Source of the DNA: Solemya velesiana gill symbiont
GTDB lineage: Bacteria > Pseudomonadota > Gammaproteobacteria > Chromatiales > Chromatiaceae
Reading direction: 5' to 3'
Assembly: GCF_002020805.1 (NCBI RefSeq)
Contig: NZ_MPRJ01000011.1
Location: 1-38,496, forward strand
Length of the DNA stretch: 38,496 nucleotides
Shown here: piece by piece, positions 1 to 38,496 of the stretch
Layout of the letters: each line of letters starts with the position of its first letter
How positions within the stretch are numbered: the first letter of the stretch is position 1
Notes under the pieces: model-generated
The model's input: the letters and a program-made list of their open reading frames with translations, nothing else
Told to the model about the DNA's origin: nothing
Databases searched by the model: none
Translations under genes and position numbers: made by a program

Positions 1-2
1 TC

Positions 3-76
3 ATAAGTGCTTCGTCTCTTGGTCGGGAGAAGCACCGACTCTACCAGCTGGCCCTTCAACTACCAATTGCACTTAT
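3..76. repeat. tRNA-sized inverted repeat upstream of sdhC
   Basis: Perfect 8-base arms, ATAAGTGC at 3-10 and GCACTTAT at 69-76, enclose about 58 bases. The enclosed minus strand carries AGCTGGTAGAG, which resembles a tRNA D-loop, followed by a 5-bp GTCGG/CCGAC stem. The total of 74 bases is tRNA-like, but no T-arm (GGTTCGA-type) and no CCA end are visible. It may be a decayed tRNA-like sequence or simply a structured leader. No function is assigned. Confidence 0.3.
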
Positions 77-90
77 TATCCGAAACCGCC

Positions 91-118
91 TTTTATTAAG
101 ATTTGAAATAGTTATAAT
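91..118 (+). promoter_or_regulatory. possible sigma-70 promoter for sdhC
   Basis: TATAAT at 113-118 is a perfect -10 hexamer in an AT-rich stretch about 64 bases before the sdhC start. The matching -35 (TTTTAT region near 91-96) is weak. This is a sequence-only guess. Confidence 0.3.
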
Positions 119-181
119 TTATCTCGCTGATACTGGTTTGAAGCTAAAACCGAGTAAAAACTGACCAAGCGAGAACAAATT

Positions 182-556
182 ATGTCGGCAGACAATCGTC
201 CTGTCTTTCTGGACCTCACCAAGTACCGATTTCCCATGGCGGCCATCATGTCCGTCGGCCACCGGGCAAGTGGAATCTTCATGGTCATGTTGGTTCCGTT
301 CCTGGCCTACCTGCTTGACCTCTCCCTATCCAGCTCCGATGGATTTGCGGAAGTTCAGGCTATTCTCGATCACTGGATATTGAAACCGATCGGGTTTGTC
401 GCACTCTGGGCCTTGATCCATCACCTGCTCAGCGGCATCCGCTTTCTGCTGATCGATTTCCACATCGGCGTTGAACGCGACACGGGTAGGAAGTCAGCAA
501 CGGTTGTCACCTATGCCGCCCCGGTGGTCACCCTCCTAATAGGAGTGATGCTATGA
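182..556 (+). CDS. sdhC: succinate dehydrogenase cytochrome b556 subunit SdhC
   Basis: This 124-residue inner-membrane protein is one of the two membrane anchors of respiratory complex II, which hold heme b and pass electrons from succinate to ubiquinone. It shows the family signature SVGHRASG (residues 24-31), whose Ser and Arg help form the quinone site, and the pair H80-H81 in HHLLSGIRFLLID, where the heme-ligand His of the family lies. Three hydrophobic spans (about 31-48, 66-86, 107-124) fit the usual three-helix topology, and the length is normal. It opens the order sdhC-D-A-B. The start lacks a clear Shine-Dalgarno site, but the N-terminus matches the family. Its stop overlaps the sdhD start as ATGA, which implies translational coupling. 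Confidence 0.95.
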   Translation: MSADNRPVFLDLTKYRFPMAAIMSVGHRASGIFMVMLVPFLAYLLDLSLSSSDGFAEVQAILDHWILKPIGFVALWALIHHLLSGIRFLLIDFHIGVERDTGRKSATVVTYAAPVVTLLIGVML

Positions 557-897
557 GCCGACAAGCATCGGGGCTTCGTGCCTGGGCACTGCAGCGCATC
601 AGCGCTGTCTACCTCGGCCTCTACATTATCTACTTCCTGGGTGTCCTGCTGATCTGTCCACCCGACACCTATGAAGCCTGGAAGGCCTTTGTGGGTGACC
701 CCTGGGGAAGCATGGCAATGCTGCTCTTTTTCTCCTCGCTTCTGCTTCATGCATGGGTGGGGGTTCGTGATGTGCTCATCGACTACGTGCATCCCATGAT
801 GATTCGGGTAACGCTGCTGACGGTGTTCGGCATCGGCCTGATCGGCAGCAGCTTCAGTATTGCCAAGGCGATTTTTCTCGCCGGGCTTCAATCCTGA
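553..897 (+). CDS. sdhD: succinate dehydrogenase membrane anchor subunit SdhD
   Basis: This 114-residue second membrane anchor of complex II has three hydrophobic spans (about 18-34, 52-68, 85-110). The motif HAWVGVRDVLIDYV (residues 66-79) contains the conserved heme/quinone-site His and the Asp-Tyr pair known to contact ubiquinone in the E. coli enzyme. The N-terminal W-LQR-SA stretch is also typical of SdhD. It overlaps sdhC by four bases and is followed 20 bases later by sdhA, so all four subunits are probably made from one message. Confidence 0.93.
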   Translation: MSRQASGLRAWALQRISAVYLGLYIIYFLGVLLICPPDTYEAWKAFVGDPWGSMAMLLFFSSLLLHAWVGVRDVLIDYVHPMMIRVTLLTVFGIGLIGSSFSIAKAIFLAGLQS

Positions 898-917
898 GAC
901 CTGAATAGAGACTGAAT

Positions 918-2681
918 ATGACCCTAGTCAGAAGACATTTCGACGCACTGATCATCGGTGCCGGCGGCGCCGGACTGAATGCGGCACTGCAACTGGCCAA
1001 CGCCAATCTCAGGGTTGCCGTTGTATCCAAGGTTTTCCCGACACGCTCTCACACGGTTGCCGCCCAGGGTGGTGTTAACGCGGCACTGGCCAACGTGCTG
1101 CCTGACAACTGGCACTGGCACATGTTCGACACGGTGAAGGGCTCGGATTACCTGGGTGACCAGGACGCCATCGAGTTCATGTGCCGCGAGGCGATTCCCA
1201 CCGTCTACGAACTGGAACACAACGGTGTGCCTTTTTCACGCCTGGACAACGGACGCATCTATCAACGCGCATTCGGCGGCCAGAGCCAGAACTTTGGTGG
1301 CGCACAGGCTGCACGAACCTGTGCAGCGGCTGACCGTACCGGCCATGCCATTCTGCACACCCTCTATCAGCAGAATATTCGTGCAAGGACCCATTTTTTC
1401 GACGAGTACTTCGCTGTCGACCTGATTGCCGATGACGAGGGCGCGATACTCGGTGCCCTGGTGTTGGAGATCGAGACCGGTGAGCCCCTGCTCATTGAAT
1501 CCAAGACCACGCTGCTCGCAACCGGCGGTTGTGGCCAGGTGTTCAGAACCACATCCAATGCGCACATCAACACCGGCGACGGCATGGCCATGGCTTTGCG
1601 TGCCGGGGTGCCGCTGATGGACATGGAGTTCTTCCAGTTCCATCCCACGGGTATCGCGGGAAAGGGGATGCTGATCACCGAGGGTGTTCGCGGTGAAGGC
1701 GGTTACCTTGTCAACAAGGACGGTGAACGATTCATGGAGCGCTATGCACCGAACGCAAAGGACCTGGCCAGTCGCGACGTGGTTTCCAGGGCCATCGTCA
1801 CCGAGGTGAAGGAGGGCAGGGGCTGTGGTCCCGAGGGTGATCACGTGATGCTCAAGGTGGACCACCTTGGCGAGGAAATTGTCAGCAAACGCTTGCCGGG
1901 TATTCGCGAGAGCTCCCAGATATTTGCCGGCGTAGACCCGGTCGTGGAGCCGATCCCGGTATTCCCCACGGCCCACTATGTCATGGGTGGCATCCCCACC
2001 AACCGCTATGGCAGGGTTGTCGTGCCTGTACAGCACGGCCCGGAGGAGGTGATACCCGGACTCTATGCCGCAGGGGAATGTGCCTGCGTATCCGTTCACG
2101 GTGCCAACCGCCTTGGCGGTAACTCCCTTCTCGATATCCTGGTCTTCGGACGTGCCGCCGGACAGGACATTATCGAGTTCCTGAAAGAGAACCCCAATCA
2201 CCGACCGATGGATGAGGCTGCGGTTGAGAAGGTGATGTCGCGGCTTACCCGTTGGGAAGAGAAGGGTGAGGGGATCTCGGTGCAGGATCTACGGGCAGAA
2301 TTCCGCAAGGTGATGGAGGATCACGCCGGTGTATTCCGTACCGACGAGATCATGGCCGAAGGCGTTGAGAAGGTGAAGGAGATCAGGGAAAAGCTGAAGG
2401 ATCTGAGGCTGCAGGACCAGAGTTCGGTGTTCAACACGGCGCGTGTGGAAGCGTTGGAACTGGAGAACCTGGTCGATATCGGCATGTCCATCGTCCTCTC
2501 CGCGCTCAATCGCCAGGAGAGTCGCGGCGCCCACTCCCGCCCGGATTACCCGGACCGGGACGACAAAAACTGGATGAAGCACAGCCTCTACTTCTACGAA
2601 GAGGATCGCGTGGAGTACAAGCCGGTTCGCACCAAGCCCCTGTTTGTCGAAACCTTTCCGCCCAAAGAGCGTGTCTACTGA
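918..2681 (+). CDS. sdhA: succinate dehydrogenase flavoprotein subunit SdhA
   Basis: This 587-residue catalytic subunit oxidises succinate to fumarate on the cytoplasmic face of complex II. The N-terminus has the FAD-binding Rossmann motif IIGAGGAGLNAAL (12-24). H45 in TRSHTVAAQGG is the position that carries covalent FAD in the family, and that attachment is aided by SdhE, encoded downstream. The HPTGI segment and the conserved C-terminal ESRGAHSR motif are present. The length equals that of E. coli SdhA (588). It sits between sdhD and sdhB with 10 bases to the next start. No damage is visible. Confidence 0.98.
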   Translation: MTLVRRHFDALIIGAGGAGLNAALQLANANLRVAVVSKVFPTRSHTVAAQGGVNAALANVLPDNWHWHMFDTVKGSDYLGDQDAIEFMCREAIPTVYELEHNGVPFSRLDNGRIYQRAFGGQSQNFGGAQAARTCAAADRTGHAILHTLYQQNIRARTHFFDEYFAVDLIADDEGAILGALVLEIETGEPLLIESKTTLLATGGCGQVFRTTSNAHINTGDGMAMALRAGVPLMDMEFFQFHPTGIAGKGMLITEGVRGEGGYLVNKDGERFMERYAPNAKDLASRDVVSRAIVTEVKEGRGCGPEGDHVMLKVDHLGEEIVSKRLPGIRESSQIFAGVDPVVEPIPVFPTAHYVMGGIPTNRYGRVVVPVQHGPEEVIPGLYAAGECACVSVHGANRLGGNSLLDILVFGRAAGQDIIEFLKENPNHRPMDEAAVEKVMSRLTRWEEKGEGISVQDLRAEFRKVMEDHAGVFRTDEIMAEGVEKVKEIREKLKDLRLQDQSSVFNTARVEALELENLVDIGMSIVLSALNRQESRGAHSRPDYPDRDDKNWMKHSLYFYEEDRVEYKPVRTKPLFVETFPPKERVY

Positions 2682-2691
2682 GGTCCCGCGT

Positions 2692-3384
2692 ATGAAATTC
2701 ATCGTATTTCGATACAATCCCGACCTGGATGCCACGCCCCGCATGCAGGAGTACGACGTTGAGGTGACACGCGGCATGATGCTGCGCGACGCTCTGCTGG
2801 AGATCAAGCGCCAGGACGAATCGTTCTCGTTCCGTCACTCCTGTGGTGAAGGCGTCTGCGGATCGGACGGACTCAACGTCAACGGCACCAACCTCCTTGG
2901 CTGCATCACCCGCGTCAGCGATCTGAAAGAGCCCGTCAAGGTGCGGCCGCTGCCCGGCAGACCTGTCATACGTGACCTGGTGGTGGACATGAGCCAGTTC
3001 TACCAGCAGTACCGCGCCGTCGAACCCTACCTGATCCGCAGGGATCCGCTGCCCGAGCAGGAGATCCTGCAGTCTCCAGAGGAACGGGATAAACTGGACG
3101 GACTCTACGAATGCATCATGTGCGGCTGCTGCTCCACATCCTGTCCCTCCTTCTGGTGGAATCCCGACAAGTTTCACGGTCCCCAGGCACTGCTGCAGTC
3201 CTGGCGATTCCTCGCCGACAGCCGTGACCAGGCGACAGATGAGCGTCTCGATGCCCTGGAAGGCCCCTACAAGCTGTTCCGCTGCCACACCATCATGAAC
3301 TGCGTGGATGTCTGTCCCAAGCATCTCAACCCGACCAAAGCCATCGGCAAGATCAAGGAGCTGATGCTTGAGCGTGCCATCTAG
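2692..3384 (+). CDS. sdhB: succinate dehydrogenase iron-sulfur subunit SdhB
   Basis: This 230-residue subunit relays electrons from FAD to quinone through three iron-sulfur clusters. The N-terminal ferredoxin-type domain has the 2Fe-2S motif SCGEGVCGSDG with a later Cys in LLGC. The C-terminal domain has the CIMCGCCSTSCP and CHTIMNCVDVCPK motifs for the 4Fe-4S and 3Fe-4S clusters. The ATG at 2692 is preferred over an upstream TTG at 2644 because GAGG lies eight bases before it and the protein then begins MKFIVFRYNPD, as in homologues. It overlaps sdhE by 17 bases if the TTG start of sdhE is used. Confidence 0.96.
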   Translation: MKFIVFRYNPDLDATPRMQEYDVEVTRGMMLRDALLEIKRQDESFSFRHSCGEGVCGSDGLNVNGTNLLGCITRVSDLKEPVKVRPLPGRPVIRDLVVDMSQFYQQYRAVEPYLIRRDPLPEQEILQSPEERDKLDGLYECIMCGCCSTSCPSFWWNPDKFHGPQALLQSWRFLADSRDQATDERLDALEGPYKLFRCHTIMNCVDVCPKHLNPTKAIGKIKELMLERAI

Positions 3385-3628
3385 CAACACACTTCCAAGT
3401 ATCGAAAAGCTCCGCTGGCAGTGCCGGCGGGGCATGCTCGAACTGGACTATGCACTCTCGGATTTCCTGGAGCAGCAATACCCGAACCTGGCAGAAGAGG
3501 AACAGGCGCTGTTCGTGAGACTGCTCGATTTCGAGGATCAACTGCTACTGGACTGGCTGATGGGCAATGTCGTCCCTTCAGACGATTGGTTACGCGACTT
3601 GGTTGAGCGGATCGCCAGGCGCAGTTGA
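3368..3628 (+). CDS. sdhE: FAD assembly factor SdhE
   Basis: This small helical protein (86 residues from the TTG at 3368, 84 from the GTG at 3374) belongs to the SdhE/Sdh5 family (PF03937), which promotes covalent flavin attachment to SdhA. The hallmark RRGMLELD is present, including the RGxxE core needed for that activity. The tail LDFEDQLLLDWLMG also matches the family. Placement directly behind sdhB, overlapping it, supports a role in complex II maturation. No ATG lies near the expected N-terminus, so the start codon is uncertain. Confidence 0.92.
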   Translation: MSVPSSNTLPSIEKLRWQCRRGMLELDYALSDFLEQQYPNLAEEEQALFVRLLDFEDQLLLDWLMGNVVPSDDWLRDLVERIARRS

Positions 3629-3656
3629 GTCCAAGTCGTATCACAGGGAGGTGATC

Positions 3657-4165
3657 ATGAAACGAGCGGGTGAGAGACTGCGACTTGAGCCGGGCAGTTC
3701 ACAGGCGTTGAAGCTGTTCCTTATCCTTGTTCACCTGGTTCCATCGTTACCCCTGCTGATGCTTCCCCTGCCTGGATGGTTCTAGGCTGTGGCCCTGTCA
3801 TTCTCCTGGTCAGCGCCTTTTTCAGCTGGAGACATCAAATCCGCAACAACCAGGGCATTTCAGCAATCGAATCGGATGCCGATGGGCGCTGGACACTCTA
3901 CGACCAAAATGGCGAAGAGGATGAAGTGCAGTTGATGCCGTCCACCCTGGTTCTTCCCTGGCTGATCATTTTCCACTTCCGGGGCTCGCCTTCCTGGCGC
4001 CGACAGCTGCTGGTTCCATGGGACGCTGCAGATCCGGAGATGTTGCGTTGTTTCCGGGTAAGGCTGCTGGACAATCCCCAAACCTCAAATCAGCCTGGTC
4101 ATTCCGGTGCATACCGGAATCTAGGTACGCCATTCGGTGAACAATTGGTAGGTATTTATATTTAA
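3657..4165 (+). pseudogene. YgfX (CptA-like) inner-membrane protein, frameshifted
   Basis: A strong Shine-Dalgarno (GGGAGGTG) precedes ATG 3657. The first frame encodes a short N-terminus and one hydrophobic helix, then stops at 3785. A second frame from about 3776 supplies the other helix (GCGPVILLVSAFFSW) and the cytoplasmic part ending RCFRVRLLDNP. Joined, the two parts match the length and order of YgfX-family proteins (about 140 residues), which sit beside sdhE in many gammaproteobacteria. A single-base indel between roughly 3760 and 3790 separates the frames. The last 25 or so codons lie inside a REP-like sequence and look like readthrough into inserted DNA. Either the gene is disrupted or the indel is a sequencing error. 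Confidence 0.75.
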
Positions 4166-4252
4166 ACCAAGCTGTGAGAATTAGCTCGAGCATTAGATAC
4201 ACTAAAAGCTTCTCAATCCATTCCCTGGATTCCGGCATCCGCCGGAATGACG
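4098..4252. repeat. REP-like inverted doublet at the ygfX 3' end
   Basis: The hairpin GTCATTCCGG...CCGGAATCTAGG at 4098-4125 is mirrored by CCCTGGATTCCGG...CCGGAATGAC at 4223-4251, in inverted orientation about 97 bases apart. Each half is itself a short palindrome, so the whole resembles a REPIN or small MITE. Similar CCGGAATGAC repeats are widespread in gammaproteobacterial genomes. It lies between the convergent ygfX and nadB genes and supplies the last codons and stop of the ygfX frame. Confidence 0.7.
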
Positions 4253-4277
4253 CTAAGAAGACTGATGAGTTGGAGGC

Positions 4278-5909
4278 TTAATAACTACCCAGGGAGTATT
4301 CCGAATTGTAGTTGTCCGGTATCAGGACGGTTGGCCCACGCTGGAACCGCTCGTCCCGCTTGGGAAAATCGAGGGTATAGTGCAGTCCGCGGCTTTCGCG
4401 GTGTCGCTGGGCGGACTGGATGATCAGGTCGGCCACGTCCACCAGGTTTCTCAGTTCCAGCAGGTCGTTGCTGACCCTGAAATTGGAGTAGTACTCGCTG
4501 ATCTCGTGGCGCAGCAGGTTGACCCTGCGCTTGGCCCTTTCAAGCCGCTTGTTGGAGCGCACGATGCCGACGTAGTCCCACATGAAATGGCGCAACTCGT
4601 CCCAGTTGTGGGAGACCACCACCTCTTCGTCTGAATCGGTGACACGGCTCTCATCCCAGAGTGCAATAGTTTCGGGGTAGGGCGTGGACTTGGCCTTTCT
4701 GGCAATCTCTTCGCTGGCCAGCTGGGCGAATACCAGGCACTCCAGCAGCGAGTTGCTGGCCATGCGGTTGGCGCCATGCAAACCGGTATAGGCAGCTTCG
4801 CCGATGGCGAACAGGTTGGGGATGTCGGTGCGTGCCCGCTGATCGGTCATGATACCACCGCAGGTGTAGTGGGCGGCCGGTACGACCGGAATCGGTTCCT
4901 TGGTGATATCGATCCCGAATTTCAGACAGTTGTTATATATGGTCGGAAAATGGGATTGGATGAAATCTACCGGTTTGTGGCTGATGTCCAGGTAGACGCA
5001 GTCGTCACCGGTGCGTTTCATCTCGTGGTCAATGGCCCGGGCAACGATATCCCGTGGCGCAAGTTCTGCGCGTTCGTCGAATTCAGGCATGAAGCGTTTG
5101 CCGTTGGCCAGCAGGAGCCTGGCCCCTTCACCCCGCAGCGCCTCGGTGATGAGAAACGACTTGGCATGGGGGTGGAACAGGCAAGTGGGGTGAAACTGGA
5201 TGAATTCCATATTTGCCACCCGGCAACCTGCTCGCCAGGCCATGGCGATGCCATCGCCGGTAGCGACATCCGGATTGCTGGTGTAGAGATAGACCTTGCT
5301 CGCACCACCGGTTGCCAGAATGGTGAATTTGGCCAGAAATGTGTCCACGCGACCGCTTTTCATATCGAGAATGTAACTGCCCAGGCAGCGGTTCTCGCCC
5401 TTGCCCCTCTTGTTACTGGTAATCAGGTCGACGGCGTTGTGGTGCTCGAAAAGAGTGACATTCGGCTTGTTTCTGATTCTCGATTCCAGGGTATTTTCCA
5501 TCTCTTTGCCGGTGGCGTCAGCGGCATGAATGACCCGGCGATGGGAATGCCCCCCTTCGCGGGTGAGATGGTAACCTCCGCGCTTGGGTTCGTCCTCGGT
5601 GAAGGCAACACCCTGATCCAGCAGCCACTGGATATTTTCAGGACCTTTTTCCACGACCATCCGGACCGTGGCTTCATCACACAGGCCGGCGCCTGCATTG
5701 AGGGTGTCGGTGACGTGCGATTCAACAGAGTCCTCCTCTTTATCGAGGACAGCGGAAATACCCCCCTGTGCATAGTAGGTATTGCCCTCACGCAGTTCGC
5801 GCTTTGCGATGACGGCAATCTTCAGCTGTTCAGGCAGTCGCAGGGCCAGGCTCAGGCCAGCTGCGCCGCTGCCGATGATCAGTACATCAAATTGGTGTTC
5901 TTTGCGCAT
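4278..5909 (-). CDS. nadB: L-aspartate oxidase NadB
   Basis: This 543-residue flavoenzyme oxidises L-aspartate to iminoaspartate, the first step of de novo NAD synthesis, in the cytoplasm. It shows the N-terminal FAD motif [18 protein letters not shown] (about residues 8-25), the [10 protein letters not shown] loop, HPTCLF, and the [17 protein letters not shown] region, all typical of NadB rather than SdhA. The His used for covalent FAD in SdhA is replaced by Tyr in YYAQGG, as expected for non-covalent FAD. The length matches E. coli NadB (540). GGAAAAG directly precedes the ATG. It is divergent from rpoE, the same arrangement as in E. coli. Confidence 0.97.
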
Positions 5910-6047
5910 CTTTTCCGGATTTGCCGGAACCGGGTCAACGGTTCATAATTTGGATCAGTTGGCCGACAAAAAATCGGGCCAGCCTGTTCTGCGAAATCCT
6001 ATCTCAAATCAGGTGTGACGAGAACAGAAAAAATAATCGAATCTTTC

Positions 6048-6075
6048 GGAACTTATCAGTAAACAGGCTGTCAAC
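6048..6075 (+). promoter_or_regulatory. predicted sigma-E promoter upstream of rpoE
   Basis: GGAACTT (6048-6054), a 16-base spacer, then TCAAC (6071-6075) closely fits the known sigma-E pattern (GGAACTT, 16-17 bases, TC-rich -10). It lies 49 bases before the rpoE start, in the right orientation. Autoregulation of rpoE by its own sigma factor is established in E. coli; the site here is inferred from sequence. Confidence 0.8.
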
Positions 6076-6123
6076 TCCAGTAAATATGGAGCAGCGCTTG
6101 CCACAATCAGGGGGACCGCCTGG

Positions 6124-6702
6124 ATGGGCGAGCGACAGGTAGACCAGGAGTTGGTTGCGCGGGTGCAGCGCGGTGACAAAAAGGCTTTTGACCTGCTGGT
6201 GCTGAAATACCAGCAGAAAGTGGCCAATCTGGTATCACGCTATGTCAGGGATCCGCACGAGACACTGGATGTGACCCAGGAGGCTTTTATCAAGGCTTAC
6301 CGGGCGCTCCCCAATTTTCGTGGTGAAAGCGCCTTTTACACTTGGCTCTACCGTATTGCCATTAACACAGCGAAGAACTTCCTGGTCGCCCAGGGCCGGA
6401 GACCCCCGGGAAGTGACGTGGATGCGGAAACCGCAGAGCAGCTTGATGTGGGTGTTCGCCTCAAGGAGCACGGGACGCCTGAAAACCATCTTCTTGAGGA
6501 TGAGATTGCGGCAACCGTCAAGCAGGCCATTGACGATTTGCCCGAGGATCTCAGGACCGCCATTACTCTGCGGGAGTTGGAGGGGCTGAGTTACGACGAG
6601 ATTGCGAAAGCGATGGATTGCCCGGTGGGTACGGTTCGATCGAGAATTTTCAGGGCACGTGCGGCGATCGACACCAGGCTCAAACCCTTATTGGAACCCT
6701 AA
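6124..6702 (+). CDS. rpoE: RNA polymerase sigma factor RpoE (AlgU)
   Basis: This 192-residue group 4 (ECF) sigma factor directs transcription of envelope-stress genes. Region 2 carries DVTQEAFIKAYRALPNFRG and FYTWLYRIAINTAKN for -10 recognition. Region 4 carries LRELEGLSYDEIAKAMDCPVG, ending VRSRIFRAR, for -35 recognition. The length and sequence match E. coli RpoE and Pseudomonas AlgU across the whole protein. It is followed at once by anti-sigma factor rseA, then rseB, rseC and an HtrA protease, the standard sigma-E operon. The upstream GGAACTT site suggests self-activation. Confidence 0.98.
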   Translation: MGERQVDQELVARVQRGDKKAFDLLVLKYQQKVANLVSRYVRDPHETLDVTQEAFIKAYRALPNFRGESAFYTWLYRIAINTAKNFLVAQGRRPPGSDVDAETAEQLDVGVRLKEHGTPENHLLEDEIAATVKQAIDDLPEDLRTAITLRELEGLSYDEIAKAMDCPVGTVRSRIFRARAAIDTRLKPLLEP

Positions 6703-6704
6703 AA

Positions 6705-7298
6705 ATGTCGGATATCAGAATGTCAGACAAACAAAGAGAACAGATATCAGCGCTGCTGGATGATGAGCTCTCTTCCGATCAGGCAGCTGAGACGCTTGCC
6801 GGATTGCGAGAGGATGAACAACTACGCTCGGCCTGGGATCGATACCACCTGATCGGTGACGTGATGCGTGGCGAGAGGGTACACGTTACCACTGCGAATG
6901 TGGCCGACAAGGTACGACAGCGACTGGAATCAGAACCCAGCATCATTGCAGTTCCGAAATCGGAGCAGGCGGCTGAAACGGGGCAGAGGGCACCTGTCCG
7001 CTGGCTGCGTCCCGCAGCAGGGGCCGCGCTGGCAGCATCGGTTGCCGTGGGTGCGGTAATGGTCTCTCCCCACCTGACTCAAATCTCCCCCGAATCTGAA
7101 GGCATCACAGTGGCCACCGCACCTGCACCCATTTCACTCCCGCAGCACAGTGGAACACGCTGGAAAAACCTTTCACAACCCGAAGTCGAATCCAAACTCA
7201 ACCGCTACCTCGTGGATCACAGCGAATATGCGTCCCCCGGCGGAATGACAGGAGTCCTTCCCTATGCATCGTTCGTCAGCTATGACGCCAAACCTTAA
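6705..7298 (+). CDS. rseA: sigma-E anti-sigma factor RseA (MucA)
   Basis: This 197-residue single-pass inner-membrane protein is expected to hold RpoE inactive through its cytoplasmic N-terminus and release it on regulated proteolysis. The N-terminal part (ISALLDDELSS, then RSAWDRYHLIGDVMRGE) matches the RseA/MucA sigma-binding domain. One hydrophobic span runs from about 103 to 121. The periplasmic end SEYASPGGMTGVLPYASFVS resembles MucA. It starts 2 bases after the rpoE stop at ATG 6705; an in-frame ATG at 6720, with GGA seven bases upstream, is an equally good start (192 residues). Confidence 0.92.
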   Translation: MSDIRMSDKQREQISALLDDELSSDQAAETLAGLREDEQLRSAWDRYHLIGDVMRGERVHVTTANVADKVRQRLESEPSIIAVPKSEQAAETGQRAPVRWLRPAAGAALAASVAVGAVMVSPHLTQISPESEGITVATAPAPISLPQHSGTRWKNLSQPEVESKLNRYLVDHSEYASPGGMTGVLPYASFVSYDAKP

Positions 7299-8262
7299 GA
7301 ACATGCGATTTATCGTTCTTCTGGCCAGTGCTGTTCTGCTTCTGCCACAGCAGCTCCTCGCTGACGAAGATGTACATCACATGCTCAAAAAAATGGTACA
7401 GGCAGTCCATGGATTGAGTTACGAGGGCACCTTCGTCTACCTTCACGGCAACCAGTTGGAATCCATGTGGGTGGTTCATACGCTGAAAGAGGATGGAGAG
7501 CGGGAACGCCTGATCTCTCTGAACGGGGCTGCCCGCGAAGTGGTCAGGGATAACGCCTCCGTTACATGCATTGCCCCTGATGCGCGTTCGGTATCCGTAG
7601 GCAAACGTATTCTGGGGCGCAGCTTCCGGGCCGTCTTCTCCATAGATACCAGCCAACTCGGGGCTATCTACGACTTCAAGGTGCTTGGTCATGACCGTGT
7701 GGCGGGCAGACCCACCAAGGTCGTTGCCATACTCCCCAAGGACCAGTACCGATATGGATACCGCATCTACCTGGACCATGAGCACAGTCTGCCCCTCAAA
7801 ACCGACATGCTCGACTCATCCGGCGAGGCGATCTCACAAGTCATGTTCACTCATATGAATGTAGATCCGCATATCGATGACCGTGCAGAATCCACCCTCG
7901 AAGGCAAGGAACTCTACCGCTGGGGACAGCGTAATTCCACCCAAACACGCAGACCCGTGGAAAAATCCAACTGGGTGTTCAAAAACCTTCCGTCGGGTTA
8001 TAGCCTGAGCATCCATACCCAGCGTCCTTCCGGCAAAGAAAGCAGGGGTGTCGATCACTTTGTACTGTCCGATGGCCTGGCTTCGCTGTCAGTGTATATT
8101 GAGCAGCAAGGTGAACAGTCCGGGCTGAACGGAAGCTCCCAAATGGGCGCGGTGAATGCATATGGCAGCCTGTTTCAGGGGCACCAGGTGACCGCAGTGG
8201 GGGAGGTACCCGTGGCGACCGTAAAACGAGTGGCTACAGCACTCCAGCGTAGTGACAAGTAA
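7264..8262 (+). CDS. rseB: sigma-E regulatory protein RseB (MucB)
   Basis: This 332-residue periplasmic protein of the MucB/RseB family protects RseA from cleavage until lipid or LPS signals release it. A signal peptide (hydrophobic stretch FIVLLASAVLLLPQQLLA, then DED) is visible. The mature protein has the lipid-binding N-terminal domain (YEGTFVYLHGNQLESMWVVH) and the C-terminal RseA-contact domain (FKNLPSGYSL, HFVLSDGLASLSVYIE). ATG 7264 has AGGAG nine bases upstream, inside the end of rseA; alternatives are ATG 7282 and 7303. The gene overlaps rseA by 35 bases, which suggests coupled synthesis. Confidence 0.94.
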   Translation: MHRSSAMTPNLKNMRFIVLLASAVLLLPQQLLADEDVHHMLKKMVQAVHGLSYEGTFVYLHGNQLESMWVVHTLKEDGERERLISLNGAAREVVRDNASVTCIAPDARSVSVGKRILGRSFRAVFSIDTSQLGAIYDFKVLGHDRVAGRPTKVVAILPKDQYRYGYRIYLDHEHSLPLKTDMLDSSGEAISQVMFTHMNVDPHIDDRAESTLEGKELYRWGQRNSTQTRRPVEKSNWVFKNLPSGYSLSIHTQRPSGKESRGVDHFVLSDGLASLSVYIEQQGEQSGLNGSSQMGAVNAYGSLFQGHQVTAVGEVPVATVKRVATALQRSDK

Positions 8263-8268
8263 GCTCAA

Positions 8269-8751
8269 ATGCTCGAAGAACCGGCCCTGGTCACCAACAG
8301 TGAAGATGGCTACGCGATAGTCGAAACTCAGCGTAAAACCACCTGTGGTGGATGCGAGGCGGGATCGACCTGCGGCACCAATGTACTTGCCAAGGTGTTC
8401 GGTAACAGGAAAAGCAGCTTTCGTGTTCGTAATCCCATTGGTGCCAAGCCGGGGGAGAGGGTGATCATTGGACTTCCTGAATCCGCCTTGCCCAAGGCCT
8501 CTGTCATCTTCTACCTAGTTCCCCTTGTGGCCATGATGCTGGGTGCCATGCTGGGGGAATGGCTTGCGGGCCAATTAAATTTTTCATCGACAGAACCCAT
8601 GGCGATATTTTGCGGTCTATTGGGGCTGTTAGCGGGGTTGCTTGGTGCCAGGTACTTCTCACTCAATGCATCCCGGGATAATCAATACCAGGCGGTAATC
8701 TTGAGGAGGTCAGGGGATGTCAACCTGACCCTCAATATCACTAAGGGATAA
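8269..8751 (+). CDS. rseC: SoxR-reducing/RseC family protein (MucC)
   Basis: This 160-residue integral membrane protein belongs to PF04246 (RseC/MucC). The cytoplasmic N-terminus has clustered cysteines C26, C29 and C35 in TTCGGCEAGSTCG, as in RseC and RsxC-linked SoxR-reducing proteins. Two adjacent hydrophobic spans (about 80-100 and 108-128) follow. It starts six bases after rseB and precedes mucD. RseC is known as a weak positive modulator of sigma-E in E. coli and also affects SoxR reduction; which role applies here cannot be read from the sequence. Confidence 0.9.
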   Translation: MLEEPALVTNSEDGYAIVETQRKTTCGGCEAGSTCGTNVLAKVFGNRKSSFRVRNPIGAKPGERVIIGLPESALPKASVIFYLVPLVAMMLGAMLGEWLAGQLNFSSTEPMAIFCGLLGLLAGLLGARYFSLNASRDNQYQAVILRRSGDVNLTLNITKG

Positions 8752-8782
8752 CCGCACAGTAATAAAGCTACAGGAGTTTTTT

Positions 8783-10225
8783 ATGCGTGCTTTGATATCG
8801 AAAAGCCAGTATCTCGTTTTTGGCCTTGCCCTGTTTCTTATTGCAGCGGCTGAACTACAGGCTCGTTCACTACCCGATTTCACCAAGTTGGTAGAGTCCT
8901 ACAGCCCTGCGGTGGTAAACATCAGCACCAAGCAGAATAAAACGGTAAAAAACAAGCTGAAACGCGAATTCCATATGCCGGATCCTCCCGAGGGCAGCCC
9001 CTTCAACGAGTTCTTCAAACACTTTTTCGGTGAAGGTTACGGCGGGGATTTCGAAAGGCACTTCGATACCCAGTCCCTGGGTTCTGGTTTCATCATCTCT
9101 GAAGACGGTTACCTGCTGACAAACAACCACGTGGTTGAAGAGGCTGATGAGGTTCTGGTTCGTCTGAGCGACCATCGCGAATTCACGGCCAAGGTAATCG
9201 GCAAGGACAAGCGCAGTGATGTCGCACTGCTCAAGATCGAAGCAGACGACCTTCCCACCGTGAAAATAGTTAAGGGCAGCGACCTGAAGGTCGGTGAATG
9301 GGTGCTGGCCATCGGTTCGCCGTTTGGATTCGATCACTCTGTAACTGCCGGTATCGTCAGTGCAAAAGGCCGAAGCCTGCCCAATGAAAACTACGTACCG
9401 TTTATTCAGACCGATGTGGCCATCAACCCCGGAAACTCCGGTGGTCCCCTGTTCAATCTCGATGGCGAGGTGGTTGGAGTCAACTCCCAGATCTACAGCC
9501 GAACCGGTGGCTTCATGGGTCTCTCGTTCGCCATTCCCATTGAAATGGCCATGAATGTAGCGGACCAGCTGCGCGAGAAAGGCAGGGTCAGCCGCGGATG
9601 GCTCGGCGTTCTGATCCAGGATGTAACCCGTGAGCTGGCAGATTCTTTCGGCATGGAACATCCTCATGGGGCGATTGTCGCCAAGGTGTTGCCAGATAGC
9701 CCGGCTGAAGAGGCAGGCCTGGAGCAGGGCGATGTGATCCTGACCTTTAACGGCCAAAAGCTGTACAACTCTTCCATGCTGCCTCCGCTGGTCGGTTCCA
9801 GCCGTATCGACAAGCCTGCGACTGTTGAGATTGTGCGAGCCGGAAAACGCAAGACTATCAAAATAAATATTGGTGAATTGCCAGAAGATGACAAGATTGC
9901 ACAGATCTCCCAAGAGGGTTTTGGTCAGCAGAGTGATGTGAACGTACTGGGGCTGGTCGCAGCCGATATCACGCCCGAAATGAGGAAAGAGCAGCGTCTT
10001 GAGAATGTAAGAGGTGTGATTGTCGAGGAGGTGAGGCCAGGTCCTGCAAAGGCTGCCGGTCTGACCGAAGGCGATGTCATTCAGATGATCAACAATACCC
10101 GCGTTGATAACCTGGAGCAGTTCAATGCGCAGGTGGAAGCGCTGCAAAAAGGGAAGACCACCGCTGTGCTGGTACTGCGCCCAACGGGTCCGCGGTTCCT
10201 TGCCCTCCATGTTCCTGAAGAATGA
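8783..10225 (+). CDS. mucD: periplasmic serine protease of the DegP/MucD (HtrA) family
   Basis: This 480-residue protein degrades or refolds misfolded envelope proteins. A signal peptide (LVFGLALFLIAAAELQA, residues 11-27) is followed by a trypsin-like domain with the triad H116 (TNNHVV), D146 (RSDVALLKI) and S219 (GNSGGPLF). Two PDZ domains follow (about 265-355 and 385-475; the second begins near NVLGLVAADITPE). It lies at the end of the sigma-E operon, as mucD does in Pseudomonas. AGGAG precedes the start. Its stop overlaps the next gene as ATGA. Confidence 0.96.
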   Translation: MRALISKSQYLVFGLALFLIAAAELQARSLPDFTKLVESYSPAVVNISTKQNKTVKNKLKREFHMPDPPEGSPFNEFFKHFFGEGYGGDFERHFDTQSLGSGFIISEDGYLLTNNHVVEEADEVLVRLSDHREFTAKVIGKDKRSDVALLKIEADDLPTVKIVKGSDLKVGEWVLAIGSPFGFDHSVTAGIVSAKGRSLPNENYVPFIQTDVAINPGNSGGPLFNLDGEVVGVNSQIYSRTGGFMGLSFAIPIEMAMNVADQLREKGRVSRGWLGVLIQDVTRELADSFGMEHPHGAIVAKVLPDSPAEEAGLEQGDVILTFNGQKLYNSSMLPPLVGSSRIDKPATVEIVRAGKRKTIKINIGELPEDDKIAQISQEGFGQQSDVNVLGLVAADITPEMRKEQRLENVRGVIVEEVRPGPAKAAGLTEGDVIQMINNTRVDNLEQFNAQVEALQKGKTTAVLVLRPTGPRFLALHVPEE

Positions 10226-10473
10226 GTCAACCAGGGATCTGTTTTACGCTCTATACACGCAACGGCTGCCATCTCTGTGAGGACATGAGATGGCAGCTTG
10301 TTGAGATGCAGAAGGAGAGGGGGTTCGAGTTCAACGAAATCGATATCGATGCCGATCCCGAGTTGGAAAAGCGTTATGGGACGTTGATTCCTGTTTTGGC
10401 ACTCGGTGAGAAGGTACTTTGCAACTACTACCTGGATCCTGTTGCTGTTAACGAGACGCTTGCCCGGGAATGA
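10222..10473 (+). CDS. small glutaredoxin-like protein (DUF836)
   Basis: This 83-residue thioredoxin-fold protein begins with a beta strand (FTLYTRNG) and carries a C16-H-L-C19 dithiol motif, then IDIDADPELEKRYG and a cis-Pro loop at LIPVLAL. These are hallmarks of the DUF836/glutaredoxin-like family (PF05768). No signal peptide is seen, so it is likely cytoplasmic. Its physiological partner is unknown. It overlaps mucD by four bases and is followed by a strong terminator, so it is the last gene of the sigma-E operon here. Confidence 0.88.
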   Translation: MSQPGICFTLYTRNGCHLCEDMRWQLVEMQKERGFEFNEIDIDADPELEKRYGTLIPVLALGEKVLCNYYLDPVAVNETLARE

Positions 10474-10540
10474 GCTATTTGAGCGAAGACTATTCTGGGT
10501 TATCATTGGCAACGAATTTTTCCAGGATCTGCTACTCCTG

Positions 10541-10577
10541 AAAGCGGAACTTTTCGGAAGGGAAAGTTCCGCTTTTT
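10541..10577 (+). terminator. rho-independent terminator after the sigma-E operon
   Basis: AAAGCGGAACTTT and AAAGTTCCGCTTT form a 13-bp stem around a short loop, ending in a T run. It lies 67 bases after the glutaredoxin-like gene and about 90 before lepA, so it separates the two operons. Confidence 0.9.
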
Positions 10578-10667
10578 CAATTAGTTATATAATTATTGTC
10601 GAATTGGTATTAAATAGGTGTTTACGCTTTTCGACTTGGACTGGCTGGCAAACAGACGCAATAACAG

Positions 10668-12473
10668 ATGACCGACCTCAGACATATCCGAAATTTCTCC
10701 ATCATTGCCCATATCGATCATGGTAAATCAACCATTGCTGATCGATTCATCCATATCTGTGGTGGTCTCAGTGATCGGGAGATGGAAGAGCAGGTTCTTG
10801 ATTCGATGGACCTGGAGAGGGAGCGTGGCATCACCATCAAGGCTCAGAGCGTTACCCTGGACTACAAGGCAAAAAACGGCAAAATCTACCAACTTAACTT
10901 TATCGACACCCCGGGGCACGTGGATTTCTCATATGAAGTCTCACGCTCACTGGCGGCCTGCGAGGGCGCTTTGCTGGTGGTCGATGCAGCCCAGGGCGTC
11001 GAAGCCCAGAGTGTCGCCAACTGTTACACCGCCATCGAACAGGGCCTTGAGGTTCTGCCCGTGTTGAACAAAATCGATCTGCCGGCCGCAGAGCCGGAAA
11101 GAGTCATCAACGAGATCGAAGAGATCATTGGGATCGAGGCGGAAGAAGCAATCCGCGTAAGCGCAAAAACCGGCATAGGCATACCCGATCTGCTTGAGGA
11201 ACTGGTCGATAAAATCCCACCCCCGGAGGGCGACGCCAACGCACCCCTCCAGGCCTTGATCATTGACTCCTGGTTCGACTCCTATGTGGGAGTGATCTCC
11301 CTCATCCGTGTCGTAAATGGCACCCTCCGCCCGAAAAACAAGATCACCATTATGTCCACCGGGCGCAACTTCCAGGCGGAGAAAGTGGGCGTGTTCGGCC
11401 CGAAGCGTGAGGATAAGCCGATGCTTGGCCCAGGCGAAGTAGGCTTCCTCATTGCAGGTATCAAGGACATCGATGGTGCACCGGTTGGCGATACCATCAC
11501 CCTTACAGACAACAAGGCCAGCGAGGCGCTGCCAGGATTCGAGGAGATGCGTCCCCGCGTATTCTCAGGCCTCTACCCGGTCAGTTCGGACGATTACGAG
11601 TCTTTCCGTGAAGCGCTGCAGAAGCTCAAGCTCAATGATGCTGCACTCCATTTCGAGCCCGAAACATCCCAAGCCCTGGGATTCGGTTTCAGATGTGGTT
11701 TCCTGGGTATGCTGCACATGGAGATTGTCCAGGAGCGTCTCGAGAGAGAGTACGATCTGGACCTGATCTCAACCGCACCTACCGTAATCTACGAGGTGGT
11801 GAAGAGTGATGGTGAGATTATCTTCATCGATAATCCTGCCGATCTGCCTGATCCAAACCATATCGACGAGATTCGTGAGCCCATCATTGAAGCCCACATC
11901 CTGGTACCACAGGATCACCTGGGCAACGTGATCAATCTCTGTATCGAGAAGCGTGGCGTACAAAAGAACATGCAGTACATGGGCGGACAGGTTCAGGTGA
12001 CCTATGAACTGCCCATGAACGAAGTTGTCCTGGACTTTTTCGACCGCTTGAAGTCAGTCAGTCGCGGCTATGCCTCGTTCGAGTATGAGTTCAAGCGTTT
12101 TCAGGCAGCACCCCTGATCAAGCTCGATATCCTGATCAATAGTGAGAAGGTTGATGCGCTCTCCATTATCGTTCATCGGGACAACGCCGATTTCAGGGGA
12201 CGTGAGCTGACGGTGAAGATGAAAGAGCTGATTCCCCGCCAAATGTTCGAAGTGGCGATCCAGGCAGCGATAGGCAGCAAGATTCTGGCCCGCACGAATG
12301 TGAAGGCGCTTAGAAAAAATGTAACCGCTAAATGCTACGGTGGTGACATTACCCGCAAGCGGAAGTTGCTCGAAAAGCAGAAGGCTGGTAAAAAGCGTAT
12401 GAAACAGGTTGGCAGGGTCGAAATTCCCCAAGAGGCATTTCTCGCTGTTCTGAAAGTTGGTAAAGAGAGTTAA
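10668..12473 (+). CDS. lepA: elongation factor 4 (LepA)
   Basis: This 601-residue ribosome-binding GTPase acts on stalled or mistranslocated ribosomes and affects initiation and elongation. It has G1 AHIDHGKST, the switch [16 protein letters not shown]3 DTPGH and G4 NKIDLP. Domains II, III and V follow, then the LepA-specific C-terminal domain ([20 protein letters not shown]). The length is normal (E. coli 599). It heads the lepA-lepB pair found in most proteobacteria, with 24 bases to lepB. No damage is visible. Confidence 0.98.
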
Positions 12474-12497
12474 CCGGTAGAGAAGACAGGCATATCT

Positions 12498-13328
12498 ATG
12501 AACTTTGATTTCCCGGCGTTTTTGGTTGCCGCTACATTTATCACCGGCGTCATCTGGTTGATAGATTCACTGTTGTTTGCGTCCAAGCGCCAGCAAAAAA
12601 ACCAGGATGCAGAGATTCAAACCGTCAAAGAGCCGCTGCTTGTTGAGTACTCACGTTCATTTTTCCCGATTATTCTTGTCGTCCTGGTGCTGAGGTCATT
12701 TATCGTAGAACCATTCAGAATTCCGTCCGGTTCTATGATGCCCACGCTGCTTGTCGGGGATTTTATACTTGTCAATAAATTCTCTTATGGACTCAAACTT
12801 CCGGTAATTAACAAGAAAATCATAGAGATAGGCGATCCGGAGCGGGGCGATGTCATCGTTTTTAAATACCCTCAAAACCCCAACGTGGACTATATCAAAA
12901 GGGTAGTAGGCGTTCCTGGAGATTCTATCGCCTATCGGAATAAAATATTGTATGTAAACGGAGAACCTCAACATCAGAAGCAAGTGGCAATTTATTCTGG
13001 TGAAGGGAGTGGCTCCAGTGAAACCGGTTCCATCGAGAGTGTTGAGTTCCTAGGGGAACGCGCACACAACATTTTGGTCAATCCGCTCGCGCCGGATTTT
13101 GGCTATGGATGCCAGTTCCTGATGAGAGGACCGATAAAAGTACCCCCAGGACACTACTTTGCAATGGGTGATAATCGGGATAACAGTAACGACAGCCGAT
13201 GCTGGGGTCTGGTTCCGAAAAAGAACCTCGTTGGCGAAGCATTCGGAATATGGATGAGCTGGGATAGTAACCGTTCATGGTCGCCCGTTCCCGTAGCCTG
13301 GGGACGGATTGGCGAAGGGATTAATTAG
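12498..13328 (+). CDS. lepB: signal peptidase I (LepB)
   Basis: This 276-residue inner-membrane protease removes signal peptides from exported proteins. Two hydrophobic spans (about 8-27 and 55-70) anchor it. The Ser-Lys dyad is S79 in RIPSGSMMPTLL and K134 in DYIKRVVGVPGD. The box MGDNRDNSNDSRCWGLVP is intact. It is shorter than the E. coli enzyme (324), mainly in the periplasmic insertion, but near the usual size for other gammaproteobacteria. It lies between lepA and a DUF4845 gene. Confidence 0.97.
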   Translation: MNFDFPAFLVAATFITGVIWLIDSLLFASKRQQKNQDAEIQTVKEPLLVEYSRSFFPIILVVLVLRSFIVEPFRIPSGSMMPTLLVGDFILVNKFSYGLKLPVINKKIIEIGDPERGDVIVFKYPQNPNVDYIKRVVGVPGDSIAYRNKILYVNGEPQHQKQVAIYSGEGSGSSETGSIESVEFLGERAHNILVNPLAPDFGYGCQFLMRGPIKVPPGHYFAMGDNRDNSNDSRCWGLVPKKNLVGEAFGIWMSWDSNRSWSPVPVAWGRIGEGIN

Positions 13329-13352
13329 AAGTTAAATTGGAGGATAGGGGCA

Positions 13353-13727
13353 ATGAAGTCCTTGAGAAAACAAAAAGGCATGACTGGATTGGGGTGGCTG
13401 ACAATATTGGGCCTGATAGGATTCTTTTCACTGCTGACCATCAAGATTGGCCCGATTTATCTTCAGCACTACACTGTGAAGAGTGTACTCATGTCCCTGA
13501 AAGAGGAGCCTTTGATCACCAAGAAAACGCCCTCTCAAATCAAGGGAATGATCTTTAAAAGACTGAAGGTCAATGGCGTCTACGATATGGACAAAAAGGC
13601 CGTCACTCTTCAGAAAAGCCCTGGTATTGTCCTGGTGGATATCACCTATACCGTTCAGAAAAACATGGCCGGCAACCTGGATATTCTGGTCAACTTTTCC
13701 GAACAAGTAGAACTGGTGTCTAATTGA
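13353..13727 (+). CDS. DUF4845 membrane protein between lepB and rnc
   Basis: This 124-residue protein has a short basic N-terminus, one hydrophobic span (GWLTILGLIGFFSLLTIKIG, about 14-33) and a small soluble domain ending in an FSEQVELV strand. It fits DUF4845 (PF16137), which is encoded at this place between lepB and rnc in Pseudomonas and relatives. The pilin-like start (KQKGMTGLGWLT) has been noted in the family, but no role is established. An AGG-rich site precedes ATG 13353. Its TGA overlaps the rnc start. Confidence 0.85.
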   Translation: MKSLRKQKGMTGLGWLTILGLIGFFSLLTIKIGPIYLQHYTVKSVLMSLKEEPLITKKTPSQIKGMIFKRLKVNGVYDMDKKAVTLQKSPGIVLVDITYTVQKNMAGNLDILVNFSEQVELVSN

Positions 13728-14401
13728 GAGAGTCCTTGGAGCGCCTCTGTCGTGAAATCGATTACCAGTTCGCTGATCTGCGGCTAGCAGAGAGGGCTCT
13801 CACCCATAGAAGCGCTGGAAGCGAAAACAACGAACGCCTGGAATTTCTCGGCGATGCCATTCTTGGCTTCATAATCGCCGATGAGTTGTATCACCGTTTC
13901 CCCGATGCCGATGAAGGCCAATTGAGCCGGCTTCGTGCGAAGTTGGTGAAAGGGGATTCTCTCGCCGAGATCTCCCGGTCATTGGAACTAGGCAGTTACC
14001 TCAGCCTCGGTGCAGGTGAACTCAGAAGTGGCGGACATTCACGCAACTCTATTCTTGCCGACGCCATGGAAGCCCTGTTTGCTGCGATCTATCTGGACAA
14101 GGGTTATGAAAATGCCCACAAGGTCATTTTGGACCTTTTCCAGGAAAAACTTTCCGCATTGACCGCGGAATCTCAGCAGAAAGACCCAAAAACACGCCTG
14201 CAGGAATTTCTGCAAGCCAGGAAACTTGAACTGCCGGCCTACAGCATCACCCAGGTTGTTGGTGAACAGCACAATCAAACCTTTACCGTAAAATGCCAGG
14301 TCTCCAGCCTGAAAATGGAGTCTGAAGGTACAGGAAGCAGCCGGCGTAAAGCAGAGCAGGATGCGGCTAGTCATCTTCTGGAGCATCTGGTCAATGGCTG
14401 A
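13724..14401 (+). CDS. rnc: ribonuclease III
   Basis: This 225-residue double-strand-specific endoribonuclease matures rRNA precursors and some mRNAs. The catalytic domain has the signature NERLEFLGDAIL and a second acidic site at DAMEALFAAIYLD. The C-terminal dsRNA-binding domain includes DPKTRLQEFLQA and ends GSSRRKAEQDAASHLLEHL. The start is TTG 13724, overlapping the preceding stop as TTGA; no ATG is near the expected N-terminus. The length equals that of E. coli RNase III (226). It precedes era with overlap, as usual. Confidence 0.97.
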   Translation: MRESLERLCREIDYQFADLRLAERALTHRSAGSENNERLEFLGDAILGFIIADELYHRFPDADEGQLSRLRAKLVKGDSLAEISRSLELGSYLSLGAGELRSGGHSRNSILADAMEALFAAIYLDKGYENAHKVILDLFQEKLSALTAESQQKDPKTRLQEFLQARKLELPAYSITQVVGEQHNQTFTVKCQVSSLKMESEGTGSSRRKAEQDAASHLLEHLVNG

Positions 14402-15293
14402 GAAAAACCGAAATCGCTGTGGCTATTGCGCCATCGTGGGTAGGCCAAATGTCGGCAAGTCAACGCTGCTGAACCGTCTTATCGGCCAAAAGCTGGCGAT
14501 AACATCCAGAAAACCCCAAACCACGCGGCACAGTATTCTCGGGGTTAAGACCACCGAACAGGGCCAGGTGATCTACGTTGATACACCCGGAATTCATCAG
14601 CGTGGTGATCAAGCGATGAATAAATACCTGAACCGAACGGCCAAAACAGCCCTGGCTGATGTGGATCTCCTGGTCTTTGTGGTTGAGGCCAATCGATGGA
14701 CAGATGAAGATGCCGCAGTTTTACAGACCATCAAGAATATCGGTACTCCAACGATACTTGTGGTGAATAAAGTAGATACGGTCAAAGAGAAACAGTCTCT
14801 GCTTCCATTTCTCAGTGAAATAGCTGCGAAACACCCATTCGAAGAGGTCATACCTCTGTCGACAATGAGTGGGGATAATGCGGATATGCTGGGCAAGCAG
14901 GTATTGGCACGCTTGCCGGAAAGTGAGAACTTCTTCCCGGAAGATCAATTGACCGACCGTCCAGAGCGGTTTTTCGCAGCAGAACTGATACGGGAACAGC
15001 TTACACGCCGTTATGCCAAGGAGATCCCCTACGCCTTGACCGTGGAGATCGAAAAGTTCGAACAAGAGGGGAATCTCTACCGTATAAACGCCTTGGTATG
15101 GGTTGAGCGCCCCGGACAGAAAAACATCATCATCGGCAGCAAGGGAGCCGCCCTGAAAGAGGTGGCTAAACAAGCCCGGCTGGAAATGGAGAAGTTCTTC
15201 GGAACCAAGGTCTTTCTCACTATCTGGGTCAAGGTTAAAAAGAGCTGGTCAAGCGATGAAAGCGCGTTGATACGTCTCGGTTACGGTGATTGA
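14394..15293 (+). CDS. era: GTPase Era
   Basis: This 299-residue essential GTPase binds 16S rRNA and assists small-subunit assembly. It has G1 GRPNVGKS (16-23), switch I around KPQTTRHSI, G3 DTPG and G4 NKVD. The C-terminal KH domain carries IIIGSKGAALKEV. The ATG at 14394 is preferred over upstream in-frame starts because it gives MAEKNRNRCGYCAIVGRPN, like E. coli Era (301), and GGAG lies about ten bases before it. It overlaps rnc by eight bases, and its TGA overlaps the recO start. Confidence 0.97.
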   Translation: MAEKNRNRCGYCAIVGRPNVGKSTLLNRLIGQKLAITSRKPQTTRHSILGVKTTEQGQVIYVDTPGIHQRGDQAMNKYLNRTAKTALADVDLLVFVVEANRWTDEDAAVLQTIKNIGTPTILVVNKVDTVKEKQSLLPFLSEIAAKHPFEEVIPLSTMSGDNADMLGKQVLARLPESENFFPEDQLTDRPERFFAAELIREQLTRRYAKEIPYALTVEIEKFEQEGNLYRINALVWVERPGQKNIIIGSKGAALKEVAKQARLEMEKFFGTKVFLTIWVKVKKSWSSDESALIRLGYGD

Positions 15294-16036
15294 ACCTTGT
15301 GGCATACAGAAACAACCTTGAAATGCAGCAGGCGTTTATTCTGCACCGCTCACCCTACTCGAACAGCAGCCTGCTCCTTGAGTGCCTGACATCGTCTCAA
15401 GGACGATTCCCTCTGATCGCCAAGGGAGCAAACTCGGACAAAGAGCGGAAAAGGGGGGGTAGCCTTCATCCCTTCACTCCACTGTTGATCAACTGGAGTG
15501 GCCGGGGCGAGGTAAAGAATCTGTGCAATCATGATGTCAGTGACAGACCGATTCCGCTAACAGGAAATGCGCTTTATTGCGGCTTTTATGTTAACGAATT
15601 GATAATGCGCCTGGTTCATAGAAATGACCCGAATGGTGAACTTTTCACCCTCTATAAAGACACCATTTATGCGCTTTCCCAATCACCGATGCTGGACAGT
15701 GTGCTTCGAGCATTCGAGTTGAATCTGTTGGCACTACTCGGATACGGACTGAACCTGGAATACGATGCCGTAACAGGCGAGCCTATTGATCCGAACGGAT
15801 TCTATCTGTTTGAAACTGAAACAGGGCCGATCAGAACAGGTGAACACGCACAACAAGCGATATCAGGCTCCACTTTACTTGGCATCACTTCAGGCGAGGA
15901 ACTGGACAAGCAAGGCAGGGGGGAGGCAAAAGCGCTTCTCAGGCAGGTGATTTCTTACTACATTGGTGACAAGCCATTGAAGAGCAGGGAGCTTTTCAGG
16001 ACCATATCTTCAGTTAATAACCGCTGGAAACAATAA
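15290..16036 (+). CDS. recO: DNA repair protein RecO
   Basis: This protein of 248 residues (237 if started at ATG 15323) mediates RecA loading in the RecF pathway. The N-terminal OB-fold begins AFILHRSPYSNSSLLLECLT and continues RFPLIAKGAN. The helical C-terminal part includes LRAFELNLLALLGYGLNL, the family core. The TTG at 15290 forms a TTGA overlap with era, as seen for rnc; ATG 15323 matches the start of homologues but has no visible ribosome site. It is followed by pdxJ after three bases. Confidence 0.93.
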   Translation: MNLVAYRNNLEMQQAFILHRSPYSNSSLLLECLTSSQGRFPLIAKGANSDKERKRGGSLHPFTPLLINWSGRGEVKNLCNHDVSDRPIPLTGNALYCGFYVNELIMRLVHRNDPNGELFTLYKDTIYALSQSPMLDSVLRAFELNLLALLGYGLNLEYDAVTGEPIDPNGFYLFETETGPIRTGEHAQQAISGSTLLGITSGEELDKQGRGEAKALLRQVISYYIGDKPLKSRELFRTISSVNNRWKQ

Positions 16037-16039
16037 ACA

Positions 16040-16771
16040 ATGCAACCAAGAGATATTCTACTAGGTGTAAACATTGACTACGTTGCAACCTTGCGCCAAC
16101 AACGTGGAACCCGCTACCCGGAGACCATACAGGCCGCACTGGTTGCTGAGCATGCAGGTGCTGATGCTATAACTGTTCATCTGCGTGAAGACAGAAGACA
16201 TATCCAGGACCGGGACGTTGAGATATTGAACGGGACGCTTCAAACCCGAATGAATCTTGAAATGGCTGCAACGGATGAAATGCTGGCGATTGCGCAACGG
16301 ATTGCTCCCAGCGACTGCTGCCTGGTGCCCGAACGCCGCGAGGAATTGACGACTGAAGGAGGTCTGGATGTAGCCTCGAATATCGGGGCTTTAACGGACT
16401 CTTGCGCAGCACTGGCCGAGTCAGATATCAAGGTATCACTTTTTATAGATGCCGACCCCCAACAACTGGACGCTGCTGTAGAAGTGGGTGCGCCTGTCGT
16501 GGAGATACATACAGGCCATTATGCCGGTGCGTCAACACGTGGTGAAAGGGAAGTAGAGTTCAACAGAATAAAATCTGCTGTTGCACACGGACTGGATGTC
16601 GGTCTGCAGGTGAATGCAGGTCATGGCCTGGATTATCATAATGTCCAGGCTATTGCAGCAATTGAGGGCATCAGGGAACTGAATATCGGGCACTCGATCA
16701 TTGCGCGAGCAATATTTTCAGGTTTGGACAAGGCAGTTTCGGATATGAAGCGATTGATGCAATACGGGTAA
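16040..16771 (+). CDS. pdxJ: pyridoxine 5'-phosphate synthase PdxJ
   Basis: This 243-residue TIM-barrel enzyme condenses deoxyxylulose 5-phosphate with the amino-ketone made by PdxA, the last ring-forming step of vitamin B6 synthesis. The start [18 protein letters not shown] and the motifs [24 protein letters not shown] and [12 protein letters not shown] are diagnostic. The length matches E. coli PdxJ (243). The usual next gene, acpS, is absent; the convergent barA lies downstream. Confidence 0.97.
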
Positions 16772-16788
16772 TGACATCTCGCTGACCG

Positions 16789-16810
16789 CCTGAAATAACT
16801 GTTTTTCAGG
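16789..16810. terminator. weak hairpin between convergent pdxJ and barA
   Basis: CCTGAAA at 16789-16795 pairs with TTTCAGG at 16804-16810, with T-rich sequence in the loop. The stem is short (7 bp) and lacks a clear T tract, so a shared terminator role is only possible. Confidence 0.35.
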
Positions 16811-16831
16811 TTATCAAGTAAACAAACAGGA

Positions 16832-19588
16832 TCAAGCAAGTTTCAGAGAGGAGAGGGTGGCGGTCTCCTGATCAACCAGCAACATTGATCGAACAGCCTG
16901 CTCAAGACTCTCCTCATCTGCGGCCCGCTCAAGGTCAGAAACATATTTTTTCAGGGCAGAGACGCCACAGACCGCAGCAGAGCCGTGCAAGCGGTGTGCG
17001 TTTTCCTTTAATTCTGACCAGTCCTGGTTTTCCAGATTATCCCGCAACTGTTTGCCCATTGTTTGAAGATCCTGGATTAAACGCATGAACATCTCGTCGG
17101 CCAGTTCTTTTCTACCCCCAGCGATTCGCAATGCCTCTTCAGCATCCCGTGATGGCAGAATATCGCGACCGGAAGAGGGGGAGGCTTTCGGAATAGCTTT
17201 TACGCCGCAATCTTTCCCCAGCAATCCGCAGACCACGCTCCAGAGTCTCTCCTCTTCAATTGGCTTGACCAGGTATTCATCGAAACCCACTGATACGGCA
17301 TCTTCCCTGTGACCCGGAACGATATCGGCACTTAATGCAACGATAGGCGTATGTGTATCTTCGGGTTCACTTGACCTGATGATCTTGGTTGCTTCTTTGC
17401 CATCCATTACCGGCATGTGAATATCAAGAATCACCAAGTCATAGTGGCCTTCTGAGAAAGCATTAATAGCTTCTTCACCATTCTGCACGGCTTCTATTTC
17501 TGCTCCGCTGCCTTGTAGCAGGGCAACAATCAACCGGAGATTAGTGGGATTGTCATCCGCGACAAGAAAACGGTATTGATTGAGATCCGGTATCTTTTCA
17601 ATTACCTGGCCATTTGTTGCAGCTCTTTCTTTGCCAAATACGCCCTGTTCTAAAATACGATAAAGCGCGTTTCGTCCAAGGGGCTTACTTGTACACCGAG
17701 TAACGCCATTAATTTTCTGACACTTATCAAGTACAAGATGATCCGATGTGCTTGCAAGAACAAGGATCGATGCATTGGTTCTCTGCCTGATTGATTGGAC
17801 TCTGCCATCGACCTCCTCGGCGGTTTCGTGAGTTGAAGCCCCGAGCAATACGAAATCGTACCCTTCATTGAATTCTTGCGAATCGAGAGATGCGAGGCTT
17901 GCTCCATCAACATTCATGTCCATATGCGTCAACATGTGAACAATGGAATGACGGGATAGTTCATGATCATCAACCACGAGGCAGCGTTTTCCTGATAATT
18001 CGGTGTACTGATCATGTGGGATGTCGAGCGGATTCCGAATTTTTTCCAAACCCAGATAAACCCTGAAGCACGACCCTTGTCCCTCTTCACTCTCCACGCT
18101 GATTTTGCCCTTCATCGTTTCAGCCAGCTTTCGGCTGATACTGAGTCCGAGCCCTGTTCCTCCATAATTCTTACTGATATTAGTGGAGAGTTGATTGAAT
18201 GATGTGAACAGGCTCTGTTGTAATTGAGCGGAGATTCCAATGCCTGTGTCAGTGACAGAAAATAGAATGGAGCATTGGTTTTCAGTCTCGCCTTCGAGCA
18301 TGACCCTAACAATTACCTGCCCTTCGTGCGTGAATTTAATAGCATTGCCGATTAGGTTTACGATTATTTGCCGGATCCTTGTCTCATCGCCAATCAACCG
18401 CTCTGGCACATCAGAATAGATCAATAGTGTGAGCTCGAGTCCCTTTTCATGAGCAGCTGGTGCCAGGAGTGTAACGGGTTCCTCGAAGCAGTCGTAAATG
18501 TCGAAAGGTGTAGACTCTGGTTCGAGCTTGCCATACTCCAATCTCGAATAGTCGAGAATATCGTTGATGATTGTGAGCAGACTTGAAGCCGATTTTTCTA
18601 TGGTCTCGACCAGTTCATGCTGTTCAGACGACATGTCAGATTTCAATAACAGCCTGGAAAACCCGATCACACCATTCATTGGCGTTCGGATCTCATGGCT
18701 CATATTGGCAAGAAACTCGGATTTGACCTGGTTCGCCTTCATGGCTCTCTTTCTGGCAAGATCCAGTTCAACGTTCTGTATCTCCAATGCCTCCATGGTC
18801 TGTATCAGATCGGCGGTAGCCTGCTTGACCTGTTCTTCAAGAATATCCCGCGAGTTTTTCAAATCGCTGGACATGGAGTTGAAACCCTCTTCGAGGCTTC
18901 TCAACTCACCCTTGGAGACTTCAGGTACCTTTATGGAAAAATCACCATGCTTCATCTTGATCACCGCTTGTGTCAGGCGTGAGATCGGTTTGGTCAGCTG
19001 TTGGCTCAGGGCCAAGGCGATCGCGGCGGTTATCAGAAGCCCGGCAAGGGCAATCAACGAGCTGACAAGTATGATCCTCTGCTGGTTTTCCTTGAGCCTG
19101 TCATCGCTCATCAACAAGACAACCTCACCCATCACAAGGGTGCTGGGAATCTCTGTGGATTCTGTTTCCTGGTCGGGATAATCGCTTAAATCAGCAGGTG
19201 CAAGCGCTGCGACCACTTGCTCTGTGAAAACCCTGTCGCGTTCAAAATCGCCCTGGGTAAGATCAATCCTGTCACTCTGGGAGCCGCCAATAAAAGCTGC
19301 CACTTCGCCTTCGGAGCTGTATACTAGGATGGCGATCACATCTGGTCTGCGCTTGATTGGGTTGAGGCTTTGGAAAAGAACATTTTCATTACCGGAGAAA
19401 AGGCCATAAACACTCGTGGCCGCAGCCTCCTTGGCAAGGGTTGATCCTCGTTCTATGAATGCCCCCCTTAGATTATCAATCTGTGACGTAATGATGTAAG
19501 TGCCCAGCGCTGCGGCCACCAATGCAGCGGGAAGAATGCCGAGTAAAAGGGCCCTGATCTTAATCCTTGAAAAGCCCCGGATAGTCAT
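16832..19588 (-). CDS. barA: hybrid sensor histidine kinase of the BarA/GacS type
   Basis: This 918-residue tripartite kinase is the same length as E. coli BarA and is expected to drive the UvrY/GacA response regulator. Order: TM1 (about 10-32), periplasmic domain, TM2 (173-194), HAMP and coiled coil (195-290), HisKA with H298 in [16 protein letters not shown], ATPase with the N box [10 protein letters not shown] and G boxes DTGIGI and GGTGLGL, receiver 1 (about 534-650), receiver 2 with D722 in [13 protein letters not shown], and HPt with H868 in AHRLHGSA. Receiver 1 has Gly at the usual phospho-Asp place (VLLGAS), also seen in E. coli BarA. It overlaps the upstream binding-protein gene by four bases, which is unusual for barA. 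Confidence 0.95.
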
Positions 19589-20613
19589 TTCGATTCCTCC
19601 TGCAAAAGGAGGGATTTCAGCTTGTCCTCATCAGGCAGTGATATGCCCAGGGATTTACCAACACTTTCATTTGTGGAAATGCTGAAATATTCAGTATATC
19701 CAGGAGAATCCAGCCTTTTTCCATTTGAACCAAGGTATTTCTTTACCGTGTCACTGATCTGCTTGCCGATATCTTCAGGTGTCGAATATACAGCCGCAAG
19801 GGCGCCAGCCTTCACGTAAGCGGAAGAAAAACCCAAAACCGGCACTTGGTTGTGATAACTGGAGAGCAGGATCCCAACCACATTCTTGCGGTTGTAGATC
19901 TCCGGGTCCGGCAGTGTCAGAAGCAAATTGGTACTGGAAAAGAGTTTTCGCAGTTTGTTTCCGATTTGATCGCTGGAATCTGCTGTTTCAAAATGAATTG
20001 GTATATTCATTTCTGATGCCACTGACTCCAGCCGATTTCTGTATTGTTTTGTGCTGGGGCCAAGCAATACACCGACATGAGGTTTTCCGGCAGAAATTAA
20101 CTTGGAAAAATGAAGCAGACGTTCAAATGGTTGATCAATAAATATTGCAGATGATCGACTGTCAGAAACTGCAAGACGGCCGTAGGAAGCTTTCGGGAGA
20201 AGCGTATATAAGGCCTTGTACCTGTATTTATGAGCGATTCGCTTATCATGGAGCCAGTCGGCCGATTTTTTTCCGACGGGTATCACCAGGTCATTTGAAT
20301 CAAGCGTATGCAGGCGACTATCCAGATCCTGCTCATCGATTGAGCTTATCTCGATGTCCATGTCCCTGCAGGCTGCTACCGGTTTTTTCAGACATGCTTT
20401 CTTGATCTCGTTTCTGAATGCATCCGTAAGCTGTTGGTATATGGATGCAGATCCACTCTTGACTACGAAAATGCGGATATTGGATGTCTGGGCACTTAGG
20501 CTTACAGGGATCAGAAAAAGGTGCAGGATAAAACAGGCAGCAAACATCGACCATAGCCGAATCCTGTATTGGCTACGTCTCGATTTATTAGGCAGGAAAA
20601 AGAATTTATTCAA
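19585..20613 (-). CDS. orphan periplasmic binding protein (ABC substrate-binding, PF04392-like)
   Basis: This 342-residue exported protein has a long basic N-terminus, a hydrophobic segment and a likely cleavage after VSLSA near residue 40. The pattern [27 protein letters not shown] matches the start of the C-terminal lobe in the PF04392 binding-protein family, and the later [21 protein letters not shown] segment is also typical. No permease or ATPase gene is nearby, so it may serve as a ligand-sensing partner of the adjacent kinase rather than as a transporter part. The start is TTG 20613 with GAGG eight bases upstream; an ATG at residue 23 is possible. The ligand is unknown. Confidence 0.72.
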
Positions 20614-20696
20614 TATTCCTGCCTCATGAAAGCCTTGGCAATGATCTCAATATGATCATGATGTGCCTCATTCCTTGAGAGTCGCTTTTCTAAAGA

Positions 20697-22730
20697 CTAG
20701 TTCCAGTTCATCTTTAACTGTAGATAGAGCCGTGTGTCGGGGATATTACTTAAGTAAAAGTCGGGATCGTCCGCACTTATATTTTCCAGGGTGACGCTGG
20801 CTTCGCCGTCGGCTCCGTCCAGGCGAAATGATTTAGAAACCTTGATATTTGCTCGAGTTGAATCAGGTGCAATATCACCATCTCCTGACCACGCAAGCTC
20901 AGCGGTGCGGTAGTATGCCGCACTGATTTCCAAGCCATCGTCAAACCGGTAACTCCCCAGCAGGTTGATCATGTGTTTGGAAACCGGTTCGCTATTACTG
21001 GATATTGATTCTGGAGAATCACCTACGTCTTCAATCTTTTTACCGCTGAAGTCAATGTGACTGAATCCAGCATGTAAAAGTACGCTGGGAGATGGTCGCC
21101 AATTGAATTCCAATTCATAACCGGACAGATCGTAGAAACCACCGTTGATGAACTGGTAGGTCTGGTAGAGGTCAAATGGGGCATTTGTTGGATCATCCGC
21201 AGCTGCAGTAATTGCGTTGGTGATTTTCTCTTTGAACAGTTTGGCGTCCAATGTGATTCCGTATCTGGGGAAACTGCCAATGTAACCTACTTCAAAAGAT
21301 TCAATTTTTTGAGGTTTGAGATCGCCCACTGTCAGGTAGAAGGGAACCAGGGGAATTGGAGGTAGTGGTGGTGGAAGAACTGCAGTATTCATGTTGGCAT
21401 CATATAGCCGAACATCTGCATTCTGATCCACAAGCGTTGGAACCCTGTAGGCGTGGGACCTGCCTATCCTTAAGGTATTTCTCTCATCGAAATGATAGTT
21501 GAGCCCCAAACGGGGAGAGAACAGGGCATCCTGATTCTCGAATTTTTCCACCATGCCACCCAGGTTTAGAACAAGCTGGTCTGAGATTGGCTTTTCAGCA
21601 TTGATAAAGGCGCGCGCCTGGTCGCGGGTTATCCAATCGTCAGTACCCATCAGCCAATGGCTTTTTCCTCGGTCGTGCCGGGCTCCCAGCCCCCAGGCTA
21701 TCTTCCAGTCCTCACCCAGCGTCAGGTTGTGCTGGAACTCCAGGTCTGCCCGATGGGACTCGAATTGTGAAAGGCCGATCCAGATTCCGGTATAGGGAGG
21801 CGGTAGTTCGTAAAAATCGTCGAGCAACTGGTAGTTGTGATAAAACTGGAGTGAAAATTCGTTATTGTCGGCCAACTGGCGGGTCCACCGAAGCTGTTGG
21901 TAATGCATATCCGTATCGACAGTTCGGAACGGCTGGAATTCATCACCTGCCACCCCGTCTTCTCTCAGACCATCGGTGAATCCCAATTTGATGAGAAAGC
22001 CGTCCTTGTCAGACAGGGAATAATCACCACGAAAGTCCAGTTTCTGGGTGTCGAAATCATCATGCCTGCCGGTGTAACCATCACCTTCGTCATAGGTCAC
22101 AGAGAGGCGATAATCCAAATTCTCAAGCCTATCGGCGAATCTTCCATGTATTTTACGATTTCTGGCCTGACCCAAGAGCAGGTTAGTCGCCACACCCTGC
22201 TGACTGGACGGGTGTTCTGTAATGATATTGATGATTCCGGCAAAAGAGTTTGAACCATAAGCGGCAGCGTTTGGGCCACGGATGACCTCGATACGCTGAA
22301 TGTCTTCAATTGAAACCGGCAAATCCGACCAGGTGACGCCACCAAAAGTCGGATCATATACCGAGCGACCATCGACCAGTACCTGCATGTCGCGAGGGTA
22401 CTGGTCGGCCACGCCGTGGTAGCTTGCGGTATACCTTGAGCCTGTCACCACGCCGATCTGAAAGCCCGGAACCAGGCGTAACAGGTCGGGGATAGTACTA
22501 GCGCCGGATGCATTGATCATGTCCCGGTCAATGACGGTAATAGATGCTGGGAGATTCTCAATGGGCTGTCGGATTCGAGTTGCCGTGAGCACAACAGGTA
22601 TCTCGCCAAAAAAAAGATCTTCGGACAGATTCTCCTGGGCGTAGACCGGTTGCCCGAGGCCCAGAAGTGCGCTTCCCGTGGTAAATGCCAGAAAAATGCG
22701 CTTTACCCGTTGTTGGTTATCGATTCTCAT
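20697..22730 (-). CDS. TonB-dependent outer-membrane receptor
   Basis: This 677-residue outer-membrane protein has a signal peptide (about 1-31, ending PVYAQ), a TonB-box-like start (EIPVVLTATRI), a plug domain (LPASITVIDRDMI, ending with the IEVIRGPNAAAYGSNSFAG loop, then INIIT), and a long barrel rich in alternating aromatic strands (for example LEFNWRPSPSVLLHAGFSHI). It resembles CirA/vitamin B12-type receptors in plug sequence, but the substrate cannot be told. It is the first gene of a minus-strand set with the binding protein and BarA; the gap to the next gene is 83 bases and holds no clear terminator. It is divergent from cysM. Confidence 0.9.
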   Translation of the reverse strand: MRIDNQQRVKRIFLAFTTGSALLGLGQPVYAQENLSEDLFFGEIPVVLTATRIRQPIENLPASITVIDRDMINASGASTIPDLLRLVPGFQIGVVTGSRYTASYHGVADQYPRDMQVLVDGRSVYDPTFGGVTWSDLPVSIEDIQRIEVIRGPNAAAYGSNSFAGIINIITEHPSSQQGVATNLLLGQARNRKIHGRFADRLENLDYRLSVTYDEGDGYTGRHDDFDTQKLDFRGDYSLSDKDGFLIKLGFTDGLREDGVAGDEFQPFRTVDTDMHYQQLRWTRQLADNNEFSLQFYHNYQLLDDFYELPPPYTGIWIGLSQFESHRADLEFQHNLTLGEDWKIAWGLGARHDRGKSHWLMGTDDWITRDQARAFINAEKPISDQLVLNLGGMVEKFENQDALFSPRLGLNYHFDERNTLRIGRSHAYRVPTLVDQNADVRLYDANMNTAVLPPPLPPIPLVPFYLTVGDLKPQKIESFEVGYIGSFPRYGITLDAKLFKEKITNAITAAADDPTNAPFDLYQTYQFINGGFYDLSGYELEFNWRPSPSVLLHAGFSHIDFSGKKIEDVGDSPESISSNSEPVSKHMINLLGSYRFDDGLEISAAYYRTAELAWSGDGDIAPDSTRANIKVSKSFRLDGADGEASVTLENISADDPDFYLSNIPDTRLYLQLKMNWN

Positions 22731-22779
22731 AGACAGTCGCCTGGTTCTGTTCAGCAGTAATCCAGCCGATCATGTGATT

Positions 22780-22800
22780 TGACATGAAAAAGTCATGTCA
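22780..22800. promoter_or_regulatory. palindromic operator candidate between the TonB receptor and cysM
   Basis: TGACATGA and TCATGTCA form perfect 8-base arms around a 5-base centre. The site sits in the 125-base divergent region, with a TATACT -10-like hexamer at 22810-22815 on the cysM side. A dimeric regulator could bind here, but its identity is unknown. Confidence 0.45.
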
Positions 22801-22855
22801 CATTTCGGCTATACTTGCTTCGTTTTTATTTGTCTCTTACCGTAAAATCCTCAGT

Positions 22856-23749
22856 ATGAATTACCCAACTATCGAAGATTTCGTCGGCAATACTCCCTTG
22901 GTGAAACTGCAGCGTCTCTCCACTGATAGCAGTGACACCATTTTAGTCAAGCTGGAAGGTAATAATCCAGCCGGATCTGTGAAGGACCGACCCGCGATGA
23001 GTATGATACAGCGGGCGGAAAAAAGGGGGCATATCAAGCCTGGGGACACCCTGATCGAGGCCACCAGTGGCAATACCGGTATAGCGCTTGCCATGGCTGC
23101 TGCCATCAAGGGTTACCACATGATACTGATCATGCCCGATAACCTGAGTGTAGAAAGGCGTTCATCCATGCGCGCATACGGCGCTGAATTGATTCTCGTC
23201 ACCCGGGAACAGGGGATGGAGGGTGCCCGTGATCTGGCGCTGGAGATGCAGCAGAAGGGCAAGGGCAAGGTTTTGGACCAATTCTCCAACCTGGACAACC
23301 CTCAGGCACATTATGAATCCACTGGACCTGAGATCTGGCGGGACACCCATGGCAAGATTACCCATTTTGTAAGCGCCATGGGTACCACTGGAACCATTAT
23401 GGGTACCTCGCGCTATCTCAAGGAGCAGAATCCGGACATACAGGTCGTGGGTGTTCAACCGGCTGAAGGAGCAAGTATTCCGGGGATTCGTCGTTGGCCA
23501 GAGGAGTATTTGCCAAAAATATTCGAAAGGTCGAGGGTCGATCGCGAAATGGATATTACCCAGGAGGAGGCAGAAGACACCACGCGGAGGCTGGCCACCG
23601 AGGAGGGAATTTTTTCCGGAATCTCATCGGGAGGTGCTGTAGCAGCTGCCTTGAAACTGTCACAGGAAGTGGAAAATGCTGTCATTGTGGCAATTATCTG
23701 CGACCGTGGGGACAGGTACCTGTCAACCGGAGTATTCCCGGCTGAGTAG
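22856..23749 (+). CDS. cysM: cysteine synthase B (CysM)
   Basis: This 297-residue PLP enzyme makes cysteine (or S-sulfocysteine) from O-acetylserine and sulfide or thiosulfate. K43 in GNNPAGSVKDRPAMSM is the PLP lysine. ATSGNTGIALAM, ILVTREQGMEGARDLALEM and IPGIRRWPEEYLP are CysM-type motifs that separate it from CysK. The ATG at 22856 gives MNYPTIEDFVGNTPLVKLQ, which aligns with E. coli CysM; an upstream in-frame ATG at 22784 would add an unlikely N-terminus. The end ICDRGDRYLSTGVF is complete. It is near barA and rlmD, as in Pseudomonas. Confidence 0.97.
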   Translation: MNYPTIEDFVGNTPLVKLQRLSTDSSDTILVKLEGNNPAGSVKDRPAMSMIQRAEKRGHIKPGDTLIEATSGNTGIALAMAAAIKGYHMILIMPDNLSVERRSSMRAYGAELILVTREQGMEGARDLALEMQQKGKGKVLDQFSNLDNPQAHYESTGPEIWRDTHGKITHFVSAMGTTGTIMGTSRYLKEQNPDIQVVGVQPAEGASIPGIRRWPEEYLPKIFERSRVDREMDITQEEAEDTTRRLATEEGIFSGISSGGAVAAALKLSQEVENAVIVAIICDRGDRYLSTGVFPAE

Positions 23750-23762
23750 ATGGCTCAACCCG

Positions 23763-25856
23763 GTGGCAAAATCTGTAGCCATTTTTTGGCTGCTGATTTC
23801 ACTCACCTCGAATCTTGCCCAGGCTATCGACTCCATAGACCTTGGTATGGGAACCATCAGTGGTGCCGACTGGAAGGCCGAAGGCGTCAAGTTGCAGCTG
23901 AAGTTCTCCGGTCCTGATGCTGCAATATTCCAGATATCGGCAAAAAGTATTCAACACCCCTCACTTCCCTTTGTGCTCCAATCTCCGGTTCTGGATTGCA
24001 TTGAGGGAACCCTCACATCAGGCCAGATCGGCTGCCAAAAGGGGCTGATAGACATCCAACATCCCTGGCTCAAAAAGGGCCGAATCCCCGTAAGCTTCAA
24101 CTGGATCGAAGAAAGCCGGAAATTAGCCCTCAATACCGGAACTATATACACGGTGTTTGGGAACCTTTCCATCAAGGTCAACCAGTCTCAACAGGACTGG
24201 CATGCGCAACTGACCGGAAAGCGCCTGAATGCTGAAAAGATGCTACATGCCTTTCAGGATTATCTCCCGGATGATTGGCCTGAAGAGCTTGTACTCACGA
24301 CGATGATGACTGCAAACCTGAACCTGAAAGGCCAGAATTCGGTGGTCAGGGCGGTGGATTGGCAAGTTGAATTCGGTGATTTCGGTTTCAGTGATTCGGA
24401 AGGCGCATATCTTGCTGAGTCCCTGGCTGGAAAATGGCAGGGGAGAGGGCGTTACTCAGGCAGTAACTGGAGGGGAAAACAAGATATTTCTCTGCGTTCC
24501 GGCGCCTTGTTAACACCATTTTTCTACCTCGAACCTGGTAACAAGCCGATCGACATCGGGTTTGCATACGACTACCACGAAACAAAGGGTGACATCTCTG
24601 TATCCAAGTTCAACTTCCGAGATCCGGAAACCATCTCCTTTTCAGCCGAGGCCGCTTACAGGATTACCGAAGCAGCCGGGGAGTCCGGTCTCAAGTCACT
24701 AAAGCTCAATACCGATCCGATAAACCTGCCCGTGCTCTATCAACGCTATGTTCAGCCCATTCTGGCGGAATCACTGTTTGAATCCCTTGAATTGGCAGGC
24801 CAGTTACAAGTTGCAATGCAGATGGAGGACTACGAGCTATCCCAAATCAACACGAGATTGTTGAATGTCTTTGCAGAACATAAAGTCTCGGAAGAGATTA
24901 ACGGGAGCCTGTTTGCCCTCTACAACGTTGAAGGTGAAGTGAACTGGCAGGCTTCAGGGTTGTCAAAACCGAGTAAGGTACGTTGGGAAGGGGGGCATCT
25001 TCTCGAAAATATCAATATTGGCCCCACAGTGTTGCCATTGAGTCTTTATGGAGGAGAGATTGAACTCGCTTCCGAGTCAAAAATCCCGCTGTTTGATGGC
25101 GCCCTCAACGCTGAGAAATTCAGGGTTGGGTTGACAGACGTGGGGCCGAAGGTGGAATTCCAGGGCTACCTGACACCAATATCGATGGAGTCGTTCAGCG
25201 AGGCCCTTGGCTGGCCCATACTCTCCGGACAGTTGTCCGGCATGGTTCCTGGCGTAACCTACGAGGAAGGACGGCTCAGCGTAGACGGTATGGCCCTGTT
25301 TAAAGTCTTCGAAGGAAATGTCGTGATCAGAGACCTGGTGCTGGAAGATCTTTTTGGCGTTCTGCCAGTACTGAGTGCGGATATCACGATGAAAAACCTT
25401 GACCTGGAAGCACTGACCAGGACCTTCTCCTTTGGTAAAATTACCGGAAAACTGGATGGCAGGATTGATTCACTCCGCCTGGAAGATTGGCAGCCAATCG
25501 CCTTCGATGCCCGATTTGCTACTCCTGAAAACGACAGCAGTCGTCACCGTATCAGCCAGAAAGCGGTGGACAACATCTCGAATCTTGGCGGTGCGGGTGT
25601 TTCGGGTGCGCTATCACGTAGCTTTTTGCGTTTTTTTGAGGAATTCAGCTACGACAAGCTCGGCATTACATGCCGGTTGGAAAATGGCGTGTGTGAAATG
25701 GGCGGTATCGAACCGGCCAAGCAGGGCTACTATCTTGTCAAGGGCGGAGGGCTGCCGCGTATTGATATTGTCGGCTTCAACACAAGTACGGACTGGCATG
25801 TTCTTATTAGCAAACTGGAACAGATTTCCGAAGGCGGAGCGCCTGTTATCGAATAA
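23763..25856 (+). CDS. large exported AsmA/YdbH-like protein
   Basis: This protein has about 697 residues from GTG 23763, with a signal peptide or anchor (SVAIFWLLISLTSNLAQA) and a long run of beta-rich sequence. The C-terminus carries FGKITGKLDGRIDSLRLEDW and NISNLGGAGVSGALSRSFLR, then a Cys pair in CRLENGVCEMGG, which I recognise as the conserved end of YdbH-type proteins. YdbH in E. coli works with TamB and YhdP in moving phospholipids to the outer membrane. The next gene encodes a YdbL-like protein, as in the E. coli ydbH-ynbE-ydbL operon. It is shorter than E. coli YdbH (about 880). The start is uncertain; the frame is open upstream into cysM. Confidence 0.72.
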   Translation: MAKSVAIFWLLISLTSNLAQAIDSIDLGMGTISGADWKAEGVKLQLKFSGPDAAIFQISAKSIQHPSLPFVLQSPVLDCIEGTLTSGQIGCQKGLIDIQHPWLKKGRIPVSFNWIEESRKLALNTGTIYTVFGNLSIKVNQSQQDWHAQLTGKRLNAEKMLHAFQDYLPDDWPEELVLTTMMTANLNLKGQNSVVRAVDWQVEFGDFGFSDSEGAYLAESLAGKWQGRGRYSGSNWRGKQDISLRSGALLTPFFYLEPGNKPIDIGFAYDYHETKGDISVSKFNFRDPETISFSAEAAYRITEAAGESGLKSLKLNTDPINLPVLYQRYVQPILAESLFESLELAGQLQVAMQMEDYELSQINTRLLNVFAEHKVSEEINGSLFALYNVEGEVNWQASGLSKPSKVRWEGGHLLENINIGPTVLPLSLYGGEIELASESKIPLFDGALNAEKFRVGLTDVGPKVEFQGYLTPISMESFSEALGWPILSGQLSGMVPGVTYEEGRLSVDGMALFKVFEGNVVIRDLVLEDLFGVLPVLSADITMKNLDLEALTRTFSFGKITGKLDGRIDSLRLEDWQPIAFDARFATPENDSSRHRISQKAVDNISNLGGAGVSGALSRSFLRFFEEFSYDKLGITCRLENGVCEMGGIEPAKQGYYLVKGGGLPRIDIVGFNTSTDWHVLISKLEQISEGGAPVIE

Positions 25857-25877
25857 CCATCAACCTGGAGCGATACG

Positions 25878-26498
25878 ATGAGGATGATCAAACTGAGTAC
25901 GGCTTTTGCCACCCTGCTGATATTGGCAGCTTGCGTGACAATCAATATCTATTTTCCCGCAGCCCAGGCCGAGGAGGCTGCCGAAAAGATTGTCGACGAA
26001 ATTCTTGGCCAGGACAGAGAAGTCGAGGATGAAGACGCGCCCAAGACCGATGACAACAGTGCGAGCGCCATCGACTACAGCCATTATTCTGCCCGCGTAG
26101 CATCCAACGTGGTGGATTTTTTCGTGCCCCAGGCCCATGCTGCTAAACCCGACTTCAACGTCAACACCCCCAAGATCCGCAAGCTGCGTGCCTCGATGAA
26201 AAGCCGGCACAGAAGTTTGGCTCCGTACTACAAAAGTGGCGCCATAGGATTTACCCGCGACGCCCTGGTCGCAACACGCAAGGCTTCTGCCATCTCGCTC
26301 AAAGACAGAACCAAGGTCAAGAAGCTGATCTCCGCTGAAAACCGCGACCGCAACGCACTCTACCGGGCAATTGCCGATGCCAATGGACACCCGGAGTGGG
26401 AACCTGACGTCCGGGCTGTTTTCGCAAAGACATGGGCACGTGAAGCCGGTAGAGGCTGGTGGTACCAGAACACCAGAGGTCAGTGGAAACAGAAATAA
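25878..26498 (+). CDS. ydbL: YdbL-like (DUF1318) protein with lipoprotein signal
   Basis: This 206-residue protein begins with a lipoprotein-type signal (LLILAAC, Cys19) followed by VTINIYFPAAQAEEAAEKIV. The C-terminal half (LRASMKSRHRSLAPYYKSGA, then KVKKLISAENRDRNALYRAI, and the tail TRGQWKQK) fits DUF1318/YdbL. YdbL acts with YdbH and lipoprotein YnbE in E. coli. No separate ynbE is seen here, so the lipidated N-terminus may take that place, which is inference. GGAG lies eight bases before the ATG. It follows the YdbH-like gene by 21 bases. Confidence 0.82.
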   Translation: MRMIKLSTAFATLLILAACVTINIYFPAAQAEEAAEKIVDEILGQDREVEDEDAPKTDDNSASAIDYSHYSARVASNVVDFFVPQAHAAKPDFNVNTPKIRKLRASMKSRHRSLAPYYKSGAIGFTRDALVATRKASAISLKDRTKVKKLISAENRDRNALYRAIADANGHPEWEPDVRAVFAKTWAREAGRGWWYQNTRGQWKQK

Positions 26499-26546
26499 GG
26501 TGAAAGCGTTGAGCAGTATCCACACTAATGGGAGCGTCACACCATA

Positions 26547-27899
26547 ATGGCACGCACCAGACGCAAACGTTTACCCCCGGATCCCGTCAGGGCCCAGGTT
26601 GAATCCATGAGCCATGACGGCCGGGGTGTAACACATATCGATGGTAAGGTGGTCTTCATCCATGGCGCGCTGCCGGGTGACGAGATTGAATTTCTCTACA
26701 CCAGGAAGACCAAGCAACATGACGAGGGGCAGGTCAGCAGTGTCATCACCGCTTCTCCTGACCGGGTGGAGTGGAGCCGCAGTGCGTCCATTTTGGCACT
26801 TGTGGAGGTTGCACAGCCTGCAACATCAAAGATCGGAAACCTAGGTTTCAACCAAGCAGCAAGCCCTCATGGATGCTTTCCAGCGCATAGGAAAAGTGGA
26901 ACTTGGTGAAATCCTGGCCCCCCTTGTTTCACCTTCCTCATGGGGCTACCGCCGAAAAGCCCGATTAGGCGCTAAATATGTACCCAAGAAGGGCAAGGTA
27001 CTTGTAGGTTTCCGGGAGAGGGGATCCAGTTTTATAACGGACATCGAGCGCTGTCATGTACTCCATCCGAAAGTGGGGGAATTGATAACACCACTGGGTG
27101 AACTGATTGCATCGCTTTCAATCAGGGAAAAAAGTGCCCCAGATCGAAGTCTCCATGGGAGACGAGCTCCGAGCTCTGCGTGTTGGTGTTTCGTATCCTG
27201 GAACCCCTGTCCAATGCCGATCATGCCAGCCTGAAGTCATTTGGAGCGCAGCACGACGTTGTTATCTACCTGCAGGAAGGTGGACCAGAGACCATATGTC
27301 CCCTGGAAGGCGAGACAGTAGACTTGCGTTACCGGCTGCCTGCCTACTATCTCGACATCCACTTCCTGCCCAGTGATTTCACCCAGGTGAACAGCGAGCT
27401 GAACCGACTGATGGTGGACCACGCCCTGAATCTGCTCAATCCAGGGGAGACCGATCGCGTGTTGGACCTGTTTTGTGGTTTGGGCAATTTCACGCTCCCA
27501 TTGGCCAGGCGCACTCAAGAGGTGGTCGGTGTGGAAGGTGATGCCGGCCTGGTGGCACGTGCCAGGGCGAACGCCGAGAACAATGGTATCGGCAACAGTC
27601 GCTACTTTACCGCGAACCTTTATGACAGCCTGGATAAGGAACCGTGGCTTCGGGAAAAATTTGACAATGCCCAGCTGGATCCCCCACGTTCCGGCGCCTT
27701 TGAGGTGCTTGAGCATCTTCCCAAGCTGAGGATAGAACGCATGGTCTACCTCTACTGCTATCCTGGAACACTGGCCAGGGATGCAGGAGAGCTTGTGCAT
27801 AACCTGGGATATCGACTGGTAGCTGCCGGGGTAATGAACATGTTCCCCCCATACTGCCCATGTGGAATACATTGCGCTATTCGAGAAGAACTGACTTAA
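26547..27899 (+). pseudogene. rlmD: 23S rRNA (uracil-1939-C5) methyltransferase RlmD, broken by frameshifts
   Basis: The TRAM domain (26547 to about 26780) is in one frame; the iron-sulfur motif CVHFGTCGGC (26783-26812) is in a second; SLQHQ, then an in-frame TAG at 26842-26844, then KQQALMDAFQRIGKVEL and GYRRKARLGAKYV are in the third. VPQIEVSMGDE (about 27128-27160) shifts again, and the methyltransferase domain (VLDLFCGLGNFTLP, QLDPPRSGA, YCYPGTLARDAGEL) is in another frame to about 27848. There, six C bases instead of five push the last codons (expected HTAHVEYIALFEK) out of frame. At least five indels plus one stop are needed to rebuild the protein of about 440 residues. The motif CNP has become CYP. 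Its place near cysM and barA fits RlmD synteny. Confidence 0.88.
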
Positions 27900-27917
27900 A
27901 CAGCCAAGGGAGTGTGA

Positions 27918-28385
27918 ATGGCGACCGAAATTGAAAGAAAATACCTCGTGAAAAATGATGCCTGGAAGGACAGCGTTATTTCCGAGTCCCGGATCAAGCA
28001 GGGTTACCTTGCCAATCAGCCCAGTATGACCGTGAGGGTAAGAGTCGCCAAGGGTACCGCATTCCTTACCGTAAAAGGGTCTACCGAGGGGATCAGTCGC
28101 GCGGAGTTCGAGTATGAAATCCCTGTGCCCGATGCCGAAGAGATGCTTAAACTGAATTCCGATCAACCCTATATCGATAAAACCCGGTACAAGGTTAAAT
28201 GCGGAGAACATGTCTGGGACCTGGATGTATTCGAAGGTGATAATTCCGGGTTGATCATGGCCGAGGTTGAACTCGACAGTGAGGACGAAGGGTTTGAAAT
28301 GCCGGACTGGGCCGGAGAAGAGGTCTCAGGCGACCTCCGATACTACAATGCAAACCTCATCAACAACCCATACAGATCCTGGTAA
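27918..28385 (+). CDS. CYTH-domain triphosphate tunnel metalloenzyme
   Basis: This 155-residue cytoplasmic protein starts with the ExExK motif E4-I-E6-R-K8, the signature of CYTH/TTM proteins (PF01928). Alternating charged strands follow (TVRVRVAKGTAFLTVKG, AEFEYEIP, WDLDVFEG, LIMAEVELDSED), as expected for the eight-stranded tunnel. Close bacterial relatives such as NeuTTM hydrolyse inorganic tripolyphosphate. It has the usual short length. It follows the broken rlmD by 18 bases and precedes a transpeptidase gene by 10 bases, so the two may share a message. Confidence 0.9.
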   Translation: MATEIERKYLVKNDAWKDSVISESRIKQGYLANQPSMTVRVRVAKGTAFLTVKGSTEGISRAEFEYEIPVPDAEEMLKLNSDQPYIDKTRYKVKCGEHVWDLDVFEGDNSGLIMAEVELDSEDEGFEMPDWAGEEVSGDLRYYNANLINNPYRSW

Positions 28386-28395
28386 GGACGATCAG

Positions 28396-28875
28396 ATGGT
28401 TTTCCTGAGAGTGGACCTCGGGAAACAGGTCATTGAGTTACACCGTGACCAGGCTGTACTGCACAACTATCCCGTATCCACGGCATTGAATGGGGCAGGG
28501 GAGTTATCCGGCAGTGGCTGCACCCCAAGGGGTAAGCACCGTGTAAAGATCAAGGTTGGAGCAGGTGAACCCGAGAACGCGGTCTTCGTAGGTCGTCGTA
28601 CCACGGGCGAGATCTACTCAGATGAACTTGCGGCCCAATACCCGGAGAGAGACTGGATCCTGACCCGTATCATCTGGCTTACCGGGTCAGAATCGGGAAG
28701 AAACCTCGGGGGCAATGTGGACACCCTGCGGCGTTACATCTACATCCACGGTTGTCCCGACACCGAACCCATGGGCATCCCCCGATCCCATGGCTGTATC
28801 AGGATGCGCAACCGGGACATCATGGCCCTCTTCGACATGGTCGAGAACGGCATGCCAGTGGAGATTTTGGAATAG
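28396..28875 (+). CDS. L,D-transpeptidase (YkuD) domain protein without signal peptide
   Basis: This 159-residue protein is little more than a YkuD catalytic domain (PF03734). H118 in YIYIHGCPD and C134 in SHGCIRM form the expected catalytic pair. The N-terminus MVFLRVDLGKQVIELHRDQ is already part of the fold, with no signal peptide or anchor, which is odd for a peptidoglycan enzyme but known in some proteobacterial members. The ATG at 28396 has AGGA close upstream. It lies 10 bases after the CYTH gene. The substrate and location are unclear. Confidence 0.87.
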   Translation: MVFLRVDLGKQVIELHRDQAVLHNYPVSTALNGAGELSGSGCTPRGKHRVKIKVGAGEPENAVFVGRRTTGEIYSDELAAQYPERDWILTRIIWLTGSESGRNLGGNVDTLRRYIYIHGCPDTEPMGIPRSHGCIRMRNRDIMALFDMVENGMPVEILE

Positions 28876-28879
28876 AGAC

Positions 28880-29293
28880 CTACTGGACGAAGAAGTTGGT
28901 GAAATAGAGATCCTAAATGATCTCCTTGTCTCCCTCAAGGGTTTCAATAACCTGCTGCAGCGATTTCAGGGCTTGCTTGAGTAGTTTTTCCTTCCCGGAA
29001 GGGGTCTTCAGCTCCTTGTTTTTCTGATCTCCCAGCAGCAGAAGCATTTCGTGGCGAAGTGCCGCATCATGCATTTTGATCTTTGCGGCATTCTCATCGC
29101 CCTTGGTCATCAACTGAACGTCGCAGCGGATATATTTCCTATGCTCCTGCAGATTGGCGACCTGTGATGGCGAGAGTGAGTGATAGACTGCAGGGAGTTT
29201 GGGGGCCTTTTCAGCCTCTTCATCATCGGCGGCCAGTGCGTTGAAAGAAGCTGCCAGTAAACTGATCAAAAGTACGAGAGATACAAAGCGCAT
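28880..29293 (-). pseudogene. FliL-like protein with in-frame stop near its end
   Basis: From ATG 29293, a signal peptide or anchor (MRFVSLVLLISLLAASFNALA) leads a 126-residue frame that stops at TAG 28913-28915. Reading through that TAG gives DLYFTNFFVQ and then a second TAG at 28880-28882. The pattern LRHEMLLLLGDQ, GKEKLLKQALKSLQQVIETL and FTNFFVQ fits the C-terminal half of FliL-family basal-body proteins, which normally end in FxVQ. One G-to-T change (GAG to TAG) would explain the stop. No flagellar genes are nearby, so this is an orphan FliL-like protein. It is either a recent nonsense allele or a slightly shortened but working protein. Confidence 0.7.
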
Positions 29294-29323
29294 ATTCTTT
29301 TTCCATATATAATCTGCGACTGT

Positions 29324-29607
29324 GATTAATCCGGCACCATAATATGTCATGTTCAGTGCTTCAAGAATGTTCCTGATCAAGGCGTGGCTTGCTGGCAATG
29401 GCTATTCCCTTGGCAAGAGCCACAACGCGGAGCAGGGACATTCTTGAAGCACCTCACTTTTTAATTTGGGAACCAAAGGCCGTTGTGCGCAGACCTACAG
29501 ACTGCGTTATCAAAACTTACTGTAGGAGTGCTACAGTAAGTTTTGATGCCTTGCTGCAGGCCTGCGCACAACGGCTGAACATGGCATATTATGGTGCCGG
29601 ATTAATT
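29324..29607. repeat. compound palindromic element with 33-base terminal inverted repeats
   Basis: The outer arms 29324-29356 and 29575-29607 match at 31 of 33 positions in inverted orientation. Inside lie two further hairpins: arms 29356-29375 and 29433-29452 (19 of 20 matching), and arms 29479-29492 and 29562-29575 (14 of 14) which enclose a perfect 17-bp stem at 29509-29525 and 29531-29547. No coding potential is seen. The layout suggests a MITE-like element between the FliL-like gene and nagZ. Confidence 0.75.
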
Positions 29608-29680
29608 ATCTACATTATCGTCTATAACAATAAAAACTGGAATTATTAATGACACGAACAACTTGCAGAGTACCACTCCG

Positions 29681-30730
29681 ATGAGCCACGGCCCATTGAT
29701 GCTCGACCTTGCAGGTCACCATATGACGCAGGAAGAACGGGAGATGCTAAGCCATCCTGCAACCGGTGGAGTTATCCTGTTCGCCAGAAATTATGAATCG
29801 CCCGACCAGATCAACGAACTGGTCAGCGAAATTCACGCGCTGCGAGAACCTTCACTGATCGTAGCCGTGGACCAGGAAGGGGGCAGGGTACAGCGATTCA
29901 AAGAGGGGTTCACACGCCTGCCGCCCGCCGCCTGGTTCGGCCAGCTCTACAACAGCAACCACCTGGCGGCCCGTCATTATACCGAGCTGACTGGCTGGCT
30001 GATGGCATCCGAGTTGCGAAGTGTCTGGGTCGATTTCAGCTTTGCACCTGTGCTCGATCTGAACAGGGGTGTCAGCGAGGTGATTGGTGATCGGGCATTC
30101 CATACGCAACCCGCCATTGTTGCCGATCTCGCCTCAGCCTGGATGAAAGGTGTACATGATGCCGGTATGGCAGCTGTTGCCAAGCATTTTCCAGGACACG
30201 GCGGTGTTACCGAAGATTCTCACCTGGCGCTTCCCGTGGACAGGCGTCGCCCGGAAGATGTCATGATGGAAGATCTGATGCCTTTCCAGAGATTGATCGA
30301 CGGTGGTGTCGAAGCAGTGATGCCTGCCCATGTGATCTACGAGAAGGTATCTCCGGATCTGGCTGGTTTTTCAAGCTTCTGGCTACAGGAAGTACTGAGA
30401 AAACGCATGAACTTCCAGGGTGTTATCTTCAGTGATGACTTGACCATGGCGGCAGCCGGTGAAGCGGGAAGCTATGCCGAGCGGGCCGATGCAGCCCTCA
30501 CTGCAGGATGTGACATGGTCCTCGTATGCAATAACCCCGAGGGTGCGATGGAGGTGTTGGAGGCGCTGAGTGATTACAGCGACCCCGCATCCCAAATGCG
30601 GCTGCTCAGAATGCATGGCAGAAAGAGGCAGACCAAGGAAGAGTTGCGGCTTGATCCACGCTGGAAAAGGGCAATTGACCTGATTGCCGAGTACGAGACA
30701 TCGCCATCTCTTGACCTCGGGCTGGAGTAA
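29681..30730 (+). CDS. nagZ: beta-N-acetylhexosaminidase NagZ
   Basis: This 349-residue cytoplasmic glycosidase (GH3) removes GlcNAc from muropeptides during cell-wall recycling. It has the early MLDLAGHHMTQEEREML segment, VAVDQEGGRVQRF, the family loop KHFPGHGGVTEDSHLALP (168-185) with the catalytic His/Asp, and the nucleophile Asp in FSDDLTM (251-257). ATG 29681 is preferred over TTG 29663 because MSHGPLMLDL aligns with E. coli NagZ. It precedes, at some distance, the MTI phosphorylase gene, as in Pseudomonas, with two oxygen-related genes inserted between. Confidence 0.96.
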   Translation: MSHGPLMLDLAGHHMTQEEREMLSHPATGGVILFARNYESPDQINELVSEIHALREPSLIVAVDQEGGRVQRFKEGFTRLPPAAWFGQLYNSNHLAARHYTELTGWLMASELRSVWVDFSFAPVLDLNRGVSEVIGDRAFHTQPAIVADLASAWMKGVHDAGMAAVAKHFPGHGGVTEDSHLALPVDRRRPEDVMMEDLMPFQRLIDGGVEAVMPAHVIYEKVSPDLAGFSSFWLQEVLRKRMNFQGVIFSDDLTMAAAGEAGSYAERADAALTAGCDMVLVCNNPEGAMEVLEALSDYSDPASQMRLLRMHGRKRQTKEELRLDPRWKRAIDLIAEYETSPSLDLGLE

Positions 30731-30769
30731 CTCACGAATCAAATTAGAAACTCTCCAAAAATATTCTTG

Positions 30770-30816
30770 ATATTTATCAGTTCTTGTGCCAAATATTTAT
30801 CAGTTCTTGTGCCAAA
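30770..30816. repeat. tandem 23-base duplication
   Basis: ATATTTATCAGTTCTTGTGCC followed by AA occurs twice back to back (30770-30792, 30793-30815). It lies in the AT-rich gap between nagZ and the hemerythrin-like gene. It looks like a simple replication slippage product. Confidence 0.85.
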
Positions 30817-31009
30817 AAAGGACATACGCTCGAATAAAGCAAAAAACAATAAATACAATATATTATTAAATGCTTATTCGGCGTGTTTTATTACCCGCAT
30901 ACAGAGGGTATCAATAGGCCGATCTGCCAAGGCAGGCAATCAAATAATAGAGAATCGGCCGATTGTGACTGGATGCGGGGTACACCAGTAGGAATTGGAG
31001 GAAACAATC

Positions 31010-31450
31010 ATGAAGGTATTGGATGATTTTCGTGGCCGTCAGACAGAAATAGCTCAAATGATCAGCGATCTCAGGGCAATCATGACCCCTGAACAGCTCA
31101 AGATCAGACCCACGGCAGAAACAGCGCACAAACTGCTCTGCGATCTGGGTCAAAAACTGAAAAACCATCTTTCCGCGGAGGACAAGGGTGTATACCCCCC
31201 CCTGTTGACCCATGAAGACCCGAAGCTGAAGTCTTTGGCATGGGGTTTCATCTTAGGTCAGAAACCGCTCCGCAAGCAATTCGAATCCTATCACCAGCGG
31301 TGGCTCAAGGACTGCAACTTTGAATTCACACAGGATTTCATGGATGCAACCATCGAACTCTTCGATGCGATTGAGTTGCGCCTGGATCGTGAATCTTCCG
31401 TACTTCTGCCGAAACTCGAGCAGAGCGGGATGTTTGCAGCACGCGCTTAA
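31010..31450 (+). CDS. hemerythrin-like (HHE) domain protein
   Basis: This 146-residue all-helical protein has the first-half HHE pattern H40 (TAHKLLCDL), H53 and E57 (LKNHLSAEDKGVYPPLL). In the second half H95 and E128 (RLDRESSVLLPKLE) are present, but Arg is found where a metal-binding His usually sits, four residues before E128. Related proteins bind a di-iron centre and sense or carry oxygen, NO or iron. GGAGG precedes ATG 31010. It is followed by a terminator, so it is likely transcribed alone. The altered ligand set may mean a changed metal site. Confidence 0.75.
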   Translation: MKVLDDFRGRQTEIAQMISDLRAIMTPEQLKIRPTAETAHKLLCDLGQKLKNHLSAEDKGVYPPLLTHEDPKLKSLAWGFILGQKPLRKQFESYHQRWLKDCNFEFTQDFMDATIELFDAIELRLDRESSVLLPKLEQSGMFAARA

Positions 31451-31476
31451 GCCGTAGACCGATAAAAAATTTTGAG

Positions 31477-31515
31477 ACCTCCCACTGCTGTTCTGCGGCA
31501 GGGGAGGTTTTTTTA
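31477..31515 (+). terminator. rho-independent terminator after the hemerythrin-like gene
   Basis: ACCTCCC (31477-31483) pairs with GGGAGGT (31502-31508), extended by CTGC/GGCAG inside, followed by a run of seven T bases. Confidence 0.88.
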
Positions 31516-31615
31516 TATCCACAGTTGATCAGTAGGAAATATCCAAGTAGGATGCGTCTTCAAATTTAGAAAACGTCTAATTCATTTTACCTGACAACTT
31601 TTGGAGGACACTAAA

Positions 31616-32221
31616 GTGGGTGTACTAGTAGGTCGTGAAGCTCCTGATTTTACTGCGCCAGCTGTACTCGGCAGCGGCGAGATTGTTGATGCCTTCAACT
31701 TCAAAGATGCAACCAACGACAAATATGCCGTTGTTTTCTTCTACCCCCTCGATTTCACCTTTGTTTGTCCTTCCGAGCTGATCGCTTTCGATCACCGCCT
31801 GGAAGAGTTCAAAAAGCGCAACGTGGAAGTAATCGGTGTCTCCATCGACTCTCATTTCACCCACAACGCCTGGCGTAACACGCCTGTCAACGAAGGTGGC
31901 ATCGGCCAGGTTGGCTATTCCCTGGTAGCTGACCTGACCCACGAAATCTGCAAGGCCTACGATGTGGAAACCCCCAACGGTGCCGTTGCATTCCGTGGCT
32001 CCTTCCTGATTGACAAGAACGGCATGGTTCGTCACCAGGTGGTTAACGATCTGCCCCTGGGCCGCAACGTCGACGAGATGCTGCGTATGATCGACGCCCT
32101 GCAGTTCACCGAAGAGCACGGCGAAGTCTGCCCCGCAGGCTGGAAAGACGGCGACAAGGGTATGACCGCGACCCCTGGTGGTGTTGCTGCTTACCTCGCT
32201 GACAACGCTGAAGAGCTGTAA
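31616..32221 (+). CDS. 2-Cys peroxiredoxin (AhpC/Prx1 type)
   Basis: This 201-residue thiol peroxidase reduces hydrogen peroxide and organic peroxides. The peroxidatic C51 lies in FYPLDFTFVCPSEL and the resolving C172 in GEVCPAGWKDG. DLPLGRNVDEMLRMIDALQ is typical of this group. The start is GTG 31616, with GGAGGA seven bases upstream; that site rules out the TTG at 31601. Codon choice is strongly biased, as in highly expressed genes. Terminators on both sides make it a single-gene unit. The reductant partner (thioredoxin or other) is not encoded nearby. Confidence 0.95.
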   Translation: MGVLVGREAPDFTAPAVLGSGEIVDAFNFKDATNDKYAVVFFYPLDFTFVCPSELIAFDHRLEEFKKRNVEVIGVSIDSHFTHNAWRNTPVNEGGIGQVGYSLVADLTHEICKAYDVETPNGAVAFRGSFLIDKNGMVRHQVVNDLPLGRNVDEMLRMIDALQFTEEHGEVCPAGWKDGDKGMTATPGGVAAYLADNAEEL

Positions 32222-32250
32222 TCGCGCACCGGTAACTCACCGGTAGCAAT

Positions 32251-32286
32251 AAAACCGGACTCTCCACAAGGGGAGCCCGGTTTTTT
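32251..32286 (+). terminator. rho-independent terminator after the peroxiredoxin gene
   Basis: AAAACCGG(A)CTC pairs with GAG(C)CCGGTTTT around a short loop and ends in six T bases. A smaller ACCGGT/ACCGGT hairpin lies just before it. Confidence 0.9.
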
Positions 32287-32336
32287 ATGCCAGGGATGGA
32301 GGAGTAGCTCGTCGGATTTGATCACTGCCTGTGGGT

Positions 32337-32425
32337 GTGGGAGGGGCGCCCCGCCCCGATAGCGGCCTTGATCCAATCACCAAGTGTGCAATAGGCCCAT
32401 TCGCCGCGAGGCGCGCGGCTCCCAC
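32337..32425. repeat. REPIN-like inverted REP doublet
   Basis: GTGGGAGGGGCGCCCCGCCCC on the left is mirrored by a GC-rich arm ending GGCTCCCAC on the right, each half being itself palindromic. GTGGGAG-type REP ends are common in Pseudomonas and relatives, where they occur as inverted pairs moved by RAYT proteins. No RAYT gene is in the window. Confidence 0.75.
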
Positions 32426-32566
32426 GGAGATAGAGGCGAAGCAGGATGCCAGAGCCGAGGAGCGGCGGTGTAACAGGATGTTCACGTAAAAGAGAGACTA
32501 GGTGGCATCCGGCCCTTGGGATAAGATAAAGACGATACTAATAATGCGCGAAGGGCAGGGGACATA

Positions 32567-33328
32567 ATGTCAGACTTAGCAATAATCGGCGGTTCAGGCT
32601 TCACGAAACTCGAAGAGTTGAAGATCGTAAGAAGGGAAGTGATACACACCCCCTTTGGTGAACCCTCCTCACCGCTGGTACATGGCATCTTCAATGGGCT
32701 TGAGGTGGTGTTTCTTCCCAGGCATGGGTCTGCTCACACCATACCACCCCACAAGGTAAACTACCGGGCCAACCTCTGGGCCCTCAGCCATATTGGTATC
32801 AAACGCGTCATCGGTGTCGCTGCCGTAGGCGGTATCAGAAAAGATATGGCGCCGGGAAGTATCGTCATTCCCGACCAGATAATCGACTACACATACGGTA
32901 GAAGTCATACATATTTTGAAACGGACCTCTCCCATGTAACCCACATCGACTTCACAGAGCCCTACTGCAATGAACTGCGCAACGCCCTGATTGAGGCTTC
33001 GGAATCTGCCGGAATCGACCTCATAACTAACGGCACCTATGGTGCTACCCAGGGCCCCAGGCTGGAAACCGCGAAAGAGATCGACCGCATGGGCAGCGAT
33101 GGGTGTGACCTGGTGGGCATGACAGGCATGCCGGAGGCGGCACTGGCCAGGGAGCTCGGCGTCTGCTACGCCAGTTGTTCCGTGGTGGCAAATTGGGCAG
33201 CTGGGCGCAGTGATGGGCCAATCACCATGGACGAAATTGAAAAGCACCTGATAGACGGAATGGAGAGGGTGCGTAAATTACTTTCGATATTTGCAGGTCA
33301 AAATTTCCTGCATGACCTTGAAAACTGA
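32567..33328 (+). CDS. S-methyl-5'-thioinosine phosphorylase (MTAP family)
   Basis: This 253-residue purine nucleoside phosphorylase-fold enzyme begins LAIIGGSGFTKLEEL with the phosphate-binding GGSGF loop. It continues with FLPRHGSAHTIPPHKVNYRA, VGGIRKDMAPGSIVIPDQII, GPRLETAKEI and DLVGMTGMPEAALARELG. The family includes MTA phosphorylase, but the gammaproteobacterial branch near nagZ (Pseudomonas PA3004) uses methylthioinosine. That substrate is likely here, though not certain. It follows the REPIN-like repeat and stands alone. Confidence 0.88.
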   Translation: MSDLAIIGGSGFTKLEELKIVRREVIHTPFGEPSSPLVHGIFNGLEVVFLPRHGSAHTIPPHKVNYRANLWALSHIGIKRVIGVAAVGGIRKDMAPGSIVIPDQIIDYTYGRSHTYFETDLSHVTHIDFTEPYCNELRNALIEASESAGIDLITNGTYGATQGPRLETAKEIDRMGSDGCDLVGMTGMPEAALARELGVCYASCSVVANWAAGRSDGPITMDEIEKHLIDGMERVRKLLSIFAGQNFLHDLEN

Positions 33329-33415
33329 TAAAAAACACACTAACTGACAGAATTATCAATGTTTATGCCTATGCGAATAACGATGTCCTGACTTTGACTC
33401 AGCTCAAGTACGTTT

Positions 33416-33433
33416 TATTAGCATATGCTAATA
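33416..33433. promoter_or_regulatory. 18-bp perfect palindrome upstream of the Lys-rich gene
   Basis: TATTAGCATATGCTAATA is a perfect palindrome 43 bases before the next start. Sites of this kind are bound by dimeric winged-helix regulators such as ArsR or MarR types. The regulator is unknown. Confidence 0.5.
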
Positions 33434-33475
33434 TCGCTGGTTACTGCTGAAATTTAAACAATGGGGAGTTGCGAC

Positions 33476-33780
33476 ATGGTCGACAACGAAAAAAACGAAG
33501 AAGCGCAGGAACCCAAAGAGTCAAAGAAAAAACTGCTGCCGCTCCTAAAAAGAAGGTTGCTGTGAAGAAAAAGACCGCCAAGAAAAAGTGGCTAAAAAGA
33601 AGGTCGCGAAAAAATCTGCTGCCGTCGAATCTGCTACAGTTACACAGGCAGAAACATCAGCTGAACCAACAAGACCCTCGGCCACTGCTGAACCAGCAGC
33701 CGTTGCTTCATCAGTGAAGGAAGAACAGGAAACCGCAGCGCCTGTTGAACAGACTGCGAATAATGCACAAATTCAGAAAA
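33476..33780 (+). pseudogene. Lys/Ala-rich histone H1-like (AlgP-like) gene split by two -1 shifts
   Basis: GGGGAG lies about eight bases before ATG 33476. The first frame begins MVDNEKNEEAQEPKESKKK and stops early at TGA 33562-33564. A -1 shift at an A6 run near 33530 gives TAAAPKKKVAVKKKTAKKK; a second -1 shift near 33587 gives VAKKKVAKKSAAVESATVTQ and an acidic, Ala-rich tail. The joined protein looks like a DNA-binding, Lys-rich histone-like protein of about 95 residues or more. Each shift equals one missing base. The true end is unclear: a third -1 shift before 33761 would reach a TAA, and one after it would enter the frame of the next gene. Confidence 0.6.
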
Positions 33781-33799
33781 ATTGGAGGAAATGGGCATT

Positions 33800-34864
33800 A
33801 TGGCTTCCGAAAACCAGACAAGCCAGACGGAAACCGCTCCTGCGCCTGCACCTAAAAAGGCTAAGAGTTCCATTGGTGGAACGATCGGTAAGATGATTCT
33901 TGTGGCCGCCATCGTAGCCGCAGTCTTTCTGTACATGCAGTCCATCGAACAGAAAGGCGGGGTTGTCGAAACAGCAGTGGAACCAGCGGAAACAGAAGCT
34001 GCCGATCAGCAGCAAGCACAAACCGCTGGCGAACAGCCTGCTATCGTCGTTACAGAACAGGCTGAGGCGGAGCCCCCTGTGCCAGCTGCAGAATCCGCTG
34101 AAACCGTAGAATCTGAAGCAGTGGCTACCGCTGAAGAAACTGCCGACTCATCGGCGGCGGCTCCCGCTCCTGCAGTGGAGGAGACAGCCACTGCCGAGGC
34201 AGCCCCCCAGGCCGACTCCCCGGCAGCTGAAGCGGCTGCCACTGAGACCGTAGTGGAGATGACGGAGGCGGCTGCTCCTGCAGAACCCCCGGCAGAAACC
34301 GCGGAACCTGCAGCACCACAGCCTGAAGCGCCAGTTGCAGAGGTAACGGCCCAGCCTGAAGCTGTACCGCCCCCTGCTGCAGAAGCCACCACAACCGCCC
34401 AGGCAGTAGAAGCTGAAACTCCTGCATCAGCAGAGATTGCACCGGCTGCACCTGCACCATCCAGCGAGGCCTCTGCTGCTGCACCTCAGCGGCCAGCCAG
34501 GCCCACACCGCCAGCACGGCCTGAGTGGGCTACACCCGGTTACAGACGTCCGATGCCTGAGCGCCCTGACTGGGCCACGCGCAGCCGCCCTAAACGCCCG
34601 GATTGGGCCAAGCGCCCGGAACGTCCCCAACCACCTGCACGCCCGAGCTTTGCGGACCGTTATGGCAGCGCAGCGTCAACCTCCGAAGGCGAGGAGGGGA
34701 CCTCTGTGGCAGAACGGCCGGAACGCCCCGTTCCCCCACGTCGCAGCAGACCTTACTACTGGCCATATCCTTACGGCGGTTACGCACCTGCAGCCGCTCC
34801 CTACGGATATGCACCTTACCCCTATTCCTATGCGCCCAGGCCAACAGCACCGGCAGCAGAGTAG
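33800..34864 (+). CDS. membrane-anchored Ala/Glu/Pro-rich protein with RP(D/E)WA repeats and Tyr/Pro tail
   Basis: I do not recognise a family. The 354-residue product has a short cytoplasmic N-terminus, one hydrophobic helix (about 29-46), a low-complexity Ala/Glu/Pro spacer (50-230), an Arg/Pro-rich zone with RPEWA (240-244), RPDWA (255-259) and RPDWA (266-270), and a tail with ten Tyr between 319 and 344 mixed with Pro, Gly and Ala. The topology recalls TonB (anchor plus Pro-rich periplasmic spacer), but no TonB C-terminal domain is present. The tail resembles sulfur-globule envelope proteins in composition only. GGAGG lies 11 bases before ATG 33800; ATG 33791 is an alternative. A terminator follows. 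Confidence 0.65.
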   Translation: MASENQTSQTETAPAPAPKKAKSSIGGTIGKMILVAAIVAAVFLYMQSIEQKGGVVETAVEPAETEAADQQQAQTAGEQPAIVVTEQAEAEPPVPAAESAETVESEAVATAEETADSSAAAPAPAVEETATAEAAPQADSPAAEAAATETVVEMTEAAAPAEPPAETAEPAAPQPEAPVAEVTAQPEAVPPPAAEATTTAQAVEAETPASAEIAPAAPAPSSEASAAAPQRPARPTPPARPEWATPGYRRPMPERPDWATRSRPKRPDWAKRPERPQPPARPSFADRYGSAASTSEGEEGTSVAERPERPVPPRRSRPYYWPYPYGGYAPAAAPYGYAPYPYSYAPRPTAPAAE

Positions 34865-34881
34865 GGTAGAGGGATCAAACC

Positions 34882-34907
34882 AAAAAAGCTCCGGCCCGCT
34901 TTTTTTT
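34882..34907 (+). terminator. rho-independent terminator after the Tyr/Pro-tail gene
   Basis: AAAAAAGC pairs with GCTTTTTT around an 8-base GC-rich loop, with extra T bases after it. It lies 17 bases after the stop codon. Confidence 0.75.
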
Positions 34908-35303
34908 GAATTTTCATCTCTTTGCAGAAATTGCCCGTTTTGTTGAATTCCTGCCAGTTGGCTAGTGTTGAAACACTCTCTACACCCGTGGCACATACAG
35001 TTAAATTTTGATCTTATTGATTGTAAATATACTTATTAATCAGTATGTAATGGATGTTAGTTAAAGTAACAATTCCTACTAAAACGTAGAAATTTACCGG
35101 GTTCATCAAAGACTTTTGTCTGCTTGTCTTGATTGATCATTTACCTATTAGATAGGGTGCCTCTAGGCAAAATCAGATCACTTTCAGGTATTGACTTTGG
35201 CTTCTTTGCTGGTACTGTCTGCACCCGCAAAGCCACACCTGAAATATTGGCAGGAACCGTCACAACCCCCACCAGGTACTGTTGGGTAAACTAGGAAACA
35301 GAA
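34908..35303 (+). promoter_or_regulatory. AT-rich leader of the EF-G gene with an inverted repeat
   Basis: This stretch of about 400 bases has no supported gene. Its first part is AT-rich and could hold the promoter. TTTCAGGT (35182-35189) and ACCTGAAA (35237-35244) are perfect inverted arms 47 bases apart, and a GGCTT...TTGC segment inside can pair with GCAAAGCC. A long mRNA leader that folds before the EF-G start is plausible. GGAAAC precedes ATG 35304. Confidence 0.4.
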
Positions 35304-37382
35304 ATGACAGACCTTACACGTTATCGAAACATCGGTATCTTCGCTCACGTAGATGCAGGTAAAACCACCACCACTGAGCGTATTCTGAATCTGACCGGTA
35401 AGACCCATAAGATTGGTGAGGTACATGACGGTGAGGCAACCACTGACTTCATGGATCAGGAGCGCGAGCGCGGCATTACCATTCAGTCTGCAGCCACCTC
35501 TTGTGACTGGGATGACCATCGCCTGAACATCATCGACACCCCCGGGCACGTTGACTTCACCATCGAAGTTTACCGTTCCCTGAAGGTACTGGACGGCGGT
35601 GTAGGCGTTTTCTGTGGTTCCGGTGGTGTTGAGCCCCAGTCCGAAACCAACTGGCGCTATGCAAACGAATCCGGAGTTGCCCGTATCATCCTGGTCAACA
35701 AACTCGACCGCCTGGGCGCAAACTTCTACCGCGTTGTCGATCAGGTCGAGAACGTCCTGGGCGCCAACCCCCTGGTAATGGTGCTGCCCATCGGTGAAGA
35801 GGACGGCTTCACTGGCGTTGTGGACCTCCTGACCCGTAAAGCCTGGGTATGGGATGATTCCGGCGATCCTTCCAGGTACGAACTGCAGGACGTACCTGCC
35901 GACATGGCGGACAAGGTAGAAGAGTACCGCGAGAAACTGATCGAGACTGCAGTCGAGCAGGACGATGACCTGATGGAGGCTTACCTGGAAGGGGAGGAGC
36001 CCTCCATTGACGACATCAAGCGCTGCATCCGCAAGGGCACCATCGCCCTGGACTTCTTCCCCACCTACTGCGGCTCTGCTTTCAAGAACAAGGCTATCCA
36101 GCTGGTGCTGAATGCTGTTGTGGACTTTCTACCCAACCCCGTTGAGGTTGAACCCCAGCCTGAAGTGGACCTGGAAGGCAATGAGACCGGTGATAAGGCG
36201 ATCGTGGACCCCGATCGCCCCCTGCGCGCCCTGGCGTTCAAGATCATGGACGACCGTTTCGGTGCCCTGACCTTCACCCGTATCTACTCCGGTACCCTGA
36301 AGAAGGGCGACACCGTGCTCAACACCTACACCGGCAAGACTGAGCGTATCGGTCGTATCGTTGAGATGCACGCCGACTCCCGTGAAGAGCTCGATTCTGC
36401 CCAGGCCGGCGATATCATCGCCCTGGTGGGTCTGAAGAACACCCAGACCGGTCACACCCTGTGCGACCAGAAGAACCCTGCCACCCTGGAGCCCATGGTC
36501 TTCCCGGATCCCGTGATCTCCATTGCGATCGCCCCCAAAGACAAGACAGGCTCCGAGAAACTGGGTATCGCACTGAACAAGATGATGCAGGAAGATCCCT
36601 CGTTCCGCGTCGAAACCGACGAGGAGAGCGGTGAGACCATCATCAAGGGCATGGGTGAGTTGCACCTGGATATCAAGGTCGACATCCTCAAGCGTACCCA
36701 CGGCGTTGAGGTCAATGTTGGTAAGCCCCAGGTTGCCTACCGCGAAACCATCACCCAGCGCACCGAAGACAGCTATACACACAAGAAGCAGACCGGTGGT
36801 TCCGGTCAGTTCGCCAAGATCGATTACGTCATTGAACCCGGCGAGCAGAACAGCGGCTTCGAATTCGAATCCCAGGTCACCGGTGGTAACGTACCTCGCG
36901 AATTCTGGCCCGCAGTAGAGAAGGGCTTCAAAAACAGTATGGAAGAGGGCACCCTGGCCGGCTTCCCGCTGCTGGACGTCAAGGTCATCCTGATGGACGG
37001 AGGTTTCCACCCCGTTGACTCCTCTGCAGTCGCCTACGAAATCGCAGCCAAGGCCGCTTACCGCCAGTCTGTACCCAAGGCGTCGCCTCAGCTGATGGAG
37101 CCCATCATGAAGGTGGACGTATTCACTCCTGAAGATCACGTGGGTGACGTAATCGGTGACCTGAACCGCCGCCGCGGCATGATCAAGTCCCAGGAAGCGG
37201 GTGCCACCGGTGTGCGCGTTAAGGCCGACGCACCTCTGAGCGAGATGTTCGGCTACATCGGCGACCTGCGTACCATGACCTCTGGTCGTGGACAGTTCTC
37301 CATGGAGTTCTCTCACTACATGGCTTGCCCGAACAGCGTTGCTGAGGCCGTCATCAAAGAAGTCCAGGAGCGTAAGGGCTAA
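35304..37382 (+). CDS. fusA: elongation factor G, second-type paralogue
   Basis: This 692-residue translocation GTPase has G1 [15 protein letters not shown], the switch [16 protein letters not shown]3 DTPGHVDFT and G4 NKLDRLG. All five EF-G domains are present, including the domain IV tip ([20 protein letters not shown]) and [10 protein letters not shown] at the end. [15 protein letters not shown] replaces the usual FCAVGGV, as in EF-G paralogues (FusA2) of Pseudomonas and Vibrio. It is not within an rpsL-rpsG-tuf operon, which also points to a separate copy. Codon use is highly biased, so strong expression is likely. A 14-bp hairpin follows. Confidence 0.93.
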
Positions 37383-37394
37383 ATCGATACAGCT

Positions 37395-37428
37395 GCACTG
37401 CCTTTCTCACTAAAGAGGAAGGCAGTGC
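37395..37428 (+). terminator. hairpin after the EF-G gene
   Basis: GCACTGCCTTTCTC (37395-37408) pairs with GAGGAAGGCAGTGC (37415-37428) with one G-T pair. No T run follows, so it may be an attenuator, an RNA-stability stem or a rho-assisted stop. Confidence 0.55.
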
Positions 37429-37488
37429 ATCTCGCTAATGCCTTTAACGGTCTTTTCTACCGTGTAGCCAACAAAAAGGAGAGGGGAC

Positions 37489-37728
37489 ATGCTTTCCGAG
37501 CACCACGATATCGACCACGAATTTCCAGAGTACCACGAGAAGCTTGAAGCCATGTGTGCTGCCGATGCTCAATTTGCAGCCCAGGTTGCCAAGCACGACA
37601 AGATCGACAACGAAATCCGCGAGCTCGAAGAGATGGGTCAGCCCATCGCCGACGAAGAAATCGAAAAAATGAAATACGAGCGCGCCCAGCTTAAAGATGT
37701 GATCTACGCCCGCCTGAGACAGGGTTAA
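37489..37728 (+). CDS. YdcH/DUF465 family small coiled-coil protein
   Basis: This 79-residue charged helical protein has the family pattern DHEFPEYHEKLEAM, then FAAQVAKHDKIDNEIRELEE, and ends with KYERAQLKDVIYARLRQ, typical of DUF465 (PF04325). No function is established. AGGAGAGG precedes ATG 37489. It stands 106 bases after the EF-G gene and is followed by a perfect 11-bp hairpin. Confidence 0.9.
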   Translation: MLSEHHDIDHEFPEYHEKLEAMCAADAQFAAQVAKHDKIDNEIRELEEMGQPIADEEIEKMKYERAQLKDVIYARLRQG

Positions 37729-37748
37729 GACCCAATCTGGCCTGCGAT

Positions 37749-37777
37749 ATGACCCGCAGAGGTTATCTGCGGGTCAT
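37749..37777 (+). terminator. perfect 11-bp hairpin after the DUF465 gene
   Basis: ATGACCCGCAG (37749-37759) pairs with CTGCGGGTCAT (37767-37777) around a 7-base loop. The T tract is weak. It is a likely transcription end. Confidence 0.65.
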
Positions 37778-37962
37778 ACTTAAAACTCCTCGCAACACTT
37801 CTGATTTTTCGAGACATCCCGACACAATCTATAAATTTACTTAGTAATTCCACGTATCCTACTGATATTTTTAATAAATTATTAGTATTTCGACAAGCCG
37901 CGTTGCGCGCATGTTTTTTTGTGCTGCTGAGGTCGCTGGATTTCAAGCTCGTGCATCCATAA

Positions 37963-38235
37963 ATGCACAATAACTGGCGCGAGGTATTGCTCAGTCTCAA
38001 AGCCAGAGGCATGAATGCACCAAAGCGTCGATTCAGCCAAAAGTGAAATCGGCTTTGCATGGAATTTGGCAGGCAAAAACCCGAACAGATGCGTACAAGG
38101 CATTTGAAAGGCAACGTTAACGCTACAAAAGGACCGGTAAGAATTGCTGGCTTTTAGCGATACCCGTGACGGCATGCTGCATATGATGTTCAAGTTATCA
38201 CAATGTGCAGAGAGAACCTGGCGCAAGCAAAGATC
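37963..38235 (+). pseudogene. remnant of an IS256/Mutator-type transposase
   Basis: Pieces in changing frames match the family in order: MHNNWREVLLSLKARGMNAP (from 37963), IQPKVKSALHGIWQAKTRTD, with AYKAFER after it (about 38025-38112), LQKDR-stop-ELLAF (about 38121-38158), and TRDGMLHMMFKLSQCAERTW (about 38162-38222). Known family members have long stretches between these motifs (for example the acidic GDGALGFW part and the RTTNPIE part) that are missing here. It is a heavily deleted, inactive copy. The 37778-37962 stretch to its left is AT-rich with nothing recognised. Confidence 0.75.
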
Positions 38236-38372
38236 GAGGTGACAGCAGGCAATCAGGTTGCGGCTTGATCAAGACTCAAACACCAGTTCATCTATATAAA
38301 GCGCATAATTAATATTATGTAAAATCACATGTATATGAACGCCAAGTAAATGTATGAATTCCACCTAAAACT

Positions 38373-38496
38373 GTAAATTTGTCATCCACCCTTCTGTATC
38401 AGCACAGTTCACAATGGGCAGCGATTCAATCGATTTCTGCCAAGGTAGGCTGTACTGCAGAGACCCTACGCAAGTGGGTTAAACAGGCGGAAATTG
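38373..38496 (+). mobile_element. IS3-family OrfA fragment at the window edge
   Basis: The frame reading QWAAIQSISAKVGCTAETLR and then KWVKQAEI (38412 to the end) is the helix-turn-helix core of IS3-type OrfA transposases. The expected N-terminus before QWAAI is not clear, and no start codon fits, so the copy may be truncated at its 5' side. It continues past the window. Confidence 0.7.

Follow-up and report, generated by a model that had tools for sequence, protein, structure and literature searches.

The locus and the anatomy of its product

The window, a stretch of 38,496 nucleotides from the Solemya velesiana gill symbiont, carries a gene for a membrane-anchored protein, here called the linker, downstream of mtnP. 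The product of mtnP we take to belong to the methylthioadenosine/methylthioinosine phosphorylase family. The features of the locus are as follows.

32567 to 33328, + strand: mtnP, the conserved upstream neighbour; an ORF with a match in 52 of 57 family genomes
33476 to 33799, + strand: lysine-rich, histone H1-like segment (MVDNEKNEEAQEPKESKKK.. / ..KEKTAAAPKKKVAVKKKTAKKK / VAKKKVAKKSAAVES..NAQIQK), from three-frame translation
33784 to 33788, + strand: Shine-Dalgarno (SD) sequence GGAGG, which precedes the internal ATG at a distance of 11 nt, from the sequence
33800 to 34864, + strand: short form (P0001) of the linker, a membrane-anchored protein of 354 residues; an ORF
33893 to 33943, + strand: core of the single transmembrane helix, residues 32 to 48, from the family profile and an AlphaFold2 helix at residues 26 to 55
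33947 to 34489, + strand: acidic, disordered Ala/Glu/Pro spacer, residues 50 to 230, from composition and a pLDDT mostly below 50
34517 to 34609, + strand: three RP(D/E)WA repeats, residues 240 to 270, with a P-x-W-(A/V/L/M) motif that recurs among relatives
34739 to 34861, + strand: Tyr/Pro-rich C-terminal tail, residues 314 to 354, from composition; most relatives have a Tyr-rich tail

According to the initial annotation, the product of the ORF at 33800 to 34864 has a single membrane helix followed by an Ala/Glu/Pro spacer, by three RP(D/E)WA repeats and by a tail with 10 Tyr within 26 residues, and both residue counts and AlphaFold2 bear this out. The AlphaFold2 model, built on a 5-sequence alignment, contains a single confident helix (residues 26 to 55) and is otherwise disordered, with a mean pLDDT of 50. 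The lysine-rich side precedes the helix, and hence the protein is expected to lie with its N terminus in and its C terminus out. Ala, Glu and Pro make up 65% of the spacer, which has no Tyr, a single Lys or Arg and a net charge of −35, and the C-terminal 124 residues carry a net charge of +9. The repeats read RPEWA at residue 240 and RPDWA at residues 255 and 266. The tail reads PYPYGGYAPAAAPYGYAPYPYSYAPRPTAPAAE, and 10 of the 13 Tyr of the protein fall within residues 319 to 344, a concentration matched in none of 20,000 whole-protein shuffles.

Neither the whole protein nor its C-terminal part gave a significant match in Pfam, NCBIfam, PHROGs or PDB. The C-terminal part was searched separately and yielded no described domain; a clear hit there had been named as grounds against the annotation. 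Searches of Pfam, NCBIfam and PDB found no TonB, TolA, SPOR or peptidoglycan-binding domain, and inspection of the family alignment by eye found no conserved signal-peptidase motif after the helix.

A plain protein search for orthologues returned few matches, because the sequence is of low complexity and drifts. Orthologues were first recognised in relatives as the gene that follows mtnP, and a profile of the membrane region was searched afterwards. Within the organism's family this profile matched once per genome in 60 of 106 genomes, which represent 33 of 61 genera. It also matched in 119 of the 195 genomes of the order draw, and outside the family it matched only G139 among about 318 genomes of the class. 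Most matches adjoin mtnP, and the same layout recurs beside mtnP across many genera. Absence of the gene from close relatives, which had been named as grounds against the annotation, was not seen: the gene is present in the sole other genome of the genus (G001) and in most relatives, and these orthologues rule out an orphan or spurious ORF.

The layout common to the family is an FWxK...GFMYIRS membrane helix, followed by an acidic low-complexity spacer, a short module and a Tyr/Pro/Gly tail. The short module consists of P-x-W-A/V/L/M repeats, of SFxELFGY, or of an amphipathic YEAMRREADERMRQYWERM helix. Tyr accounts for a median of 12% of the last 60 residues in relatives, compared with about 0 in the spacer, and the helix and the Tyr tail are the most widely retained parts.

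The spacer changes freely. In the G051 orthologue (L037, 132 to 1874) it consists of about 20 PVASE repeats, and in G045 (L138/L011) it contains a Met-rich repeat, GMSGMSGMAGAEDQK, which is ended by the contig end and recalls metal-binding Met repeats. A gene for a Sel1-repeat/SH3-like secreted protein lies directly downstream of mtnP at four loci (L016, L031, L027 and L020), and in two of these, L016 and L027, it separates mtnP from the linker gene. The gene of G139 (L224, 3031 to 3615), a member of another family of the class, encodes a lysine-rich part, a membrane helix and a Tyr/Pro tail in an unrelated neighbourhood, in a genome with sulfur globule proteins.

The lysine-rich segment and the internal start

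About half of the relatives (approximately 27) have an AKKK-rich, H1-like segment fused in frame upstream of the helix, starting with MADEE.. or similar, and thus possess the disordered Lys/Ala-rich segment characteristic of H1-like tethers. Purple-sulfur-like members have no such segment and keep helix and tail. In the window the segment is present in broken frames only: positions 33476 to 33799 pass from one frame to the next through all three, and three −1 shifts, located at A-runs, would have to be undone to give an intact fusion. Judged by the sequence, the natural gene start probably lies upstream of 33800, at about 33476, and includes the lysine-rich segment. The segment of G051 matches NF038053 with an E-value of 2e-5, a match that does not reach the cut-off and reflects H1-like composition. 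An HC2 (PF07382) match in the same protein was discarded, as it covers the PVASEP repeat rather than the lysine-rich part.

The simplest reading of the frame breaks in the window is that they are probably assembly indel errors, because rlmD, also in the window, is frame-broken too. The lysine-rich tract is likewise broken in G001 (L124, one +1 insertion) and in G139 (L224, 2783 to 2950, one −1 shift), and the breaks at A-runs in the three genomes may be due to errors, slippage or phase variation. Programmed frameshifting is not favoured, since the signs of the shifts differ, the frame is unbroken in almost every other fused relative, and rlmD in the window is broken as well. The frame-broken rlmD (23S rRNA m5U methyltransferase; 26547 to 27896, + strand) reflects either assembly indels or a decayed gene.

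In the fused relatives the position of the ATG at 33800 is taken by an internal Met, and in those without the lysine-rich part by the only start. The SD energy at the matching Met of 23 fused relatives averages −8.6 kcal/mol, compared with −3.0 kcal/mol at 219 other internal Met residues and −7.1 kcal/mol at sole starts. Synonymous resampling gave a combined p of 0.002 with relatedness ignored, and it attributed part of the signal to the Glu-rich residues encoded there. Selection on the SD sequence itself is hence supported less strongly than its presence. This arrangement suggests that one gene likely gives rise to a long and a short product.

Sulfur globule proteins and the C-terminal tail

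Sulfur globule proteins (SGPs), which coat the globules, are small, with a mass of about 10 kDa (PMC10892978). The symbiont's own genome encodes SGPs above the Pfam cut-off (PF17228) on three contigs (C49, C65 and C70), as well as dsrA (G000:C107:15171-16376). Dsr was dropped as a discriminating trait, because nearly all family genomes carry dsrA. The DsrA matches of the family fall into two score classes, of about 540 to 570 and of 600 to 690 bits, and some genomes have both; the DsrA of the symbiont belongs to the lower class, and two DsrA lineages are possible. An atypical SGP was seen in G001 (L260, C170); its C terminus is extended by a long charged stretch (..MAERNERIKELEERRAEVMKQIEERRAHRNI) that is probably helical.

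The initial annotation had likened the tail to sulfur-globule envelope proteins in composition. The composition agrees and SGPs are indeed encoded in the same genome; a PF17228 match is missing. With membership defined as a score above the gathering score of 26.7 bits, PF17228 is not matched by the linker: the window protein had no Pfam match of any kind up to E = 10, its C-terminal part had none either, and the best PF17228 match in the linker family, the G051 tail (E = 0.038, 15.3 bits), falls below the gathering score. The linker is thus not an SGP by the Pfam criterion. The SGPs of the symbiont end in GAPYGYGAPYGYGAPYG...APVAPQAPA (GAPYGYGAPYG..APVAPQAPA), and on a profile built from the SGP C-terminal half the window tail reaches 33.8 bits, where shuffles average 19.3 bits (p = 0.02). 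For the family as a whole, the p-value on this profile has a median of 0.12, and a reversed tail often does equally well. The order signal is modest and homology between tail and SGPs is not established; the likeness appears to be mainly compositional. Such likeness would suffice for the co-assembly of disordered Tyr-rich chains and is no proof of descent.

A comparison of sulfur-storing with non-storing relatives had been recommended. An SGP is encoded in 59 of the 60 family genomes with the linker gene and in 37 of the 46 without it (Fisher p = 0.002). At genus level the gene is found in 33 of 55 genera with SGP and in 0 of 6 without (p = 0.007), and about four SGP losses were inferred on the MtnP tree. 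Within a 20-genome clade around the window, all 14 SGP-positive genomes with readable tails have a tail-bearing gene, compared with none of 5 SGP-negative genomes; the p-value of 9e-5 for this clade precedes any correction for kinship, and an independent-pairs test of the SGP-gene link has too few pairs. Of two SGP-negative genomes, G068 retains the gene but has lost its Tyr tail, and in G013 only the lysine-rich segment and the helix are left (127 aa). Against the link, the Tyr tail is absent from G104, which has one SGP-like match. G139, the sole carrier outside the family, combines lysine-rich segment, helix and Tyr/Pro tail with an SGP. The linker gene is nevertheless dispensable for sulfur storage, because many SGP-positive genomes are without it, for example that of Candidatus Thiobius zoothamnicola (G009). 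Outside the family, 46 of 318 genomes have an SGP and only 1 has the linker gene.

A possible role in holding sulfur globules

We tentatively propose, at somewhat less than an even chance, that the protein sits in the inner membrane as a linker and keeps hold of periplasmic sulfur globules through their coat, and that its long form, where the lysine-rich segment is present, adds a grip on nucleic acid or another polyanion. It would be a single-pass protein with a cytoplasmic N terminus, and its long acidic spacer would let the basic P-x-W module and the Tyr/Pro tail reach the periplasm. There the tail would mix with or dock on the SGP coat and so fix the globules to the membrane. Translation from the upstream start would give the long form, which could bind nucleic acid or a different polyanion of the cytoplasm, for example polyphosphate; translation from the conserved internal start would give the short form, which does without the lysine-rich segment. 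Anatomy, conservation, synteny, the conserved internal SD and the co-occurrence with SGPs are observed, and topology, coat binding, nucleic-acid binding, the use of both starts and globule positioning are proposed on that basis. We infer a granule-binding function from the tail composition and the SGP co-occurrence. Our confidence in a link of the family to sulfur globules is moderate, and our confidence in a link to the nucleoid is low. Purple-sulfur-like members have no lysine-rich part, so the function common to the family would be membrane holding and not nucleoid binding. The suggestion of a surface or granule scaffold reaching across the periplasm fits in so far as a tethered scaffold with an SGP-like tail is concerned; the H1-like segment, the internal start and the conserved family had escaped notice.

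The closest functional parallels are AlgP and PhaF, nucleoid tethers of granules in which an H1-like segment is joined to a granule-binding module (PMC9239181, PMC13052382). They share with the linker a disordered lysine/alanine-rich segment joined to a further module. However, AlgP and PhaF serve cytoplasmic granules, are soluble cytoplasmic proteins without a membrane span, and have their lysine-rich part at the C terminus, whereas in the linker that part is N-terminal, is followed by a conserved membrane helix and a periplasmic part, and is missing from part of the family. By analogy, the linker may work like AlgP and PhaF, with a coat-binding tail and across the membrane, and it could position or segregate sulfur globules as PhaF does PHA and AlgP polyphosphate. 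A stronger version, in which the short form docks on globules, the long form from the other in-frame start also grips the nucleoid, and globules are positioned and inherited with the chromosome, seems to us unlikely.

SgpA, SgpB and SgpC (PF17228) resemble the linker in a Tyr/Pro/Ala/Gly-rich C-terminal part with APYGYAPY-like strings, in an expected periplasmic location and in being encoded in the same genomes, but the membrane anchor and the long acidic spacer, together with the lack of a PF17228 match, set the linker apart. SgpD of Allochromatium vinosum, of a sulfur-globule-forming family, has regularly spaced prolines and short helices (PMC10386293) and by this description is like the linker; it differs in its cleavable Sec signal peptide and its gene neighbourhood. 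A search for an SgpD-like paralogue of the C-terminal helix/tail module turned up only the mtnP-linked gene. As for the TonB-like topology proposed earlier, the layout of anchor and Pro-rich spacer stands and any further likeness to TonB does not: the linker shares with TonB and TolA an N-in single helix and a Pro- or Ala-rich periplasmic spacer, but has neither C-terminal domain, and no ExbBD-type neighbours were seen. The linker is thus neither an SGP by Pfam, nor a TonB, nor an AlgP or PhaF by layout.

Might the protein be a general cell-envelope linker of TonB/TolA-like layout, whose P-x-W module and tail bind peptidoglycan or the outer membrane, with the SGP link a matter of shared ancestry? 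We consider this possible but rather doubtful. The N-in helix with its long Pro-rich periplasmic spacer and the basic C-terminal region (+9) would suit such a protein, and the gene is nearly confined to one family, so the co-occurrence with SGPs could be kinship, a point on which the independent-pairs test is underpowered. However, the searches found none of the TonB, TolA, SPOR or peptidoglycan-binding domains, SGP-less genomes lose the tail or the gene, and the outside member G139 is also SGP-positive.

A different emphasis would make the lysine-rich segment and the helix the working part, which anchors nucleic acid, ribosomes or polyphosphate, and the periplasmic part a drifting appendix. 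The H1-like composition of the segment (the sub-cut-off NF038053 match in G051) and G013, which retains solely these two parts, agree with this. We nevertheless think it quite improbable, given the purple-sulfur-like clade with helix and tail and no segment, and the fact that helix and Tyr tail are the parts kept most widely. The density of Tyr and Pro could also mean that the tail is a substrate for oxidative Tyr cross-linking or for binding of a periplasmic enzyme or metal, as a redox buffer or glue unconnected with sulfur globules. A peroxiredoxin gene just upstream of mtnP (31601 to 32218) points weakly, and probably incidentally, in the same direction. With no Cys, His or metal motif conserved in the tails (by eye) and no such enzyme as a conserved neighbour among the loci examined, this explanation is very unlikely.

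If the preferred reading of a globule-holding linker is true, the family offers a first testable handle on how periplasmic sulfur inclusions are anchored and how they are distributed when cells divide, and its dual-start layout of lysine-rich segment, membrane helix and Tyr tail would extend the PhaF/AlgP strategy across a membrane. Carboxysomes, magnetosomes, PHB and polyphosphate granules are treated in a 2025 review of the positioning of bacterial compartments, which leaves sulfur unmentioned. The family, its motifs and the mtnP synteny are concrete enough to locate the gene in cultured species. Such a role would be relevant to purple sulfur bacteria and to the symbionts of tubeworms and clams; the gene is carried, among others, by the endosymbiont of Lamellibrachia anaximandri (L046) and by a symbiont of Ctena orbiculata (L047).
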